A stretch of 64,000 bases of DNA, taken from NCBI GenBank assembly GCA_016190245.1, contig JACPQY010000008.1, positions 1-64,000 on the forward strand, given 5' to 3'. Positions 1 through 64,000 of the stretch are shown here, in pieces. Position numbers and translations under genes: made by a program. Origin of the DNA: Nitrospirota bacterium. Lineage in GTDB: Bacteria > JACPQY01. The notes beneath the pieces are model-generated. The model saw only the letters and a program-made list of their open reading frames with translations. It was not told the DNA's origin and did no database searches. The stretch's first letter is position 1. The number at the start of each line of letters is the position of its first letter.

Positions 1-1
1 C

Positions 2-1231
2 CCTCCCCTCGCCTCCCTCCCCCCGACGAACAAGCAGATCCTCATGGACCACTTCAACGAGGTCGTCACCGATCCCGAGGTGCGCAAGGAGGATGTCATC
101 CGCGTCGCACATGATCCCGCCCACGGGGATCGGCTGTACCTGAACCGCTACGTAGTCCTCCAGACCTCCGGAACGACCGGGAAGGTGGGGTATTTCCTCC
201 ACGACCTTGCCGCCTGGAGCGCCACGCGCCCGCTCCTCCTGGCCCGTGCCCCACGCAGCGTGAAGATCCGATCGTTTTTCTATCGGATAGCGTCGGGCCG
301 AACTCGCGTCGCCACGTTCTGCGCGACCCAAGGCCCTTTCGGTCTGCGCGCGATCTTCTCGCTCCACGCGCCAGGGTGGGAGAACGTCTTCATCCGCAAG
401 GAGGCGTTCGAGATCACCGACCCTTTGCCCGAGCACATCCGGCGGCTCAACGAATTCCGGCCGCACGTCCTCGCCGGGTACGCCAGCATCCTGGCCGAGT
501 TGGCGCGGGAGCAGCGGGACGGCCGCCTGCGCATTGCGCCCGAACTGGTTGGAACAGGGGCGGAACCGCTCACGCCCGAGCGCCGCGCCGAAATCGCGCG
601 GGCGTTCAGCGCCACGATCGTCGACGTCTATGGCGCCACAGAAGCGATCGGCATTGCCGCCGAGTCGGACTGCGGGAATCTGCATCTCGTCGAGGATGCC
701 TGCGTGCTGGAACCCGTGGACGAGCAGGGCCGCCCTGTCGGCGAGGGAGCGTGGGGCAACAAGGTGTACGTGACCAACCTGCTCAATCGCGTCATGCCGA
801 TCATCCGGTATGAGCTGGCGGACCGGGTCCGTTTCATCCCCGGCGGGTGCACGTGCGGTTCACCATTCACCCGCATCGAGATCCAGGGGAGACCCGATGA
901 CACGCTCGTCCTCCCCGGCACGGAGGGGCGGACCGTTCGCGTAGCGCCGATCCCTCTCATCGCGCTGCTTCTTGAGGTCCCGGGCATCCGCGAGTCCCAG
1001 GTGATCCAGGAGACCGATTCCCGCGTGCGGATCCTCCTCGTGCCGGAGTCGCCCGGCCCGGAGGAGCCGATCAGGCAAACGGTCGAGGCCCGATTCACGC
1101 GCTACCTCAGGCAGTCGGGCGCTTCGGAGGCGGTGACGGTCGGCGTCGAATGCGTCCGCGCACTCGAAAGAATGCCCGGCGGCGGAAAGATCCGCCAGAT
1201 CTGGAACCGTTCGAAAGGGACGGAGGCTTGA
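2..1231 (+). CDS. AMP-forming ligase, phenylacetate-CoA ligase (PaaK)-like, 5' partial
   Basis: The open frame runs in from the left window edge; the Met at 44 is internal, because the residues before it (LPPTNKQI) belong to the family's conserved N-terminal part. An adenylate-forming core is visible: the P-loop-like QTSGTTGKVG at 164-193 and VYGATEA at about 630-650. The C-terminal lid ends in GGGKIRQIW, where Lys is the expected catalytic lysine. Enzymes of this family activate an aryl or fatty carboxylate with ATP, usually to a CoA thioester. A CxC-containing segment (GGCTCGS, near 840-860) is typical of PaaK-like proteins. The substrate cannot be inferred. The family is secure, the exact reaction is not. 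Confidence 0.8.
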   Translation, partial: PPLASLPPTNKQILMDHFNEVVTDPEVRKEDVIRVAHDPAHGDRLYLNRYVVLQTSGTTGKVGYFLHDLAAWSATRPLLLARAPRSVKIRSFFYRIASGRTRVATFCATQGPFGLRAIFSLHAPGWENVFIRKEAFEITDPLPEHIRRLNEFRPHVLAGYASILAELAREQRDGRLRIAPELVGTGAEPLTPERRAEIARAFSATIVDVYGATEAIGIAAESDCGNLHLVEDACVLEPVDEQGRPVGEGAWGNKVYVTNLLNRVMPIIRYELADRVRFIPGGCTCGSPFTRIEIQGRPDDTLVLPGTEGRTVRVAPIPLIALLLEVPGIRESQVIQETDSRVRILLVPESPGPEEPIRQTVEARFTRYLRQSGASEAVTVGVECVRALERMPGGGKIRQIWNRSKGTEA

Positions 1232-1244
1232 GGAGGACACCGGG

Positions 1245-1541
1245 TCAAGGGAGCGGATCGATAAAGAGGGCCTTGATTTCCTCGATGTCCTCGGGCGTGG
1301 CGTGGTGGTACCAGACGTTGTCCGGCATGATGGCGATGTTGGGGCCGATGGCGCACTGGCCCAGGCACAGCGTGCGGGTAATCCGAACCTTCTTCGCGAG
1401 GCCCTTCTCCCGCACGTGGGCCTTGAGGGCCTCTTGGAGGGGCCTGGAGTTCCGGCCGCCGCAGGAGTCCTGCCCAGGCGGGCGCTCGTTGATGCACACG
1501 AAGATCGTGCGGACGTAGGGCTGTCGATCGGCCTTGGGCAA
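1245..1541 (-). CDS. thioredoxin-like [2Fe-2S] ferredoxin
   Basis: This 98-aa protein has the four-cysteine pattern of thioredoxin-fold [2Fe-2S] ferredoxins: C16 in FVCINERP, C27 in QDSCGGRN, then C59 and C63 in CLGQCAIGPN. It is a soluble electron carrier of the family related to the NuoE C-terminal half. The frame opens with a TTG at 1541 and no clear Shine-Dalgarno, so the start is provisional. It lies 9 bp downstream of nadA on the same strand and is probably cotranscribed. NadA carries an oxygen-sensitive [4Fe-4S] cluster, so a redox partner role is conceivable but is only inferred from position. Confidence 0.75.
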   Translation of the reverse strand: MPKADRQPYVRTIFVCINERPPGQDSCGGRNSRPLQEALKAHVREKGLAKKVRITRTLCLGQCAIGPNIAIMPDNVWYHHATPEDIEEIKALFIDPLP

Positions 1542-1550
1542 GGGGGTGAT

Positions 1551-2720
1551 TCAGTGTGCGGCTTCGGTAACCTGGATCATGCGCTCGAGGGCGAGGCGGG
1601 CCCGGCCTGCGAGCGACTCGGGCACCCGGATCCTGTTCACCACCGTCCCTTCCAGAAGCGAATCGAGGACCCACGCGAGGTACGCCGGGTGGATGCGATA
1701 CATCGTCGAGCACGGGCACACGATGGGATCGAGGCAGAAAACTGTTTTGTCCGTGTGCTGCTGGGCGAGGCGGTGGACGAGGTTCACTTCCGTCCCGATG
1801 GCCCAGACCGATCCCGGCGGGGCCGACTCCACCTGTCTCGCGATCTGCTCGGTGGAACCGGATGCGTCGGCCGCCTGCACCACATCGAGCGTGCACTCCG
1901 GGTGAACGATCACGCGCACGCCGGGATGCTCCGCACGCGCCTTGCGGATCTGCTCCACCTTGAAACGCGCGTGGACGGAGCAGTGGCCCTGCCAGAGGAT
2001 GAGGCGCGATCGTCGCAGCCTCTCCGCGGTGTTGCCGCCCAACGGTTTGCGAGGATCCCAGAGGGCCATCTCTTCGAGCGGGATGCCCATCTGGACGCCC
2101 GTGTTCCGGCCGAGGTGCTGGTCCGGGAAGAAGAAGACGCGCGCGAACCCCTGCAGTGCCCAGCGTATGATTCGCCCGGCATTGGAGGACGTGCAGACGG
2201 CCCCGCCGTGCTCGCCCGTGAGCGCCTTGAGCGACGCGGCAGAGTTCATGTACGTCACGGGGACGACATCCGGCGTCACCTCCCGGAGCTCCGCCCAGGC
2301 GACCTCAACATCGTCCGGCGGAGCCATGTCGGCCATCGAGCAGCCGGCCGTCAGGTTGGGCAGGATCGTGACCTGTCCCGGGCGAGAGAGGATGTCCGCC
2401 GTCTCGGCCATGAAATGGACCCCGCAGAAGACAATGAACTCGCGGCCCTCGGAAGCGGCGGCACGCGAGAGCTTGTACGAATCGCCCGTGAAATCGGCGA
2501 ACCGGACGATCTCGTCCCTCTGGTAGTGATGACCGAGGATGACGAGGCGCGCCTTCAGGGTTTCCTTCGCCGCGCGGATCGCCTCGCCGAGCGCCGAGGC
2601 ATCCATCTGGAGATACCTGTCGGGAATCCGCTGCCACGTGGCCCGCACATCCGCGGGAACCTCACCAAACGGCTCCAGTTCGTAATCGAACTCGCAGGCA
2701 GAACTGGGTTGAAGCGGCAT
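1551..2720 (-). CDS. nadA: quinolinate synthase A
   Basis: NadA condenses iminoaspartate with dihydroxyacetone phosphate to give quinolinate, the de novo NAD precursor. The 389-aa protein shows the family signatures in order: LGHHYQRDEIV, GDSYKLSR, FCGVHFMAETA, the cluster Cys in LTAGCSMADM, the second in VHPECTLDVV and the third in VCPCSTMYRI. These are the three [4Fe-4S] ligands. I start at the ATG at 2720; longer upstream frame is not NadA-like. The -10 element TACAAT ends 6 nt before this ATG, so the mRNA looks leaderless. No nadB or nadC lies nearby. A ferredoxin gene follows. Confidence 0.95.
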   Translation of the reverse strand: MPLQPSSACEFDYELEPFGEVPADVRATWQRIPDRYLQMDASALGEAIRAAKETLKARLVILGHHYQRDEIVRFADFTGDSYKLSRAAASEGREFIVFCGVHFMAETADILSRPGQVTILPNLTAGCSMADMAPPDDVEVAWAELREVTPDVVPVTYMNSAASLKALTGEHGGAVCTSSNAGRIIRWALQGFARVFFFPDQHLGRNTGVQMGIPLEEMALWDPRKPLGGNTAERLRRSRLILWQGHCSVHARFKVEQIRKARAEHPGVRVIVHPECTLDVVQAADASGSTEQIARQVESAPPGSVWAIGTEVNLVHRLAQQHTDKTVFCLDPIVCPCSTMYRIHPAYLAWVLDSLLEGTVVNRIRVPESLAGRARLALERMIQVTEAAH

Positions 2721-2756
2721 GGGTTTATTGTAGACGTGCGAAGCCTTCGAGAGCAA
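2721..2756 (-). promoter_or_regulatory. nadA promoter, apparently leaderless
   Basis: On the minus strand a -35-like TTGCTC (2756-2751), an 18-bp spacer and TACAAT (2732-2727) are followed after exactly 6 nt by the nadA ATG. No Shine-Dalgarno fits. Transcription should start at or within a base of the start codon. Confidence 0.5.
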
Positions 2757-2778
2757 GGTGCCCTCCCTCGCCGGACGG

Positions 2779-3477
2779 CTACCGCGATTGTCCGGGCGTC
2801 GCGCCGCGACCACGGCACTTCTCGACGGCGGCCGCGGCGTCCGGGGCGAGTGAGTGCGAGGCGTGCCGGTCAAGGAAATTGGCGTACGCCAGCAACGCCT
2901 CCGGACACCTTCCTTCGGTGTAGAAGGCCGTTGCGTACTGGTACTGGGCAAGCGCTGCGAACCGGCTGTTGGGATAGGACTGGACGAGATCCTTGAACTC
3001 CACTCGGGCCTGATCGTACTGGCCCAGATCGAGATAGGACTCCCCGATGAGGAACTGACCCTCGGGGGCAAGGGCGTGGTCGGGGTACTTCTCCGTGACC
3101 GCAGCGTAGTAGACGATCGCGCGCTTCACATCCTTCGTTTTCTGCCGGTAAAGGTCGCCCACGCGGAGGTACGCCTCCGGCGCAAACTCGCTGGCGGGAT
3201 ACTTCTCGGCGAGCATGAGGTAGGTGCTGATGGCCCGGGCATCATCCTTGAGTTCGGCCGCGTAGCCCCCCGCCGCCAGGTGCAAGGCGCGCGGGGCGTA
3301 TGGCGAATCGGGAAAGCTGATGGCGTAGGCGTAGAACTTCTCCACGGCGTCCACGTGCCGGCCCAAACGCCAGAGTCGGAAGGCGTCGTCGAGGAGTCGG
3401 TCGGTCTCCCGCTCGCACGCGGGGGCGAGTACGAGGAGCAACCACCCCGCGCTGACAGCGACCAGCAGATGGATCAA
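2779..3477 (-). CDS. TPR-repeat lipoprotein, BamD/YbgF-like
   Basis: The 232-aa product begins with a hydrophobic signal (LLVAVSAGWLLLVLAPAC) ending in a plausible lipobox cysteine. It continues as tandem tetratricopeptide helices with the usual pattern: AYAISFPDSPYAPRAL, AEKYPASEFAPEAYLRVGDL, TEKYPDHALAPEGQFLIGES, VQSYPNSRFAALAQYQYA. This is the BamD/YbgF style found in periplasmic scaffold lipoproteins of outer-membrane assembly or the Tol-Pal region. The open frame extends to 3663, but the first 62 codons are a translated interspersed repeat, so I choose the TTG at 3477. The start is uncertain and has no strong Shine-Dalgarno. It lies downstream of gyrB on the same strand. Confidence 0.7.
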   Translation of the reverse strand: MIHLLVAVSAGWLLLVLAPACERETDRLLDDAFRLWRLGRHVDAVEKFYAYAISFPDSPYAPRALHLAAGGYAAELKDDARAISTYLMLAEKYPASEFAPEAYLRVGDLYRQKTKDVKRAIVYYAAVTEKYPDHALAPEGQFLIGESYLDLGQYDQARVEFKDLVQSYPNSRFAALAQYQYATAFYTEGRCPEALLAYANFLDRHASHSLAPDAAAAVEKCRGRGATPGQSR

Positions 3478-3490
3478 CCGTCGTGCGAGG

Positions 3491-3628
3491 CCCGCAGGCT
3501 CAAAGCCTGCTGTGCCCCGTTCCACGGGTGCGTCTACCTCGGATTCTCGGTTCCTGTGGCCGCGGGCTTCCCGCCTGTCCAGTCCGCCACGGCGGACGGA
3601 CTTCGGCGGGCAGGCAGCCCGCGTCATG
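3491..3628 (-). repeat. interspersed repeat A, copy 1 (long form)
   Basis: About 138 bp, in reverse orientation. It matches 61365-61496 almost throughout and 28256-28347 in part. Its core is a G+C-rich hairpin around CCGTGGCGGACTGGACAGG and its other end reads GGCACAGCAGGC followed by TTTGAGCCTGCGG. It sits between gyrB and the TPR lipoprotein gene. Confidence 0.85.
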
Positions 3629-3640
3629 AGGTAAGAGGCG

Positions 3641-7223
<3,583 letters not shown>

Positions 7224-7243
7224 AAGAGGTAGGGCTCCTTTCC

Positions 7244-7397
7244 TGTGGATACTAGACTAACTCCGGAAAGCAGCGAAGAAAAGGCGCACGAGATTCCTGT
7301 GGAAAGCCTGTGGGCTGTTTTGTGGAAAAGTGGCCCTCGGGGCGGAGCCTCGGTTATTCACAAGCCTCTCCAGCACTTATCCCCAGCGTTATGCATA
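7244..7397. other. DnaA-box cluster between dnaA and dnaN, probable oriC part
   Basis: Near-consensus DnaA boxes (TTWTNCACA) lie at 7244-7252 (minus, GTATCCACA), 7298-7306 (minus, CTTTCCACA), 7321-7329 (minus, TTTTCCACA) and 7354-7362 (plus, TTATTCACA, perfect). Weaker ones lie at 7377-7385 (TTATCCCCA) and 7389-7397 (TTATGCATA, overlapping the dnaA stop). Such density next to dnaA is typical of a chromosomal replication origin. Confidence 0.75.
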
Positions 7398-8714
7398 GCC
7401 GACGACCTTGCGGATTCGGCCAAGCGACTGACGGAACTGATCGTCCGAATTGGTCAGACTGTGGATCTTCCGGCAGGCATGAAGGACGGTGGTGTGATCC
7501 TTGCCGCCCAGGAGTCTGCCGATCTCCGGGAGCGACGTTCCGATCACGGTTCTCATCAGGAACATGGCCGTCTGGCGGGCCAGAGCGATGGTCTTGATAC
7601 GGCGGCTCCCCCTCAGATCGGCCGGTTTCAGGTTGAACTCGGCAGCCACGGCACGTACGAGTTCGTCCGGCGACGGTTTCTCCCGGCGACCGGGCATGAT
7701 GGTGTCCATGTGCGCCTGGAGGTACTCCGCCGTGATGGGCTCCTGGCTGAAGGCGCAATGCGCCGCTAGGCGCGTGAGACAACCTTCGAGATCCCTGATG
7801 TTGGACGTGATCCGCGAGGCGAGCGTGAAGGCCACGTCATCCGAAAGGGAGAGTTGAAAAAACTCCGCCTTTTTTTGCAGGATCGCGACCTTCGTTTCGA
7901 TGTCTGGGGGCTGAATGTCCGCCATGAGCCCGCGGCTGAACCGGGAGATAAGCCTTTCATGGAGGCCGGTGATCTCGTTTGGGGGGTTGTCGCTGGTGAA
8001 CACCATCTGCCGTCGGCGCTCAAAGAGCGTGTTGAAGACGAAGAAGAACTCCTGCTGGGTGCGCTCCTTGGTCGCCCAGAACTGGATGTCGTCAATGAGC
8101 AGGACATCCACCTTCCGGTATTTCGCCCGGAACTCGTCCAGCGTGCCGGATCGGAGGTGGGCGATGAGGTTATGCTCGAAGTCCTGGGAGGTCGTGCTGT
8201 GGACGGCGAGCCCGCCCTGGGCGGTGAGGTGGTTCGCGATCGCGTGGATGAGATGCGTTTTTCCAAGCCCCACACCGCCGTAGATGAGGAGGGGATTGTA
8301 CTTGCGCCCCGGATCCTTGGCGATGGCCAGCGCGGAAGCGTGCGCGAACTGGTTCGACGCACCCACCACGAAATTGTCGAACGTGTAGTTCCAGCTTGCG
8401 TGGTCGTCGAAGCGCTTGAGGGCCGGCGGCGGCGTCGCGGCGGGGGATTCCGCGCCGCTCGTGCCGTTCGCGCGCTGCGCGATCTCGACCTCGAGGTTGT
8501 CGCTGGAGACCTCGCTCACCGTCTGCCGGAGGAGGTCGGCGTAATTCTCGCGAATCCAGTCGGCCTGGAACTTGTCCTGCGTCTCGAGAACGAACCGGCC
8601 GGACGCACCGCGCTCGCAGCGCACGTTCGCAAACCACATTTTGAACTGCGCCGGGCCGACTTTCGCCTTGACTCTCTCGATGCTGCGCTCCCAGATTTCT
8701 TGCGTGTCCATCAT
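7389..8714 (-). CDS. dnaA: chromosomal replication initiator DnaA
   Basis: DnaA is the AAA+ initiator that binds DnaA boxes and melts the origin. The 441-aa protein shows domain I at the N-terminus (IWERSIERVKAKVGPAQF), a short variable linker, the AAA+ domain from about residue 110 (Walker A GGVGLGKTHLIHAIAN, Walker B VLLIDDIQFWA), and domain IV with the DNA-binding signature LGGKDHTTVLHACRKI. Length and motifs are standard. It is the first gene of the leftward dnaA-dnaN-gyrB block. DnaA boxes occur on both sides, suggesting autoregulation and a split origin. Confidence 0.98.
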   Translation of the reverse strand: MMDTQEIWERSIERVKAKVGPAQFKMWFANVRCERGASGRFVLETQDKFQADWIRENYADLLRQTVSEVSSDNLEVEIAQRANGTSGAESPAATPPPALKRFDDHASWNYTFDNFVVGASNQFAHASALAIAKDPGRKYNPLLIYGGVGLGKTHLIHAIANHLTAQGGLAVHSTTSQDFEHNLIAHLRSGTLDEFRAKYRKVDVLLIDDIQFWATKERTQQEFFFVFNTLFERRRQMVFTSDNPPNEITGLHERLISRFSRGLMADIQPPDIETKVAILQKKAEFFQLSLSDDVAFTLASRITSNIRDLEGCLTRLAAHCAFSQEPITAEYLQAHMDTIMPGRREKPSPDELVRAVAAEFNLKPADLRGSRRIKTIALARQTAMFLMRTVIGTSLPEIGRLLGGKDHTTVLHACRKIHSLTNSDDQFRQSLGRIRKVVGYA

Positions 8715-9122
8715 GAATTAAATCTCCGTTTGATTTCGCTGTTCTGCGCCCTGGCGAAGATTGTCAAGCAAAGTGAAAATATGACGAACTTCACCGGGAT
8801 TAGGAAAAGTTACACACAGGTTTATGCACAGCTGTGGAAAACTCCAAACCTACGGATCTTCAGGGGGTTGCGGCATTCGCCCCCCCTGATACAGGAACCG
8901 CTCCGGTGCAACCTCCTTGAACCGGTGCCCACTCGGAAGACCCTCAAGATCTTGTGGACTGCCGCCGGACCCACACCACAGCTTGTATTCGTTTTGTCCA
9001 TGTTCCGCGTATTCTACCATCGGGCTGCAAACCGAACAACGTTCTACGGTCTTTCGTTGACGCTGCGCGTCAGACGCTCGCGCGGGACTGCGGCACTTGT
9101 GTCGCCGGGGGGGGGGAGAGAA
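8715..9122. other. 408-bp region upstream of dnaA with DnaA boxes
   Basis: No gene is visible here. Three DnaA boxes are tightly packed: TTACACACA at 8810-8818 (one mismatch), TTATGCACA at 8822-8830 (perfect) and the minus-strand TTTTCCACA at 8833-8841. The adjoining 8715-8810 is AT-richer than the surroundings and could be the unwinding element or the dnaA promoter. The right end carries a 10-G run (9107-9116). Confidence 0.65.
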
Positions 9123-9728
9123 TCAGCGCGTCTTCGGAGAGGTGTGACGCGGGGGGAGGAGCCGCTCGATCTGCTTGGCGAGGATATCGAACTCGAGGTT
9201 GACGCTCTGTCCCGCCCTGAGCGTGCCGAGTGTCGTGTGCGACAGCGTGTAGGGGATGAGATAGACGGAAAAGCTGGAGGGGCCGATGCGGTTCACGGTT
9301 AGGCTCACGCCGTCCACGGCCACGGAGCCCTTCACCGTGAGGTAGCGCATGAACTTGCGATCGGCCGAGAGTGCGAGATCCGTTCCGTTGGGATCGTCGC
9401 GGCGCGATAGGACGTGTCCGAGTCCATCCACGTGGCCTTGCACGAGGTGGCCGCCGATTTCCTGCCCCATCCTCAGGGCCCGTTCGAGATTCACGCGATC
9501 GCCCTCGGTGAGCGCGCCGAGCGTGGTGAGCGCGAGGGTCTCGCGGGCGGCCTCTGCAGCGAACCGGGATCCTGAGCGACGGACGACGGTGAGGCACGTG
9601 CCGTTCACGGCCACACTCGCGCCTTTCTTGAAGCCGGTGAGGCGCGAGCGAATGAGGAGCCGGCGGAGTCCGGGGAGGGTTTCGACTCTCTCGATGCGCC
9701 CCATGTCTTCGATGATGCCGGTGAACAT
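9123..9728 (-). CDS. ribE: riboflavin synthase, alpha chain
   Basis: RibE dismutates two 6,7-dimethyl-8-ribityllumazine molecules to riboflavin. The 201-aa protein has the two duplicated lumazine-binding repeats: MFTGIIEDMGRI, VAVNGTCLTVV and GGHLVQGHVDG in the first half, then VAVDGVSLTVNRI and LIPYTLSHTTLG in the second. Its ATG shares a base with the ribD stop (TGATG), indicating translational coupling. ribBA and ribH, which usually follow, are absent; dnaA comes next. Confidence 0.95.
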   Translation of the reverse strand: MFTGIIEDMGRIERVETLPGLRRLLIRSRLTGFKKGASVAVNGTCLTVVRRSGSRFAAEAARETLALTTLGALTEGDRVNLERALRMGQEIGGHLVQGHVDGLGHVLSRRDDPNGTDLALSADRKFMRYLTVKGSVAVDGVSLTVNRIGPSSFSVYLIPYTLSHTTLGTLRAGQSVNLEFDILAKQIERLLPPRHTSPKTR

Positions 9729-10801
9729 CAGTGCGTCTCCATTTCGCATTCCACGAGAAGGTCGGGGCCGATGAAGTGCGCCTTCCGCCTCCCCACGCGA
9801 AGAGCATCCTTGATCTTCCGTGTGCCCGGGCCGGCGATCATAGGCACGCCCTCCCCGCCGACCACGATCGGGGCATAGAAGACGAAGAGCCGGTCCACGA
9901 GGTTCTGAGCGAGCGCCGAGCCGGCAAGCCGGGAGCCTCCCTCGAGCAGGACTCGCCCCACACCTGTCCGGCCGAGGCGCTGGAGGAGCCGTGCGAGATC
10001 CACGTGGCCGTCGCGCGTCGGGGCGGGCCAGACGAGCACGTCGCGCGCGAGAAAAGGGCGATGACGTGCCGGGGGCGTGTCGCCCGTGGCCAGAACCGCC
10101 CGGCCGGGCGGCCCGCTGGTGTAGACTCGAGCCGAGGGCGAGGTTCGGAGCCGGGTGTCGGCCACAATGCGCAGCGGCCAGCGGCGCAGCCTGGTGTGGC
10201 GCGGGGTCAGGAGGGGGTCGTCGCGCATGACCGTGCCGCTGCCGACGAGAATGGCGTCCACCCCCGACCGCAGGTGGTGGACCCACGCGCGCGCGGCGGG
10301 GCCCGTGATCCAGCGCGAGGCGCCCGAGGCAGTGGCGATTTTTCCGTCCATCGTTGCGGCAAGTTTCAGGATGACGTAGGGGCGTCCCCGTTTCACCCGC
10401 GTCTCGTAGTCCACATTCAGCGCGCGACATTCGGCCTCGAGGACGCCTTGGTCCACTCGGATCCCCGTGCGGCGGAGCGCGGTGATCCCTCTGCCGCGCG
10501 CGTCCGGGTGCGGATCGAGGGCGCCCGTCACCACGCGGCGGATCCCGGATCGGCGGATCGCATCCACGCACGGCTCCGTTCGCCCCCACACGCGGCACGG
10601 TTCCAGCGTGACGTAGAGGGTTGCGCCGCGGGATCGAGGGCCCGCGTGAGCGAGCGCCGCCTTCTCCGCGTGAGGCTCTCCCGGCCGCCGGTGAAACCCC
10701 TCGCCCACGGCGCGGCCCGCGGCCACCACCACCGCGCCCACGAGCGGGTTCGGCGAAGCCGTCGGATCACCGCGGCGCGCGAGCCGGATGGCCCGCCTCA
10801 T
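9728..10801 (-). CDS. ribD: bifunctional riboflavin deaminase/reductase
   Basis: RibD performs the second and third steps of the riboflavin pathway: deamination, then NADPH reduction of the pyrimidine intermediate. The deaminase zinc site is visible as GEPHAEKAAL and TLYVTLEPCRVWGRTEPC. The reductase half contains KLAATMDGKIATASG, VDAILVGSGTVMRDDP and LLEGGSRLAGSAL. I start at ATG 10801 (357 aa); upstream in-frame sequence overlaps nrdR and is not RibD-like. It lies 35 bp after nrdR and is coupled to ribE. Confidence 0.94.
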   Translation of the reverse strand: MRRAIRLARRGDPTASPNPLVGAVVVAAGRAVGEGFHRRPGEPHAEKAALAHAGPRSRGATLYVTLEPCRVWGRTEPCVDAIRRSGIRRVVTGALDPHPDARGRGITALRRTGIRVDQGVLEAECRALNVDYETRVKRGRPYVILKLAATMDGKIATASGASRWITGPAARAWVHHLRSGVDAILVGSGTVMRDDPLLTPRHTRLRRWPLRIVADTRLRTSPSARVYTSGPPGRAVLATGDTPPARHRPFLARDVLVWPAPTRDGHVDLARLLQRLGRTGVGRVLLEGGSRLAGSALAQNLVDRLFVFYAPIVVGGEGVPMIAGPGTRKIKDALRVGRRKAHFIGPDLLVECEMETH

Positions 10802-10836
10802 CCATCGGGCGTCCGCCCCCGGTGACCCTCTGCCGA

Positions 10837-11295
10837 TCAGGACCGCTTGTCCCGGATGAGGTCCTTGACCTCGTCCATGAACTGGGAGACGTCCTTGAAC
10901 TCCTGGTACACGGAGGCGAATCGCACGTAGGCGATCTGGTCCCACTCCTTGAGCGCGGCCATGATCTTTTCCCCGATCACGCGGCTCGGAATTTCTTTCC
11001 CCATCTCCTGAAGCTCGGATTCGAGCCGCTCCATGAAATCCTCAACCTGCTGGAGGCTGACCGGGCGCTTCTGAACGGCCTTCCGGATGCCTTGCATCAC
11101 CTTGTCGCGCGCGTAGGGCTCGCGGCGCCCGTCCTTCTTCACCACCGCGGGAAGGGAGTCTTCCACCTTCTCGTAGGTCGTGAAGCGTTTGGAACAGGAG
11201 ATGCAACTCCTCCGCCTCCGGATGGCGGCGCCGTCCTGGCTCAGACGGGAGTCCGTCACCTTGTTCTGCATCGAGCCGCAGTAGGGACATTTCAT
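10837..11295 (-). CDS. nrdR: transcriptional repressor NrdR
   Basis: NrdR represses ribonucleotide reductase genes in response to ATP/dATP. The 152-aa length is typical. It has an N-terminal zinc ribbon, CPYC at residues 3-6 and CISC near 32, then the ATP-cone segment beginning about residue 49 (VVKKDGRREPYARDKVMQGI). The ATG at 11295 gives the invariant MKCPYCG start. It lies 14 bp downstream of glyA in a glyA-nrdR-ribD-ribE run. No NrdR target gene is present in the window. Confidence 0.96.
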   Translation of the reverse strand: MKCPYCGSMQNKVTDSRLSQDGAAIRRRRSCISCSKRFTTYEKVEDSLPAVVKKDGRREPYARDKVMQGIRKAVQKRPVSLQQVEDFMERLESELQEMGKEIPSRVIGEKIMAALKEWDQIAYVRFASVYQEFKDVSQFMDEVKDLIRDKRS

Positions 11296-11309
11296 AGCGC
11301 GGGGGCCGG

Positions 11310-12617
11310 CTACAACGCGGCCAAGGCCGCGATCCCGGCGCGAGACGCCGAGTTTCCTGCGCGCTTCTGCCGATCGAGGCGCGACGCATAGAGGGGAAAC
11401 CGCTCGCACAGTCCGCCCACCTCTTCGCGAATGCGCCTGAGCGCCGCGGCATCGGTGCGCCGGTCCAGCGTCTCCTTGATGAAGTCGGCGATCCGGACCA
11501 TTTCGGTTTCCTTCATGCCGCGCGTGGTCACAGCGGGGGTGCCGATCCGGATCCCGCTGGCGACGGCCGGTGGCCGCTTGTCGAACGGCACGGTGTTCTT
11601 GTTCACGGTGATGCCCGCCTGGTCCAGTATCTCCTCCGCCAGTTTTCCGGTCACGTCCGTCTCCGAGAGATCCACGAGCACGAGGTGCGTGTCGGTCCCT
11701 CCGGAGACCAGCTTGAAGCCGTGGTGGGTGAGGCGCGCGGCGAGGGCCTGGGCGTTCTTCACGATCTGTTTCTGGTAGTCGTTGAATCCCTCTCCCATGG
11801 CTTCCTTGAGCGCGACGGCCTTGGCGGCGATGACGTGCATGAGCGGGCCTCCCTGCATGCCGGGGAAGATCTTGCTGTTGAGGGCCTTGGCGTGCCGCTC
11901 CCAGCACATCGCCATTCCGCCACGGGGCCCGCGCAGCGTCTTGTGCGTGGTGGTGGTGACGAATTCGCAATGGGGGTTGGGGTTCGGGAAGAGACCGGCG
12001 ACGACGAGGCCGGCATAGTGCGCGATGTCGGCCATGACCGGGCAGCCAACCTCATCCGCCGCCGCGCGGAAGCGGGCGAAATCTATCTGTCTGGGATAGG
12101 CGCTGGCGCCCACCACGATGAGTTTGGGCCGGTGCCGGAGGGCGAGGGAGCGGACCTGGTCGTAGTCGATCCGGTGGTCGTCCGCCCGCACGCCGTACGG
12201 GACGACCTTGTAGAGAAAGCCGGAGAAGTTCACGGGGGAACCATGGGTAAGGTGCCCTCCGTGGCTCAGATTCATCCCTAAGATTGTGTCGCCGGGCTGG
12301 AGGACGGTGAAGTACACGGCCATATTGGCCTGGGCACCGGAGTGGGGCTGCACGTTGGCGTGCTCGGCCTTGAAGAGGGCCTTGGCGCGCTCGATGGCGA
12401 GCGATTCCGCCACGTCCACGAACCGGCACCCCCCGTAGTAGCGTTTGCCCGGAAGCCCCTCGGCATACTTGTTGGTCATAACGCTGCCGAGGGCCTCGAG
12501 GACGGCCTCGCTGACGAAATTTTCCGACGCGATCAGCTCGAGCGTGGTGGCCTCGCGTTCGGTTTCCTTCAGGATGGCGTCGAAAACCTCGGGATCGGTG
12601 CGGAAGAGGTGCTCCAT
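11310..12617 (-). CDS. glyA: serine hydroxymethyltransferase
   Basis: GlyA interconverts serine and glycine with tetrahydrofolate, supplying one-carbon units; it is a PLP enzyme. The 435-aa protein has the signatures [52 protein letters not shown]-type segments and the PLP-lysine loop [15 protein letters not shown]. Length is as expected. It heads the leftward glyA-nrdR-ribD-ribE set. The upstream 90 bp hold no recognisable riboswitch. Confidence 0.97.
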
Positions 12618-12705
12618 TAAGAGCCTTGATCCTTCCTCAACGGCCCCCCTTTGTCAACGGAAGCCAGGCTTGGCCCGCGGAGGCCGTGCGCTGCCGCCCG
12701 CATGC

Positions 12706-12990
12706 CTAACCCCACAGACCGGCCAGCGCCCGATCGAGCTCTCTACGAGGAACGATCCTCAGGACAAACATGCCCTCCCGGGAGAGTCGGAAGATGGTCC
12801 GAAAGTCCCCGGTTCGAAGACGATGCCGATTGGCAATGCCCCTGAGTTTCCGAATCTTGGGCCGCCCCGGCAAGTGGGCTGCGGATGCGACGCCCTCAAT
12901 GTCCGATAGGATGGCTTCTTGGTCGCTTCGGGGAGTGGATTTCAGATCTCGGCGCGATCGAGGGGAGAAGAAGAGCCCTCGGTCAGCCAT
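12706..12990 (-). CDS. RelE/ParE-family toxin
   Basis: This 94-aa basic protein has the ParE/RelE fold pattern: an N-terminal FFSPRSRRDLKS helix, a central KIRKLRGIANRHRLRTGDFRTIFRL strand pair and a C-terminal VLRIVPRREL. Such toxins cleave ribosome-bound mRNA or inhibit gyrase; which applies is not decidable here. Its ATG overlaps the end of the upstream antitoxin gene by 8 bp, the usual antitoxin-toxin coupling. Confidence 0.85.
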   Translation of the reverse strand: MADRGLFFSPRSRRDLKSTPRSDQEAILSDIEGVASAAHLPGRPKIRKLRGIANRHRLRTGDFRTIFRLSREGMFVLRIVPRRELDRALAGLWG

Positions 12991-13249
12991 CCCGCAGTCC
13001 CAGTTCCTTGCGGACCTCGGCGAGGCTGCGCCAGCCTTTGCGCCGGCCCTCCCGGTCGGCGGCCTTGATGCTCTTCAGAAAGGAGGGGCTGGCCAGAACG
13101 AGGTCCTCGATCTCGTCTTCTGAAAGGGGCAGGAGAAGCGCCTTGGGTTTGCCCCGCTTGGTGATCACGATTTTGGCCCCTCTCTCGACCTGGTGGATGG
13201 CCTGAGGGGTTCGGGCGTGAAGCTCGTGGATGTTGATGAACCGGAGCAT
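12983..13249 (-). CDS. Phd/YefM-type antitoxin
   Basis: The 88-aa protein starts with the Phd/YefM DNA-binding segment (INIHELHARTPQAIHQVERG), followed by AKIVITKRGKPKALLLPLSE, the typical RGKPxAxLxP hallmark. The C-terminal tail should bind the toxin. It has an excellent Shine-Dalgarno (AAGGAGG, 5 nt before the ATG at 13249), so it is made first and in excess. The following ParE/RelE gene overlaps it. Type II systems of this class autorepress through the antitoxin. Confidence 0.87.
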   Translation of the reverse strand: MLRFINIHELHARTPQAIHQVERGAKIVITKRGKPKALLLPLSEDEIEDLVLASPSFLKSIKAADREGRRKGWRSLAEVRKELGLRDG

Positions 13250-13368
13250 GGTGCCTCCTTGTGTCTTAAATGTGTCACAACCAGAATAGCCGGTGCGACC
13301 CGGACGGTCAACGGAGATGTGGCGTGCCGCCTCGTCTGCGGCCGTTGCGGCCGGGTTGGGGAGCGGGC

Positions 13369-14361
13369 CTACGCCCGGTGGCCGTTGCGGCCCGCGCAGA
13401 TGCCGGTCAGTCGCCCGAGCGTCTCGTCGGCTTCGGAGGCGATCCGGTCCATGAGCTCGCGGACGCTCGGCACGTCGTCCAACGCGCCCACGATCTGACC
13501 GCAGGCGATCACGCCCATATCGAGGTCCCCGGAGCGATAGGCTTCCAGGCCCATCTTCCCGCTGATATGGGGGAGCAGATCCGCGAGCGTTGCGCCCTGC
13601 TTCTCGAGCTCCAACACTTCTTCCGCGGCCTTGTTCCTGCGCACGCGGGCGGGGTTGCGGATGGACCGCTCCACGATCATCGTGTCGGTCTCCTGCGCCT
13701 TCATCATCCACGACTTGAAGTTGGGATGGGCGATGCACTCCTTCGTGGCCATGAACCGCGTGCCCATGAGGATTCCGCTGGCGCCGAGCGCGAGCGCGGC
13801 CAGTAGCCCGCGGCCGTCGCAATACCCGCCGGCGGCGACGATCGGGATCTTGATCGTGCGTGCGGCTTTCTGGATGAGGATGAGACTTGTAACGTCGTCC
13901 AGCCCCGGATGGCCGCCGCACTCGTAGCCGACCACGGTGACCGCGTCCACGCCGAGCGACTCGGCCTTGCGCGCAAATCTCACCGCCGGAACCTTGTGAA
14001 TGATCTTGACGCCCGCCTGCTTGAGCCGGGGCACGAAGCCCTCGGGGCTCCGGCCGGAGGTCTCGACGACGCGGACGCCTTCCTCCAGCAGGATGTCGAA
14101 ATAGATGTCGTAGATGTCGTTGGAGGTGACGACGGGCAGCATCGAGATGTTCACACAGATGGGCTTGTCCGTCAGTCCCTTGGCCTTCTTGAGCTCATCG
14201 CGGAACTCGTCGGCCGAGGGGAAGGAGAGGGCGCAGATCGTGCCGAGCCCGCCGGCATTGGATACGGCGGCGGCAAGCTCGCCGGTGGCCAGCCATTGCA
14301 TGCCGCCCTGGATGATGGGGAGGCGGATGCCGAGGAGATCCGTGAGGGGGGTGCGAATCAT
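13369..14361 (-). CDS. nitronate monooxygenase-like FMN enzyme
   Basis: A 330-aa TIM-barrel flavoprotein of the nitronate monooxygenase / 2-nitropropane dioxygenase / FabK family. Family segments are PIIQGGMQWLATGELAAAVS, NAGGLGTI, the central VTVVGYECGGHPG with the catalytic His, and PIVAAGGYCDGRGLLAALALGASGILMGTRF. It could detoxify nitronates or be an enoyl-ACP reductase; the ECGGH motif is shared and does not decide. It stands alone, 119 bp from the antitoxin gene. Confidence 0.85.
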   Translation of the reverse strand: MIRTPLTDLLGIRLPIIQGGMQWLATGELAAAVSNAGGLGTICALSFPSADEFRDELKKAKGLTDKPICVNISMLPVVTSNDIYDIYFDILLEEGVRVVETSGRSPEGFVPRLKQAGVKIIHKVPAVRFARKAESLGVDAVTVVGYECGGHPGLDDVTSLILIQKAARTIKIPIVAAGGYCDGRGLLAALALGASGILMGTRFMATKECIAHPNFKSWMMKAQETDTMIVERSIRNPARVRRNKAAEEVLELEKQGATLADLLPHISGKMGLEAYRSGDLDMGVIACGQIVGALDDVPSVRELMDRIASEADETLGRLTGICAGRNGHRA

Positions 14362-14574
14362 CTGCGGCGGATCATAGAGACGCGGGCGCTCGTGTCAAGT
14401 CGCGGGGGGGGTGGGCCGCATGCTCCTTTGTGGCATTGACGCGAAAGGCAGGGCGACCCGGTGGGCCCTCTCGCGCCGGAAACGAGGCAAATGAGCACGC
14501 CATCCTCGGAATCTCCGGGTGGGAACGCGCGGTCGCGACCTTCCCTCTGCCGGATCGGCGGATGAAAGGTGATC

Positions 14575-14610
14575 TTGAAGTCCCGCGGCATCGAAGGTTA
14601 CAATCCACGC
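14575..14610 (+). promoter_or_regulatory. leaderless promoter of the first DUF433 gene
   Basis: TTGAAG (14575-14580), an 18-bp spacer and TACAAT (14599-14604) stand 6 nt before the ATG at 14611. There is no Shine-Dalgarno, so a leaderless mRNA is expected. Confidence 0.5.
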
Positions 14611-14838
14611 ATGAGCTATCGCGAGCGTATCAGCGTTGATCCTGCCGTGCGCGGGGGCAAGCCGTGCATCAAGAATACGCGCATTACCGTTTACGATATC
14701 CTGGAGTATCTGGCGGGCGGGATGTCGGAAGCGAAACTGTTGGAGGAGTTCCCGAGTCTTACACAGGAGGATGTCCGAGCCGCCCTGGAATTTGCCGCGG
14801 TACGCGAGCGGAAGTTGGCGGCCTCTCGTGCGGCGTGA
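14611..14838 (+). CDS. DUF433 family antitoxin, module 1
   Basis: The 75-aa protein carries the DUF433 signature: RISVDPAVRGGKPCIKNTRI, then VYDILEYLAGG and EEFPSLTQEDVRAALEFA. DUF433 proteins are winged-HTH-like small proteins encoded next to DUF5615 (Mut7-C/PIN-like) partners and are regarded as VapB45-type antitoxins. Its TGA overlaps the GTG of the following DUF5615 gene, supporting coupling. The longer frame from 14569 is unlikely because the promoter -10 lies inside it. Confidence 0.85.
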   Translation: MSYRERISVDPAVRGGKPCIKNTRITVYDILEYLAGGMSEAKLLEEFPSLTQEDVRAALEFAAVRERKLAASRAA

Positions 14839-15185
14839 GGCTCTTGTTTGATGAGAACCTGAGCCCACGGCTCGTACAGCAGTTGGCCGCGGAGTTCCCG
14901 GACAGCACCCACGTTGATTCGGCGGGGTTGCGTGGCGCGCGAGATGAAGTTGTTTGGGGGTACGCCCGCGCTCACGGCCTCACCATCGTTTCGAAGGACA
15001 ATGACTTCCGCCAGATCGCCTTCTTGCAGGGTCCGCCCCCCAAGATTGTTTGGCTTTCGGTGGGGAATGAGGGAACCGAGGCCATCGTTCAGGCCCTTCG
15101 CAGACACAAGGCACGGATCCAGACCTTTTGTGCGGACCCGGAGGAAAGCCTGCTTGTTCTCGTTGCGGAAGACGAGCCGATCTGA
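14835..15185 (+). CDS. DUF5615 (PIN-like) toxin, module 1
   Basis: This 116-aa protein opens with LLFDENLSPRLVQQLAAEFP, has GARDEVVWGYARAHG in the middle and VSKDNDFRQIAF with paired acids, the DUF5615 / Mut7-C-like PIN-domain pattern. Conserved Asp residues suggest a metal-dependent RNase, as in VapC45-type toxins. Translation starts at a GTG overlapping the DUF433 stop (GTGA). It forms an operon of two with the upstream antitoxin. Confidence 0.82.
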   Translation: MRLLFDENLSPRLVQQLAAEFPDSTHVDSAGLRGARDEVVWGYARAHGLTIVSKDNDFRQIAFLQGPPPKIVWLSVGNEGTEAIVQALRRHKARIQTFCADPEESLLVLVAEDEPI

Positions 15186-15254
15186 TCATCGAATTGCTCA
15201 CGCGTCATCCCGTGAAGTAGTTTCGCGGAGGTTTTTCTCCGCGCTCATTGTCTT

Positions 15255-15305
15255 TTGATCCCCGGAAGGGGTCGTGGTACTGTGGCGCTCTGACAGCGGC
15301 TGTCA
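15255..15305 (+). promoter_or_regulatory. WYL-gene promoter with TGACAGC-G-GCTGTCA palindrome
   Basis: TTGATC (15255-15260), a 17-bp spacer and TACTGT (15278-15283) form a plausible promoter with its start near 15290. The perfect 15-bp palindrome TGACAGCGGCTGTCA at 15291-15305 covers that point and includes the A of the ATG. This placement suits autorepression. The same palindrome occurs at 22301-22317 and 27614-27630. Confidence 0.6.
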
Positions 15306-16351
15306 TGGCGAAGAGGCGAGAATCGAAATCCATGGCCGGGATCACCTACCGGCCGCCGACCTATGGGGCCGCTGCGCGGTTTGCGCAGATCATGTACGGG
15401 CTCCAGCAGCGGCCGCTGGGATGGAGCCTGGAGGCCATGAGCGAAGACCTGCGGCTCCATCCGCGCACCATCGCACGGTATGCGGGGTGCCTTACAAAGG
15501 ACGTGGAGGATAACGAAGGGCGGCCGCTTATCATCTTGGAAGAGCGATACGGGAAGCCGCATCTGCGTCTGGCCGCGAAGCCGGTGGAGCCGCTTGACCT
15601 CAACGCCTCGCTGGCTCTCTCGCTCTACGCGGCCACCACCCTGCTTCGGTTCACGCGGGGGTCCCGGCTGTACGCGAGCCTTGAGGCGGCCCTCCAGAAG
15701 GCACTCGGCCGGCTCAGTCCGGGCGACCGGATGAAGCTCATGTCGCTCGAACGCAAGATCCACTACGTGCCGGACGGGCCGAAAGACTACTCGAACAAGG
15801 CGATCGTGCTCGAACGCGTCGTGGAGGGCCTGCTGCACCAGCGCAGACTGAAAGTGAAGTACACGTCCCTTTCCGGGGGAACGTGGGAGAGCTTGGTCCA
15901 CCCGTATTCCCTCATGATGTACAAGCGGGGCCTCTACATCATCGGGCATTCGGAGAAGCATGGGGACGTGCGCTACCTGGCCATCGAGAGGATTGACGAG
16001 GCCTCGATCACGGATGCCGTTTTCAACTACCCGGTGGGCTATCGTCCCGGCGACTACACGGATGGCTGTTTTGGGATCATTGATGGCGATCCCGTGGATG
16101 TTTCGATCCGGTTCAAGAAGGGCGCCGACGCGCTCATCACCGGCCGCGTATGGCACCCCACGCAGAAAATCACCCGATTGAAGAATGGCGACCTCCGCCT
16201 CACCATGCGCGTCCGCGGCACTGATGAACTCTTGCCGTGGGTCATGTCCCACGGGCCGTATGCCAAGGTGGAGGCGCCGGCGGAACTCCGGTCCGCGGTC
16301 AAGGACTGGCTGGCCGGGATGAAGAGGGGCTACCGATTCAGCGGGCCGTGA
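15305..16351 (+). CDS. WYL-domain transcriptional regulator
   Basis: 348 aa. The N-terminal third is a winged-helix HTH-like region (AARFAQIMYGLQQRPLGWSLE, LHPRTIARYAGCLTKD). The centre is a WYL domain (residues about 165-240: LKVKYTSLSGGTWESLVHPY, YKRGLYIIGHSEKHGDVRYL, AIERIDEASI) and the C-terminus a WCX-like extension (VDVSIRFKKGADALITGRVW). WYL regulators bind nucleic-acid or nucleotide ligands and often control mobile or defence genes. I start at ATG 15305, where the operator palindrome ends. Its 3' end is duplicated at 17246-17520 and 18591-18735. I infer that it recognises the TGACAGC palindrome also found upstream of the 20-27 kb genes. Confidence 0.9.
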   Translation: MAKRRESKSMAGITYRPPTYGAAARFAQIMYGLQQRPLGWSLEAMSEDLRLHPRTIARYAGCLTKDVEDNEGRPLIILEERYGKPHLRLAAKPVEPLDLNASLALSLYAATTLLRFTRGSRLYASLEAALQKALGRLSPGDRMKLMSLERKIHYVPDGPKDYSNKAIVLERVVEGLLHQRRLKVKYTSLSGGTWESLVHPYSLMMYKRGLYIIGHSEKHGDVRYLAIERIDEASITDAVFNYPVGYRPGDYTDGCFGIIDGDPVDVSIRFKKGADALITGRVWHPTQKITRLKNGDLRLTMRVRGTDELLPWVMSHGPYAKVEAPAELRSAVKDWLAGMKRGYRFSGP

Positions 16352-16574
16352 CGCTGGATGTGCCTTGGCAGGCGGGCGAATCGGTTCCACAGAGCCGGAC
16401 ATATGTCGAGGTATCTCATATCCCTGGAATCGCCTTGACCGCCTACCCGAAATGCAAAAACGGGATGGCCGTTCCTTCGTCCTGTGTTCGGCGGCTGAGG
16501 GGGGTATCTGATGGATGGATGAACCTGAATGGCGTTGTCAGGCGACTCGTTGGGGATTGTGATACACTGCGGTC
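16352..16574. other. spacer after the WYL gene
   Basis: The first 40 bp (to about 16392) are also duplicated after the stop of the WYL fragment at 17503. The rest holds no gene; at its end a -10-like TACACT (16563-16568) stands 6 nt before the GTG of the next DUF433 gene. Confidence 0.5.
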
Positions 16575-16820
16575 GTGGGAAAAGAGGGAAATCCGCTGGC
16601 ACGAGTAGTCGCGGACCCTGCGGTCTGTGCGGGGCAGCCATGTATCCGGGGCACCCGAATTCCGATCTCGGTCATCCTTGACAGTCTTGCGGAGGGTATG
16701 GCGCCGGAGGATATCATTGACCACTTTCCCAACCTTCACACGGAAGACGTTCGAGCGGCCCTTGCCTACGCGGCGGAGCTATCCAGAGAGAATATCTGGA
16801 AAGTTGCCGCCGGGACATGA
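16575..16820 (+). CDS. DUF433 family antitoxin, module 2
   Basis: 81 aa, GTG start. It has the DUF433 core (RVVADPAVCAGQPCIRGTRI, VILDSLAEGMAPEDIIDHFP, LHTEDVRAALAYAAE) and is a diverged paralogue of the protein at 14611. A TACACT hexamer ends 6 nt before the GTG and no Shine-Dalgarno is visible, so the transcript looks leaderless. It overlaps the downstream DUF5615 gene by ATGA, as expected for an antitoxin-toxin pair. Confidence 0.83.
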   Translation: MGKEGNPLARVVADPAVCAGQPCIRGTRIPISVILDSLAEGMAPEDIIDHFPNLHTEDVRAALAYAAELSRENIWKVAAGT

Positions 16821-17218
16821 AGGTCAAGCTCGACGAGAACATTTCAAGACATCTCAAACCCGACCTTGCCCGGCTTGGTCACGACGTAACCACCGCGGAA
16901 GATGAAGGACTCCTGTCGGTATCCGATGACAAGATCGCCGCTGCCATCAGGCTTGAAAACAGGATGCTCCTTACCCTTGATCTCGGGTTTGCGGATTTGC
17001 GCAGGTATGCGCCCGGTACGCATCCGGGTGTAGTCGTTTTCCGCCCCCATTCCCTCGGGGTTCGATCGGTCAGCCGCTTCGTTGAGTCATTTGTCCGGGA
17101 GGGAAGACTCGGCACGCTCTCCGGCTGTCTGGTGATTGTCGAGCCGGATCGTATCCGGATACGCAGAGCGGGTGCAGAGGGGGGTTCCGGGCGCAGCGGA
17201 GATGAGGAGCCGGCGTAG
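16817..17218 (+). CDS. DUF5615 (PIN-like) toxin, module 2
   Basis: 133 aa. DUF5615 features: KVKLDENISRHLKPDLARLG, TAEDEGLLSVSDDKIAAAI and LLTLDLGFADLRRYAPGTHPG with conserved Asp residues of a PIN-like nuclease site. It is longer than module 1 because of a Gly/Arg-rich tail (AGAEGGSGRSGDEEPA), which may be read-through after a disrupted end, since the duplicated WYL fragment begins right after the stop. The predicted role is an RNase toxin neutralised by the preceding DUF433 protein. Confidence 0.8.
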   Translation: MKVKLDENISRHLKPDLARLGHDVTTAEDEGLLSVSDDKIAAAIRLENRMLLTLDLGFADLRRYAPGTHPGVVVFRPHSLGVRSVSRFVESFVREGRLGTLSGCLVIVEPDRIRIRRAGAEGGSGRSGDEEPA

Positions 17219-17224
17219 GCGGGG

Positions 17225-17503
17225 GTGGTGGGGTTGCTCCGGATGGTGGACGTCTCATTCCGGCTAAGAAAGGGCGCCGACGCGCTCATCACCGGTCGCG
17301 TATGGCACCCGACGCAGAAGATCACCCGATTGAAGAATGGCGACCTCCTCCTCACCATGCGCGTCCGCGGCACGGACGAGGTTCTGCCGTGGGTCATGTC
17401 CCACGGGCCGCATGCGAAGGTAGAGGCGCCGGCGGAACTCCGGGCCGCGGTCAAGGATTGGCTGACCGGGATGAGGAAGAGCTACCGATTCAGCGGGCCG
17501 TGA
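17225..17503 (+). pseudogene. duplicated C-terminal end of the WYL regulator, copy B
   Basis: The 92-codon open frame from the codon after VDVSF to the stop is nearly identical to the last 84 codons of the regulator at 15305-16351 (GADALITGRVWHPTQKITRL, then VRGTDEVLPWVMSHGPHAKV, ending KSYRFSGP). Homology continues about 40 bp past the stop. It lacks the HTH and WYL core and cannot be a regulator. It is a partial duplication separating two accessory modules. Confidence 0.85.
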
Positions 17504-17564
17504 CGCTGGATGTGGCTTGGCTGTTTGGCGAATTGCACCCAGAGTGAGGAACTGGCGTAGGAAA

Positions 17565-17795
17565 TCAGAAATTCCGATTGACGATCGGACGTGTTTTCCC
17601 TCTTCGGTGATCGTCCAGGGCCTTGTCCGCCATCGCTCTCAGCTTGTGGGCATACTTTTGGTCTCGGAAAGCGCGTTGCCACTTTTCCTCGGCGACTTTC
17701 TCGGCCAAGAAGCGGGCATAGTCCAGCAACGCCCTCGCCTTCTCAGGCGGCAACCGATCAACAATTTGCGCGGTTTCCTTCGCCAACGTCGTCAT
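17565..17795 (-). CDS. small DUF2281-like putative antitoxin
   Basis: 76 aa from the ATG at 17795 (TTLAKETAQIVDRLPPEKAR, ALLDYARFLAEKVAEEKWQR). The LPPEKxxxLLDYxxFL pattern is that of small DUF2281 / VapB-like proteins often paired with toxins. No toxin gene is adjacent on this strand, so it would be an orphan. It is transcribed against its neighbours and lies between WYL copy B and the DUF5678 gene. Confidence 0.6.
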   Translation of the reverse strand: MTTLAKETAQIVDRLPPEKARALLDYARFLAEKVAEEKWQRAFRDQKYAHKLRAMADKALDDHRRGKTRPIVNRNF

Positions 17796-17879
17796 TCTTC
17801 GAGGATACCACGGGGGGCAGGCGCCGATCAACGGACCGAGGTCATGTCGGCTCGATGGTCGATCCGGCGAGGTCGCCGG

Positions 17880-17914
17880 TTGACCTGCTTTGACCCGGCA
17901 GGCATACTATAGGC
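17880..17914 (+). promoter_or_regulatory. leaderless promoter of the DUF5678 gene
   Basis: TTGACC (17880-17885), a 17-bp spacer and CATACT (17903-17908) lie 6 nt before the ATG at 17915; no Shine-Dalgarno. Confidence 0.5.
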
Positions 17915-18208
17915 ATGGCGACCCGCAGGAACGGGCGGACGAAAAAGAGGGCATCGAGAAAGCGCGCATGCCGGGCCAAGGACCCGCTCACGATTGCCCT
18001 GACGGTCGAAAACGAGTGGGTATCTCGGCACTATGACAGGCTGGTACGCCAGTATCCACGGAAGATCGTTGCCATCTCACACCGCCAGGTCGCCGGCGTC
18101 GGCGAGACGGGTGACGAGGCCCTCGCCTTGGCCCGTGAAAAGTATCCTAATGCCCTGCCCCTTCTCGTGCGCGTCCCCTCCCCCGAGGATCTCGTCTGCG
18201 TTCTGTAG
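17915..18208 (+). CDS. DUF5678 domain protein
   Basis: 97 aa. After a very basic N-terminus (RRNGRTKKRASRKRACRAK) comes the DUF5678 pattern: EWVSRHYDRLVRQYPRKIVA, then AISHRQVAGVGETGDEALAL and a C-terminal VRVPSPEDLVCVL. Such proteins of unknown function are commonly encoded directly before a small retropepsin-like protease, as here (38 bp to the next gene). A promoter 6 nt upstream implies a leaderless transcript. Confidence 0.75.
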   Translation: MATRRNGRTKKRASRKRACRAKDPLTIALTVENEWVSRHYDRLVRQYPRKIVAISHRQVAGVGETGDEALALAREKYPNALPLLVRVPSPEDLVCVL

Positions 18209-18246
18209 TCTTTTCATACACGCCGATCGGCCGGCACCTTCACCCG

Positions 18247-18591
18247 GTGATTCCCATCGGAATCCGCATCGGGCAGGAATGGCGGACGGCGCAGGTGTAT
18301 GTCGATTCGGGCTCGATGTACACAATCTTGGCCCCCTCGCTCGTCCCCGGAAGCTTCGATTGGAAAGCCGGCCGGAACGCCCAGGCAACTTCAGGCACGG
18401 GCCAGACCCTTGCCGTTTTTCTGCACGACCTCGACATCCAAATTGGGAACGACCGCTTTGTCGCGCCCGTCGGGTTTTCCTCCGACTTGAAAATCGGCTT
18501 CGACATCCTGGGCCGGAGAGGGATATTCGACCGCTACCGGATCGAGTTCAACGAGCCGAAACGGTTCGTGTCTTTCACGTCGGTGAAATGA
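18247..18591 (+). CDS. retropepsin-like aspartic protease
   Basis: 114 aa, GTG start. The single-domain retropepsin pattern is visible: AQVYVDSGSMYTILAPSLV, where DSGS is the catalytic Asp loop, a flap-like middle and FSSDLKIGFDILGRRGIFDR, with the family's LG-[RK]-x-x-F segment. Such proteins act as homodimers. Its partner is probably the DUF5678 protein encoded upstream; the pairing is common but its function unknown. The stop overlaps the next duplicated WYL fragment. Confidence 0.72.
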   Translation: MIPIGIRIGQEWRTAQVYVDSGSMYTILAPSLVPGSFDWKAGRNAQATSGTGQTLAVFLHDLDIQIGNDRFVAPVGFSSDLKIGFDILGRRGIFDRYRIEFNEPKRFVSFTSVK

Positions 18592-18764
18592 TGGTGCGCG
18601 TCCGCGGCACGGATGAACTCTTGCCGTGGGTCATGTCCCACGGGCCGTATGCCAAGGTGGAAGCGCCGGCGGAACTCCGGTCCGCGGTCAAGGGCTGGCT
18701 GGCCGGGATGAGCAAGTACTACAGGTCCGACAGATTCGCACTCGCAGGGGGCGGGCGAGGATGA
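18588..18764 (+). pseudogene. duplicated C-terminal end of the WYL regulator, copy C
   Basis: From 18591 the frame reads VRVRGTDELLPWVMSHGPYA and on to KGWLAGM, nearly identical to the last 50 codons of the regulator at 15305-16351, then diverges after GM (SKYYRSDRF). It overlaps the retropepsin stop and, through ATGA, the nuclease start at 18761. It is a short duplicated fragment, not a functional regulator, but may provide translational coupling to the nuclease. Confidence 0.8.
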
Positions 18765-19906
18765 CGTCCCCCGCTTCGCAACTTGGTGACCTGCTCGGCG
18801 TATTGCCGGGCAATCGCAAGGAGCCCTTTGTCACTCAGTTGCTGTCATTCCTCCTACGCTCCGACTCCGAGTTTCGTTCATCCTTCCTCGAGAAGTTTCT
18901 CCGCATTCCCGACGTGTGTGCCGAACACTACGACGTTGTTCCGGAGGATCCGACTGAGCAGGCCGAGGAGGAATCTCCAGAAGCGGAAGCCGATCCCGGT
19001 CGGATGGACTTTACGTTTGTTCCCCAAAGAAATGGATCCCAACTACCCTACATCGGTGTCGAGTGCAAGATTGGTGCCCGATTTGGGGAAGGCCAGCTCG
19101 ACAAGTATGCCTCCGACTTGACGGGCCGAAGTCATCGTCCGAAACCGCGACTATTCGCGATCACGCGGGATGAATTCACCCTAACAGATTTGGGTGCCAA
19201 GGGGCAGAAAGCCGTTCTGCTCAAGGCAACCAGTGGCATGCTGCGTCTTGATGGCAATGGGCTGTGCAGGGAGGGGAACAGGCAGGGATTGAGGACCTGG
19301 AATTGCCTATTCGACGTCATCAGCCCAGATGTTTCTCATTTCACACCTGCGACACGGGCTGGTTTGCGGCACATAAAGGAGGTAGCCATGGCGGAAGCAT
19401 TTCGAGGTTTTCAGAGCCTAAGAACAGGATCAATGACTATGGCCGATCTCGTCCAGGCACGTATTCTCCTCTCTCACCTCACCCGACGTGTGGCCAAGGG
19501 TAAGGGTGCTCATAGAGCACCTACCTTCCACCTGAAGCGCGGAACCTACAAGCCGAAAGAACAAGAGTCCTATCACCACTACCACTTTCTCCACACATGG
19601 AGGAAAGCGGGAAAGAGCTATCTTCACTTGTATGTGGTCGAATACCCAAATGACTCGGAGGTCTACCTGGAAATCCGTTATTGGAAAGGAAGGAGACGTG
19701 CGCGTTCTCTCCATTACCTCAGTCTCAAGATTGGCGGACACAATGCCAAGGATCTGTTGATGGAGAAGGCCAAGCAACCGAAGATAATCGCAGATGCCCC
19801 GGGCAATCTCGCGAAGGTCATCCGGGAGTGGGTTGAGGCCAAGGGATGGGAGCCGAGCGATTGCAAAGGAACATTCGGGGATTTTGACTGTTCTCTCGAC
19901 GAATGA
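18761..19906 (+). CDS. PD-(D/E)XK nuclease family protein
   Basis: 381 aa. The N-terminal half carries a PD-(D/E)XK-type site: RMDFTF (Asp), then IGVECKIGARFGEGQLDKYA, the ExK with the following Gln/Lys helix common in restriction-type and DUF-family nucleases. The C-terminal half is a separate alpha/beta region (TYKPKEQESYHHYHFLHTW, LHLYVVEYPNDSEVYLEIRYW) without a motif I recognise. It may be a defence endonuclease, standing alone without a methyltransferase. GC content is lower than in its neighbours, consistent with transfer. Start at ATG 18761, overlapping the WYL fragment. Confidence 0.72.
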   Translation: MTSPASQLGDLLGVLPGNRKEPFVTQLLSFLLRSDSEFRSSFLEKFLRIPDVCAEHYDVVPEDPTEQAEEESPEAEADPGRMDFTFVPQRNGSQLPYIGVECKIGARFGEGQLDKYASDLTGRSHRPKPRLFAITRDEFTLTDLGAKGQKAVLLKATSGMLRLDGNGLCREGNRQGLRTWNCLFDVISPDVSHFTPATRAGLRHIKEVAMAEAFRGFQSLRTGSMTMADLVQARILLSHLTRRVAKGKGAHRAPTFHLKRGTYKPKEQESYHHYHFLHTWRKAGKSYLHLYVVEYPNDSEVYLEIRYWKGRRRARSLHYLSLKIGGHNAKDLLMEKAKQPKIIADAPGNLAKVIREWVEAKGWEPSDCKGTFGDFDCSLDE

Positions 19907-19944
19907 GCTGGGTGCCCTTGATCCGGCAGAGGCGCCGGGGCAAA

Positions 19945-20229
19945 CTACCGCAGGACAAGAACCCACAACGCAGCTAGCGAGACGCCGCCCGGGCCATCAA
20001 TGGCCTTGCGGACATCGGCCATCTTGCCGATGGTTCTTCCGCTCGCATCCGTGATGGTGTCACTTTTCACCTTGGCGACAGTGACGCCGGACTTGTCAAC
20101 GATGTCGGTGCCGCGGATCCGCCCGAGCGTCACGCCGGAGGCGTTTCGGATGTCGTTGCCGGCCAGCCGGGCCTCGGTGACGCCCGACTTGTTTCTGAGA
20201 TCGTTCCCCACGAGTTTGTAGTCCGCCAT
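19945..20229 (-). CDS. beta-flower-type repeat protein
   Basis: 94 aa built from four near-identical repeats of about 18-20 residues: KLVGNDLRNKSGVTEARLAG, NDIRNASGVTLGRIRG, TDIVDKSGVTVAKVKS, DTITDASGRTIGKMAD. The pattern D-x-x-[ND]-x-S-G-x-T suggests a closed beta propeller or fourfold beta-flower domain. There is a short hydrophobic C-terminus (LAALWVLVLR). Shine-Dalgarno GGGGG precedes the ATG. It is the last gene of the leftward set from 22.3 kb. Function unknown; a binding or scaffolding role is a guess. Confidence 0.7.
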   Translation of the reverse strand: MADYKLVGNDLRNKSGVTEARLAGNDIRNASGVTLGRIRGTDIVDKSGVTVAKVKSDTITDASGRTIGKMADVRKAIDGPGGVSLAALWVLVLR

Positions 20230-20249
20230 TGAATCCCCCTTTCAGTTTC

Positions 20250-20540
20250 CTACCGGAATAGTCTGTGCCACCAACGGAGATAGAAAGGCTGAGGCCTGAG
20301 TCGCAGAAAGCCCCACCCGAAGTTCCGATTGTTCACGAAGAACCAGTCCCACGCTTTCATGTAGTCGGCCTCCGACAAGTCGGTATCGTAGCCGCGAGTT
20401 TTCAGGGAAGCCACGAAGAAGGCAGCGACGTCCCTCGCCAACTCTCTGTCCGCCTTCTTCACTAGCTGGTCCAGCGCAAGCCTCAAGTTCGGGTCCCGCT
20501 CCAGTAGCTGGGCAACCTGCCGCCAGTCGGTGAGAACCAT
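20250..20540 (-). CDS. small conserved-looking protein, unknown
   Basis: 96 aa, not recognised. The sequence is helical and rich in charge up to residue 65 (WRQVAQLLERDPNLRLALDQ, KKADRELARDVAAFFVASLK), with a Trp/Phe-rich end (KAWDWFFVNNRNFGWGFLRL, FYLRWWHRLF) that may be membrane-peripheral. GGAGG lies 7 nt before the ATG and 3 nt separate it from the upstream deiminase stop, so it is in that operon. Confidence 0.65.
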   Translation of the reverse strand: MVLTDWRQVAQLLERDPNLRLALDQLVKKADRELARDVAAFFVASLKTRGYDTDLSEADYMKAWDWFFVNNRNFGWGFLRLRPQPFYLRWWHRLFR

Positions 20541-20543
20541 GGC

Positions 20544-21485
20544 CTACCTCCGCCGGGAGACTTCCGCAGCAGACGCGACCTGCTTGGGGTACGTTGCCGT
20601 GATGCAATTCAAGACCCCGCCGTACGCGGCAAGCCGCCTGCAGTCGATTTGATGGTACTCCAGGTCCGGCCTCACCCTTTTCAGGGTCGCCACGGCCGTC
20701 CTGTCCATGCCGACGCCATAGGCGGGGACCAAGACCTTCCTGCCGTTCCTGTAGAAGTTGACGTAATTCCCGGCCGCGCTCGTCAGGCTGTCGGTGACAA
20801 AGCACGGCAGCCTGAGCACGGCTATTCCTGATGGGCCCAGCTTGCCCACCAGACAGTCGAACAGTTCGTTGTGGAAATCCTTCATCTCCTTGTCCTCATC
20901 GTACGATGCCACCATGAGAACATCCTTGTCCAAGAAACGGCAGTAGCCGTCGGCGTGACGGATCGGGTCGCGCTTCTCGTACTCGATAGCGACCAACCTT
21001 ACCCCGAAAGCGGCCTTGAACCAAGCGACCCACCCGGAAGCATCGAGGCCGGTGTTGCAGAGCATGAATTGCTTGGTCACGATGAGAACATCCCTGCCGT
21101 TGTAGACGAAATTGCCGCCTTCGCTGGTGAGGGGCACCCGGCGCAGGGGGAGTTTCAGGCGGCGAGCGATGGCCTCGATTCCTCGTGTGGCGCTCATGGC
21201 GTCGGTGAAGGCGGCGGCGCTTGGCTCCGCGTAGGAGGGTTCGTACTTGGGACACCAGAGGAAGCGAGCGCCCTTCGCCTGGAGGAGGATCGGCGCCCAA
21301 TCGCGGATCCAGAAATCCGTCAGCCAACAGTTCTCCTCGTCCAGGAGCACGACATCCGGCTTGAGCAGGTCAGCAATCTCCCGGAAAGTGTCTTCGAGTC
21401 CGGCTCGCCGCGGTGGCCGCACGAGATACGCCGTTCCCCCCATGAATTCGGCGCTCACAAGCCTACCCAATTGTCTCACGTGCAT
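20544..21485 (-). CDS. agmatine deiminase / peptidyl-arginine-deiminase family protein
   Basis: 313 aa. The guanidine-modifying (PAD_porph-type) catalytic residues are in place: DFWIRDWAPILL, TSEGGNFVYNG, the HxD in PIRHADGYCRF and the nucleophile Cys in AYGGVLNCITATYPKQV. Such enzymes release ammonia from agmatine or arginine-type substrates. The sequence departs from true agmatine deiminases in many places, so substrate is open. I choose the ATG at 21485, preceded by GAGGAAGG. It is part of the leftward operon with the FlhB-like gene upstream and two small genes downstream, an unusual setting for polyamine metabolism. Confidence 0.78.
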   Translation of the reverse strand: MHVRQLGRLVSAEFMGGTAYLVRPPRRAGLEDTFREIADLLKPDVVLLDEENCWLTDFWIRDWAPILLQAKGARFLWCPKYEPSYAEPSAAAFTDAMSATRGIEAIARRLKLPLRRVPLTSEGGNFVYNGRDVLIVTKQFMLCNTGLDASGWVAWFKAAFGVRLVAIEYEKRDPIRHADGYCRFLDKDVLMVASYDEDKEMKDFHNELFDCLVGKLGPSGIAVLRLPCFVTDSLTSAAGNYVNFYRNGRKVLVPAYGVGMDRTAVATLKRVRPDLEYHQIDCRRLAAYGGVLNCITATYPKQVASAAEVSRRR

Positions 21486-21633
21486 CCTGGGCCCTTCCTC
21501 TGACCTTTTACGATCTCCTGAAGGTGGTATCAGGTCCCGGTCGCGGTTCATCAAGCACTCGGTAGCCTGCCTGATCGTAGTCGGCGATAATCGTCGAGTC
21601 CGCTCCCAGACCGGCGGCAATGCCGGGGGCGGA

Positions 21634-22098
21634 CTAGCCGCGTTCATGGGGAAAGAGCGGCAGTTGGCGGCTGTGAACCCGATACACGCGGGCCAAGACC
21701 TTGGCGACTGCCCAGTACAGATTGGCAGGAATGAATGTCCCTCGTGGAGTGGAAACCTCCAGCGCGCGTGCCAAGGGAGTGTCCTCGCAGATCGGCACGC
21801 GGCCGGCCCGGGCGCTTCCGAGGGCTGAATCGTAGGACAGGTTGCCGCAGACGTCGAGTACGACAGGGGCGATCATGAATTCCGGATCGTAGTGGACGCT
21901 GATGGCGAGGGAGACTCCGTCCACAATCAGCACATCTGGAAGGACATGATCGGGGACGTCTACCAGTCCGTCATCGAGGCCCTCCTCCTGTGCAGGACGA
22001 TCTGTAAGGTGAGCATGCGCGCTTCTTGGCAGGGCCGGAACAACACTCCCGGCGGCAAGCACCGCAAGTCCATTCCTGACGAACGTTCTTCGATCCAA
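21634..22098 (-). CDS. Tat-exported FlhB C-terminal-domain-like protein
   Basis: 154 aa. The N-terminus RRTFVRNGLAVLAAGSVVP to AHA is a good Tat signal. After a linker the rest aligns by eye with the cytoplasmic export-switch domain of FlhB/EscU: DVLIVDGVSLAISVHYDPEF, MIAPVV, VPICEDTPLARAL, FIPANLYWAVAKVLARVYRV. The autocleavage NPTH is replaced by DGVS, so no cleavage is expected. FlhB itself is an inner-membrane flagellar/type III component, and no other flagellar gene is present. TTG at 22098 follows GGAAGGAGG by 5 nt and is preferred over ATG 22122. Function unknown. Confidence 0.72.
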   Translation of the reverse strand: MDRRTFVRNGLAVLAAGSVVPALPRSAHAHLTDRPAQEEGLDDGLVDVPDHVLPDVLIVDGVSLAISVHYDPEFMIAPVVLDVCGNLSYDSALGSARAGRVPICEDTPLARALEVSTPRGTFIPANLYWAVAKVLARVYRVHSRQLPLFPHERG

Positions 22099-22118
22099 GA
22101 TGGCCTCCTTCCAGTTCA

Positions 22119-22277
22119 TCATTGCGGGGACCTGCGGGAATATCTGGAGATCCGTTCGAGGCCCTTCTTGATGCGTTCACCCTCGCGCAGGACGTTTTTC
22201 CAGTGGTGAAGAAACCATCTCCAGGGGAAGTCATCTTCCCGAATCCGCTCCACGCTACGGCTTGGTTTCCGTTTCAC
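22119..22277 (-). CDS. 52-codon basic small ORF
   Basis: GTG start; the product begins KRKPSRSVERIREDDFPWRW and ends YSRRSPQ. It is strongly basic and amphipathic (FLHHWKNVLREGERIKKGLE) with no recognised domain. A TAGACT hexamer (22290-22285) lies 7 nt before the GTG and the operator palindrome sits immediately upstream, so it appears to be the first gene of the leftward operon, translated without a Shine-Dalgarno. It ends at 22119, just before the FlhB-like gene. It could instead be a leader peptide. Confidence 0.5.
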   Translation of the reverse strand: MKRKPSRSVERIREDDFPWRWFLHHWKNVLREGERIKKGLERISRYSRRSPQ

Positions 22278-22284
22278 ACGCTTG

Positions 22285-22333
22285 AGTCTATCCCCGGCGC
22301 GTGACAGCCGCTGTCACATCTCCCGCGTATACT
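22285..22333. promoter_or_regulatory. divergent promoter pair around one palindrome (operator 22301-22317)
   Basis: GTGACAGCCGCTGTCAC at 22301-22317 is a perfect 17-bp palindrome about a central C. Each arm provides a GTGACA -35-like hexamer. Rightward, TATACT lies at 22328-22333; leftward, TAGACT lies at 22290-22285; both are separated from their -35 by exactly 21 bp. The spacing is longer than the normal 17 bp, as at activator-dependent promoters. Confidence 0.65.
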
Positions 22334-22355
22334 GACGAGGCATGGAGGGGGGAAC

Positions 22356-24497
22356 ATGAAACGACGCGGGAAAGTCACCTCGGTCCCTGCACCGGAGGCA
22401 AGCCCGTTTGGACCATGCGTGGACGACTACGCCCACAACCTGCTCGTGGGCACTTCGCTCCGGCGTTTGGATGAGGCCGGCCTACGGCGGATTGAGTCCG
22501 TCGAGCCGGTGCTCAGGATGGTCTGTGCGACGACGGCGAGGGTTGCCGGGAGGGGCGCCAAGATCGGGGACTTCACGCGGGAAGACCTCCGGCGACGGCT
22601 GCGCGCTTATCTGCGTGGGTGCAGGAATCAGACGCGACCCCCGGGACCTGCAGATTCGCGGGTGGCGGACAACCTTGGAGTGATAGGGAACCTCTTGGAT
22701 CTGGACGAACACCAGAGGGCGGTGTTTCAGTTCATTCTGGCGCTGCACGATAGCCGCGAGATCAAGGAAATTGTGGAGACCTTCGGTGCCGTCTCGGCTG
22801 TCCGGGCGGCTTCGCTCATCGCGGCTGCCACAACGATATCGAACGATCACGTCATGAGGGCACTGGATCGAGCCGGTGGCCTTCTCGCAAGTGGCTTGGT
22901 GGAGATTGACGCGAAGGGCAGCTACTCCCTCGAGGGCAAGGTTACGCTCAAGCCCGGTGTTCTGGATGAATGTCTTGCGCCCGGCCTTGACCGTGATCGG
23001 CTCATCTCGCGGTTTCTGCCCCCGGCAGGGGTGAGTCAACTTGGCTGGGATGATTTCGAGCACATGCGGGTGCCGGGCCGCACGGCTCGAGACCTGCTCG
23101 CCGGGACTCTCCAGTCTCGGCGTCCGGGGGTGAACGTCCTCTTCTACGGGGAAACCGGAACCGGCAAGACGGAACTGGCGAAGCTGCTGGCTCGAGACAT
23201 TGGCACGACACTGTACGTGGCCGGACGGGCGGATGAAAGCGGGGAGTCTGCCCACGCATGGGAGCGGCTGTCGTCCCTGCTCCTTGGTGAGCGGCTTCTC
23301 CGAGACGGCACATCACTCCTCCTCTTCGATGAAATGGAGGATCTCTTTACATGGGAGTTTCATGGCACCCACCCACGCGGTGTCCCCTCGATGTCGAAAC
23401 AGTGGTTCAATAACCTCCTGGAAAACACCCCCGTTCCCACCATTTGGATCACGAATCTCGTCGAAGGAATCGACCGGGCGTTTCTTCGGCGGTTTTCCTA
23501 CGCCGTGGAATTTCGCCCAATCGGACCCCGGCAGCGCGCCCGGGTGTTGAATCGGCATCTTGGTGAACAGGGTCGAATTCCTCCATCGGACGTAGAGCAG
23601 ATGGCGCAAAAGTTCACCGTCAGCCCAGCTCAACTCCGAAGTGCCGTGGAGTCCGCCCGCTTGATTGCCGGTACTGCTCCTCCAGATCGCGAAACGATTG
23701 AGCACGTGCTCGCGCCGATGCAAAAGATTGTAACGGGCGAGGATCCCGAAAAGCGTCCTGTGTTCGACGCCACCGCGTACCGGATTGACGCCCTGAACAG
23801 TGTTGAGGATCTTGGACGGATCGCGGATCAGCTCACAAGGTGGGAACCGTCGCGAGGAGCCGGGGTCTCAATGTGCCTCTACGGCCCGCCCGGCACGGGG
23901 AAGTCCGAATACGCGAAATATCTCGCGCACCGCATGGGCAGACCCATACTCTACCGGCACGCATCCGACATCCTGGGCCCCTTCTGGGGGCAAACAGAAG
24001 CGATGATCGCGGAGGCCTTCCGCAGGGCGACGGACGAGGATTCGCTCCTCCTTTTCGACGAGGCGGATTCATTCCTCCGCGACCGGCGGTCGGTGATGCA
24101 TTCCTGGGAGACGATCCAGGTGAACGAATTCCTTCAGCAACTCGAATCGTTCCGGGGTGTGGTCGTCTGCACGACCAATCTTTGGCACAACATTGACGAG
24201 GCGGCGCTCCGGCGTTTCATTTTCAAGGCCGAATTCCGCTACCTCCGGCTGGAGCAGGGTGTGGCGCTATTCCGCAGCAGTTTCTCCCCCTACCTTGACC
24301 GGCCGCCCTCGGAGGATGACGTTGGGATGGTGTGCTCTGCCCTCGCCGGTATCGGCAACCTCGCTCCCGGCGATTTCGCAGCGGTCAGCCGACGCTGGCG
24401 GGCTATGGGAAATCGCTCGACCGCCCGCGAGCTGGTTCAGGCTCTCGTGAGCGAGGCACGTGCAAAGCCCGGCGCCGCCGGACCGATTGGGTTTTAG
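22356..24497 (+). CDS. tandem AAA+ ATPase
   Basis: 713 aa, cytoplasmic. An N-terminal helical region (1-240) is followed by two AAA+ modules. Module 1 has Walker A GETGTGKT at about 265-272 and Walker [12 protein letters not shown] at about 325. Module 2 has Walker A GPPGTGKS at about 510-517, Walker [11 protein letters not shown] near 568 and a sensor-1-like [11 protein letters not shown]. Both modules look catalytically complete, as in unfoldase or remodelling ATPases. GGAGGGGGGAAC supports the ATG at 22356. It has the WYL palindrome 38 bp upstream and converges with the Tat/metallophosphoesterase/zinc-finger operon, stop codons touching at 24494-24497. No known protease subunit is adjacent. 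Confidence 0.85.
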
Positions 24498-25009
24498 CGA
24501 CGATATTGCGCGTCAAGCGAGCGAAGATAGCACACCGCGCCGACGGTCGAGGCAAGCAGATTGGCCAGGAAACGTCCGAATCTCCCGAAGAGGAACGAGG
24601 CGGACGGTCCGTCTGTCTCGTCGCTCCGATCCAAGGGGAATGCCACGATCGACACGCCTCTGCCGAGGAGGTAGTCGCCGGCGATGCCGATGCGGTTCAT
24701 GCACTCGATAGCTTTCCACTTCGTTGAAAACGCCCCGTGCCAGGTTACATGCCCCCTCCGCTCGGTCTGAATCAGATAGATCTCCTTCGGGTACCGGCTG
24801 CACGCTTCGGGAGAGTCCCCGGCGGGGCTTTTGTTCAGGATTCTCCGCTTGTCCCGGCTTCCGGTCGCTTCGGCGACAATGTCAGCGCAAAGCTCTACGC
24901 ATTCATCGCAGATGCAGACGCCGGGACCGGCGATGAGCTTGCGAACCTCGTGCTGTCCTTTGCCGCACCAGGAACAAACCGGCAGGCCTGACTCAGCTTC
25001 GCTGGACAT
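24494..25009 (-). CDS. ClpX-type C4 zinc-finger protein
   Basis: 171 aa. The first 45 residues are a ClpX N-terminal zinc finger: [20 protein letters not shown], then [14 protein letters not shown], with all four Cys. In ClpX this domain binds substrates and adaptors. The AAA+ part is missing here; the remainder ([34 protein letters not shown]) is unrelated. It overlaps the metallophosphoesterase end by 17 bp and is the last gene of that operon. It might present substrates to the convergently encoded tandem AAA+ protein, an inference from its domain and location. Confidence 0.78.
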
Positions 25010-25745
25010 CGCTTTCGGCGGGAGCGTCCAAGAGCGTGCCCTGCGGCCCGGGGTTGATGATGAGGGTGTCGCCGATTGTATCGGTTGCGCCGAAACGGTC
25101 GTGGAAGTGGCCGCAGATGACGATGCGGGGTTTCAGGACTTCGGCGATGTTCCGGACGATCCGACTGCCCTGTGCTCGTCCCCCGGAATGGCCTTGGAAT
25201 TGTCCGTTCTCGTAGATTGGCTCATGACCGCACCCTCCGCCTGGTCCTGCGATGCCGTCCTGGCATCGGTCGGTGCTTCGGGTGCAGGCCGTCCGGTGGC
25301 CGCAGCACGCCGTGCCTGCCGGGGGGTAGTGGGACACGAGAATCAGGGGCAGCGACAGGTTGAGTTGACTCCGAATGAGGTGCAAATACGTGTCCATGGC
25401 TTCGAGGTCCTCTTCGTGGTGTGGGCTGAGGTCGTCGGTGCCGTCAATTCCGGCGATCTGAACACCGGCCACCTTCACAACCTTGCAGCCGATCCAATGG
25501 CAGCCTGGGTAAAACGCTTCGATACGCTTACACATTTTCGGTGACTCATGATTCCCCGCGATGAAGTAGACGGGGATCCCAGCGTCGGCGATGAGGCGCC
25601 ATGAATCCTCCCGACTCTCTTCGAACACCGCAAAATCTCCGCCGCAAACCAAACACTCGACCTTCTTTTCCTGAGCCAGGGAAGCGATCTTCCTTGCTGA
25701 CCCTGCCGAGCCGTGATGATCGGTGAAGGCCACGAAACTCGTCAT
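24993..25745 (-). CDS. calcineurin-like metallophosphoesterase
   Basis: 250 aa from the ATG at 25745. The dinuclear metal site is visible: [34 protein letters not shown] and [10 protein letters not shown], in family order. Substrates of this fold range from phosphoproteins to nucleotides and cannot be predicted. A cysteine-rich insertion ([18 protein letters not shown], then GGGCGHEP) between the fourth and fifth motifs is unusual. It is coupled by ATGA to the Tat-exported protein upstream and overlaps the zinc-finger gene downstream. Confidence 0.85.
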
Positions 25746-27577
25746 GTCGACACCTGAATCCTTGTTCCATACGACCGGACGCACAACGCCGCGCCCACGA
25801 TGGAAATCAGCGGGTCAAGTTCGTCCATGAGCTGGCGGCCGTGATCAGCTGCCTCAGGGGAGTTCAGTTGCTCGTACAGTACTTGTCCATGGACCTCGTC
25901 GGGACTCTGGCGGAAATGTGTAAGGGCTGCGAGAGTACCTTGCTGCCCGGTTTCCAAGAGCCAGGTAAATGCCGCCGCGCGCGCTCTGGCATCGTGGCAC
26001 GAATCGAGCCCATGCGAGATCTCAGCCGCCCATGCAGGCGTACCCCAGCGGCCGCACAGAAGACGTCCCCATGTTGCTTCGGGTTCGGTGGAGATCCCCT
26101 GCCAACCACCGAATAGTTCGAGGATGTTGCGGGGGACGACATCGGGGCGGAAGAAAAACACGTGTTCTGCAAGAGAAAGACGGTCTTCCCCTGATGCCGT
26201 AGCTATCCAGTCGCTAAGATCCGGCTTGAGTCCTGTCACTTGGTTCCACCAGAGAGGCTGAAGCCCTCCGGATTCTCGCAGGCGGTCATAGCTCAGGTCA
26301 TGCAGCCATTGACGGCCTGCCACGGAACAGGCGAGACGTTTCATCATCCACCAATCCCAACCCTCATGCCCCACCTCCCTATGGAGTTTCCGGATGGCGG
26401 AACGGAGGGAGTTCTGGTCCAACAGGTAGCCCAGCGTGAAAACGGCTTCCAACCTATCTTGGGCCGGCGCTGCCCGGGCGACGCGGACAAAGTCATCCGG
26501 AGCGAACCGTTCGCCCTGACTGATGAGCCAGCGCCCAACACGTGCGATTGCATCCGTCCCCCCATTCGTCCATCGCTCGGGGTGAGGATCCGCGAGCGCG
26601 CGGTCGAGTTTTCGTCGGGTCTCACGCGGGTCGAGAGAGATTGAACCGCCCCGAGGCCCATGCCCGAGCAATTTCCCAGCCGCCATGAGGACTGCGACAG
26701 GGCTACGCGAGTGCTGATACACGTCCAGCAGCAAATGGGCGCACCTGCAACAGTTCGCGACTGCCTCGCCGGATACGGTGGGCCGCCGGGCGGAAGGATG
26801 GACGACTTCCGGACTGTGCCAGCCGCCGGGGGGAGAGAGAAGGAAGAGCGCTTCTTCCGGGTGGCTGGCAGTTGCGATGAGTCTGTGGAATTCGGCGTCC
26901 CATGGGGTGGGCGGCCAGTCGAAGAACGCGAGCAGGATTTCGGTTTGGATTCTCTCATCCACATCCGAAAAGCGGGGGCCGAGTACTGGCATTATCTCCT
27001 CCGGGGGGAAACTTGAAAGAAAGCCGGGCCAGAGGTCATCCACCGGCCAAGTCTCGCTATTAGCGATCGCATGCAAACAGTAGTGTCGGTATTCGGGGGA
27101 GACCTCGAACAGCTTGGATCGCGCGTACCAGTCGCCATTGTTTGCGCGGTCCCGCAAAAGGGCCAAGCACCTCGGGGTGGCGGGTAATGGGCAATCCCAG
27201 AAATCGTAATCGAAATTCAACAGTGAGTCCTTCATGGAGAGTTGCTTCTCAATCCAATTCGGCTCAAGCCTTGCTCTTGCGACTGAAAGGGCGCGCATGT
27301 AATTGGCAGCCTCGGCGCACGGAGGCGGCAATCGAAGGTTCTTGATCCATTCGAGGGCCTTGGGACTCCCGCTCCGGCCGAGCGCATCTATCACGACGGG
27401 GTCCATGGGGCCGCCCCGGCACTCCCATTTCAGAAGGATGCTGGTGGCGCGATCAAGTGACACCCTGGTGTCTCCAGGCATCGTTGCCGGCTCTCGCCAT
27501 GGAGCCCGCAGCACGGGGCGGGCGAGGAGTCCAGCTGTGGCGACCCCCGCGGTGCAGATGAATTCCCTTCGTCTCAT
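25742..27577 (-). CDS. Tat-exported 611-aa protein, unknown
   Basis: The start MRRREFICTAGVATAGLLA is a twin-arginine signal (RRREFI), so a folded periplasmic protein is expected. The rest has no family I recognise; it is alpha-helical, Trp-rich, with HEAT-like helix pairs (PKALEWIKNL, DRLEAVFTLGYLLDQNSL, ALTHFRQSPDEV). Shine-Dalgarno CAGGAGG is 5 nt from ATG. It heads an operon with a metallophosphoesterase and a ClpX-type zinc-finger protein and has the WYL palindrome 37 bp upstream. Confidence 0.7.
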   Translation of the reverse strand: MRRREFICTAGVATAGLLARPVLRAPWREPATMPGDTRVSLDRATSILLKWECRGGPMDPVVIDALGRSGSPKALEWIKNLRLPPPCAEAANYMRALSVARARLEPNWIEKQLSMKDSLLNFDYDFWDCPLPATPRCLALLRDRANNGDWYARSKLFEVSPEYRHYCLHAIANSETWPVDDLWPGFLSSFPPEEIMPVLGPRFSDVDERIQTEILLAFFDWPPTPWDAEFHRLIATASHPEEALFLLSPPGGWHSPEVVHPSARRPTVSGEAVANCCRCAHLLLDVYQHSRSPVAVLMAAGKLLGHGPRGGSISLDPRETRRKLDRALADPHPERWTNGGTDAIARVGRWLISQGERFAPDDFVRVARAAPAQDRLEAVFTLGYLLDQNSLRSAIRKLHREVGHEGWDWWMMKRLACSVAGRQWLHDLSYDRLRESGGLQPLWWNQVTGLKPDLSDWIATASGEDRLSLAEHVFFFRPDVVPRNILELFGGWQGISTEPEATWGRLLCGRWGTPAWAAEISHGLDSCHDARARAAAFTWLLETGQQGTLAALTHFRQSPDEVHGQVLYEQLNSPEAADHGRQLMDELDPLISIVGAALCVRSYGTRIQVST

Positions 27578-27597
27578 GGGTACCTCCTGAAGTCGCT

Positions 27598-27630
27598 ATG
27601 GTACCGGCAGGGGTGGACAGCCGCTGTCAC
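27598..27630 (-). promoter_or_regulatory. third palindrome-embedded promoter, Tat operon
   Basis: The palindrome at 27614-27630 (centre 27622) matches 22301-22317 except in its outermost two bases. On the minus strand GTGACA (27630-27625), a 21-bp spacer and TACCAT (27603-27598) repeat the geometry of the two promoters at 22.3 kb to the base. Confidence 0.6.
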
Positions 27631-27754
27631 AGCCGTCCATCATCTTGGAGGGGTGCGGAAGTTCGGCAGTAACAGAGGACGGGAGAGCACGGAGCTCTCT
27701 GAAGCAGCCTGAGATCACCGGAGGCCCGCGAGGGCCGACGTGCGCAATCTGAGT

Positions 27755-28240
27755 CTACGGCGTCCCTTTCGTGGGCGGGCGCAGGAGCCAGCGGGGGACT
27801 TCGCGGCAGTAGGTTTCGTAGTCGGCGCCGAACTGCCGGCGAAGGTGGGGTTCTTCGTAGAGGAGGACGAAGAGATTGAAGGCGACGGCGAGGGCGGCGG
27901 CCCAGATGAGGATGGGGAGCGAGCCGAAAACGAAGGACTCAGAGGCGACGGTGATGAGGACGCTGAGGTACATCGGGTTGCGCACGCAGCGGTAGAGTCC
28001 GCCTCGGACGAGGAACTTGGGGGGATCGATCGGGACGAGCGTGCCGCGCCCTTTGCGCGCGAAGTCCGCAATGCACCAAATGAGACCGGCCGCGCCGATG
28101 AGCAACGCCGGCAGGGCGGCATAGCGGCCGAAGCCCGGGTCGAAGCGGCCCCAACCTGCGCGCAGGAGCAACCACGGTGCGATGATCGTCGTGGTTCCGG
28201 GAACCGCGAGCGCCGCAACGATCGCCCGAAGGTACAGCAT
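27755..28240 (-). CDS. isoprenylcysteine carboxyl methyltransferase-like membrane protein
   Basis: 161 aa with about four membrane segments (VAALAVPGTTTIIAPWLLL, AALPALLIGAAGLIWCIADF, LITVASESFVFGS, LAVAFNLFVLLYEEP). The ICMT/PEMT-family C-terminal motif is present: GGLYRCVRNPMYLSVL with RNPxY and EEPHLRRQFGADYETYCREV. These enzymes methylate lipids or prenyl cysteines using SAM; bacterial members mostly have no known substrate. It stands alone after the WYL-linked region. Confidence 0.8.
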   Translation of the reverse strand: MLYLRAIVAALAVPGTTTIIAPWLLLRAGWGRFDPGFGRYAALPALLIGAAGLIWCIADFARKGRGTLVPIDPPKFLVRGGLYRCVRNPMYLSVLITVASESFVFGSLPILIWAAALAVAFNLFVLLYEEPHLRRQFGADYETYCREVPRWLLRPPTKGTP

Positions 28241-28255
28241 CGGTTCTACCAGCGT

Positions 28256-28347
28256 GATGACGCGGGCTGAAGCCCGCGGCTACCGGGAACGAGAATCCGA
28301 GGTAGGCGCACCCGTGGAACGGGGCACAGCAGGCCTTGAGCCTGCGG
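28256..28347 (+). repeat. interspersed repeat A, copy 2 (short form)
   Basis: About 92 bp. It matches the repeats at 3491-3628 and 61365-61496 but lacks their 45-bp internal hairpin block; here the stem is GCGGGCTGAAGCCCGC at 28262-28277. The shared end reads AGGTAGGCGCACCCGTGGAA and GGCACAGCAGGC. Confidence 0.8.
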
Positions 28348-28525
28348 GCCTTTCGCCCCAGGTGCCCGCCTTGGCGGACACCATAGCCCTCTTCCTACCG
28401 CGGGCGGGGCTCCGGCGCAAGCCCACGAAACGCCGCGACGGCGGCCTGCCGCCTACGCGCCCGGATTGAAGGCGTCGACGGCAAACCCCACGTTAGAGGC
28501 GGGCCGTGAGCCCCGCCCCCCGGGT

Positions 28526-28855
28526 TCAGCCAGAACGGCGGCCTTGATGACGGAGCTGTCGGCGAAGGCTCTCGTCACGCTGCCCGCGGGCATCGAACAT
28601 TCGTTGGAGGGCCCCCGGGCGTGGCACGATCGGCTGGGGACCGGCTCGGTGGTCGGCGGTGGCGGGCGAGATCGCGCCTTGACCGATCAACTCCGCGATC
28701 TGATCATCGAGGGTCCGAGGTTTCTCGTACGGAAGGACCTGGTCGACGGGTTGGTCGCGCTCAGGGATGACGGCTTGGCGCTCCTGCTTGACGGTCGCCA
28801 CGTCCTCGCTTGGTTTCGGCTTGGCCGCGCAGATGGAATAGTGCGCCCCCATCAC
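28526..28855 (-). CDS. degenerate Phd-like antitoxin (possible)
   Basis: The 109-aa frame contains AAKPKPSEDVATVKQERQAV and IPERDQPVDQVLPYEKPRTL, then DDQIAELIGQGAISPAT, which resembles the Phd/VapB antitoxin pattern (ERxxPVAxxxPY followed by a LIxxG helix). No toxin follows and the C-terminal part is Arg/Gln-rich, so it is probably a decaying orphan antitoxin. The opposite-strand frame at 28466-29236 has no recognisable domain and is not called. Confidence 0.4.
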   Translation of the reverse strand: MMGAHYSICAAKPKPSEDVATVKQERQAVIPERDQPVDQVLPYEKPRTLDDQIAELIGQGAISPATADHRAGPQPIVPRPGALQRMFDARGQRDESLRRQLRHQGRRSG

Positions 28856-29186
28856 TGGAGGGTCTCAGATTGGATCAGACTCGTCAAGCCCGCCCGCCGG
28901 ACGGCCTTCCTCGTTGAGATCCCGCGGGGTGTCCGGAGTCGCCCGAATCAGAAAACGTGTGGAGCTATCCGGCCCGCCGAAGGCGGGGCGGTTTCATCGG
29001 TCGGCTACGCGGCCTTTCTGATTTCCGCCGACTCATACATGTCTTCCCGCAGTTCAGTTCCACCGCTGAACGCCGGCCCTCAGCCGCGAGTGAGGCTGGG
29101 GGTCAGATCTGTGCACCGGTCAAAACCGTTCGGCGGTCGTGTCTTCGACTCCACAGATCGAATTCCCGCATCCGATGGAGCTCCCG
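28856..29186. other. 331-bp gene-free region
   Basis: No gene is supported. Short imperfect inverted repeats are present, for example CAGCC/GGCTG around 29090-29105 followed by GGGGGTCAG. I see no promoter for the flanking genes, which both point leftward. Confidence 0.4.
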
Positions 29187-30572
29187 TCAACGCGGATCCG
29201 CAGCGGAGAGCGCCTTCAGCTTCTTCCAGAGCGTGACTCGGGTGACGCCGAGGAGGGCGGCGGCCTTGGACCGGTGGCCGCCGGTCTCCCGCAGGGCCTC
29301 TTCGATCACGCGCCTCTGTTTTTCCAGGGGCACACGGCGCAAGAGATTGACCGGCCGGGCCGGGGGCTGGGGTGGCGGCTCCGAGATCTCCGAGGGGAGG
29401 TCGCGCCGACCGATCGTGTCGCCGGTGCAGCGAATGAAGGCGTGTTCGACGGCCCTTTCGAGTTCCCGCAGGTTGCCGGGCCATGCGTAGCCCGCCAGGT
29501 CTGCAAGCGCGTTCTCCGAAATGCCGGTCACCGCCTTCCCATAGCGGCGGCGCATGTCTTCGAGGAGGGCTTGGACGAGGATCGGGATGTCGGGCGCTCG
29601 GTCGCGCAGGGGGGGGAGGACGATGGGGACGACGCCGAGACGGTGATAGAGGTCGAGGCGGAGAGCCCCCTGCCGGATGGCGGTTCGGGGGTCCGAGCAA
29701 GAGGTGGCGATCAGGCGGACATTCGGAGGGGAGTCCGACGCCCCTGTGGGGGGATGCCGCTGGTCTTCGAGGAGTCGGAAAAGCGCGGCCTGCGCGCGAG
29801 GGGAGAGAGTGGATATCTCTTGCAGGAAGAGCGTGCCGCCACTTGCCTCGAATATCTTCGGACCCCAGCCGGGCCGCCGACCGCGGCCGACCGGCCGATC
29901 CACCAAGTCAGCTTCCACGATCTCGGCTGGGGGGCCGTCGCACAACAGAGGCACGAAGGGGGCGGTCCGACGGCGACTCCGGAGGTGGAGCACCCGGGCA
30001 AGTTTCTCCTTGCCAGTGCCAGGCTCGCCAAGAAGGAGGACGGGGACGTCGGTGTCCGCCACCTGCTCGACCACTCGAAGGGCGTCCAATAGGGGGGGGT
30101 GACGGGTGATCCAGCCGAGCCTCCCGAGCCGACCCGCCAGGGCTTCCCGGAGCCGTGTTTCCTCGGTGGCGTCCCGAAGGATGATGGCCGCCAGTGGGGG
30201 CGGTCCCTCCGCCCCGCCCGGAAACTCTACCACCGTGGCAAGCAGAACCCGGTCGAGACCGTCGGGTCCGGCCAGGGTGAGACTTCGAAGAGCGGGGTGG
30301 CGATCCTCTTTGTTGGGGGGGCTGGCGGTTGCCGAGACTGGCTTCGGGATCGGGACGGGCCCCGGGACCAACAGTCCCCGGAGGACTTCCGGGATCGCCT
30401 CGGCCCCCCCCGCGTCATGCCCGAATGGCACGAGTTCCCTCGCGGCCTGGTTCGCCCAAACGAGGCCTCCCGAGCGGTCCGCGAGGACGATGCCCTCCCC
30501 GAGAACTTCCAAGATAGGGATGGCTTGAGCTATCGGGTCAGGGAGCGTCTGGTGCGGGGTGTCCGAGGCCAA
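29187..30572 (-). CDS. PAS-AAA-Fis regulator lacking the sigma-54 loop
   Basis: 461 aa with the enhancer-binding-protein layout: a PAS-like sensor (about 20-150), an AAA+ domain (from about 165) and a Fis-type HTH at the end (GGHRSKAAALLGVTRVTLWK). Walker A is present as GEPGTGKEKLA, but the ELFGHxxGAFTGA segment that contacts sigma-54 is missing, and Walker B reads GGTLFLQEI instead of LFLDEI. It is therefore unlikely to activate sigma-54 polymerase and may be a DNA-binding repressor or relic. An AT-rich upstream segment carries two TAAACATCAWTCCA direct repeats. Confidence 0.8.
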   Translation of the reverse strand: MASDTPHQTLPDPIAQAIPILEVLGEGIVLADRSGGLVWANQAARELVPFGHDAGGAEAIPEVLRGLLVPGPVPIPKPVSATASPPNKEDRHPALRSLTLAGPDGLDRVLLATVVEFPGGAEGPPPLAAIILRDATEETRLREALAGRLGRLGWITRHPPLLDALRVVEQVADTDVPVLLLGEPGTGKEKLARVLHLRSRRRTAPFVPLLCDGPPAEIVEADLVDRPVGRGRRPGWGPKIFEASGGTLFLQEISTLSPRAQAALFRLLEDQRHPPTGASDSPPNVRLIATSCSDPRTAIRQGALRLDLYHRLGVVPIVLPPLRDRAPDIPILVQALLEDMRRRYGKAVTGISENALADLAGYAWPGNLRELERAVEHAFIRCTGDTIGRRDLPSEISEPPPQPPARPVNLLRRVPLEKQRRVIEEALRETGGHRSKAAALLGVTRVTLWKKLKALSAADPR

Positions 30573-30611
30573 TACCGAGCAGAATAGCGCGAAATGGCGG
30601 GGCTGTCAACT

Positions 30612-30658
30612 TAAACATCATTCCACGATAACTCGATGACTAAGTAAACATCAATCCA
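30612..30658. repeat. direct repeat TAAACATCAWTCCA x2
   Basis: The 14-mers at 30612-30625 and 30645-30658 differ at one base and are spaced 33 bp start to start, about three helical turns. They lie in the AT-rich stretch upstream of the PAS-AAA-Fis gene and downstream of the crotonase stop, so they may be tandem binding sites. Confidence 0.5.
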
Positions 30659-30677
30659 ACAACTGCTTTATTTTATT

Positions 30678-31469
30678 CTACTTCAACCCCAGTGTATTCA
30701 TGGCTGCTTTTCTGAATTCTGCCGATGCGAGCAACTTCCCTTGAACCTTCACCACCTCCCGAAGGTACTTCTCCAAGCTTGCTTTCTCTTGGGAATGGAC
30801 AAGCTTTTTCAGGTGACTCACGAACGTCGTGCCCGCAGTCGCGATCTCCTGGGCGATTTTGATCACCTCTGGGAGCAATGCCGAATCCTCAAAAAGGCCG
30901 TCCACCAGTCCCAGCCTCAGTGCCTCCTCGCCGCTCACCGCCTCGCCGGTGTAGATGATCCTCTGGGCCTTCATGCCCGCGCGCCGGAGGATGAAATACG
31001 CCCCGCCCATGGCCGGTAGGAGGCCGAGCCGCACCCACGATTGGCGGAGGCTGGCGGATCTCGCCGAGTAGCACAGGTCGCAGGCCAGCGCGAGATCCAT
31101 CCCTCCCCCGGCGGCGGCCCCGTTCACGGCGGAGATGACGACCACAGGCGTCTCTCGGACGGCCCGGACGAGACCCTGGAACCCTTTGTAGACATGCCCG
31201 GCAGCTTTCTCGGCGCCCTTGGCGGTCACGTCCAGCAGCTCCCTCAGATCGCCCCCGGCACAGAACGCCGGCGGGGTTCCCGTGAGGATGCCCACCCGCT
31301 GACCGGTGGCGGCGAGGTCTCGGACAGCCCGCTGCAGCTCGAATGTCGTTTCGATGTTGAGTGCATTGCGCACCTGTGGGCGATTCAGACGGATAATCCT
31401 AACTCCATCGGTCGCCTGCTCGACTTCGATGAACTTGTAGGCTGCGGGTTTCTTGGCTTGGCGGCTCAC
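30678..31469 (-). CDS. enoyl-CoA hydratase/isomerase family protein
   Basis: 263 aa with the crotonase fold: IIRLNRPQVRNALN, the oxyanion-hole AFCAGGDLRELL, and NGAAAGGGMDLALACDLCYS with the second oxyanion Gly, then VRLGLLPAMGGAYFILRRAG. The usual Glu/Asp pair region is retained in part; hydratase against isomerase cannot be told. The long upstream frame is spurious; I use the GTG at 31469, which gives the normal family length. No other beta-oxidation gene is adjacent. Confidence 0.85.
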   Translation of the reverse strand: MSRQAKKPAAYKFIEVEQATDGVRIIRLNRPQVRNALNIETTFELQRAVRDLAATGQRVGILTGTPPAFCAGGDLRELLDVTAKGAEKAAGHVYKGFQGLVRAVRETPVVVISAVNGAAAGGGMDLALACDLCYSARSASLRQSWVRLGLLPAMGGAYFILRRAGMKAQRIIYTGEAVSGEEALRLGLVDGLFEDSALLPEVIKIAQEIATAGTTFVSHLKKLVHSQEKASLEKYLREVVKVQGKLLASAEFRKAAMNTLGLK

Positions 31470-31599
31470 GCGCGGTGTATGACACAGATCGCCCCCCCCC
31501 CGCAACCCTGTACGCGGAGGACGAGGTGCCTGGTCCTCTGAAGAATGTGCGGCGGTCAACAACCTGTTGCGCGACAGCCGCCCGGAGGGTCTCGCGGGC

Positions 31600-31663
31600 C
31601 GGCCCACCGGGTCTTCCGTGTCAGGGCCAAGATCAGTGGACTGACGTCCTCCCCGGAAAACTC
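31600..31663 (+). repeat. interspersed repeat B, copy 1
   Basis: Contains CACCGGGTCTTCCGTGTCAG, then GGCCAAGATCAGTGGACTG and CCCCGGAAAACTC. Copies lie at 33001-33065 and 33655-33804. It precedes the DUF4143 gene's 3' end. Confidence 0.75.
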
Positions 31664-31738
31664 CCGAGCCGGGCAGGGCACGGCGATCGCAGCCTCGCGC
31701 GGGTTTGTGACCGACCCGCCGGCCCCAGGAGCTCCCGT

Positions 31739-32902
31739 TCAGAACAGTCGGCCGCTCTCCACTTCCTGGAGGAAGCTTTCCAGCGGCAATACGTCGATGC
31801 CGTCCTTCGTTCGTTGGCGGTGGTCGCCTCCGTACGCGAGGATCCGGCGCGCCAGCCCCGGGAGCGGTTGGATGGCGCGAAGGCCCCGCAGGGCATCCCC
31901 CGAGGCGGAGCGGCCGGATTTGACCTCGAGGGCCAGGAATTTCCTCCCCCGCCTCAGGAGAAAATCCACCTCCGTCAGTCCGGCCTCCGCCGGGGCCCAG
32001 TACCACCACTCGTCGAACAGGCCTCGGTAGTCGCGGTAGGCGCGCAGGACGCCGGCGAGCCATCCCTCCAGCAGCGGCCCCATTTCTTCCCGTGTGGCCG
32101 GTCCGAGTTGTTTCTTGATCGCCCGGGGGAGCCCCGGGTCGGCCCAGTACAACTTGGGGTGGCGGCGCTCCCGGACCCGCAATCGCCCTTCGAAGGCGGG
32201 AAGGCGGTAGGCGAGGAGCGTGTCTTCGAGGACGTCGAGATAGCCGATGGCCGTCGTGCGTGTGACGCCCGCGTCCCGGGCAAGGCTGGAGACGTTGAGC
32301 ACCCGTCCATGGAATAGCGCGGCCACGGGCAGGAACCGCGCGAATCCCGGCAAGTTGCGCACGAGGGCCTCGGCTTGGATTTCCTCGCGAAGATAGGTTT
32401 GGGCGTAGGCCTCCAGCGCCTCGCTGCGGCTTTCGGCCCCGAGGACCACGGGCAGGCTGCCCCATCGCAGCGATTCGTCGAGATGGAATGTGCCCCCGAG
32501 TTCCTCCGGCACAAGCGGATGCATGAAGCGCTGAACGGCTCGGCCCCCGAGCAGGTTGACACCCCCGCGCCTGAGCTTCCTGGCGCTGGAGCCACACAGG
32601 GCGAACTTGAGACCCTGCTCCTCGATGTGTCGGTGGACCTCATTGAGGAGCGAGGGGAGCCGCTGGATTTCATCGATGACGACGCGGGTTCCGCGGCGAA
32701 GGGCGCGCACCTCGCCCGCGAAGAGGCCGGCGTCCGCGAGGTAGGCCTGGTATTTCCGTTCGTCCAGCAGGTCCACGTAGTGGGCCTCGGGAAAGGTGCG
32801 CCGGAGCCAGGTGCTCTTCCCCGTCCCCCGCGGTCCGAACAGGAAGAAAGAACCCGCGGGGGGCTTCAGGAGGCGGGGATAGGAGAGTGATTCATTGCGC
32901 AT
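31739..32902 (-). CDS. ATPase with C-terminal DUF4143 domain
   Basis: 387 aa. The N-terminal P-loop domain (AAA_14 type) has Walker A FGPRGTGKSTWLRR and VVIDEIQRLPSLL. The C-terminal DUF4143 domain ends in a nuclease-like segment, TEVDFLLRRGRKFLALEVKS, whose DFxxxExK resembles a PD-(D/E)XK site. Such proteins are common in accessory regions of bacteria and archaea and have no established role. ATG 32902 is preceded at 9 nt by a perfect TATAAT (32917-32912). Repeat B copies lie on both sides. Confidence 0.85.
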   Translation of the reverse strand: MRNESLSYPRLLKPPAGSFFLFGPRGTGKSTWLRRTFPEAHYVDLLDERKYQAYLADAGLFAGEVRALRRGTRVVIDEIQRLPSLLNEVHRHIEEQGLKFALCGSSARKLRRGGVNLLGGRAVQRFMHPLVPEELGGTFHLDESLRWGSLPVVLGAESRSEALEAYAQTYLREEIQAEALVRNLPGFARFLPVAALFHGRVLNVSSLARDAGVTRTTAIGYLDVLEDTLLAYRLPAFEGRLRVRERRHPKLYWADPGLPRAIKKQLGPATREEMGPLLEGWLAGVLRAYRDYRGLFDEWWYWAPAEAGLTEVDFLLRRGRKFLALEVKSGRSASGDALRGLRAIQPLPGLARRILAYGGDHRQRTKDGIDVLPLESFLQEVESGRLF

Positions 32903-33000
32903 ATTGCCATCATTATACGCCGTATTATGACGGCAAGCCATACAGCTTGGTTCTTCCGGGGCCCCGAGGCTCATGGGCTTCGTTGCCGGAGGGAGAGAGC

Positions 33001-33065
33001 CCCCCGGCTCGCCCGGTCTTCCGTGCCAAGGCCAGGATCAGCAGACTGTCCCCGGAACACTCACG
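33001..33065 (+). repeat. interspersed repeat B, copy 2
   Basis: CCCCCGGCTCGCCCGGTCTT begins it; GCCAAGGCCAGGATCAGCAG and ACTGTCCCCGGAACACTC follow. It lies between the DUF4143 ATPase and the small HEPN/PaREP1-like gene. Confidence 0.8.
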
Positions 33066-33181
33066 GGGTGCGTCCTTGACCGAGGCGGGCTGAGCCACGC
33101 GGAGTCGGGCCGAACACCGGGTGAAACCGGGGTCGTGCGGTTGGTACAGAGCCTGCCGACAGGCAGGCGTCTCCGACCCGG

Positions 33182-33216
33182 TTGGACGCGCGGCTGGGGC
33201 GTGTTACCCTGAACGC
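33182..33216 (+). promoter_or_regulatory. leaderless promoter
   Basis: TTGGAC (33182-33187), a 17-bp spacer and TACCCT (33205-33210), then 6 nt to the ATG at 33217. Confidence 0.45.
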
Positions 33217-33603
33217 ATGTCACGCAACGGCTACATGAGGGCCGCGCGGATCTTCGCCGAGAGGGCGCAGCAGGAATTTGCAAAGGCGCGGCTGGAGATG
33301 GACGATGCCGGGCTTCGGCAGGCGGCCGAGAAGGGCTGGGGTGCCGCCTTCCAGGCAACGAAGGCGTTGGTTGCCAAGAAGGGTCGAAAACCATCAAAGG
33401 GAACCACTCGACTGAAAGAAACGCTTCTCGACCTCGAGAAACGCGACCCAGCGCTATCCCGGGCAAAAGTATTCGAAAGGTTTGCAACCTTCTTGGGGGA
33501 GCTGCACGTGAATTGTTTTGGGGAAGGGGACTATTCCGTCAAGATCATCGGCAGGATTCTCGATAAGCTTCCCGACTACATCCGCACCATCGAATCGCTC
33601 TAG
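33217..33603 (+). CDS. small HEPN/PaREP1-like protein
   Basis: 128 aa, mostly helical: RAARIFAERAQQEFAKARLE, GLRQAAEKGWGAAFQATKAL and AKVFERFATFLGELHVNCFG. The repeated A-x-x-x-W-x-A pattern resembles PaREP1 or HEPN-like proteins, which often belong to nucleotidyltransferase toxin-antitoxin pairs. No nucleotidyltransferase lies nearby and the RxxxxH motif is not clear. It is an isolated gene between two copies of repeat B with its own leaderless promoter. Confidence 0.55.
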   Translation: MSRNGYMRAARIFAERAQQEFAKARLEMDDAGLRQAAEKGWGAAFQATKALVAKKGRKPSKGTTRLKETLLDLEKRDPALSRAKVFERFATFLGELHVNCFGEGDYSVKIIGRILDKLPDYIRTIESL

Positions 33604-33654
33604 GATTCCGGTGACGGCATGCTGCTTTTCTTCGCTTCCGGTTGGAGGAGCGCC

Positions 33655-33804
33655 CCCCGGCTCGCCCGGTCTTTGGTGTCAAGGCCAAGATGAGCAGGCG
33701 GCATCGAAAATGGATCCGCCTATTGAAGCCACACGGCATTCGAGACGGGATTTTCATCGTTCGCGTGTGCCGCACGGCGGCATGACGACTGTCCCCGGAA
33801 AACT
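33655..33804 (+). repeat. interspersed repeat B, copy 3, split
   Basis: The left half (CCCCCCGGCTCGCCCGGTCT to GGCCAAGATGAGCAG, 33655-33700) and the right half (ACTGTCCCCGGAAAACT, 33787-33804) are contiguous in copy 2 but separated here by about 86 bp, which itself begins GGCGGCATCG and ends in GGCGGCATGA. It looks like an insertion into the repeat. Confidence 0.65.
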
Positions 33805-33852
33805 TAACGTTGCAAGTGGCGCCTGATCGCGTATGATCGGGCCAAAGTCCAA

Positions 33853-34398
33853 ATGACCAGTTTCTGGAATCAGCCCACAAAGCGCTACCGCAATTTCCAG
33901 ATCGTCTACACCGTGCTCACGCTCAACTTCATCATCCCCTCGTTCATGTATGCCTTCGCGCCGATGACGGCGGTGCGCCAGTTCTTCGAGATCGGGCAGA
34001 TCTTGGGCGGCGGGTACTACCCCATCCATGAGGAGAGCTACGTCTGGCGGTGCCTGGCGGTGGGGAACGTCTTCACGCTCGGGATCATGTGCTTTCTCCT
34101 CCAAGCGGACATCCAGAAGCACTTTCCCATCCTGTGGCCCCTGGTGGTGATGAAATCGTCGGCCGCCCTCGGGTACCTGCGGATCTACACATCGCGCTAC
34201 GACTATCCCGCCTTCCTCGCGGTTTTCCTGTTCGATTCGCTCACGGTCGGCTTCATGATCTATTTCGCGGTGCGCGCGAGGCGCGAACTCGAGCGCGCGG
34301 GCGCCTGGGCGTCCGTGCCCCGACCGCACTCGCTCAGCGCCCGCCGGGCGACCGGAGCCGCCGCGCCCCCGCCGGCGGTGGGACGCCCGACGACGTGA
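33853..34398 (+). CDS. membrane protein, unknown
   Basis: 181 aa with four likely membrane segments (FQIVYTVLTLNFIIPSFMYA, CLAVGNVFTLGIMCFLLQA, PILWPLVVMKSSAALGYLRI, FLAVFLFDSLTVGFMIYFAV) and a cytoplasmic Pro/Ala/Arg-rich tail. No family recognised. A promoter with TTGCAA, a 16-bp spacer and TATGAT (33833-33838) precedes the ATG by 14 nt. The following gene encodes an FAD oxidoreductase on the same strand, 87 bp away. Confidence 0.65.
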   Translation: MTSFWNQPTKRYRNFQIVYTVLTLNFIIPSFMYAFAPMTAVRQFFEIGQILGGGYYPIHEESYVWRCLAVGNVFTLGIMCFLLQADIQKHFPILWPLVVMKSSAALGYLRIYTSRYDYPAFLAVFLFDSLTVGFMIYFAVRARRELERAGAWASVPRPHSLSARRATGAAAPPPAVGRPTT

Positions 34399-34485
34399 CC
34401 GCTCCGGCGGGATCCTCCTTCAAGGGGTGATCCGGCCTCCATTCAACGGCCCGAGCCGTGGCGGCAGGGCGAGGCACACCGGCCC

Positions 34486-36423
34486 ATGCGTCTGAGAGCC
34501 TTCGAGATCCGCTGGGCCGCCGGACTCGTCCGTGCCTTGCTTCCGCTCGATCGCTCCACGCGGTTCGCGTCCGTCGCGCGCGACATCCCGCTCGATGCCT
34601 TCATCCAGGACTTCGTGGGCCGCCCGCCTGCCTTCGTGGGGTGGGTCTATCGGCTGCTCATCTGGTGTTTCGAGTGGCTCCCGCCGATCCTCATCGGCCG
34701 GTTCCGTCGCTTCAGCCGGCTCTCCGCCAAGGATCAGGAGGCCTACGTGCAGGCGTGGGGGGCGGCGGAATTCTACCCCCTCCGCCAGGGCCTCAATCTC
34801 CTCAAAATCATGACGGCGCTCGCGCTGGGCGGTGAACCGGCCGTCCAGCGGGCGCTGGGCTATCACAAGGAATTCGGCAGTCGGGAGTCGGCAGTGGGCA
34901 GCAAGAAGGGCGGGCGGGACCTCGTAGCGATTTCCGATTCCCGACTTCCGACTCCCGACTCTCGACTGCCGACTGCCGATGACGAGGCCGATTTCGTCGT
35001 TGTCGGCAGCGGCGCCGCGGGGGCGACGTTCGCCCGCACGGCAGCGCGGTTGGGAGCGTCCGTTCTGATCCTGGAGGAAGGTCCCATCGTGGGCAGGGAC
35101 GACTACTCCACGAACCTGTGGCGCTCGATGAAAACCATGTGGCGGGATTGCGGCCGCAGCGCAGCTTTGGGCCGCGCGATGGTGCCCTACCTCCAGGCGC
35201 GCTGCGTGGGCGGCACGACCGTCATCAACTCCGGCATCAGTTGGCGCCTGCCGGACGACATCTATCCGGAGTGGGAGCGCGAGCACGGTGTCCGCCTGGA
35301 TCGGGATCGTTTGGAGGCCTGCTTCGATGAGATCGAGCGCGACTTGAACATCGGTCCCACGGAGGAGCCTCTTTTCGGCGAGAACAACCGGCTCCTCAAG
35401 GTGGCGGCGGAGCGGTTGGGGCTGCGATCGAGACCGACGGCGCGCAACGTGAAGGGTTGCGAGGGACTCTCCCTGTGCAACCAGGGCTGCCCGCGGGGGC
35501 ACAAACTGAGCATGGAGGTGACGTACGTTCCCGACGCGCTCGCCCACGGGGCGACGCTGGTTGATCGGTGCCGTGTGGAGCGGATCGTGATCGAACGAGG
35601 GCGGGCCGTCGGCGTTGAGGCGAGGCACGACGGAGGGCGATTCGTGGCACGGGCGCGGCGCGGTGTGGTGGTCGCCGCCAGCGCGGTTCAAAGCCCTGTC
35701 CTACTCCAGCGCAGCGGGCTGGGACGATCGAACGGCCACCTCGGCCGGCATTTTCAGGCGCACCCCGGCATCGGCATTGCCGCTCTTTTCGAGGAGCCCG
35801 TCCGGCTCTGGGACGGCGCCACGCAGGGGTACGAGTGCGAACACTTCCGGTCGCTGCGTTTCAAGATCGAGACTCTGGCGCTCCCGATGGAGCTCCTCAT
35901 CGCGCGGATTCCGGGCGCGGGATTGCGCCTCCTCGAACGCGTGGAGGCGGCGGATCGTCTGGCCTTGTGGGGCGTGCAAGTGCGGTGCCGCGCCGAGGGG
36001 ACCGTTCGCTCGAGCGCGATCGGTCCGCTCGTTTTCTACGCCCCCACGGCGGAGGACTGCGGCCTGTTCCAGCGCGCGGCCTACGAGACGGCCCGGCTGT
36101 TCTTTGCCGCGGGCGCGCGAGCCGTTTTCCCCGGCATCAAGGGCGCCCCGGAGGAATTGCACAGCGAGGAAGAGGCCCGGCGCCTGCTCGATCTTCGCAT
36201 CGAACCTCGGGATCTCACCATGGCCATGACGCACCTCTTCGGCACTTGTCGTATGGGCCCCGACCCGCGGCGATCCGTCGTGAACTTCGATTTCGAGACG
36301 CACGACGTGCGCGGACTCTACGTCGTGGATTCGAGCGTCTTCCCCACGAACCTTGGTGTGAACCCCCAGGAGCCGATCATGGCGCTGGCGATGTATGCGG
36401 CGCTGGGGATCGTGAGCCCGTGA
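34486..36423 (+). CDS. GMC-type FAD oxidoreductase with N-terminal extension
   Basis: 645 aa. A helical N-terminal region (1-130) precedes the Rossmann motif DFVVVGSGAAGATFARTAAR (about 170). GMC features follow: CVGGTTVINSGISWRLP, a cysteine-bearing CEGLSLCNQGCPRGH, and at the end HLFGTCRMGPDPRRSVV and VVDSSVFPTNLGVNPQEPIM, which hold the catalytic His region. Members oxidise alcohols, sugars or sterols. The linker at about residues 130-165 is encoded by a repeat element inserted in frame (34873-34980). The substrate is unknown. Confidence 0.85.
   Translation: MRLRAFEIRWAAGLVRALLPLDRSTRFASVARDIPLDAFIQDFVGRPPAFVGWVYRLLIWCFEWLPPILIGRFRRFSRLSAKDQEAYVQAWGAAEFYPLRQGLNLLKIMTALALGGEPAVQRALGYHKEFGSRESAVGSKKGGRDLVAISDSRLPTPDSRLPTADDEADFVVVGSGAAGATFARTAARLGASVLILEEGPIVGRDDYSTNLWRSMKTMWRDCGRSAALGRAMVPYLQARCVGGTTVINSGISWRLPDDIYPEWEREHGVRLDRDRLEACFDEIERDLNIGPTEEPLFGENNRLLKVAAERLGLRSRPTARNVKGCEGLSLCNQGCPRGHKLSMEVTYVPDALAHGATLVDRCRVERIVIERGRAVGVEARHDGGRFVARARRGVVVAASAVQSPVLLQRSGLGRSNGHLGRHFQAHPGIGIAALFEEPVRLWDGATQGYECEHFRSLRFKIETLALPMELLIARIPGAGLRLLERVEAADRLALWGVQVRCRAEGTVRSSAIGPLVFYAPTAEDCGLFQRAAYETARLFFAAGARAVFPGIKGAPEELHSEEEARRLLDLRIEPRDLTMAMTHLFGTCRMGPDPRRSVVNFDFETHDVRGLYVVDSSVFPTNLGVNPQEPIMALAMYAALGIVSP
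34873..34980 (+). repeat. in-frame inverted-repeat element inside the GMC gene
   Basis: Left arm CGGCAGTCGGGAGTCGGCAG (34875-34894) and right arm GACTCCCGACTCTCGACTGC followed by CGACTGCCG (34950-34979) are complementary in large part. It encodes low-complexity residues (ESAVGSKKGG, DSRLPTPDSRLPTADD) in the linker before the FAD motif. A related unit occurs in hisF. Confidence 0.7.
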
Positions 36424-36501
36424 TCCCGGGAACCCGTGATCCGGCAGGAGGGCGCGTCGCGCCTCCCGTCTCCCTGGTTCCCCGCCTCCCGGACTCCCCG
36501 C

Positions 36502-37584
36502 TCAGAGTTCCATCGCGCCTACGGCGGAGGCCGCCCGGCGCGGCTTGAACACGAACATCCGGGCCAGCTCGCGCACGCGGCGCAGATCGAACCGGGCCTG
36601 ATTCTCCCCGCGGCACTTGAACCAGCAGTCGGAGCAGTCCGGCGCGGGGATCGGTCCGTTGTATTCGGTGTAGTGCATCACGGGGTCGAACTCCGAGCAG
36701 ACTTTCAAATGACCGTCGGCCGTCACCTGTACCCACGCCTCGCCCGCGCGGCAGCCGTCCACGTGTTCGTTCTCGAAGTAGCTCGGCATCGTCTGCAGGT
36801 AGAAGTCGGAGTTGTTGATGCAGCCGTACCGCTGTTTGTAGTCGAGGATGAGGGCGATCTTCTCGCGCAGCACGGGCAGGCGCTCCGGTGTGATCCAGAA
36901 GTCCTTCTTGCCCACCTTCGTGTAGGAGAAAGCCGTGAAGGAGTTGTTGATGCCGAGACGCCGTCCGAGCGCGAGAAAGGCGTCCACGTCTTCCAGGTTC
37001 TTGTTGTGGAGGACGGTGCCGAGTTGCACGTTGCGGAACGGAAGCGTTCGGATCTTGGGGATCTCCTCGCAGAGGTGGTTGAACAGGCCCGGCAGGCCGC
37101 GCTGCGCATCGTGTCGCTCGTCCGGGAAATCGAGGGAGAAGTTGATCGCATCGAGGCCCGATTCATAGAGATGCTTGGCCTTCGCGTAGGTCATCAGCCC
37201 GCCGTGCGTGGTCATGGAGGTGAAGATGATGTCCGTCTTCGTCTTCAGGTTGTAGAGAATGTCCGGCAGATCCTTCCGGAGCGTCGGCTCGCCGCCCGAG
37301 AGCGTGACGTAGAGCGGTTGGACGCGGTTCACGACGTCCACATAGTCCGGCAGGCGGTCCTCCTGCTTTACTTTCCAGTAGTCGCAGAACCCGCACCCTG
37401 CGTTGCACATGATCGTGACCTCGATGTTGAGGTAGAGCGGTCGGCGGCGGAGCTTGGTGAGGAGATATCTCTTCGGGAGCCGGACCAGATAGGTGTAGTA
37501 GAGGTTGTGCTTGAGGCCGCGCGTCCTGCGCGCGACGGGAGGCGCGGCGGCACGGCCCTTGCCCGAGACTTGGGGATTGTCCAT
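36502..37584 (-). CDS. radical SAM protein
   Basis: 360 aa. It has the radical SAM cluster CNAGCGFCDYW (CxxxCxxC) and a GGEPTL strand at LSGGEPTLRKDL. Near the C-terminus further cysteines (KVCSEFD, CSDCWFKCRGE) suggest an auxiliary SPASM-like Fe-S region. Such proteins modify peptides or small molecules; the substrate is unknown and no precursor peptide gene is adjacent. Start taken at ATG 37584; 37599 is an alternative. It is transcribed towards the GMC gene (convergent), 78 bp apart. Confidence 0.85.
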   Translation of the reverse strand: MDNPQVSGKGRAAAPPVARRTRGLKHNLYYTYLVRLPKRYLLTKLRRRPLYLNIEVTIMCNAGCGFCDYWKVKQEDRLPDYVDVVNRVQPLYVTLSGGEPTLRKDLPDILYNLKTKTDIIFTSMTTHGGLMTYAKAKHLYESGLDAINFSLDFPDERHDAQRGLPGLFNHLCEEIPKIRTLPFRNVQLGTVLHNKNLEDVDAFLALGRRLGINNSFTAFSYTKVGKKDFWITPERLPVLREKIALILDYKQRYGCINNSDFYLQTMPSYFENEHVDGCRAGEAWVQVTADGHLKVCSEFDPVMHYTEYNGPIPAPDCSDCWFKCRGENQARFDLRRVRELARMFVFKPRRAASAVGAMEL

Positions 37585-37700
37585 GGCTCGAACGTGCATC
37601 GTAGATCGTGCTTGTCCGCTTTTCAAACCTGCTGCGGGGCTGGTTGGACGCCCCGTTGCGAGTTCGCAGGTCGCAATTCCCGGCGTATGATAGCGGCGGG

Positions 37701-39032
37701 ATGGGTGTCAGGATCCTGGTTGCCGACGATCACGAGGAGATGCGGCTCGTGCTCCGCCGGATACTCGAGAATGCCGGCTACGAAGTTCTCGAGGGCGCAA
37801 GCGCGGCCGAGGCCGCGGGGCTCCTCAGGGAGCAGCCTGTCTCCTTGATTGTGACCGACCTTCGGATGGAGAACGAGTCGAGCGGAATCCGCCTACTGGA
37901 GGTTTCGAAATCCAGAGATCCAAAGGTCCCCGTCATTCTGCTGACCGCGTTCGCCAGCGTGGAATCCACCGTGGAGGCCGTGCGAAAAGGGGCGTTCGAC
38001 TGCATAGGGAAGCCGTTCGAACCGAAGGAGTTTCTGGCGCTGGTCGAGCGGGCCCTCGCCCGGCGCGCCGAGGGATCGGCGCGGCCGCATCGCGAGAGTG
38101 AAGGCGCAGGCGAGGAGACCGTCGCAACCGAGATGGTGGGCCGGTCGAAGGCCATGCTGGACGTGTACAAGCTGATCGCGCATGCCGCGGCGAGCGATCT
38201 TCCCGTGCTGATCGAGGGCGAGACGGGGACGGGCAAGGAACTGGTTGGCCGCGCCATCCATCGCCACGGGGTGCGCGTGGGGAAGCCGTTTCTCGCCGTG
38301 AACTGCGCCGCCCTCCCCGAGCCGCTTCTCGAGTCCGAGCTCTTCGGACACGTCAGGGGGGCCTTCACGGGCGCCGAGGCCATGCGCCGCGGCCTCCTGG
38401 TGGAGTGCGGAGGCGGCACGCTCTTCCTCGATGAGGTCGGCGATCTCCCCCCCGCGGTGCAGCCGAAGCTGCTGCGCGCGTTGGAAGAGCGAGCGGTGCG
38501 TCCCCTCGGTTCCAGCTCTTCGATGGCGATCGACGTGAGGATTGTCTCCGCCACGAATCGCCCCCTGCCCGAGTTCGTCTCGCAACGGCAATTCCGGGAG
38601 GATCTGTTCTATCGCTTGAACGCGATCACCATCCGCCTACCTCCCCTGCGCGAGCGCCGGGAGGACATTCCCCTTCTAGCCGAGTTTTTTGTTCGCCGCT
38701 TTGCGCGGGAAGGAACGTCCCCGCCGGTCTTGGAGTCGGAAGCCGAGGCTTGGCTCCGGGCCTATGACTGGCCCGGAAACGTCCGGCAGTTGCAGCACGC
38801 GATCCAGTGGGCGCTCTCGAGGAGGCATGCCGACCGGCTGGGCCTCGAGGATTTCGCGGGTCTTCCCGGTCGGTTCCCGACGCAGACGTGGAAGCCCCTC
38901 GCGCAGCTTGAGGCGGAGTACATCCAGGAGGTGCTGGCGGCTGTGGGCGGCAATGTCACCAAGGCCGCCGAGATCCTCGGGATTGACCGCAAGACGTTGT
39001 ACCGCAAGACGGGGCGTGTGACCGCCCCGTAG
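37701..39032 (+). CDS. NtrC-family sigma-54-dependent response regulator
   Basis: 443 aa. The receiver has the phospho-acceptor Asp53 in VTDLRM. The AAA+ domain has GETGTGKELVG, ELFGHVRGAFTGA (about 215-227, complete sigma-54 loop) and GGTLFLDEVG. A Fis-type HTH closes it (GGNVTKAAEILGIDRKTLYR). Expected activity is ATP-driven activation of sigma-54 promoters after phosphorylation. The downstream histidine kinase is the probable partner. ATG 37701 lies 9 nt after TATGAT (37686-37691) with no Shine-Dalgarno. Confidence 0.95.
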   Translation: MGVRILVADDHEEMRLVLRRILENAGYEVLEGASAAEAAGLLREQPVSLIVTDLRMENESSGIRLLEVSKSRDPKVPVILLTAFASVESTVEAVRKGAFDCIGKPFEPKEFLALVERALARRAEGSARPHRESEGAGEETVATEMVGRSKAMLDVYKLIAHAAASDLPVLIEGETGTGKELVGRAIHRHGVRVGKPFLAVNCAALPEPLLESELFGHVRGAFTGAEAMRRGLLVECGGGTLFLDEVGDLPPAVQPKLLRALEERAVRPLGSSSSMAIDVRIVSATNRPLPEFVSQRQFREDLFYRLNAITIRLPPLRERREDIPLLAEFFVRRFAREGTSPPVLESEAEAWLRAYDWPGNVRQLQHAIQWALSRRHADRLGLEDFAGLPGRFPTQTWKPLAQLEAEYIQEVLAAVGGNVTKAAEILGIDRKTLYRKTGRVTAP

Positions 39033-39158
39033 TGGGGCGGCGCCACACCGCGTTCGTCCCGTTTCGCCCCTGCTCGCCCGCGGCCGTCCTCTAACCAGGC
39101 GAAACCGCGAGTCATTCTGCGCTGGTTTCTGGAACAACCCTTGCGAGGAGGTGCCTCG

Positions 39159-41465
39159 ATGAATGAACAAGACCGACCGCCGGAAGGTGGATCTGGGCCT
39201 CTGGATGTTCACGAATCCGTGAGAAGAGCTCTCAGGATTGATCTCGGCGTGAGCCTGGCTCTGCTCGGGGTTTTGGCGGCGGCGCTGACGCTGATGGAGG
39301 TCGGGAGGGCGGGGCATGCCGGAGATCTGGAACGCCTCGAGGCGCAACGCCATCGCGCCTCCAAGCTCCACGCCGATTTGCAGAACGTGTTTTTGGAGCC
39401 CGTGCACATCACGCCGGAGGGTATCGGCGGCGTGCGGGCGGAGCTGAGGGAAAGGCGCTCCGAGATTTACCATGAGTTGGCCGACGTCGAGAGTGTGAGC
39501 TTGGCGACGGAGCGACCGCTGGCGGGCGCGTTTCGCAACGCAGATGAGGCGTACTTCGGTTCGGCTTTCAAGCTTCTGGACGGGGTTCAGCGGCGCGCTC
39601 CGCAGGGGGATCTCTCCGCCCTGGCCGGTGAACTCGAGTCGGCGCGCGCGAACATGATGGACTCGCTCGCCCGGTGGCGAGCCAGTCTCAGCGCCAGAGA
39701 CGACCAACTCCGGCAGGCGCGGCACGTCTCGGACCGGATGGCCACTGTTGTACCGTTTCTGATCATCGGGGCGGTGGTGGCCACCCGGTTCGTTCTTCAC
39801 CGGGGATTTGTTCAGCCGCTCGTCGATCGGCTTGCCACGGAGGGCGAGGAGGCACGCGCTATCGCGAGGCGCAGCGAGCGTCTCCGTCAGATGATGTCCG
39901 CCATTGCGTACCACTCTCCCGCGGCCATTTGGGGCGCGGGACCCGATCTGTGCGTGAGCGTCTGGAGCCGCGGGGCGGCGCGACTCTTCGGTTTCGATGA
40001 GGAGGAAGTTCTGGGCAGGCCGGTGCTCGACCTCATCGCGTCCTCACAGGCGGGGGAGATCGAAGCGCGCCTGCGGGAGCTCGGTCAGCGGGGCGGTTCC
40101 CTCGAGATCGAGACTGTTTGCCGGGCCAAGGACCGTCGTCTTGTGCCGGTCCTTCTGGGTGTTTCACCCTTCCACTCGGCGGCCGGCGAGTTGGAAGGAT
40201 TCGCCTGCGTCGTCCAGGATGTGACCCCTCGCAAGACACTCGAGGCGGCGCACGACCTTTCGCTCGAACTTGCCAGCCACCTCGATCCAACGGCTGTCTC
40301 GAGGCGGCTGCTCGATTTCATCCTTCAAACAACACAGTGCGATCAGGCCGTCCTCTTGGAGTACGACGATCGTGCCTCCACCTTCTCGGTCATCGGGGCC
40401 GTTGGGTACGGACAGGAGAGGCTGCCCGAGTGGCCCACCTGCCCCGCGGCCGAGGATTTGGTCGGACGCCGGATCCTGACGGGCAAGATCGGCGTGCTGG
40501 AGGTGACCGCAGCCGATCTTGAGGTCTCCCCTGCTCTCAAGGTCCTGGTCGAAGCGCCTCCTCCTGCTGCCTCCGTGGTTCTTGTTCCTCTCGTGCAACC
40601 CGGCCCGAAGATCCTGGGTGGGTGCGTGGTCGTTTCCAAAACCCGGCGCGAATGGGATGCCCGCGACATTTCGGCGCTGGAATTGAGCTCGGCCTATGGC
40701 GCCATCGCCCTCCACAACGCGCGGCTCTACGAGGCGCAGTCTCAATCCCTCGATCGGATGCGGGAACTCGACGAACTGAAGACCACCTTCCTCGCCAGTG
40801 TTTCACACGAAATCAAGACCCCTCTCTCCGTCATCCGGGGATCCGCGAGCCACCTCCTTTCCTCCGGAGAAGGCCCCCTCAGCGACGCGCAGCGGCGCTT
40901 CCTCGGCATCATTCTCCGCAACTCGGAAATCCTCAGTGGGTTCATCTCGAATCTCCTCGATCTTTCGCGGATTGAAGCAGGCCGTTTCCAACTCCAACTC
41001 TCCGCGTGCTCGGCCCGCGAGGTCCTCGACGAAGTTCTGGAGGCTTTGGGCAGCCGCGCCCGCGAGAAGGGAATCCAACTCGTGAGGGCGGCCGACGTCC
41101 CGGACCGCGAGTCCAGCCGCATCCGGGCCGATCGAGACCGGCTCAGGCAGGTCTTGGTCAACCTCTGTTCGAACGCCATCCGTTTCACGCCCGAGGGGGG
41201 CCGCGTCGACGTGGACCTTCGGGCTGGTCGTGACGGGGTCGAGATCGGGTTTGCCGATACCGGGATCGGCATTCCGGAGGACGACCAGCCACGGATTTTC
41301 GAGAAGTTTTTCCAGGCCGGCAACGTGAGCGGATCCCTGCGGAAGGATGGGACGGGACTCGGCCTCGCCATCTCGAAGGCCATCGTGGAGGCTCACGGGG
41401 GCTCGATCGGGTTTGTGAGCGAGCCAGGCCGCGGGAGCCGGTTCTCCGTCTTCTTCAAGCGTTGA
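39159..41465 (+). CDS. sensor histidine kinase, PAS-GAF
   Basis: 768 aa, inner membrane. Two membrane segments (about 30-48 and 193-212) flank a periplasmic helical sensor. A PAS domain (about 245-350), a GAF domain (about 370-510), the HisKA box SHEIKTPLSVIRG with the phospho-acceptor His near residue 550, and an HATPase (NLCSNAIRFTPEGG, FADTGIGIPE, GTGLGLAISKAIVEAHGG) follow. AGGAGG lies 7 nt before ATG 39159. It probably phosphorylates the NtrC-type regulator upstream and/or the receiver-GGDEF protein 6 bp downstream. Confidence 0.94.
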   Translation: MNEQDRPPEGGSGPLDVHESVRRALRIDLGVSLALLGVLAAALTLMEVGRAGHAGDLERLEAQRHRASKLHADLQNVFLEPVHITPEGIGGVRAELRERRSEIYHELADVESVSLATERPLAGAFRNADEAYFGSAFKLLDGVQRRAPQGDLSALAGELESARANMMDSLARWRASLSARDDQLRQARHVSDRMATVVPFLIIGAVVATRFVLHRGFVQPLVDRLATEGEEARAIARRSERLRQMMSAIAYHSPAAIWGAGPDLCVSVWSRGAARLFGFDEEEVLGRPVLDLIASSQAGEIEARLRELGQRGGSLEIETVCRAKDRRLVPVLLGVSPFHSAAGELEGFACVVQDVTPRKTLEAAHDLSLELASHLDPTAVSRRLLDFILQTTQCDQAVLLEYDDRASTFSVIGAVGYGQERLPEWPTCPAAEDLVGRRILTGKIGVLEVTAADLEVSPALKVLVEAPPPAASVVLVPLVQPGPKILGGCVVVSKTRREWDARDISALELSSAYGAIALHNARLYEAQSQSLDRMRELDELKTTFLASVSHEIKTPLSVIRGSASHLLSSGEGPLSDAQRRFLGIILRNSEILSGFISNLLDLSRIEAGRFQLQLSACSAREVLDEVLEALGSRAREKGIQLVRAADVPDRESSRIRADRDRLRQVLVNLCSNAIRFTPEGGRVDVDLRAGRDGVEIGFADTGIGIPEDDQPRIFEKFFQAGNVSGSLRKDGTGLGLAISKAIVEAHGGSIGFVSEPGRGSRFSVFFKR

Positions 41466-41471
41466 CCTCCG

Positions 41472-42626
41472 ATGGATGCCGGCCCCGAGCTGCGCGCCCC
41501 TTCGCCGGATGGAGTCCGACTCGACGGCAGGCCCGCTTCGGCCCGACACGCTCCCACGATTCTTGTGGTGGAGGATGCCCCCGACTTCCAAGACCTGCTC
41601 CAGGCGGTCTTCCGTCAAGCGGGTTTCCGCACCCGTGCCGCAGGAACCTCTCGCGAGGCGCTGAGAGTCCTTGCCCGCGTGCCGGTCGATGTCATCCTAC
41701 TGGATATCGGCCTGCCGGGACGCAACGGGGTGGAGTTTCTCCGGGTGCTGCGGCGTGACCTGAAAAACGTGCAGGTCCCCGTCGTGGTGCTCAGCGGATG
41801 CGACGAAGCGGGAACGAAACGCCGCGCGTTGGAGGAGGGGGCGGATGACTACCTCGTGAAGCCCTTCGATCTCGGAGAACTTGTCACGCGGATCCGTCGC
41901 AGAATGGAGCGCAACAGGGCGTTGGCGGGCCTCAACCCCCTCACGGAGCTTCCCGGCAGCCCCGCCATCTACGCAGAGATCCAACGTCGCATCGACGCGG
42001 CCGAATCTTTTGCCCTCGGCTACGCGGACCTGAGGAACTTCAAGGCCGTGAACGACCATTTCGGGCCCTATTGCGGAGACGAAGTCATTCGGCATACCGC
42101 CAGGATCCTCCAGTGCTGCCTCGAAGACTGGGAGGGTCTCGGGCCCTTCCTCGGTCACATCGGCGGAGACGATTTCATGTTTGTGGGTCGGCCCGAGAAC
42201 GCCCCGCGAATGGCGGATTCGATGATTTCCACCTTCGACCTTTGGGTCTCCGACCACGTCCGCCGGTTGGATGGAGCCGTCGCGTCCCTCCTGGATACTC
42301 GTTCGGGCAGGCTTCTTTCGCGCCCCTACTTGACTCTTCACATCGGTATAGCCGCACATCCGGGGCCGTCTCCTTCGACGGTACAGGAGGTGGTGGAATC
42401 GGCCGCCCGCGCCAAGGAGCGGGCCAAGGCCGACCCCGGAAGTGCCTGGTGCCTCTCGCGCGTCGGGTTGGACGGGGTCGGAACGGGCTCGGTCTCTCAT
42501 CGCCCCCTCCAGCGGAACGGCACACGTGGGGTGCGACACCGTGTTCTGTCGGCAAGGGGAACGAAAGCGCCGGCGTCCCCCGCCAGGCCGTCGATTTCCG
42601 GCGCCGAAAGGAACAACGAGCCATGA
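41472..42626 (+). CDS. receiver-GGDEF response regulator
   Basis: 384 aa. A receiver domain (about 28-145, phospho-Asp78 in VILLDIGLPG, Lys in LVKPFD) is joined to a GGDEF domain beginning LNPLTELPGSPAIYAEI. The active-site loop reads HIGGDDF at about 228-234, with Asp in place of the usual Glu, a known GGDEF subgroup; cyclase activity is likely but not certain. The tail after about 335 is low-complexity. It lies 6 bp behind the kinase gene and overlaps the small secreted gene by ATGA. Confidence 0.88.
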   Translation: MDAGPELRAPSPDGVRLDGRPASARHAPTILVVEDAPDFQDLLQAVFRQAGFRTRAAGTSREALRVLARVPVDVILLDIGLPGRNGVEFLRVLRRDLKNVQVPVVVLSGCDEAGTKRRALEEGADDYLVKPFDLGELVTRIRRRMERNRALAGLNPLTELPGSPAIYAEIQRRIDAAESFALGYADLRNFKAVNDHFGPYCGDEVIRHTARILQCCLEDWEGLGPFLGHIGGDDFMFVGRPENAPRMADSMISTFDLWVSDHVRRLDGAVASLLDTRSGRLLSRPYLTLHIGIAAHPGPSPSTVQEVVESAARAKERAKADPGSAWCLSRVGLDGVGTGSVSHRPLQRNGTRGVRHRVLSARGTKAPASPARPSISGAERNNEP

Positions 42627-42847
42627 ATCTGTTGATGAAGCGGGCGGCGATGGGCGGTGCCCTCGCCGTTTTTCTGGCCGTGACTCTCCCGGCCTCCGGG
42701 GCCGAAGCGAAAGCGCGCAAGGCCACGAAGGTCCAGTGCTGCCTGAAGAAGGAGGGTTGTCTTGCCGATGCGGATTGGCAGATGTTGACCGAGAAGGATT
42801 GCAAGGCCAAGGGGGGAACACTCAAGGAGCCTGCAAAGAAACCCTGA
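42623..42847 (+). CDS. small secreted Cys-rich protein
   Basis: 74 aa with a Sec signal (KRAAMGGALAVFLAVTLPAS, cleavage probably after GAEA) and a mature part of about 45 residues with four cysteines (QCCLKKEGCLADADWQM, then KDCKAKGGT). No family recognised; the four Cys could form two disulphides or bind a metal. Its start overlaps the stop of the receiver-GGDEF gene, so it belongs to the signalling operon. Confidence 0.65.
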   Translation: MNLLMKRAAMGGALAVFLAVTLPASGAEAKARKATKVQCCLKKEGCLADADWQMLTEKDCKAKGGTLKEPAKKP

Positions 42848-42943
42848 GGACGGGCGAGGGATGACGCTGCGCGGGGTGCCCCTCCCGCCCCGCGCCCAAC
42901 GCATGCGTTTGCTTCGCCGTCTCCTCTCCGTATCGAGCGGGCG

Positions 42944-42979
42944 GGGTGCGGAACGGCTTGTCACCGTTTCCCGCACCCC
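42944..42979 (+). terminator. strong hairpin, possible terminator
   Basis: GGGTGCGGAACGG pairs with CCGTTTCCCGCACCC across a 7-nt loop, with two small bulges. No U-tract follows, so intrinsic termination is uncertain. It ends the signalling run. Confidence 0.4.
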
Positions 42980-43048
42980 CCCGCGCATCATCTGTCCATG
43001 AGGCCGGCGGGCTGACCGAAGCCTCGTTGTGGCCTATACTCTCCGGCA

Positions 43049-43267
43049 GTGTTGACCGCTGCGACCCTCCTGTTTGCGAAGTTCGGGCACGCGATCGGAT
43101 TCATCCTCTACCGCATCGCGGTGTGGGTGGGCAGCGTGTCGCTGTTTCGCAAAGGCCGCGCGACAGGTCGAAAATCCTACTACGTCCTGGCCGTGCTGAC
43201 GTACGTGATGTCTTGGGTGGTTGTCCTGGTCGTTGCCGGCCTGTTCTGGAAGCGGTTCTCCGGATAG
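43049..43267 (+). CDS. small two-helix membrane protein
   Basis: 72 aa, GTG start. Two hydrophobic stretches (ATLLFAKFGHAIGFILYRI and VLAVLTYVMSWVVVLVVAGL) flank a basic loop (LFRKGRATGRKSYY). No known family. CTGACC, a 17-bp spacer and TATACT (43035-43040) end 8 nt before the GTG, with no Shine-Dalgarno. It converges with the FAD oxidase. Confidence 0.5.
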   Translation: MLTAATLLFAKFGHAIGFILYRIAVWVGSVSLFRKGRATGRKSYYVLAVLTYVMSWVVVLVVAGLFWKRFSG

Positions 43268-43289
43268 CCGCGGGCGCCGGCTCGCGGAA

Positions 43290-44675
43290 TCAGAGGCCCA
43301 GCTTGCCGGGGTTGAGTATCCCCTTTGGATCGAGGGCGCGTTTGAGGGCGCGCTGGACGTCGAGGCCCGTGCCGAGCGACCGCCGCATCCACGGTGCGCG
43401 CAGCGTGCCGATGCCGTGGTGATGGCTGATGGCGGCGCCGTGGTCAAGGCAGACTTTCATCACGTGGTTCCAGATCGCGCGGTACTTCGCGGCCACCTGC
43501 GCGACCGTGTCCGCCTGGAGCACGAACGTGAAGTAGAGCCCGGCGCCTTCGGGATACGCATGCGAGAGGTGGACGGTGCACAGGCTGTCGCGGATCTCTT
43601 CCTTGACGGTTTTCACCATTGAGGGGACGTCTTTCCACAGGGCGCTCACCTCGATCGTCTCGGCCGCGATCGGATCGGGCCGCTCGCGCAGCTTGCGGTA
43701 GTCGCTCACCTGCGCAAACCGGTGCTTCTCCCATTCCTCCGCGGGCGCGCGTCCTGCGGGCTGGGCCGATCCGCCCACGCGCTCGGCGACGGCGACGTGC
43801 TCCTCCTCGCACTCCCAGACGGTCACGAGCAGGCACCCGCCCCCTTCCCACTTGAGCTTCGAGCCGTACCAGGCGCTCTCGGCCTCGTCGTAGAGGCGGA
43901 TCACGCTAGGCACGCAGCCGGCCTGGAGGACGCGGCGGATCCACTCGGCGCCTGCATCGAAGCTCTCGAACGAATACGCGCGATAGACCGGCTGGGGACA
44001 CCTCGGCCAGACCCTGAGATGCGCCTCGGTGATGACGCCGAGCGTTCCTTCGCTGCCGACAAAGAGTTGGACGAGGTTCGATCCCGTAGCCGCCCGTGGC
44101 GCCGGCACGGTCTGCACGACACGGCCGTCGGCCAGCACGACGCGCAGGGCCACCACCATGTCCTCGATCTTCCCGTATCGCGTGGAGGCTTGCCCCGCGG
44201 AGCGCGTCGCGAGCCATCCGCCGACGGTCGAGAGCTCGAAGGAGGCGGGAAAGTGGCCGAGGGTGAATCCTTCGCTGTTCAGGAATCGTTCGAGCTCCGG
44301 TCCGTACACCCCTGCCTGGGCGCGGACGACGCCGGAGACGCGATCCAGTTCCACGATTTTGTTGAGCCGCCCCAGCGAGAGGACGACCGCTTCCTTCCCG
44401 GGCACGGCGCCGCCGCAGACGCCTGAGCCGCCGCCATAGGGCACGAGGGGAACTCCGCGTTTGGCCGCCCACCTCAGAACCTTCACAACGCCCGCTTCGG
44501 ATTCAGGGAGAACGACGAGCGGGGGGGGGGGCGGCCGTTTCCCTCGTTTGGCGTCGATCACCAGAGAGGGGGAGAGGTCCTCCCCGAATGCGGCATTCAA
44601 CTCGGGGTCGGATGAGACGGAACCCATCCCCAACAGCCTTCGCAGTTCCCTGGCGTGTTGTTCCGCGCGTCGCAC
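43290..44675 (-). CDS. FAD-linked oxidase, alkyl-DHAP-synthase / GlcD-like
   Basis: 461 aa with the FAD-binding_4 domain: VLRWAAKRGVPLVPYGGGSG, SEGFTLGHFPASFELSTVGG, WLATRSAGQASTRYGKIEDM and FVGSEGTLGVITEAHLRVWP. The C-terminus ends PKGILNPGKLGL, the oxidase signature, with HHHGIG before it. It resembles alkyldihydroxyacetonephosphate synthase (ether lipid) and D-lactate/glycolate dehydrogenases; the former is favoured by the HHHGIG-type end. GTG 44675 chosen; ATG further down is possible. It contains an 11-C tract (44521-44531) coding for proline. It is divergent from hisA. Confidence 0.82.
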   Translation of the reverse strand: MRRAEQHARELRRLLGMGSVSSDPELNAAFGEDLSPSLVIDAKRGKRPPPPPLVVLPESEAGVVKVLRWAAKRGVPLVPYGGGSGVCGGAVPGKEAVVLSLGRLNKIVELDRVSGVVRAQAGVYGPELERFLNSEGFTLGHFPASFELSTVGGWLATRSAGQASTRYGKIEDMVVALRVVLADGRVVQTVPAPRAATGSNLVQLFVGSEGTLGVITEAHLRVWPRCPQPVYRAYSFESFDAGAEWIRRVLQAGCVPSVIRLYDEAESAWYGSKLKWEGGGCLLVTVWECEEEHVAVAERVGGSAQPAGRAPAEEWEKHRFAQVSDYRKLRERPDPIAAETIEVSALWKDVPSMVKTVKEEIRDSLCTVHLSHAYPEGAGLYFTFVLQADTVAQVAAKYRAIWNHVMKVCLDHGAAISHHHGIGTLRAPWMRRSLGTGLDVQRALKRALDPKGILNPGKLGL

Positions 44676-44705
44676 GCCCGTGTGGTAACAGACCGGACTG
44701 AAAGT

Positions 44706-44720
44706 TACAATACGGCCGTG
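44706..44720 (+). promoter_or_regulatory. hisA -10 element
   Basis: TACAAT (44706-44711) ends 6 nt before the GTG at 44718 and 9 nt before the ATG at 44721. No Shine-Dalgarno; leaderless initiation is likely. Confidence 0.4.
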
Positions 44721-45461
44721 ATGGACGTGATCCCTGCCGTGGATCTCCTGGGCGGGCGCTGCGTGCGCCTGACGCAAGGAGACTATCGACGGCGCAAGGT
44801 ATACGCCCGCGACCCCGTCCGCGTGGCCGAGGCATTTGCAGAGCAGGGCGCCCGGTGGCTTCACGTGGTGGATCTCGACGGAGCGAAGACGGGCCGGATG
44901 CGAAACCTGCCTCTCATTCTGAGATTGATCTGCAACGTGCCGCTTCGCGTGGAGGTGGGGGGGGGGATTCGCGACGAGTCCACGGCGCGTCGTCTGCTCG
45001 ATGCGGGTGCGCGGCGCGTCATCATGGGGACCGCGGCGCTCGGCGGGGAGGACGGCTTGCCGAGCTGGGCGGGCCGCCTGCGCCGGCGTGTCTGGCTCTC
45101 GGTGGATACCCGCGCCGGGCAGGTGATGGTGCGCGGATGGACGGCCGGTTCGGGACAATCGGTGAAAGACGTGCTCCGGCGCGCCCGCGAGTGGCCTCTC
45201 GGCGGGATCGTTCTCACCTCGATCGCGCGCGACGGGGCCTTGCGCGGACCCGACCTCCGCCTGGCGCGTTCGGCGCTCCGCGCCTACGGTGGGCCGGCCA
45301 TCCTCTCGGGCGGGATCTCCTCGCTCGCCAACATCCGCGCGGTGGCCCGCCTCCGATCTCGGCACGTGGTGGGACTCATCGTGGGCAAAGCACTCTACGA
45401 GAGAAGGTTCTCACTTCGCGAAGCTCTGGGCGCGGCTGAAGACTGCACCGCTGATGGCTGA
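44721..45461 (+). CDS. hisA: phosphoribosylformimino-AICAR-phosphate isomerase
   Basis: HisA isomerises ProFAR to PRFAR in histidine synthesis. The 246-aa TIM barrel has [19 protein letters not shown] (catalytic Asp), [20 protein letters not shown] and a second half [18 protein letters not shown] with [15 protein letters not shown]. Length is normal. A 10-G tract (44957-44966) codes for the conserved GGG. The start may be the GTG three bases upstream. It overlaps hisF and leads a hisA-hisF-hisI-nuoA operon. Confidence 0.95.
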
Positions 45462-46248
45462 TCGCTTCTCCAACGGTGTCGCTCTCCGCATCATCCCGTG
45501 TCTGGATGTGCGGGACGGCCGCGTGGTCAAGGGCGTGCGGTTCGTGCGCCTTCGCGACGCGGGCGACCCCGTGGCCGTCGCCGAGGCCTACGAGAAGCAG
45601 CGGGCCGACGAGATCGTGTACCTTGACATCACCGCGTCCCACGAGCGCCGAAAGATTCTGATCGACCTCGTGCGCCGGACGGCGGAACGCGTCTTCACGC
45701 CGTTCACGGTGGGGGGGGGGACGCGGGAGGTGGGGGATATCCGGGCCTTGCTCATGGCGGGGGCCGACAAGGTGTCCATCAACACGGCCGCGGTCGAGAG
45801 TCCCGAGCTGATCCGGCAGGCATCCGACCGCTTTGGAGCGCAGTGCATCGTGGTGGCGATTGATGCCAAGTCGGCAGGCGGCAGTCGGCGGTCGGCAGTC
45901 GGATGGGAAGTTTTCACGCACGGGGGGAGGAAAGCCACGGGACTGGATGTGGTGGCTTGGGCCAGAAAGGCGGAGAAGCTCGGAGCCGGGGAGATTCTCT
46001 TGACCAGCATGGACCGCGACGGAACGAAGGACGGCTACGACTTGGCCCTCACGCGCGCCGTGAGTCGCGCCGTGGGGATTCCTGTCATCGCCTCGGGTGG
46101 GGCCGGCGGCGCGCGACATTTCTACGATGCCTTCACGCGGGGCGGGGCGGATGCCTGCCTTGCCGCCTCGATCTTTCACTACCGCGAGACAACGGTCCCG
46201 GCCGTGAAGGCCTACCTTCGGAGGCGGGGCGTGAGGGTTAGGCCATGA
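45454..46248 (+). CDS. hisF: imidazole glycerol phosphate synthase, cyclase subunit
   Basis: HisF forms imidazole glycerol phosphate and AICAR, with ammonia supplied by HisH (not encoded here). The 264-aa protein has [62 protein letters not shown] and [13 protein letters not shown]. Between VVAIDAK and WEVF it carries [11 protein letters not shown], encoded by a CAGTCGG-type repeat unit and longer than usual. A 10-G run (45711-45720) encodes the conserved VGGG. It overlaps both neighbours. Confidence 0.96.
45871..45903 (+). repeat. CAGTCGG-type repeat unit inside hisF
   Basis: TCGGCAGGCGGCAGTCGGCG followed by GTCGGCAGTCGGA encodes residues 140-150 ([11 protein letters not shown]). It resembles the arm of the element at 34873-34980. 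Confidence 0.55.
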
Positions 46249-46595
46249 CGCCCTCTCGTGCGGCCGCCGCGAAAATCTTCCGAGCCGGACGGAGGCTCGT
46301 CCCGGCGGTTCTTCAGGACTCCCGCACCGGGAGAGTCCTGATGCTTGCCTACATGAACCGGCAGGCCTTCGTCCGGACGCTCGAAACGGGTCTCGCACAC
46401 TTCTACTCGCGCAGCCGCCGCCGGTTGTGGCTGAAGGGAGAGACCTCCGGGCACACCCAGGCCGTGCGCGAGATCTACTACGACTGCGACGAGGACGCGC
46501 TGTTGCTCAAGGTGCAACCGGCGGGCCCGGCCTGCCACACCGGGGAGGTGAGTTGCTTCTTCCGGCGAATCCGCTATAAAAAAGGGCGGTCATGA
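46245..46595 (+). CDS. hisI: phosphoribosyl-AMP cyclohydrolase
   Basis: 116 aa, the cyclohydrolase half only; the fused HisE pyrophosphohydrolase is absent. Metal and catalytic motifs: [46 protein letters not shown] and [13 protein letters not shown], with the zinc-binding Cys and Asp residues. It catalyses PR-AMP ring opening, the step two before HisA. The ATG overlaps hisF by ATGA, and its stop overlaps nuoA, so the four genes are coupled. Confidence 0.95.
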
Positions 46596-46942
46596 CCTCG
46601 GATCTTGCCGGACTCCTCTTCCTGGCGGTTTTCGCGCTCCTCATCCCAGGCGCAGCTCTGGCGATCCCGGCCCTCATCGCGCCAAAGGGCACGGTGGACC
46701 TGACGCCCTACGAGTCCGGGATGAAACCCGTGGGCTCGGCGCGCCTCCGGTTCTCGGTGAAGTTCTACCTCGTCTCGTTGCTCTTCATCATCTTCGATGT
46801 GGAGGTGATCTACCTTTACCCGTGGGCCATTCGGCTTCGCGATCTCGGCTGGCCGGGGTTCTTCGAGGTAGTGATGTTTGTGGTGATACTGGGCGTCGGC
46901 TACCTCTTTATCCTGAAGAAACGCGCTCTGGACTGGGACTGA
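46592..46942 (+). CDS. nuoA: NADH-quinone oxidoreductase subunit A
   Basis: NuoA is a small three-helix subunit of complex I. The 116-aa protein shows [20 protein letters not shown] and [20 protein letters not shown], diagnostic for the family, and a third helix ([20 protein letters not shown]). Other nuo genes are not present; nuoB does not follow. It is translationally coupled to hisI (ATGA overlap), an odd association suggesting the nuo operon was split. Confidence 0.93.
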
Positions 46943-46958
46943 TCGGCCCGCGGCCCGA

Positions 46959-47022
46959 TGGGGTCAGGTCTTGCATTCACGCATTCCCTCGGTTTCGTGA
47001 GCAAATGCAAGACCTGACCCCA
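46959..47022. repeat. 19-bp perfect inverted repeat, REP/RAYT type
   Basis: TGGGGTCAGGTCTTGCATT (46959-46977) and its exact reverse complement (47004-47022) enclose a 26-nt loop. This GGGTCAGGTCTTGCATT hairpin is a class known from many genomes in association with REP-associated tyrosine transposases; none is present here. It lies tail-to-tail between nuoA and lptD and could also terminate both transcripts. Confidence 0.85.
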
Positions 47023-47049
47023 CCGATTGAGGTCGCTCTACGCCGGTCG

Positions 47050-49758
47050 TCAATCCTCCGGGTTCTGCCCGAGTTGGATCAGTCCGGTGAGATTGAGGCC
47101 GAATTGGAACAGCAACTCCTCCTGGAAAACCGGCCGCCCGTCCTCATCCACCACGGTTTGCAACGTGAAGGGCTCGCGCTCGCCGATCAGGTTCCGCCCG
47201 CCCATCACGAACGCGCTCCAGCACCCGCAGGGTGAGTAGTACTCCACCCGCCCGGCCTGCTCGTAGGGCCGCTGGTACGCGATGTCGAGGCTGAGGTCGT
47301 ACCCCAGAACGATCTGCCGCGTGGCGTAGAACCGCGCCTGGGGCTGGAGGAACTGACCATTGCGGAAGAAGGGATTGTCGCGGTTCGCCTTCTCCGGATC
47401 CGGCCCGTTCTGCGGTTTCGTGGAGCGCGGCGTAAACGTGTACTTGACCCCGAGGCGCCGGAACCGGAATCGCTCCTTCACCCCCACGAATGAACTGAAC
47501 TCGTGGAGTTCCTGATCGTAGTAGGGGTCCACGTCCGCCCGCAGTTGAATATCCGCGCCGCGAATCGCGGTCGAGCGGACCTCCACCCGAAGCGGCAGGA
47601 GGGGCTGCCGTTCTTCCTTGTCCGGAACAATGTCCCCCACTTCCTGCGTGGGGAACCTCCTCGGGGAGAGGAGCCCGAGGCGCTCAGCCTGCTTCTGTCG
47701 CTGGTAGCCGCTCAGGTTGTATTTGTAGTGCGACTCGAAGGAGTTGCGCAGGCCGCTCTTTCTTGCATCGTTGCGCTTGATCTCGTAGACATCGATCGGC
47801 TGCGTGAGCTTGAGCTCAAAGGGGGAGGCACGGCCCACCTCCCGCCCGAGGGAATCCCGGTACTTGAACGGGAAGTAGTTGAGGAGTTCGATCTCGATCC
47901 GCTCGTCCTCGCCGGCGCCGTCGCGGCCGTCGAAGCTGAGCAGACCGACAAAGATCCGTTCGGGCCCCCCCCCTTCCTCGGGAGGCAGATCGGGCGGCAG
48001 CGGGGGCTCGAGGAGCTGGCGATCCTCAACGGGATCGTGCGAGATGCCCGTCACGGTGAACGGCTGGATGAGTTTGTACCGAACGGTGGGATGAACTTCG
48101 TGGCGGACCTTGAGCAGACGGCCGAAGGGGGGCTCGAAGTCGCGGATGAGAGCCGTCTTGAGCTCCACGGTGGGCCGGAGGACGCTGAAGGTTTGTGTGC
48201 GGCCCGTAATGAAAACGGGGATGTAGTAGGCGAACTGGTCCGCTTCGAGGCGGAGGGACCCGTTGACGTAGCCGCCGAGATCGAACGGGAGCCCGGTCCC
48301 GGGAGTCAGGATCATCCGATAGCCGCGCCGGGGCTGACTGGCCTGGCTCATGAACTGCTCGGGCAGGGGCTCGTCCGCGAAGCGATAGAAGTGGGTTACC
48401 GTCGAGTTGAGGCTCAGCCCCACGGGGGCCTGGTCGCGGTCGTAGAGGCTCGTCCCGAACTGGACCTCGGGGAACCGTTGGTACGTAACGGCCCGTTCGG
48501 TCTGATAGATGCGTTCGCAGGAGCCGTGTGAGCGGTCCACGGGGACCGTGCGTTTGTCCACCTCCTCCTCCGAGCTGGTGGAACATCGGGGGGGGAGCGG
48601 GGGGACGAGGTCCTGGTAGTATTGGACCGACACGCTGGTCGAGGTGGCCCGCCAGGACTTGCCGGTGGACACGGTTGATCTTGTGAAGGGCTTGCGCTCC
48701 TCCAGTCTCTTGGAGGCGAGCTCGCGATACAACTCGTCGCTCAGGAGGTGGATGCTGGCCGAGCTGCCGAACGTCGGGTCCCACTGCTGCGCGTGGTTCG
48801 CGCGGAACTCCCACCGTTGGAGGCTGGCCGGCTCCGTGAGGGCCTGGACGGAGGGCGCGGCCACCTGCTCGCCCAGCTTTCGGCGGCGCCGGGCGGTCAC
48901 GTCCTCCGGCGGCAGCCTCTCGAAGAGGAATTCGTTCATGTAGGAGAGATGGGCCTCGCCGCGGCCCCGGCGGCTGAGGATATATCGAACCTCGAGGTCT
49001 CCTCCCACCCCGCGCTTTTGCATGTAGCGCGGGCCGAGGGTTACGTCCACGTTCTTCGCCGTGGCCCAGTAGAACGGGGCGGAGAGCACGAAACCCTTTC
49101 GCGAGGTCCAAAGAACGTCGGGGAAGAGGAAGCCGGACTGCCGCTCGCGGGGCGCCGGGAAGTAGATCGCCGGCGCGTAGAACACGGGGATCCCCTTCGC
49201 CTTCAGGCGCGCGTTGCTGACGCTCCCGTGCTCGCCCACACTCACTTTCATGTTCGACCCCTCGAGCGTCCAGCTCGGTTTCTTGCCGGGCGGGCAGACG
49301 CACGTCGTGTACGACCCGTCCTCCACGTTGTAGGACTCCCCACCCAGTTTCTCCACGCGCGAGCCGCAGATCTGGAAATTCCCGGGCTCGAGGATGACTT
49401 CGCCGTTGACCAGGACGCCGGTCTCTTTCTCCGTGTCGAAAACCATCCGATCCGCGCGGTACTCGCTCTCCCACTCGCGCATCACAACGTGGCCGATACC
49501 CTCCAGCCGCCCGGCGGTGTCGTCGTAGATGATCTCGTCCGCCTCCATGGAGAAGTCCGCCTGCCAGGCGCGGGCATGGCCGATGGCGCGGACCAGATGT
49601 TTTCCCTTTTCGTACTCGACGTTGTCCGCGGTAATCTCGACGGGCCCCTTCTTCTGGCGCACCTTCTCGAAGGGATCCATCTGCGCGGTTGCCGTTCCCC
49701 CCATGCCGGCCACGAGGATCAGGAGGAGGCACGCTGCGATCAGGGGTCGGAGGCTCAT
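47050..49758 (-). CDS. lptD: LPS-assembly protein LptD
   Basis: LptD is the outer-membrane beta-barrel that inserts lipopolysaccharide. The 902-aa protein has a signal peptide (PLIAACLLLILVAGMGG), an OstA/LptA-like N-terminal jellyroll (GPVEITADNVEYEKGKHLV, REWESEYRADRMVFDTE) and a long C-terminal barrel rich in alternating aromatic strands, with LSAPFYWATAKNVDVTLGPR and YDLSLDIAYQRPYEQAG. Cysteines in the N-domain (QICGS, CVCPPG) may form its disulphides. Start at ATG 49758; 49788 is an alternative. No lptE is adjacent. It implies an LPS-bearing envelope. Confidence 0.9.
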   Translation of the reverse strand: MSLRPLIAACLLLILVAGMGGTATAQMDPFEKVRQKKGPVEITADNVEYEKGKHLVRAIGHARAWQADFSMEADEIIYDDTAGRLEGIGHVVMREWESEYRADRMVFDTEKETGVLVNGEVILEPGNFQICGSRVEKLGGESYNVEDGSYTTCVCPPGKKPSWTLEGSNMKVSVGEHGSVSNARLKAKGIPVFYAPAIYFPAPRERQSGFLFPDVLWTSRKGFVLSAPFYWATAKNVDVTLGPRYMQKRGVGGDLEVRYILSRRGRGEAHLSYMNEFLFERLPPEDVTARRRRKLGEQVAAPSVQALTEPASLQRWEFRANHAQQWDPTFGSSASIHLLSDELYRELASKRLEERKPFTRSTVSTGKSWRATSTSVSVQYYQDLVPPLPPRCSTSSEEEVDKRTVPVDRSHGSCERIYQTERAVTYQRFPEVQFGTSLYDRDQAPVGLSLNSTVTHFYRFADEPLPEQFMSQASQPRRGYRMILTPGTGLPFDLGGYVNGSLRLEADQFAYYIPVFITGRTQTFSVLRPTVELKTALIRDFEPPFGRLLKVRHEVHPTVRYKLIQPFTVTGISHDPVEDRQLLEPPLPPDLPPEEGGGPERIFVGLLSFDGRDGAGEDERIEIELLNYFPFKYRDSLGREVGRASPFELKLTQPIDVYEIKRNDARKSGLRNSFESHYKYNLSGYQRQKQAERLGLLSPRRFPTQEVGDIVPDKEERQPLLPLRVEVRSTAIRGADIQLRADVDPYYDQELHEFSSFVGVKERFRFRRLGVKYTFTPRSTKPQNGPDPEKANRDNPFFRNGQFLQPQARFYATRQIVLGYDLSLDIAYQRPYEQAGRVEYYSPCGCWSAFVMGGRNLIGEREPFTLQTVVDEDGRPVFQEELLFQFGLNLTGLIQLGQNPED

Positions 49759-49909
49759 TCGGGAGGAGAAGTATAGCACGGTCGTCATTCTGCTATTCAC
49801 TTGAAATCCCGTGGAGTGTGTGGCATACTGAATTCTCGATCGGTGCCGGGATGGCCTTCCCACTCGCGCCGGTCGGCAGGTTCAGGGAGTGAACCTAGGA
49901 GGGCATACA

Positions 49910-49975
49910 ATGCGGTCGGAGAAGATCCGCATTTTGATTCTGGTTGTACTCACAACGATTGTTTTGGCCGCCTGA
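49910..49975 (+). CDS. 21-codon leader peptide ORF
   Basis: ATG 49910 has an excellent Shine-Dalgarno (TAGGAGG, 7 nt). The product RSEKIRILILVVLTTIVLAA is one hydrophobic stretch and stops one base before the next gene's ATG, which has no Shine-Dalgarno of its own. It probably couples or controls translation of the lipoprotein gene. Confidence 0.5.
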   Translation: MRSEKIRILILVVLTTIVLAA

Positions 49976-49976
49976 G

Positions 49977-52424
49977 ATGTTCGGCGTCACATTGGCGCGC
50001 CTGGCTGGGCGTGGGTTGCGGCGCGACCTCCCCCCGCTCGCGATGGCGCTGGCCTTGGCGGGGCTTTCGGTCTACGCGTGCGAAGAGGTGGACGTCTCGG
50101 ACCGCGCGAAGGTGTACGGCACCGTCACCGATGCGGACGGAACCCCGCTCGGAAACGTCAAGGTCGAGGCCTGGCTCGGCGCCGAATCCAAGGCCGGCAC
50201 GCGGTCGAAGGATGCGGACGATCCGAAAACGAGCGAAAACGAGAAGGGGACCTACAACCTTTCGGGCGTGCCGACCGGGGATCTTCGGATCCGCTTCAGC
50301 GCGGATGGAGTTGCCACGAAGCACTATGATCTCACCCTGGCCGAGGCCAACGTGAGGCTCGACGCCGTCCTCGTGCCGCCCTCGGCGACGCTCAAGGTTT
50401 TCGTGCTCAACCCGGCCGCGGGGCAGGCGTCGCCCTCGCCGGTGCAGGGCGCCCGCGCGGCGCTCAGCCATTCCAACTACGTGCTCGCCTCGCCCGCGGC
50501 GGCGCCGCGTCGCGCCGCCTCCCGGCTCGTGGGGACGGCGATCGCGACCACGGGTGCGGACGGGGCGGCGACCTTCGAGGGGTTGGCGGAAGACGACGGG
50601 TTCGAGGTCTCCATCGCGGGGTTCGATCTGAACAACGACGGAGAGAGCGATCTTGAGGGCGAGCGGAGAAAGGTGGATCTGTCCAAGAACGCCGCTCTCG
50701 TGGAACGCACGATTTCATTCCTCCTCGCCAAGCGGCTCGCCAACACGGGGTCTCTTACCGTGAAGGTCTACGGCGTGGACGAGGCCCTGGCCAACGCCTC
50801 GGTCACCCTCGCAAACGTACAACACAATCTCGAAATTAGCGCCACGACGGATTCGAACGGCCAGGTCGCGTTCAGCGGCTTGCCGACCGTCCAGGGCTAT
50901 CAGATCTACGTGAAGCCGTTCGACAAGGACGGAGACGGCACGCCGGACTTCGAAAGCTACCTCTACCCCGTCGCCGACTCCGATCGAAGCGGAGGGGTGC
51001 TCTCCACGTTCGCCCTCAACACGTACACGGACTCCACCCTCAACCTCCGCCTCTCCCGCGCCACGGGTTTCCGCATCCTCACGACGAATATCGGCGCGGA
51101 CCGGACCATCGGTCCCAGCGAATCCATCGAGATCGTGTTCACGCACGAGGTGGACCCGCTCACGGTGGACGATCCAAATGTGGACTTCTTCCTCGCGGTT
51201 GACGCAGATCGGGACAACGATTTCGAATGCTCCGGTGACGCTACCTCGTCGGCCGGCGAGTGCGTCGCCTTCACGGCGTCTCTCACCGATCCGGGCACGA
51301 AGATGACGATCCGCTACGTGCAGCCTTGGAAGGAAGGTTTTCGCTACGCCCTTCTCCTCTGCGGGCTCTCGGCCGCGGACGTGGCGGGAGGATCTTCCAC
51401 CACCGCGATGGTGGGCGGCGTGCGCTCCACCTCCGGCCTGGGCCTTGCGGGCGAGGACTGTCTCATCGCGTACTGGGTCCGCAGCACGGCGACGCGCTCG
51501 ACGATCACCGATGTAATCATACCCAGCTTGTGCGGCACGACGACCAGCGCGGACTGCGACAGCTTCTCCAGCCAGGTGGACTACAACTCGTCCGTGGACA
51601 TCCAGTGGTCCACTCCGGCCAATGTCACGCCCTCCGGCTACCGCCTACACGCGAAGAACAACGCGAATGTTCCCTACTGGGTGCGGCTCCAGACCATCCG
51701 GCCTTCGGGCCAGGCCACGAACTACGTCCTGGATGTCTCGCTCCCCTCGGTGTTTAACCAGTTGCCCCAAGTCGGCACGAGTCCGTTCGGCAAGGGCACA
51801 CAGGTCCACTTCGCGGTAGTGCCGGTGAGTGCCGACGGCTGGGAGAGCGACATTTCCTCGGACGACACCAAATGGCTCAAGGTTTCGGATCAGTACTTCG
51901 CCGAGGCGCCGCTCGCCAGCAGCTCCTTTTCCTTGAGTTTCACCCAGCAGGCGGCGCCGGGGCAGGACACGAGCAAGGTCAGCTCCGGGAGCACCGCGGA
52001 CAACCAGAACGCCGGCACCACCGGCACGACGGCGACCGCGAGCAAGACCATCCACGTCCGCGTCTCAGGCTTCGCCGAGCCGATGGATACGGGCGTCAGC
52101 CCCGAGATCTCCGGAATCGAGGAGGGCGCGGGTCCCGTCACCGAGGCGGTTCTGGGCGGCACGGCAACCTACACGTGCAGTACGTCGGGCACGGCGAACC
52201 CGACGGCGGTCCCCTCGTTCACATGGTCGTGGGATCCCACGGGAACGGAGGGCGTCATCTCCTTATCTGTCACCGCGGGAGGGAACAACGCGGATGACTG
52301 CGTCCTCATCAAGCTGGGGGGGGGCAAGGACGCGTCGGGGAACGTCGAGCCTGCCGAAACTCAGTCGGGCTCGCTCGCCCTCGGCTCCTGTGCGCGTGAC
52401 CGCTGCTTCATCCGCCTGAACTGA
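49977..52424 (+). CDS. large secreted lipoprotein with CarboxypepD_reg-like repeats
   Basis: 815 aa. The signal (LAMALALAGLSVYACEE) ends at a lipobox-like YAC. It is followed by carboxypeptidase-regulatory-like beta domains (VYGTVTDADGTPLGNVKVEA, TISFLLAKRLANTGSLTVKV) and then Ig-like and low-complexity segments. A FTHEVDPLTVDDPNVDFF segment and ADRDNDFECSGD are acidic, possibly calcium-binding. It is probably displayed on the cell surface. It overlaps nothing and follows the 21-codon leader by one base. No enzyme motif seen. Confidence 0.7.
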   Translation: MFGVTLARLAGRGLRRDLPPLAMALALAGLSVYACEEVDVSDRAKVYGTVTDADGTPLGNVKVEAWLGAESKAGTRSKDADDPKTSENEKGTYNLSGVPTGDLRIRFSADGVATKHYDLTLAEANVRLDAVLVPPSATLKVFVLNPAAGQASPSPVQGARAALSHSNYVLASPAAAPRRAASRLVGTAIATTGADGAATFEGLAEDDGFEVSIAGFDLNNDGESDLEGERRKVDLSKNAALVERTISFLLAKRLANTGSLTVKVYGVDEALANASVTLANVQHNLEISATTDSNGQVAFSGLPTVQGYQIYVKPFDKDGDGTPDFESYLYPVADSDRSGGVLSTFALNTYTDSTLNLRLSRATGFRILTTNIGADRTIGPSESIEIVFTHEVDPLTVDDPNVDFFLAVDADRDNDFECSGDATSSAGECVAFTASLTDPGTKMTIRYVQPWKEGFRYALLLCGLSAADVAGGSSTTAMVGGVRSTSGLGLAGEDCLIAYWVRSTATRSTITDVIIPSLCGTTTSADCDSFSSQVDYNSSVDIQWSTPANVTPSGYRLHAKNNANVPYWVRLQTIRPSGQATNYVLDVSLPSVFNQLPQVGTSPFGKGTQVHFAVVPVSADGWESDISSDDTKWLKVSDQYFAEAPLASSSFSLSFTQQAAPGQDTSKVSSGSTADNQNAGTTGTTATASKTIHVRVSGFAEPMDTGVSPEISGIEEGAGPVTEAVLGGTATYTCSTSGTANPTAVPSFTWSWDPTGTEGVISLSVTAGGNNADDCVLIKLGGGKDASGNVEPAETQSGSLALGSCARDRCFIRLN

Positions 52425-52431
52425 CGCCGTC

Positions 52432-53412
52432 TCAGGAGCGCGAGCCGTTGCGGGGGGCGCCGTTCGTGGTGTCTTCGACTACCGCCCCACCCTCGCTCAG
52501 GGCGAGAGCCACCGCGCAGTCCCGGACCTGGCGATAGAGCGGATCGAGGAAGCCGGCGAACGTCACAGGTTCTTTCCAGTTCGGAGGATCGCCGAGCCGC
52601 CGCAGGAGCGCGCACGGCACCGGCGGCTTCTCCAGCGTGACTTCGATTTCCTTGAGGGGTGCCAAGGGCTCCCAGAAGCGATCGAGCGTGTCCTCCACGG
52701 GAAGCGCCGGGGGGGGGGCCGGTGGGAAAAAATCCGGCGGCTCGGTCGGGGCCGCGGGCTTCTCCACCGGGGCGCTCTCCCGGACGGGCCCACCGAAAGG
52801 GGCGAGACGCCTCACCCTCAGCGCCTCCAGAATCTGCTCCTTCGTCCGCCCGCGCAGGACGAAGAGCATGAAGGGATCCTTGTCGAACCGCTCTGCGAGC
52901 ACGTAGTAGACCGCCGCGATGTGTTTGCACGGATTCGCCCAATCGGGGCAGGTGCACGCGGTCTGGAGGTCCCGGCCGCTCCGCGGGAAGAGCGGGATCC
53001 TCGCCGCCCTGAACGCCCCCTCGATGTCGCGTGGCATCTCGCCGGCCAGGAGCTTGGCCGCGAAGATGGCCTGCGTGGCCATCGGGTCGAGCACCCTGTC
53101 CCACTCCCGGTCGCCCAGCGGCCTGAGCCGGATCTCGACGTCGTAGGGCTGCGGCCGTGAGCCCTGCACCCTCGCCGTCACGAGTCCCGGCAGGAGGTCG
53201 AACCCGACCACCTGCCCGCCGCGGGCATAGGTGCGGCCTCTGAGGAGGCGGTTGTGCCAGCCGAAGGACTCGAGGACGCCGATCCACCGTTCCGACCACC
53301 ACGTCTCCCCGATCCTCCCCCTGCGGCTCTCGAGACGCGCCCCCCCCCGCACGCGGCGCGGCGCGCGCGATCGGCGGCGTTCCCACCACTCGGACCTGCG
53401 CCGGCGATCCAT
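52432..53412 (-). CDS. SWIM zinc-finger protein
   Basis: 326 aa with a SWIM motif, CTCPDWANPCKHIAAVYYVL (CxCx-n-CxH), near the middle, after a DNA- or protein-binding basic N-terminus (RRRRSEWWERRRSRA). The C-terminal third is Pro-rich (PPDFFPPAPPPALPVEDTLD). SWIM proteins accompany SNF2 helicases in many bacteria. Its ATG directly follows the SNF2 stop with no gap, so the two are cotranscribed and likely act together; the target is unknown. Confidence 0.85.
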   Translation of the reverse strand: MDRRRRSEWWERRRSRAPRRVRGGARLESRRGRIGETWWSERWIGVLESFGWHNRLLRGRTYARGGQVVGFDLLPGLVTARVQGSRPQPYDVEIRLRPLGDREWDRVLDPMATQAIFAAKLLAGEMPRDIEGAFRAARIPLFPRSGRDLQTACTCPDWANPCKHIAAVYYVLAERFDKDPFMLFVLRGRTKEQILEALRVRRLAPFGGPVRESAPVEKPAAPTEPPDFFPPAPPPALPVEDTLDRFWEPLAPLKEIEVTLEKPPVPCALLRRLGDPPNWKEPVTFAGFLDPLYRQVRDCAVALALSEGGAVVEDTTNGAPRNGSRS

Positions 53413-56400
53413 CTACTCCTCCACCACGGCCTCTTCGCGAAGGGCGAACAGTTCCTTGATCTCGTTCGTGGAGAGCTCCGTGATCCACGCCTCGCCCGCC
53501 CCGATGATGTTCTCGGCCAGCGATTTCTTCCTCTCGATCATCTCGTCGATCCGCTCCTCCAACGTCCCCCGGCAGAGGAACTTGTGCACGAGGACGTTCT
53601 GCGTCTGGCCGATCCGGTACGCCCGGTCCGTGGCCTGGTTCTCGACGGCGGGGTTCCACCACCGGTCGAAATGGAACACCCGGTTCGCGCGGGTGAGGTT
53701 GAGCCCGAATCCGCCCGCCTTGAGGGAGAGCACAAAAAGGGGCGGGCCCTTCGCTCCGTCCTCCGCCTGGAAGCGCGCGATCATCCTCTCTCGGGTCGGT
53801 CTCGGGACGCCCCCGTGGAGGAAGAGGACCTCGCCACCGAAGGCGCGTTCCAGCGCCTCCACCAAAAGCGCCCCCATCTCGGCGAACTGGGTGAAGATCA
53901 GCGAGCGATCGCCCTCCGAGAGGGCCTCCTCGATCATCTCGATGAGGCGAGCGAGCTTGCCGGACCGGCGATCGGCCGCCTCGCGCCGCAGCTTGTCTTT
54001 CAAGAACTGGGCGGGGTGGTTGCAGACCTGCTTGAGCTTCGTGATCGCGGCGAGCACGAGCCCCTTCCTCTTGATCCCCTCCGCGTCCTGGATCTGCTCG
54101 ATCATGTCCTTCACCACCGCGCGGTACAGTGTGGCCTGTTCGCGCGTGAGCGTGCAGTAGACCTTCATCTCGGTCTTGGTGGGGAGGTCCGCGATGATCG
54201 TGGGATCGGTCTTGAGGCGTCGGAGGACGAAGGGGCGCACGAGGCGGCGGAGTCGGTCGCCCGCCTCGCGGTTCTGGTAGCGTTCGATCGGCACGGCGAA
54301 GCGGCTCCGGAACTCCTTCTCGCCCCCGAGGTAGGCGGGGTTGAGGAAGTTCATGATGGACCACAGTTCGGCCAGCCGGTTCTCGACCGGCGTGCCGGTG
54401 AGCGCCACGCGGAAGCGGCCCTGGAGGCTGCGGGCGGCCTGCGACTGCTTGGCCCACGGGTTCTTGATGTTCTGCGCCTCGTCCAAAACGAGCATCGACC
54501 ACTCGATGCCTTTCAAAAACCCCTCGTCCCGGTGGAGGAGGGAGTAGCTGGTCACCACCAGATCGTGCCGGCTGGCCTCGGCGGTGAACTCTTCGTCCTT
54601 CTTCCGGCCGGCGCCGTGGTGGAGAAGGACCTTGAGCGAGGGGGCGAACTTCGTGATTTCCTTTTCCCAGTTTCCCAGGACCGACGTGGGACACACCACG
54701 AGTACGGGTGCGCGTGTCCCGTCTTTCTCCCGTTCCCGAAGCACGAGCGTGATGAGTTGGACGGTCTTCCCGAGCCCCATGTCGTCCGCGAGGCACGCCC
54801 CCAGGGCCCACTCCTTGAGAAATGCGAGCCAGGAATAGCCGCGGAGTTGGTAGGGCCGGAGTTGGCCCTGCAGCGACGCGGGCGCGCCCAATTCGACGAC
54901 CCGAGCCTCGTCGCGAAGGCCGTCCATCAGCTCCTTGAGGTGTCCCTCGGCCTCGAAACCGGCGACGGCCATGCCCACGCCCTCCCGCTGGAGCTCCGCT
55001 TGGCCGAGCCCTAGACGGAGGAACTCTCGGAGCGTCATCTCTCCGCGCGCGGAGCGGCTGCTCCAGAACCTGAGCGCGGCCTGGACCTCATCCGGTCTCA
55101 TCTCCACCCACTGGCCGCGAACGCGCACAAGGGGGACCTTGAGCTCCGCCAGGGCCTCGAAATCCTGCTTGGTGATCGGCTCGCCGCCGAGGACGAGTTG
55201 CCAGTCGAACTCCACGATCGAGTCCAGCCCGAGCGTGGCGTCGGCGGCGCCGCGGGCCGATTGCATCACCCGCAGCCGGACGCCGGGGCGCGGCCCATGC
55301 ATCCCGATGGGATCCCACCAGGAGGGGACCAACACGCCGAATCCGCTCTGCTGAAGGAGCCAGGCCGCCTCGCGCAGGAAGGTGTATGCCTCACCCGTCC
55401 TGAGATAAACGAACACGGGTCGCGGCAGGCGCAACCCCCGCTCGATCGGGGGGAACATGCGGGAGGCGCGGCCGAGGTCGCCCAGGAGTTTCTCCTGCGG
55501 CTGCTCGATCCTGCGGTCGAAATAGGTGAGCGCGGAGCCCGCGGCCCGCCAGATCGCCCCGCCCGGGACCAGGAGACTGGGGTCGTCCGCCGCCTGCATG
55601 AAAAACCGCAGGGTCCACGGTGGCTCCGTTCCCCTCGTGCGCCGCCCCCTGCGCCGAGGCGCGCGATACTCCTCGGGCGGCTCCAGGCGGAGGCACGTTC
55701 GAAAAGGTGCGCCGCCCCCCCCCGGCGCGAGGGACGAGGCCCAGGCGAACAGTTCTCCGGAGTCGGATCCCGCGGGTTCGCCATCCCGACCCTCATCCGC
55801 CGTCGGCCGAAGCAGAGAAGAAAGCCAGGCGTGGGCTGGATTCTGGGGGTCGGACAACTCCCGCTGCAACGGCATCCCCACCATCGCCCGCCGGATGAAC
55901 GAGTCCGTCACAGTCTCGAAAAAATGTCTCAGGATTTCGCCGGGGTTCGGCCAGGCTTGTTCCGATCCGCGGCCGGTGTCACGGCTGGTTGCAAGGCCGG
56001 GTGTCGCGTTCTCGCGCTCGGCCGTTTCGGGCAGGTAGGTCCTGCACAGCGGCGGCATCGCCTGCGCCAGCGCGGCAAAGCGCCTCCGATCCCCTTCCTC
56101 ATCCAAAACAGGCCGCCATGCCGCCCTGAGGTGTCCGTTGCCCTGCGTGATCTTCGAGACGAAGGGGAGAAATCGCTCGCGGGCGAGCAGCTCCACGGCG
56201 AGTTTGCCGGCGGAACTCCAGTAGAGCATGTCTGCTCCGAACGACACCTGTCCGCCGGCGTCGCCCGTGCCGGGAAGGGAAACAAGGAAGCCGAGCGCGT
56301 CCAGGCGCCCCAGGCCGAGGCCTTCGACGCGGTAGGGGGAAAGAGCCATCCCGTGTTTCCTTCGCCCGCGTTCCGCGGGGTCCTCGAAGGAGGCACAGGG

Positions 56401-56679
56401 GCCTGCCGCGTCCGCCGGGAGCGCGACGCGGGCGGCTTCCATCAGGGGCCTCACCCCCTCTTCCGAGAAGAGCAGGGCCATGAGCCGCGCTTGCAACTCG
56501 TCGGACGGGAGCGAGAACGGGTGCCTCTGCGGGGCCATCGTGGACCTGACGGGCCGCCGCTCGGGGCTTTTCGACTCGGCCCACACGAAGAAGCGCGCCC
56601 GATCCACGAGCCAATTCCCGTGGACGACGATCGGCCTGATCTCCGCGCTTTCGTCGGGTTCAGTCTCAGCTTGGGCCAT
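53413..56679 (-). CDS. SNF2-family helicase
   Basis: 1088 aa. A long N-terminal region (DUF3670-like, about 1-600) precedes the SNF2 motor: LADDMGLGKTVQLITLVLRE (motif I), VLVVCPTSVLGNWEKEI, WSMLVLDEAQNIKNPWAKQS (motif II), VALTGTPVENRLAELWSIMN (III), the helicase C lobe RSLIFTQFAEMG and QATDRAYRIGQTQNVLVHKF (VI). An ATP-driven DNA/RNA-polymerase remodelling role (RapA-like) is likely. The pair with the SWIM protein is a recurring bacterial module. Confidence 0.92.
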   Translation of the reverse strand: MAQAETEPDESAEIRPIVVHGNWLVDRARFFVWAESKSPERRPVRSTMAPQRHPFSLPSDELQARLMALLFSEEGVRPLMEAARVALPADAAGPCASFEDPAERGRRKHGMALSPYRVEGLGLGRLDALGFLVSLPGTGDAGGQVSFGADMLYWSSAGKLAVELLARERFLPFVSKITQGNGHLRAAWRPVLDEEGDRRRFAALAQAMPPLCRTYLPETAERENATPGLATSRDTGRGSEQAWPNPGEILRHFFETVTDSFIRRAMVGMPLQRELSDPQNPAHAWLSSLLRPTADEGRDGEPAGSDSGELFAWASSLAPGGGGAPFRTCLRLEPPEEYRAPRRRGRRTRGTEPPWTLRFFMQAADDPSLLVPGGAIWRAAGSALTYFDRRIEQPQEKLLGDLGRASRMFPPIERGLRLPRPVFVYLRTGEAYTFLREAAWLLQQSGFGVLVPSWWDPIGMHGPRPGVRLRVMQSARGAADATLGLDSIVEFDWQLVLGGEPITKQDFEALAELKVPLVRVRGQWVEMRPDEVQAALRFWSSRSARGEMTLREFLRLGLGQAELQREGVGMAVAGFEAEGHLKELMDGLRDEARVVELGAPASLQGQLRPYQLRGYSWLAFLKEWALGACLADDMGLGKTVQLITLVLREREKDGTRAPVLVVCPTSVLGNWEKEITKFAPSLKVLLHHGAGRKKDEEFTAEASRHDLVVTSYSLLHRDEGFLKGIEWSMLVLDEAQNIKNPWAKQSQAARSLQGRFRVALTGTPVENRLAELWSIMNFLNPAYLGGEKEFRSRFAVPIERYQNREAGDRLRRLVRPFVLRRLKTDPTIIADLPTKTEMKVYCTLTREQATLYRAVVKDMIEQIQDAEGIKRKGLVLAAITKLKQVCNHPAQFLKDKLRREAADRRSGKLARLIEMIEEALSEGDRSLIFTQFAEMGALLVEALERAFGGEVLFLHGGVPRPTRERMIARFQAEDGAKGPPLFVLSLKAGGFGLNLTRANRVFHFDRWWNPAVENQATDRAYRIGQTQNVLVHKFLCRGTLEERIDEMIERKKSLAENIIGAGEAWITELSTNEIKELFALREEAVVEE

Positions 56680-56957
56680 TCACTCGTACCTGCCTTTGGA
56701 ACGGTCGGCGGGCTCCGCGCGTCCTCTCGGGGGCCGGTCAAGGCCCGCTGAGCCGTCGCGATCCTCGCCGCTCGAAGCCTGGTGGGGCGAAGCTACCGGC
56801 GCGGTCTTGCTCGCCCGCCGCCGCTCGTCCCCATCCGACTCCGTGCCGTCTCCGACGAACCCCTTCGCCAGGAGCGGCTACAGGTAGAGCACACCACGAA
56901 TCGCTTTTTTGTGCAAGTGGGGTGAGGGGGCTCTGTGGCCCGGTCTTGAGACCCGCT

Positions 56958-58100
56958 CTACGGCTCCGCAGATTGCCCCGGCCGCTCAAATCGCTCCGCC
57001 AGGAACTCCTTGAACGCGCGACCGTTCGCTCGAAGCGCACCGTCCTCGGCCACCAGCGCGCGGGCGCCGCCGAAGCCCGGGACGTCAATGCTGAACCAGA
57101 CGGCCAGCGGGAGCTTGAGGTCCAACACCTGTTTCATCAGCGCGCGGACTTCGGCGGGATCCTCGGAAAGCTGCCGGCCCATCTCGTTGGTGAGAGCGGG
57201 CAGACCCGTCACGCGGGTCAAGTAAGCAACCGCTTGCGCCATCCACTCCGGGCGGGGCACGTACCAGTGGAAATTCACGTAGTCGGCCCCGGCATCCCGG
57301 TAGCCCGCCAGCAACGCCCTGCCCTTCGTGAGCTGCTGGTGCGCGCGCTCCGTGCGCAGGAGCGCCGTGCCATGGATCTTGCCCTTGCCGAGTTTCTCCA
57401 GGGCCTTCTTGCCCAGCCCCTCATCCATCACGCGCCCCGCCTCGTCCTTCTGCCCGCGCATCTCCAGGTCCTCCGCGAGGAGGAAGAGGACAAGGTTGCT
57501 GACCAGTCCCCCGTTTGTGCAGGGGATGCCTCGCTCGTGCGCGGCCGCGCAGGCTGCGGAGAGCTCCCGATGATATTCCTCCGGTGTCCCCGTGTAGAAC
57601 AGCGCCTCCGAATTCTCCTCGTTCTCGACGACCAGGAGGACCGGACGGCACGCCGCGAGGATCTCGGCTACAACGCGTCGAAACCGATCGAGGTCTTTCG
57701 GCGGGGACGTGGGCTTTCGCCCGCCGTCGTTGCGGATCGTGAGGACGAGGTCGAGCCCTTGGGCATGCGCGAGTTCGCATTCCCCACTCTTCCCGTTCCA
57801 CTGATCAACGAACACGGCATTGGGGCGGTAGAACCTCACCCCTAACTGCCTTGCGACCTCCGCGTGCTTCCTCGGGAGCATCACGCCAAACGGGTTCCCG
57901 TCCGAAGACGCGCGGATCGCCGTCGGGGCGCGGGCGGGTCTTTTCCCACTCTCAGCGAGGACCTCCTCTGTTCCCATCGAGCCTTGGAACCCGATCAGGA
58001 GCGCCAAGAAGAAGAGAGAGATCCCCTTTGTCCAATCTTTGCCAGCGGCCGGGTTGCCCCTCACGGCCAGCAGATTGGCTGAGATTCCACCTTCTGGCAA
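56958..58100 (-). CDS. secreted glycosidase-like TIM-barrel protein
   Basis: 380 aa, TTG start supported by GAGG nine bases upstream. A signal (ISLFFLALLIGFQGSMGTEE) is followed by a likely (beta/alpha)8 fold: NPFGVMLPRKHAEVARQLGV, VRFYRPNAVFVDQWNG, VLLVVENEENSEALFYTG and YVNFHWYVPRPEWMAQAVAY, with TNEMG near the end. Acidic residues in the VENEEN and TNEMG segments resemble clan GH-A catalytic positions, but the family is not assignable. Probably periplasmic. Confidence 0.6.
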   Translation of the reverse strand: MPEGGISANLLAVRGNPAAGKDWTKGISLFFLALLIGFQGSMGTEEVLAESGKRPARAPTAIRASSDGNPFGVMLPRKHAEVARQLGVRFYRPNAVFVDQWNGKSGECELAHAQGLDLVLTIRNDGGRKPTSPPKDLDRFRRVVAEILAACRPVLLVVENEENSEALFYTGTPEEYHRELSAACAAAHERGIPCTNGGLVSNLVLFLLAEDLEMRGQKDEAGRVMDEGLGKKALEKLGKGKIHGTALLRTERAHQQLTKGRALLAGYRDAGADYVNFHWYVPRPEWMAQAVAYLTRVTGLPALTNEMGRQLSEDPAEVRALMKQVLDLKLPLAVWFSIDVPGFGGARALVAEDGALRANGRAFKEFLAERFERPGQSAEP

Positions 58101-58550
58101 GAGCTTCTACCTCGGCAGGCGCGTGACAGCGAGGGTTCTTGGCACTCAGCCCACCGTGTCGTGCCAATTTGGCGCGCTGAAGGGGTGACATGGAAAGTCG
58201 TCAATCCCCGTTTCATCAAAATTCAGGAGCTTTGGAACAAAACGCGGGTCTCAGGAGTCTAATTAAAGTGTGAGGGTATTTTCTCTCAAGAGCGTGGATC
58301 GGACGTCGGCTGGGTGGCCGGCCTCGGCGGTGTCCCGCGCATGGTCCCGCACCCGCCTGCCCCGCCGCAGCGGGTGTGACCGAATGCGCGGCCGAAATCA
58401 GACCTCCTCAACACCAAGCGAAACGGGGCGAGAAGTGTTTGGCGTGGAAACCACCGGAGAGGCGATCGCGCCGTCCTGGCGTGATCCCGGGCACGTCGAC
58501 CCGCCCGCCCCGTTTCTTCTTCCCAACCGTCTCTGTCGGAGGTGGGGCTT
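58101..58550. other. 450-bp gene-free region upstream of the ACP gene
   Basis: 58190-58280 is AT-rich and could hold promoters; the rest shows no gene. GGAGG at about 58538-58542 serves the ACP gene. Confidence 0.4.
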
Positions 58551-58826
58551 ATGTTGACCGAACCTGAAATCTACTCGAGGGTGGAACGCGTCTTTCATCA
58601 GTTCCTACCGGAGGAGACCCGCGCGCAGATCTCTCGCGAGGCTTCGTTGATCATGGATCTGCGGATCGACTCGCTCAAAGTGGCCGAGCTCTCGATCCTC
58701 CTCGAAGAGGCGTTCGGGCAGCCGGTCTACTTGCCGGACATGCTTGCCGAGGAAGACGACCCCAACGATCTCACGGTGGCCTCTCTCGTAGGTTTCCTTC
58801 AGAGGTGCCTTGGAGCGATTCAATGA
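58551..58826 (+). CDS. acyl carrier protein
   Basis: 91 aa with the ACP fold and the phosphopantetheine-attachment Ser in MDLRIDSLKVAELSILLEEA (DSL). The rest is acidic and helical: FGQPVYLPDMLAEEDDPNDL, TVASLVGFLQRCL. It is a stand-alone carrier of acyl chains for a pathway, not the housekeeping AcpP context. GGAGG supports ATG 58551. It is coupled by ATGA to the following crotonase-type gene. Confidence 0.88.
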   Translation: MLTEPEIYSRVERVFHQFLPEETRAQISREASLIMDLRIDSLKVAELSILLEEAFGQPVYLPDMLAEEDDPNDLTVASLVGFLQRCLGAIQ

Positions 58827-60562
58827 CGCGCCCCTTCCTAGTCTCCCGTCGGGGCCCCGTCCTCTACCTTGACATGGACGGTCCCGGATCTTCCGTCAAT
58901 GTTCTGACGCGCGCCGCCGCCGAGCAGCTTGGAGAGGTGCTGGATGATGTGGAGCGCCGCGAACTGGGGCTCATCGTGTTTCGCTCGCTCAAGCCGTACA
59001 GCTTCATCAACGGAGCGGAGCTTCTCGTGGCCAAGAGTGTGAAGACGATGGAGGATCTTCCGCGGCTCACGGAGGTCCTTCGTTCCGCTTACGAACGAGT
59101 GGCCTCGTTGCCGGTTCCAACGCTGGCCGCGATCCGTGGCAACTGTTTCGGGTGCGGGATGGAATTCACGCTGGGGTGCGACTACCGCGTCGCGGCGGAC
59201 TCCTACGACACGTTTTTCTACATGACGGAGTTGAGGGACTACCACTGCCTCCCTGTTTTTGGCGGACTCAGCCGTCTGCCGCGGCTGGTGGGTCTCAAGC
59301 CCGCCGTGGATCTGCTCCTGTGGGGCGAGAAGTGGTGGGCGCCCACGGCCTTCGAGCGGGGACTGATTTCGGGCGTCCTCGGGGCGGCTCGCTTCGAGGC
59401 CGAGCTCGATGAGCTGGTTGAGGCCTTGTTGGGGAACGGGCTGCACAAGCGGGTTCTTCCCGAGCGCGCGGAAGCGTGCGCGGGCGCAGGTCTGGACTGG
59501 CCCGCCTACCGGCAGCACGTGGAGGGGCGAATCAAGGCATCGCCGCCTGACCGGCAAGGGCTCTACCGATTGTGCCTCGATATCCTCGGTGAGACGGCGT
59601 CCCCCCGCAACGGCGTCGTGCAGACCACGCGCGGATCAGACGTGGCCCGTCCCCTCGGAAGTCCGGCCAACCGCGCGGCGGCCTCGTTTTTCTTCATCCG
59701 CACCATGGCGAAGGTGGCGAGCGCGGGGACGTCGTCCACCGTGCCCGCCCGTCACGTCACGTTGGAGATCGCGCCTTCGGCCGCGGGCCACCCATTCGTG
59801 GATGTTCTGCGGCGCAGGCCCATCGCGGGTCTCATGCTACGGCCGGGCATGCCTAGGGGCAATGGGCGACCGGCGCCACCACTCCGGGTGGTGGACGATC
59901 AAACCGCCCGCGCCGTGAATCTCGAGATCGCCTGGGGCTACCAGGAAGTCGAGAAGCCACAGGGGCGAGGGCTTCTGTATTTTCCCGGCGCGGCTCGCGT
60001 GGATCTGTGCGAGCTCATGATCGACGCGGAGGACCGCGACCTTCTCCAGCCGTTCCTGGTGCTCCTGCCACACCTGGGTTGGCACCCGATCGTCCTCACC
60101 GGGGCCGGCGATAGCGCGGTCAACCGATTGATCCGAGCCTACTTCGGCGCCATCGAATCCACCTTGGACGCCGGAGGCCGGATGGGGGATGTGACGCATT
60201 CGCTGTGGGCCTTCGGTTTTGACCACACTCCGGCCGAGCTGGCGGCGGACCTGTTCGGTTCGGATGCGCCGCCGACGGCCGATTCTGCGCCCCCCGGCCG
60301 ATCGGACCCCGAGGCCCTGACCAGCCTTCTCCTCGCCTTGTACCGCGAGGGACTCTATCTCGAACGGGAGCGGCGCTTGCGCCACGCCTCGCAAGTGGAC
60401 GTCATCGTCCGCTCTCTATCCGGGTTTCCCCTCTCCCGCGGCGCGTTCACCGGCTACATGAAGCAGATGATGACGGGCGTTTTTGTGTCAGAGCCGACGT
60501 CCGCCCCCGTGGCCGTTCAGGAGAGCCATGCGGAGGCTGTGCGCGAGGCGGCGCTCCAGTAG
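58823..60562 (+). CDS. crotonase-family protein with degenerate FadB/J-like C-terminal half
   Basis: 579 aa. The N-terminal crotonase domain has VLYLDMDGPGSSVNVLTR, FRSLKPYSFINGAELLVA, IRGNCFGCGMEFTLGCDYRV and GGLSRLPRLVGLKPAVDLLL. The C-terminal half resembles the hydroxyacyl-CoA dehydrogenase part of FadB/FadJ in its last 60 residues (ASQVDVIVRSLSGFPLSRGA, FTGYMKQMMTG) but lacks the NAD-binding GxGxxG. It may be a hydratase or isomerase acting on ACP-bound acyl chains. Between ACP and SDR genes. Confidence 0.75.
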   Translation: MTRPFLVSRRGPVLYLDMDGPGSSVNVLTRAAAEQLGEVLDDVERRELGLIVFRSLKPYSFINGAELLVAKSVKTMEDLPRLTEVLRSAYERVASLPVPTLAAIRGNCFGCGMEFTLGCDYRVAADSYDTFFYMTELRDYHCLPVFGGLSRLPRLVGLKPAVDLLLWGEKWWAPTAFERGLISGVLGAARFEAELDELVEALLGNGLHKRVLPERAEACAGAGLDWPAYRQHVEGRIKASPPDRQGLYRLCLDILGETASPRNGVVQTTRGSDVARPLGSPANRAAASFFFIRTMAKVASAGTSSTVPARHVTLEIAPSAAGHPFVDVLRRRPIAGLMLRPGMPRGNGRPAPPLRVVDDQTARAVNLEIAWGYQEVEKPQGRGLLYFPGAARVDLCELMIDAEDRDLLQPFLVLLPHLGWHPIVLTGAGDSAVNRLIRAYFGAIESTLDAGGRMGDVTHSLWAFGFDHTPAELAADLFGSDAPPTADSAPPGRSDPEALTSLLLALYREGLYLERERRLRHASQVDVIVRSLSGFPLSRGAFTGYMKQMMTGVFVSEPTSAPVAVQESHAEAVREAALQ

Positions 60563-60591
60563 GGAGGAGAGGAGGTGCCATCCAGCCGGAC

Positions 60592-61341
60592 ATGAACAGC
60601 AACGGTCGCACGGCGCTCGTCACGGGTGCGGCGGGCGGGATCGGCGCCGCCGTGGCGCACAGCCTCCTCGCGGCCGGCCTGCGCGTGTGCCTGACGGACC
60701 GCGACGAGGCGGGTTTGGAGCGCGAGGCCGCGCGCCTTCGCGCCCTCCACGGGGAGCGACCCGTCTTGTTTGCCCGAATGGACGTGGACCGCCCCGATGA
60801 GGTCGAGGATGTCCACCGCACCCTCGGCGAGGCCTGGGGGGCGGTGGACGTGCTCGTGAACAACGCGGGGATCTTCGACGAGCGGCCCTTCCTCGAGATC
60901 GAGGAGGAAGGTTTCAGGCGCGTGCTCGAAACCAACCTGCTCGGCGCCGTGCGCTGCTGCCGGGTGTTCGGGCGGGACATGGTGGAACGGGGCTCGGGCA
61001 AGATCGTGAATATCGCCTCGATCTCGGCGTGGAGGGGAGCCCCGCGCGCCGCGCACTATGCCGCGAGCAAGGCCGGTCTTGTCGCGCTGACGCTCACGCT
61101 CGCGCGCGAGTTTGCCGAGCGAAATGTTCAAGTCAACGTCGTCCTCCCCGGCTACATCGACACCGGAATGATGGGGCACCGGCGGGGAGTGATGCTGAAA
61201 TATGCGGCGTGGCGCGTGCCCGCGGGGCGGCTGGGCCGGCCGGAAGACGTGGCGGAGGCGGTCCGCCTCCTCGTCGTGGCCGACACGAGCTACCTCACGG
61301 GCGCCCAACTCGTCGTGGATGGGGGGTGCAGCCTTGGATGA
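60592..61341 (+). CDS. SDR-family oxidoreductase, FabG-like
   Basis: 249 aa, cytoplasmic NAD(P)H enzyme. The classical SDR motifs are present: RTALVTGAAGGIGAAVAHSL (TGxxxGIG), VDVLVNNAGIFDERP, NIASISAWRG with catalytic Ser, HYAASKAGLVALT (YxxxK) and VLPGYIDTGMM. It resembles beta-ketoacyl-ACP reductase (FabG), suiting the adjacent ACP gene. 29 bp separate it from the crotonase gene upstream. Substrate is inferred only. Confidence 0.93.
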   Translation: MNSNGRTALVTGAAGGIGAAVAHSLLAAGLRVCLTDRDEAGLEREAARLRALHGERPVLFARMDVDRPDEVEDVHRTLGEAWGAVDVLVNNAGIFDERPFLEIEEEGFRRVLETNLLGAVRCCRVFGRDMVERGSGKIVNIASISAWRGAPRAAHYAASKAGLVALTLTLAREFAERNVQVNVVLPGYIDTGMMGHRRGVMLKYAAWRVPAGRLGRPEDVAEAVRLLVVADTSYLTGAQLVVDGGCSLG

Positions 61342-61364
61342 ACAAAAAGCCTCTAGCACAATGG

Positions 61365-61496
61365 CGCGGGCTGCCTGCCCGCCGAAGTCCGTCCGCCGTG
61401 GCGGACTGGACAGGCGGGAAGCCCGCGGCTACCCGGAAGGAGAATCCGAGGTAGGCGCACCCGTGGAACGGGGCACAGCAGGCTTTGAGCCTGCGA
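61365..61496 (+). repeat. interspersed repeat A, copy 3 (long form)
   Basis: Inserted between the SDR and FAAL genes; nearly identical to the reverse of 3491-3628. It contains the palindrome CCGCCGTGGCGGACTGGACA and ends GGCACAGCAGGCTTTGAGCC. The reading frame leading into the FAAL gene stays open through it. Confidence 0.85.
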
Positions 61497-61564
61497 CGCC
61501 GTCGCATCGGGGGTCCGTTCCGCTGGACGCTCAAGGGTCTACGGACGGCTTCCTGTTGGCCAAA

Positions 61565-63214
61565 ATGCTCCGAGAGCAGGAGGACAACCCGCGCCGCGTT
61601 TGCGGCCATCTGCTCAACTCGCAGGGCGAGATCGTGAGCACACTCACCCTTGGTGGGTGGATCGAGAAGGCCGCCGCCTTGGCGGGCGTGATGGCGCGCC
61701 GGGGGCTGACCGAGGGCGATCGCGTCATCCTTTCCCTGCCCACGTCTGAGGAGTTTCTGGTGACGTTCGTCGGTCTCTGGTGGCTGGGCGCCGTGCCGGT
61801 GCCCGCGCCGGAGGTCTCCGCCCACACGAAAAAAGGCAGTCTCCACGAGCGGCTTCTCCAGATGGTCCTCGACTGCTCGCCCCGCGCGATCATCACGAAC
61901 CAAAGCTCTGCCGCGTCTCCCACCCTGCCGGGCGTCGAGGTCTGGACGAGCGACGACCTGGTGGGCAACGGAATCGGGGACGAAGGGTCCCCCCCCCCGC
62001 TCGTTCGACCGGCCCGGGACGCCTGCGCGTTCGTCCAATACACCTCGGGGAGCACGGGAGCGCCCAAGGGCGTCGTCGTCACCCACGCCAGCCTCATGGC
62101 CAACATGGACGCCACGGGACGGGCCTGCGGCGCCTCGCCCGCCGACAGCTTCCTGTCCTGGCTTCCGATCTACCACGACATGGGACTGATCGGGGCCGCG
62201 TTGTGGACGACGTACTGGGGCATGCCCTTCCACCTCATGTCCCCCGCCGCGTTTCTCTCGAACCCCTCGGTGTGGCTGCGAACCATCTCGCGGCTCGGCA
62301 TCACGCTCTCGATTGCGCCCAACTTCGCCTACCATCTGTGCGCCCGGCGGGTCCGTCCCGAGGAGATCGAAAACCTCGACCTCTCGCGCTGGCGGCTGGC
62401 CTTCAACGGCTCGGAGCCGATCGATCCGGCCAGCCTCGATCTGTTCCAGAGGAGGTTCGAGCCGTACGGTTTCGCGCGCACGGCATTCTACCCCGTGTAC
62501 GGAATGGCCGAGGCCACGCTTGCCATCTCGTTCCCGCGCCCGGGCGAGGCGGTTTACGTGGACCGCGTGAGCCGTCGCGCCCTGACGGAGCGGGGTCGGG
62601 CTGAGCCAGCGGCCGCCGACGGGAACGATACGGTGGAATTCGTCTCCTGCGGCTCTCCCATCCCGGGGCACGCCGTGGTGATCCGGGACCCTGCCTCGGG
62701 CAAAGCCTTGGGCGAAAGGGAAGTCGGGGAGCTCTGTTTCCAGGGTCCGTCCGTCACGCCGTACTACTTTCACCAGTCGGGCCAGGGGTCGCCCCGCTCC
62801 GAACTCCGGACGGGGGATCTCGGCTACATCGCGGAGGGCCGTCTCTTCGTGGTGGATCGAATCAAGGACCTTATCCAGATCGCCGGCGTGAACTACTACC
62901 CCAGCGATATCGAGAAACTCCTTCAGCAGATCCCTGGCGTCCGGACGGGGCGCGTGGTGGCCCTCGGGGCATCCAACGCCGAGACCGGCACGAGCGATCT
63001 CGTCATTGTGAGTGAGATCACCAAAGATGCCGACCTCGAGGCGCTCATCAAACAGATTCGAGAGAAACTCTACCGCGCGCTGGATCTCGTTCCGCGCGAT
63101 GTCGTCCTCGCGGCGGATCGGGCGATCCCCATCACGACGAGCGGCAAGGTCCAGCGGCGAAAATGCCTGGAGATGTACCTTCATGACAGCCTACCCAGTG
63201 CCCGCAACATCTGA
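61565..63214 (+). CDS. fatty acyl-AMP ligase (FAAL)-like
   Basis: 549 aa adenylate-forming enzyme. Motifs: VQYTSGSTGAPKGVVVTHAS, WLPIYHDMGLIGAALWT, YGMAEATLAISFPR, LRTGDLGYIAEGRLFVVDRI, KDLIQIAGVNYYPSDIEKLL and the A10 Lys in SGKVQRRK. The LPIYHDMG/YGMAEATLA forms are typical of FAALs, which load fatty acids on ACP instead of CoA. This fits the ACP gene in the cluster. ATG 61565 is chosen; the frame is open further up through repeat A, so the N-terminus is uncertain. Confidence 0.88.
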   Translation: MLREQEDNPRRVCGHLLNSQGEIVSTLTLGGWIEKAAALAGVMARRGLTEGDRVILSLPTSEEFLVTFVGLWWLGAVPVPAPEVSAHTKKGSLHERLLQMVLDCSPRAIITNQSSAASPTLPGVEVWTSDDLVGNGIGDEGSPPPLVRPARDACAFVQYTSGSTGAPKGVVVTHASLMANMDATGRACGASPADSFLSWLPIYHDMGLIGAALWTTYWGMPFHLMSPAAFLSNPSVWLRTISRLGITLSIAPNFAYHLCARRVRPEEIENLDLSRWRLAFNGSEPIDPASLDLFQRRFEPYGFARTAFYPVYGMAEATLAISFPRPGEAVYVDRVSRRALTERGRAEPAAADGNDTVEFVSCGSPIPGHAVVIRDPASGKALGEREVGELCFQGPSVTPYYFHQSGQGSPRSELRTGDLGYIAEGRLFVVDRIKDLIQIAGVNYYPSDIEKLLQQIPGVRTGRVVALGASNAETGTSDLVIVSEITKDADLEALIKQIREKLYRALDLVPRDVVLAADRAIPITTSGKVQRRKCLEMYLHDSLPSARNI

Positions 63215-64000
63215 CCGACAGCCCGAGGGGGCGGACCACCTTCCCTTCGAGGTGCCGGAACGTCTGTATCCGTTCCGTCATCGCTTCCGCTCGATCCGCG
63301 GGATCCGGGTTCACTACGTGGACGAGGGAGAGGGACCGCCCATTCTCTTCCTTCACGGCAATCCGACGTGGTCGTTTGTCTACCGCGACATCATCAGGGG
63401 GCTCAGGGGGCGCGGCTTCCGCTGCGTCGCGCTCGACTATCCCGGTTTCGGGATGTCCGAGAAACCGCCCCACTATGGCTACACGCCCTTGGAGCAGGCG
63501 CGTGTGGTGGAGGGCCTCGTGCAGAACCTGGATCTGAAGAACATCACGCTTTTCGTGCACGACTGGGGCGGGCCGATCGGGCTGTGGGTGGCGGGGCGGC
63601 ATCCGGAGCGCATCCGGCGACTTGCCATCGGCAACACCTGGGCATGGCCGGTGCCGGGCCATCCCCGGGCGCGGCGATGGATCGCGTTCATCTCCGGTCC
63701 CGTGGGCCGGTTCCTCGTCACGCGTCTCAACTTCATGATCAATGTCCTCCTGCGCTCCGGCTCCGTGCGGCACCGCGAGAGGTTCTCCCCGGAGGTCATG
63801 GCGGCCTACCGGAGCCCGTTTTCGCGGCCGCAGGACCGCGCGCCCATGCACATCTTCCCCGCGCAGATCTTCGCGGCGGAGGCGTTCCTGACCGAGACGG
63901 AAGCGGGCCTGGCGAGCCTCGCCGAAAAACCGGTTCTCATCCTGTGGGGTGAGCGGGACGTGGCATTCAAGGAGGAGGAACTTGCGCGCTGGATGAAGAT
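63183..64000 (+). CDS. alpha/beta hydrolase, haloalkane-dehalogenase-like, 3' partial
   Basis: Open to the window end; start overlaps the FAAL stop by 32 bp. About 270 residues visible: HYVDEGEGPPILFLHGNPTW, DYPGFGMSEKPPHYGYTPLE, the nucleophile Asp near residue 127 in FVHDWGGPIG and NTWAWPVPGH, diagnostic for haloalkane dehalogenase-like enzymes, then LWGERD for the acid. In lipid clusters, related enzymes (OleB) act on beta-lactones; whether this one does so is unknown. Confidence 0.85.
   Translation, partial: MTAYPVPATSDRQPEGADHLPFEVPERLYPFRHRFRSIRGIRVHYVDEGEGPPILFLHGNPTWSFVYRDIIRGLRGRGFRCVALDYPGFGMSEKPPHYGYTPLEQARVVEGLVQNLDLKNITLFVHDWGGPIGLWVAGRHPERIRRLAIGNTWAWPVPGHPRARRWIAFISGPVGRFLVTRLNFMINVLLRSGSVRHRERFSPEVMAAYRSPFSRPQDRAPMHIFPAQIFAAEAFLTETEAGLASLAEKPVLILWGERDVAFKEEELARWMK

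Follow-up and report, generated by a model that had tools for sequence, protein, structure and literature searches.

A palindrome shared by a WYL regulator gene and three nearby transcription units, with a fixed distance to the -10 element at the three units

Results

A WYL gene and eight further genes at the locus

The window analysed here is a stretch of 64,000 nucleotides from a Nitrospirota bacterium. It carries one full WYL gene, the other two copies at the locus being 3' fragments, and a cluster of eight ORFs in three units:

15305..16351, + strand: WYL-WCX transcription factor, 348 aa (Pfam WYL 7e-13, WCX 1e-16)
22356..24497, + strand: unit A, double-AAA ATPase, 713 aa (Pfam AAA 4e-34; partial PADLOC similarity to IetA/TRIP13)
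21634..22122, - strand: unit B gene 1, Tat-type signal and FlhB C-terminal-like domain, 162 aa (Pfam Bac_export_2 2.5e-13)
20544..21647, - strand: unit B gene 2, PAD/agmatine-deiminase-type enzyme, 367 aa (Pfam PAD_porph 9e-27)
20250..20540, - strand: unit B gene 3, 96-aa protein, no family found
19945..20229, - strand: unit B gene 4, 5-fold beta-flower protein, 94 aa (Pfam Bflower_2 1.4e-10)
25742..27577, - strand: unit C gene 1, Tat-type signal (by eye), weakly HEAT-like, 611 aa (Pfam HEAT_2 5.5e-4, below cut-off)
24993..25784, - strand: unit C gene 2, calcineurin-like phosphoesterase, 263 aa (Pfam Metallophos 1.5e-12; PADLOC PDC-S10 5e-9)
24494..25009, - strand: unit C gene 3, ClpX-type C4 zinc-finger protein without ATPase, 171 aa (Pfam zf-C4_ClpX 1.5e-17)

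Inspection by eye showed Walker A and B motifs in both AAA domains of the 713-aa protein, the catalytic Cys region GGVLNCIT in the PAD-type enzyme, and the typical motifs of the deiminase, the phosphoesterase and the zinc finger. The Bac_export_2 match of the 162-aa protein covers the C-terminal end of the profile, and its Tat-type signal was also recognized by eye. Tat-type signals on two cluster proteins are unusual for intracellular defence. PADLOC returned only the partial IetA/TRIP13 match and candidate matches in the cluster, and neither BREX nor CBASS genes were detected there.

The palindrome is nearly confined to the locus

A preliminary description of this DNA had reported the palindrome TGACAGCNGCTGTCA at three places. 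Exact copies do lie at 15291-15305 and 22302-22316, whereas the third place carries a G instead of a T at the first, outermost base. The 17-bp frame that had been given for this third copy (27614-27630) holds a symmetric 13-bp core, but the symmetry does not extend beyond it. The core itself, GACAGCNGCTGTC, is perfect at all three places in the window. The three sites, referred to below as operators, are as follows:

15291..15305, unstranded: operator 1, TGACAGCGGCTGTCA, exact match, over the predicted transcription start and the ATG of the WYL gene
22302..22316, unstranded: operator 2, TGACAGCCGCTGTCA, within a 17-bp palindrome (22301-22317), common to two divergent promoters
27615..27629, unstranded: operator 3, GGACAGCCGCTGTCA, perfect core at 27616-27628 (sequence match)

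The half-sites read GAC-AGCNGCT-GTC, that is GAC-N7-GTC, at every site. As stated before, the window contains no further copy, the nearest sequence (at 23259) having 3 mismatches. When perfect arms with 0-6 central bases were counted, 2 were observed against a mean of 0.00 in shuffled windows. We then scanned the genome, an incomplete assembly (84.8% complete) of 3,293,575 bases in 86 contigs. This search, which the preliminary description had proposed as a check, found the palindrome with at most one mismatch at only 4 places, 3 of them in this locus. The core occurs 5 times genome-wide. Three copies are the window sites, and the other two lie within an exopolysaccharide-chain-like gene (C10:196127) and a membrane-protein gene (C50:19441). 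At the density found outside, about 0.0075 core copies would be expected in 12.3 kb, compared with the 3 seen (our own estimate, P ~1e-7). The flanks of the copies are dissimilar between sites, so the copies do not belong to a longer repeat. A reading of the palindrome as an RNA hairpin was dropped, because its 1-nt centre would leave no loop unless pairs were opened.

Operator and -10 element are separated by a fixed distance at three target promoters

The preliminary description had placed all genes from 19945 to 27577 behind one of the sites, and all eight ORFs, in three units, are indeed so arranged. Two units diverge from the 22.3-kb site (four genes to the left, one to the right) and three genes run leftward from the 27.6-kb site, with small overlaps or gaps between the genes inside units. 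Each unit has a candidate -10 element:

22328..22333, + strand: AAA gene, -10 TATACT at 16 nt from the T of TGTC, followed by SD-like GGAGGGGGG
22285..22290, - strand: leftward operon, -10 TAGACT at 16 nt from TGTC
27598..27603, - strand: HEAT/phosphoesterase/zinc-finger operon, -10 TACCAT at 16 nt from TGTC, followed by SD-like AGGAGG

The promoters thus read TGTCACATCTCCCGCG and then TATACT for the AAA gene, TGTCACGCGCCGGGGA and then TAGACT for the leftward operon, and TGTCCACCCCTGCCGG and then TACCAT for the HEAT operon. All three share the architecture GACA-N5-TGTC-N12-TANNNT, and when offsets 4-44 were scanned, TANNNT was present in the three only at offset 16. If the -10 hexamer is set at -12 to -7, the centre of the site falls at -31. 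Neither a -35 box nor an extended -10 was seen at the three promoters, and a consensus promoter scan of the target region returned a single promoter-like site, on the other strand. At 2 of the 3 starts an SD-like sequence stands directly behind the -10; the leader of the leftward operon is longer (~156 nt). The fixed operator-to--10 architecture at each of the three targets is new here. This spacing, which is absent from the preliminary description, points to activation rather than to simple repression.

We searched the 3.29-Mb genome with GACAN5TGTC-N12-TANNNT and obtained 5 matches, while a reversed control pattern gave 0. Three of the five are the target promoters. The fourth is a promoter divergent from a WYL paralogue (50% identical). 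The fifth, which may be due to chance, precedes a lipoprotein-like gene, and a third and distant WYL gene is about 2 kb away. With the gap left free between 6 and 18, a gap of 12 was found in 5 of 7 genome matches.

The WYL gene and its paralogue carry a palindrome at the equivalent place

The N-terminal winged HTH of the WYL protein was judged by eye, no model having matched the HTH. Two of the three typical WYL-domain arginines are kept and one is replaced by alanine (by eye). Its nearest solved structures are 8tp8, 9pfq, 9cu3, 7tzv and 7u02, which we take to be DriD; the entries themselves carry generic names for the molecule (WYL domain-containing or DeoR-family regulator). Upstream of the gene we read the following promoter from the sequence:

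15255..15283, + strand: predicted WYL promoter, TTGATC (15255-15260), 17-bp spacer, TACTGT (15278-15283)

This promoter stayed under the threshold of the consensus scan and is therefore weak. Operator 1 starts 8 nt after its -10, and the last base of the operator (15305) is the A of the WYL ATG. The operator is thus placed where a bound protein would be predicted to block transcription, and the autoregulation proposed earlier fits this position just downstream of TTGATC-N17-TACTGT.

The WYL paralogue (contig 75) has a variant palindrome of its own, TGGGACAACGGTTGTCCCA, in the corresponding position: it follows the paralogue's -10 by 20 nt, as at the WYL gene, so that the sequence differs and the geometry is the same. 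The variant is present as a single copy in the genome, so that no separate regulon is apparent beyond the paralogue locus. The comparison with orthologues that the preliminary description had proposed could draw, apart from the paralogue, only on distant WYL genes (about 25-33%). Of 29 such genes, 1 carries GACAN5TGTC at the start of the gene, a low count that speaks against the model presented below.

Taken together, the near-confinement of the sites to the locus, the palindrome of the paralogue and the count of the full pattern (5 times in the genome, 3 times here) give good support to a local regulon governed by the WYL protein. The preliminary description had gone further, to a regulon that defines a multigene system; this has partial support, as of the cluster only the AAA-WYL pair recurs elsewhere.

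The AAA-WYL pair and the promoter pattern recur in other genomes

Relatives of the 713-aa AAA protein, 28-38% identical, were found on plasmids and in genomes of other lineages. Of the 16 plasmid AAA loci viewed, 11 have a WYL gene no more than about 10 kb away, often in adjacent position (in an unannotated Azospirillum record the WYL gene was counted from tblastn). The neighbours at these loci include restriction, helicase, BREX-2, HEPN and nuclease genes. We had first suspected that the plasmid loci were ARMADA/DISARM-like; this was dropped after a search of the ARMADA paper, in which no AAA protein is mentioned. Most of the eight cluster genes have no known link to defence, which also counts against the model. 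A defence setting that recurs was seen for the AAA-WYL pair alone. No plasmid relatives of the HEAT protein were found, PAD and zinc-finger relatives were not seen in the AAA-WYL records among the matches listed, and joint occurrence of the other cluster genes was not found elsewhere. Two scans of 84,980 species genomes, one with the AAA protein and one with the WYL pair, gave no close relative, and a viral scan gave none. The only other genome of the phylum examined lacks the AAA gene, which precluded orthologue footprinting.

GACAN5TGTC was present within 250 bp upstream of the AAA start at 5 of 22 loci, compared with 0.07-0.17 expected and a maximum of 2 in 2000 shuffles. G151 and G230, two genomes that were selected because they carry the AAA gene and that are related to the source at domain level, contained 7 and 6 full-pattern matches, respectively, with 0 for the control. 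Four other AAA-bearing genomes tested (G139, G234, G094 and G318) had no match. The genes behind the pattern in G151 include HsdM, a BPTD_3080 restriction endonuclease, two ArdC-like genes, and PcfJ-like and HAD genes; those in G230 include RadA, a RecC-like gene, a WYL regulator, the AAA gene and the candidate defence ATPase PDC-S01. With a free gap, 13 of 17 matches in G151 had a gap of 11 or 12, and the operator-to--10 spacing was 11-12 in G151 and 12 in G230. When the promoters were aligned, they read GTGACA-N5-TGTCACA-...-TATANT. Across 336 genomes most had 0 or 1 match. Since the controls scatter as well and single matches are frequent in them, only clusters or outliers are informative. 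Five genomes (G334, G297, G145, G259 and G090) had been selected because their counts were high, and they add no independent evidence on the spacing.

Discussion

Comparison with known WYL regulators

DriD of Caulobacter is a WYL activator of an SOS-independent DNA-damage response. It binds ATACGAC-N7-GTCGTAT over a poor -35, at a constant distance from the -10, and activates after binding ssDNA (PMC12340889). The cluster operators share its GAC-N7-GTC half-sites and also lie over a poor -35 at a constant distance from the -10 (16 nt at 3 of 3 targets), a likeness that does not imply numerical equality with the distance in DriD. DriD is also the nearest solved relative of the helical-WYL-WCX region of our protein. 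Nonetheless, the two are distant in sequence (phmmer E about 5e-9, with the HTH not aligned). In the profile alignment the polymerase-contacting arginines of DriD (three-helix bundle, R120-R122 stretch) lie mostly within a short insertion relative to the WYL protein. Together with the alanine in place of one WYL-domain arginine, this counts against the model presented below, and the polymerase contact would have to differ. The cluster regulator further differs in its targets, three units of a local cluster, and in having a self-site in a blocking position.

PafBC is a mycobacterial WYL heterodimer that acts by sigma adaptation, and its promoter motif is TGTCRgtg-8nt-TAnnnT (PMC5656591). The TGTC-N12-TANNNT spacing at 3 of 3 targets and the lack of a -35 agree with it. 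On the other hand, the purine after TGTC is found at only 2 of the 3 targets and gtg is not matched; PafBC has two WYL subunits from adjacent genes where this locus has a single full WYL gene, and one half-site where the cluster has a full palindrome. SiwR of Mycobacterium smegmatis is likewise a WYL activator with a 19-bp palindrome upstream of a -10, next to the siwR gene, but it has one target operon of DinB-like genes, and the genes of our cluster are others.

BrxR and CapW are WYL repressors of BREX, CBASS and other defence operons. The BrxR boxes are placed immediately downstream of the brxR -10 and mediate repression (PMC9122601). These proteins resemble ours in belonging to the WYL-WCX family, in the self-operator just downstream of the own -10, and in the defence-island setting, here that of the AAA relatives. 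They differ in that a repeat over or just after the -10 occurs here only at the WYL gene, whereas the three targets have theirs at -31 with fixed spacing.

A model for the regulon and its alternatives

We propose, with a probability of roughly 0.6, that the WYL protein is a DriD/PafBC-like activator, probably responsive to ssDNA and repressing its own gene, and that it controls a new defence or DNA-damage module. We infer WYL binding, activation, self-repression, the trigger and the defence role of the genes from the features described above. A dimeric WYL protein would read GACA-N5-TGTC (here GACAGC-N-GCTGTC). At the three targets it would sit at about -31, replacing the missing -35 box, and would recruit or stabilise RNA polymerase on a weak -10 (TANNNT) in the manner of DriD and PafBC, so that three units with eight genes would be switched on. 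At its own gene, where the site covers the transcription start, binding would repress transcription and limit the level of the protein. The WYL domain would most likely sense ssDNA or DNA damage as the trigger, for example when phages attack. Activation of the three targets is proposed because the DriD site geometry and the PafBC spacing match, and self-repression because the arrangement of the site is that of the BrxR boxes.

Could the WYL protein instead repress all four promoters, as BrxR and CapW would do, with the palindrome over the target -35 region silencing transcription until ssDNA or another ligand releases it? We regard this as possible though unlikely. BrxR and CapW, which are related regulators, act as repressors of defence operons by way of inverted repeats that adjoin or overlap promoter elements, a fact that counts against activation; the BrxR spacers are 5-bp, and the site at the WYL gene is placed like a BrxR box downstream of its own -10. 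However, target promoters with neither a -35 nor an extended -10 would be weak unaided, and repression needs no identical distance to the -10, which is found at three targets and recurs in G151 (11-12) and G230 (12). The closest structures, moreover, presumably belong to the activator DriD.

It is also conceivable, but improbable, that some other regulator, or an alternative sigma factor, recognizes the palindrome and that the WYL gene is merely one of the targets. Binding of the sites by the WYL protein is something we infer, and the distant WYL genes mostly lack the site. Yet 4 of the 5 full-pattern matches lie at or within about 13 kb of two related WYL genes, with the fifth about 2 kb from a third; the palindrome of the paralogue differs in sequence and not in geometry; and DriD, itself a WYL protein, has the same half-site geometry. 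We give hardly any credence to chance or inherited repeats, that is, to palindromic words without regulatory meaning in a G+C-rich genome. The two core copies inside coding regions would fit such words, but three promoter-region copies in 12 kb against the ~0.0075 expected, the fixed -10 spacing and the dissimilar flanks all speak against them.

A possible wider promoter class

Many defence islands are under WYL control, and the DNA words read by WYL proteins are known for few of them. Tentatively, and with somewhat less confidence than we place in activation at this locus, we suggest that GTGACA-N5-TGTCAC-N11/12-TANNNT may be a cross-phylum promoter class read by WYL activators, its spread across phyla being judged from stated kinship alone (same domain). 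It would mark SOS-independent damage regulons that switch on anti-phage or restriction genes and DNA repair genes, and the cluster would be an undescribed defence module within it. Such a rule of operator plus fixed spacing would make regulons readable straight from sequence, would tell activator-type from repressor-type WYL promoters, and would link DNA damage to the induction of defence and repair genes. The unnamed double-AAA ATPase module would also gain a regulatory context.

Duplicated sequences around the WYL gene

The WYL gene, predicted to encode the regulator of the local cluster, has a toxin-antitoxin-like gene pair on each side:

14569-15185, DUF433 and DUF5615 genes, pair 1, on one side of the WYL gene
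16575-17218, DUF433 and DUF5615 genes, pair 2, on the other side

The WYL gene's terminal 3' stretch (16094-16392) recurs twice downstream in the window, at 17246-17544 (299 nt, 88% identity) and 18595-18722 (128 nt, 94% identity). Both copies are WCX-only fragments, with the second DUF433/DUF5615 pair and other small genes lying in between. It looks as if the regulator was repeatedly duplicated and decayed.

The product of 21634-22122 carries an FlhB C-terminal-like domain fused to a Tat-type signal, an odd pairing, and the remainder of FlhB is missing.

Promoter pattern at other loci

At the WYL paralogue locus, a TGTC-N12-TATCAT promoter pattern was found approximately 390 nt upstream of a gene divergent from the paralogue:

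11361-12602 of L036 (contig 75), minus strand, DUF6745 protein

The full pattern (GACA-N5-TGTC-N12-TANNNT) had several matches in G334 (8 sites), G090 (4) and G297 (4), genomes with high pattern counts. Two genomes were picked for relatives of the double-AAA ATPase gene. One, G151, has two pairs of divergent pattern sites (L131/L133 and L137/L139); the sites of a pair are separated by about 90 bp, and the pairs, which lie at ArdC-like genes, are spread over two contigs. In the other, G230, radA and a recC-like gene (L128, L138) share the promoter pattern of that genome's own AAA and WYL genes, suggesting that the sites mark an SOS-independent repair regulon.

Follow-up and report, generated by a model that had tools for sequence, protein, structure and literature searches.

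An open reading frame (ORF) of the analysed window, which is the whole DNA stretch of 64,000 nucleotides, encodes a small protein in which a Tat-type signal is followed by the C-terminal domain of FlhB. On balance, the slightly favored reading of this protein (P0001) is that of an exported, switch-dead, and fast-evolving FlhB-derived domain, possibly a binder of peptides in the periplasm, with both the export and the binding predicted. To our knowledge, the FlhB C-terminal domain has been described solely as a cytoplasmic component of type III export.

The fusion ORF and its FlhB C-terminal domain

The fusion ORF is present in the ORF list at 21634..22098 of the minus strand, where a probable TTG start gives a protein of 154 aa. 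An alternative start, the ATG at 22122, extends the frame to 162 aa (22122..21634, minus strand). The TTG at 22098 is probably the true start of the ORF, because the Shine-Dalgarno-like sequence AAGGAGG (22104..22110, minus strand) stands 5 nt upstream of it. The residue numbering of P0001 follows the 162-aa form. The original prediction had recognized the FlhB/EscU domain by the motifs SVHYDPE, CEDTPLARAL, and AVAKVLARVYR, and all three are found in the 22122..21634 frame of the minus strand.

The FlhB/SctU C-terminal domain spans residues 62–153 (21664..21939, minus strand) and is defined by profile, PDB sequence, and AF2/Foldseek matches. Residues 63–146 match positions 252–335 of the Pfam profile PF01312 (E=2.5e-13; 50.4 bits, cut-off 24.4), in agreement with the claim of an FlhB C-terminal domain. 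As the match is limited to positions 252–335 of a profile of 335, the protein is devoid of the FlhB membrane part and linker helix. The NCBIfam search matched ten models, nine of which are of the FlhB/SctU type, and the PDB sequence search returned FlhB entries with E-values down to 2e-6. An HMM derived from 32 FlhB C domains gathered here recognizes P0001 with E=1.6e-18, and the protein is 38% identical to the FlhB of its own genome.

The AF2 model of P0001, obtained with two FlhB rows in the input, has a pLDDT of about 78–93 within the domain. The same folding by AF2 without both FlhB rows reaches a mean pLDDT of only 43, which is too poor for use. All matches above noise in the Foldseek search with the model (34/34) are C domains of FlhB, EscU, YscU, Spa40, or PscU, the top one being 3t7y (E=6.5e-7). 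In VIA, the model matches the uncleaved mutant EscU P263A (3c03) with a Z-score of 16.5 and 1.2 Å over 93 residues, and the first unrelated chain has a Z-score under 4. The superposition thus fits the FlhB-CC fold that had been proposed, for a model built with two FlhB rows. Because the AF2 model is poor without those rows, the structural match can be taken to back the FlhB identity without being independent proof; the sequence evidence would suffice alone.

P0001 can be compared with several known systems. With the FlhB C domain (PF01312) it shares the fold and the core residues over a stretch of ~90 aa that takes in the strand preceding the cleavage site. However, FlhB has a membrane part, a linker helix, NPTH, and the AKG loop, instead of which P0001 has a Tat-type signal. 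The closest structures are the C domains of SctU (EscU, YscU, SpaS, Spa40), above all the uncleaved mutants, but P0001 is, by its sequence, not autocleavable. The genome of the window gave no sign of an injectisome; a single full FlhB and a single FlhA were found in it, next to each other. The third related group is the FhlX/FlhX/YlqH-type paralogue (NCBIfam TIGR00789), which, like P0001, consists of the FlhB-C domain alone and exists alongside a full FlhB. Such paralogues begin past the cleavage site, carry no signal, and keep an A-x-G loop, whereas P0001 is the opposite on all three points. The score of P0001 against TIGR00789 is 20.7 bits, below the cut-off of 117.35. Both genomes compared here also encode an FhlX-type ORF (L002 in the window genome, and L010). 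Judged from its sequence, P0001 contains an FlhB C-terminal domain yet is neither FlhB, because it lacks the membrane part, the linker helix, and the cut site and its gene lies outside any flagellar or T3SS locus, nor FhlX, because both the TIGR00789 score and the architecture fail.

The Tat-type signal and an orthologue in a second genus

The N-terminus of P0001, DRRTFVRNGLAVLAAGSVVPALPRSAHA, satisfies a TATFIND-like rule; the Tat assessment is based on this rule of our own and not on a dedicated predictor. The signal (22012..22098, minus strand) is composed of RR at residues 11–12, the uncharged core NGLAVLAAGSVVPALP, and a cleavage-like AHA end. DRRTFVRN is followed by an uncharged core of 16 residues and then by PRSAHA, an arrangement that corresponds to what looks like a typical Tat layout. 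The core is of low hydrophobicity, with a highest mean of 1.76 over 15 residues, and the best 19-residue hydrophobicity mean in all of P0001, 1.48, is located in the domain and not in the signal. Only 3/364 ORFs of at least 150 aa, from the window and seven other stretches of both genomes, pass the TATFIND-like rule, and two of these three are P0001 and its relative P0002. After shuffling of the P0001 N-terminus, 25/20,000 sequences pass, and for shuffled N-termini in general the proportion is about 0.1–0.4%. TatC is encoded in the window genome (E=2.0e-69) and in the second genome. The twin-arginine signal of the original prediction is therefore retained by virtue of its RR, its weakly hydrophobic uncharged core, its AxA-like end, and the passed rule, and P0001 is predicted to be exported through Tat.

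The genome collection that was searched includes only two genomes of this phylum, that of the window (G000) and G001, which represents a different genus of the same family. The search for orthologues of this fusion succeeded in G001. This orthologue, P0002 (171 aa, L007:1477-1992), has its own RR signal (TRRDFF...) and an FlhB-C domain without NPTH and AKG. The two proteins are 29% identical overall, and their alignment runs over 10–146, signal included. P0002 matches the FlhB-only HMM with E=6.5e-9 and Pfam PF01312 with E=1e-4, slightly below the gathering cut-off. The phylogenetic tree pairs P0001 with P0002 (support 94/94), and their branches are very long (2.1 and 4.6 vs. a median of 0.48). 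The pairing could reflect long-branch attraction, and the long branches would also suit relaxed constraint. The strand that precedes the cleavage site is present in both proteins and absent from the FhlX paralogues, which points to an origin in full FlhB. The fusion is probably a real protein rather than an accidental join, because another genus of the family has the same architecture of a signal followed by FlhB-C.

The fusion of a signal with FlhB-C is rare. The P0001 search of 290 genomes yielded just full-length FlhB and small FhlX-type paralogues, with no further fusion, and with a two-row profile applied to 386 genomes across Bacteria the alignment extended into the signal in G000 and G001 alone. 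The 22 small or long-frame candidates from other genomes that were read are all of the FhlX type (22/22), with no signal and with the A-x-G loop present. Four long candidate frames were rejected as fusions, since each is an FhlX gene preceded by sequence that does not belong to it, and L022/L073, considered as a short FlhB-C, was rejected as an FlhB piece with intact NPTH. No fusion was found in the viral contigs searched. The FlhB-C matches in plasmids and phages begin at residue 72 or later, none covering the signal, and the two matches in named GTDB contigs are both ordinary full-length FlhB. In the literature, which was covered in part, no FlhB-C domain with a signal peptide was found.

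Two motifs of the FlhB switch are absent from both proteins. FlhB self-cleavage occurs between Asn269 and Pro270, and the N269A exchange blocks it (PMC3640470). In the FlhB alignment, N269 and P270 are both invariant (32/32), and both are missing from P0001 and from P0002. At the position of the NPTH autocleavage motif, P0001 has DGVS (D68 G69 V70 S71; 21910..21921, minus strand), which confirms the replacement claimed originally. The loss goes beyond that claim, since the AKG loop, of which A and G are each present in 32/32 FlhB sequences and K in 31/32, is also absent from P0002 and from P0001, in which DVC takes its position (21847..21855, minus strand). With the Asn-Pro pair absent, P0001 is predicted to have lost autocleavage.

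A different set of residues, A286, P287, A341, and L344 of Salmonella FlhB, forms the pocket that docks early substrates (PMC9307174, PMC8983047). According to the alignment, all four are retained in P0001, as A85 and P86 (21865..21870, minus strand) and as A140 and L143 (21694..21705, minus strand). In P0002 the positions of A286 and P287 are kept, a Ser is found at A341, and no residue is aligned at L344. Taken from these alignments, the pocket as a whole appears not to be conserved between the two proteins. The cysteines were considered separately. The P0001 domain contains C92 and C112, and 33 related domains have just 4 Cys in total. A disulfide between C92 and C112 as a periplasmic sign was dropped, as the cysteines of P0002 sit elsewhere.

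Genomic surroundings of the fusion gene

The fusion gene lies in an island that extends from ~15 to 28 kb of the window and has a GC content of 0.55–0.63 vs. 0.66–0.69 outside. The GC3 of the gene is 0.67 vs. 0.86 for flhB. Directly downstream is a relative of the Porphyromonas-type peptidyl-arginine/agmatine deiminase (20544-21485, minus strand; E=8.8e-27; probable start ATG 21485), and the island also includes a small beta-flower repeat protein (19945-20229, minus strand; Bflower_2, E=1.4e-10). On the other side is a protein of 713 aa that contains a pair of AAA ATPase modules (22356-24497, plus strand) and whose likeness to the phage family phrog_10401 is strong (E=1.7e-84) and to the defense ATPase IetA weak. 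It is followed by a 171-aa protein with a ClpX-type C4 zinc finger and without the ClpX ATPase (24494-25009, minus strand; E=1.5e-17), and by a calcineurin-like metallophosphoesterase identified by a profile match (24993..25784, minus strand), a relative of which is also near the orthologue in G001. The 611-aa protein at 25742-27577 (minus strand) has a weak HEAT match and the N-terminus MRRREFICTAGVATAGLLA, which is somewhat Tat-like by eye and failed the TATFIND-like rule. An intact WYL/WCX regulator gene is located at 15248-16351. The 3′ end of this regulator occurs in three copies (16094-16392, 17246-17544, and 18595-18722), ~1.2 kb apart and 88–94% identical in the shared part, which looks like repeated insertion or recombination within the island.

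No flagellar gene was found near the fusion gene when its neighbors were profile-scanned and the ORFs of the 64-kb window were looked over. The claim that no flagellar gene accompanies the fusion thus holds for the vicinity of the ORF but not for the genome, which elsewhere has FlhB, FlhA, and rod/hook genes. The single FlhB-FlhA pair of the window genome is adjoining and placed on a contig other than that of the window, with the rod/hook-type genes elsewhere. Both bacteria appear flagellated, because one FlhB-FlhA pair and rod/hook genes are present in both genomes.

In G001, the island around the orthologue (L042 4085-9414) contains an XRE regulator, a cpYpsA-like SLOG protein, and a cREC domain protein, and an integrase is located ~3 kb upstream of the P0002 gene. 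This gene overlaps by 4 nt the end of a 310-aa ORF; after it come a HicB-like ORF and a metallophosphoesterase that is 38% identical to that of the window. The distance between the fusion gene and the metallophosphoesterase relative is 0.8 kb in G001 and 2.9 kb in the window; one copy of this enzyme was found in the window genome and two in G001. The G001 stretches around P0002 contain no relatives of the window neighbors save the metallophosphoesterase. With n=2 genomes, the linkage of the fusion gene and the metallophosphoesterase is suggestive.

Possible roles of the domain predicted to be exported

By its sequence, P0001 has a Tat-type signal in the place of the FlhB membrane part and linker helix, with the globular domain retained. 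In the favored reading, the domain would fold in the cytoplasm and then be exported through the Tat system, and the signal would be cut after AHA, at residue 37. The mature domain would work in the periplasm as a single uncleaved chain, and the mode of action judged most likely is that of a small peptide-binding module. Early substrates and FliK are secreted into the periplasm while the rod is being assembled and has not yet passed through the outer membrane (PMC13344023). Since these reach the periplasm and the pocket is intact in P0001, a periplasmic FlhB-C homologue could have been recruited to capture early flagellar subunits or FliK beyond the membrane via the FlhB pocket, although such a role is considered improbable. 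That the ligand is a peptide unrelated to the flagellum is no less likely than that it is a flagellar subunit, because the gene is located in an accessory island and the pocket of P0002 is half kept. A periplasmic protein of the flagellar rod is exemplified by FlhE, proposed as a chaperone for rod assembly in Gammaproteobacteria (PMC11247099). That P0001 acts likewise on rod subunits is a hypothesis only, and FlhE is Sec-secreted, encoded by a flagellar-operon gene, and a member of another family, with no kinship to P0001 claimed.

The same N-terminus could instead stay uncleaved and anchor the domain in the membrane. Depending on the orientation, the domain would then work on the outer side or, on the inner side, serve as an additional FlhB-C in competition with the FlhB switch or as a supplement to it. 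AF2 models the N-terminus of P0001 as a single helix, with very low confidence, and signal-less FhlX-type paralogues sit beside FlhB in both genomes, in a bacterium that appears flagellated. However, the core is only weakly hydrophobic, the RR ahead of it favors an N-in/C-out orientation with the domain outside, and the cleavage-like AHA comes after it, so that anchoring is regarded as doubtful. The island-borne position allows a further reading, rather unlikely although with some evidence in its favor, in which the protein serves an accessory function tied to the metallophosphoesterase, e.g., a defense or stress module, unconnected with flagella. The proximity of this enzyme in both genomes, where it is the sole such enzyme found in that of the window, is consistent with this, as are the integrase, XRE regulators, HicB-like gene, and SLOG and cREC domains of the G001 island and the weakly IetA-like AAA ATPase adjacent in the window. 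On the other hand, the intervening and flanking genes are not conserved, the strand order is different, and the second metallophosphoesterase of G001 has no FlhB-C gene nearby. The linkage in two genomes may be a coincidence inside islands, and PADLOC gave no match for P0001 and P0002.

The lower-GC island with its repeated WYL gene-end fragments, the long branches of both proteins, and the GC3 of the fusion gene in comparison to flhB would also be expected of decay or chance, with a functionless FlhB-C fragment caught behind a signal. This appears very unlikely, because a dead fusion would hardly remain open across such divergence: two open copies at 29% identity share the architecture and the core fold residues, both without NPTH and AKG.

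If the reading of P0001 as an exported, cleavage-dead FlhB-C is true, it would indicate that the fold is usable outside the type III export machine. Such a protein would also provide a natural test of whether pocket binding or switching is useful alone.
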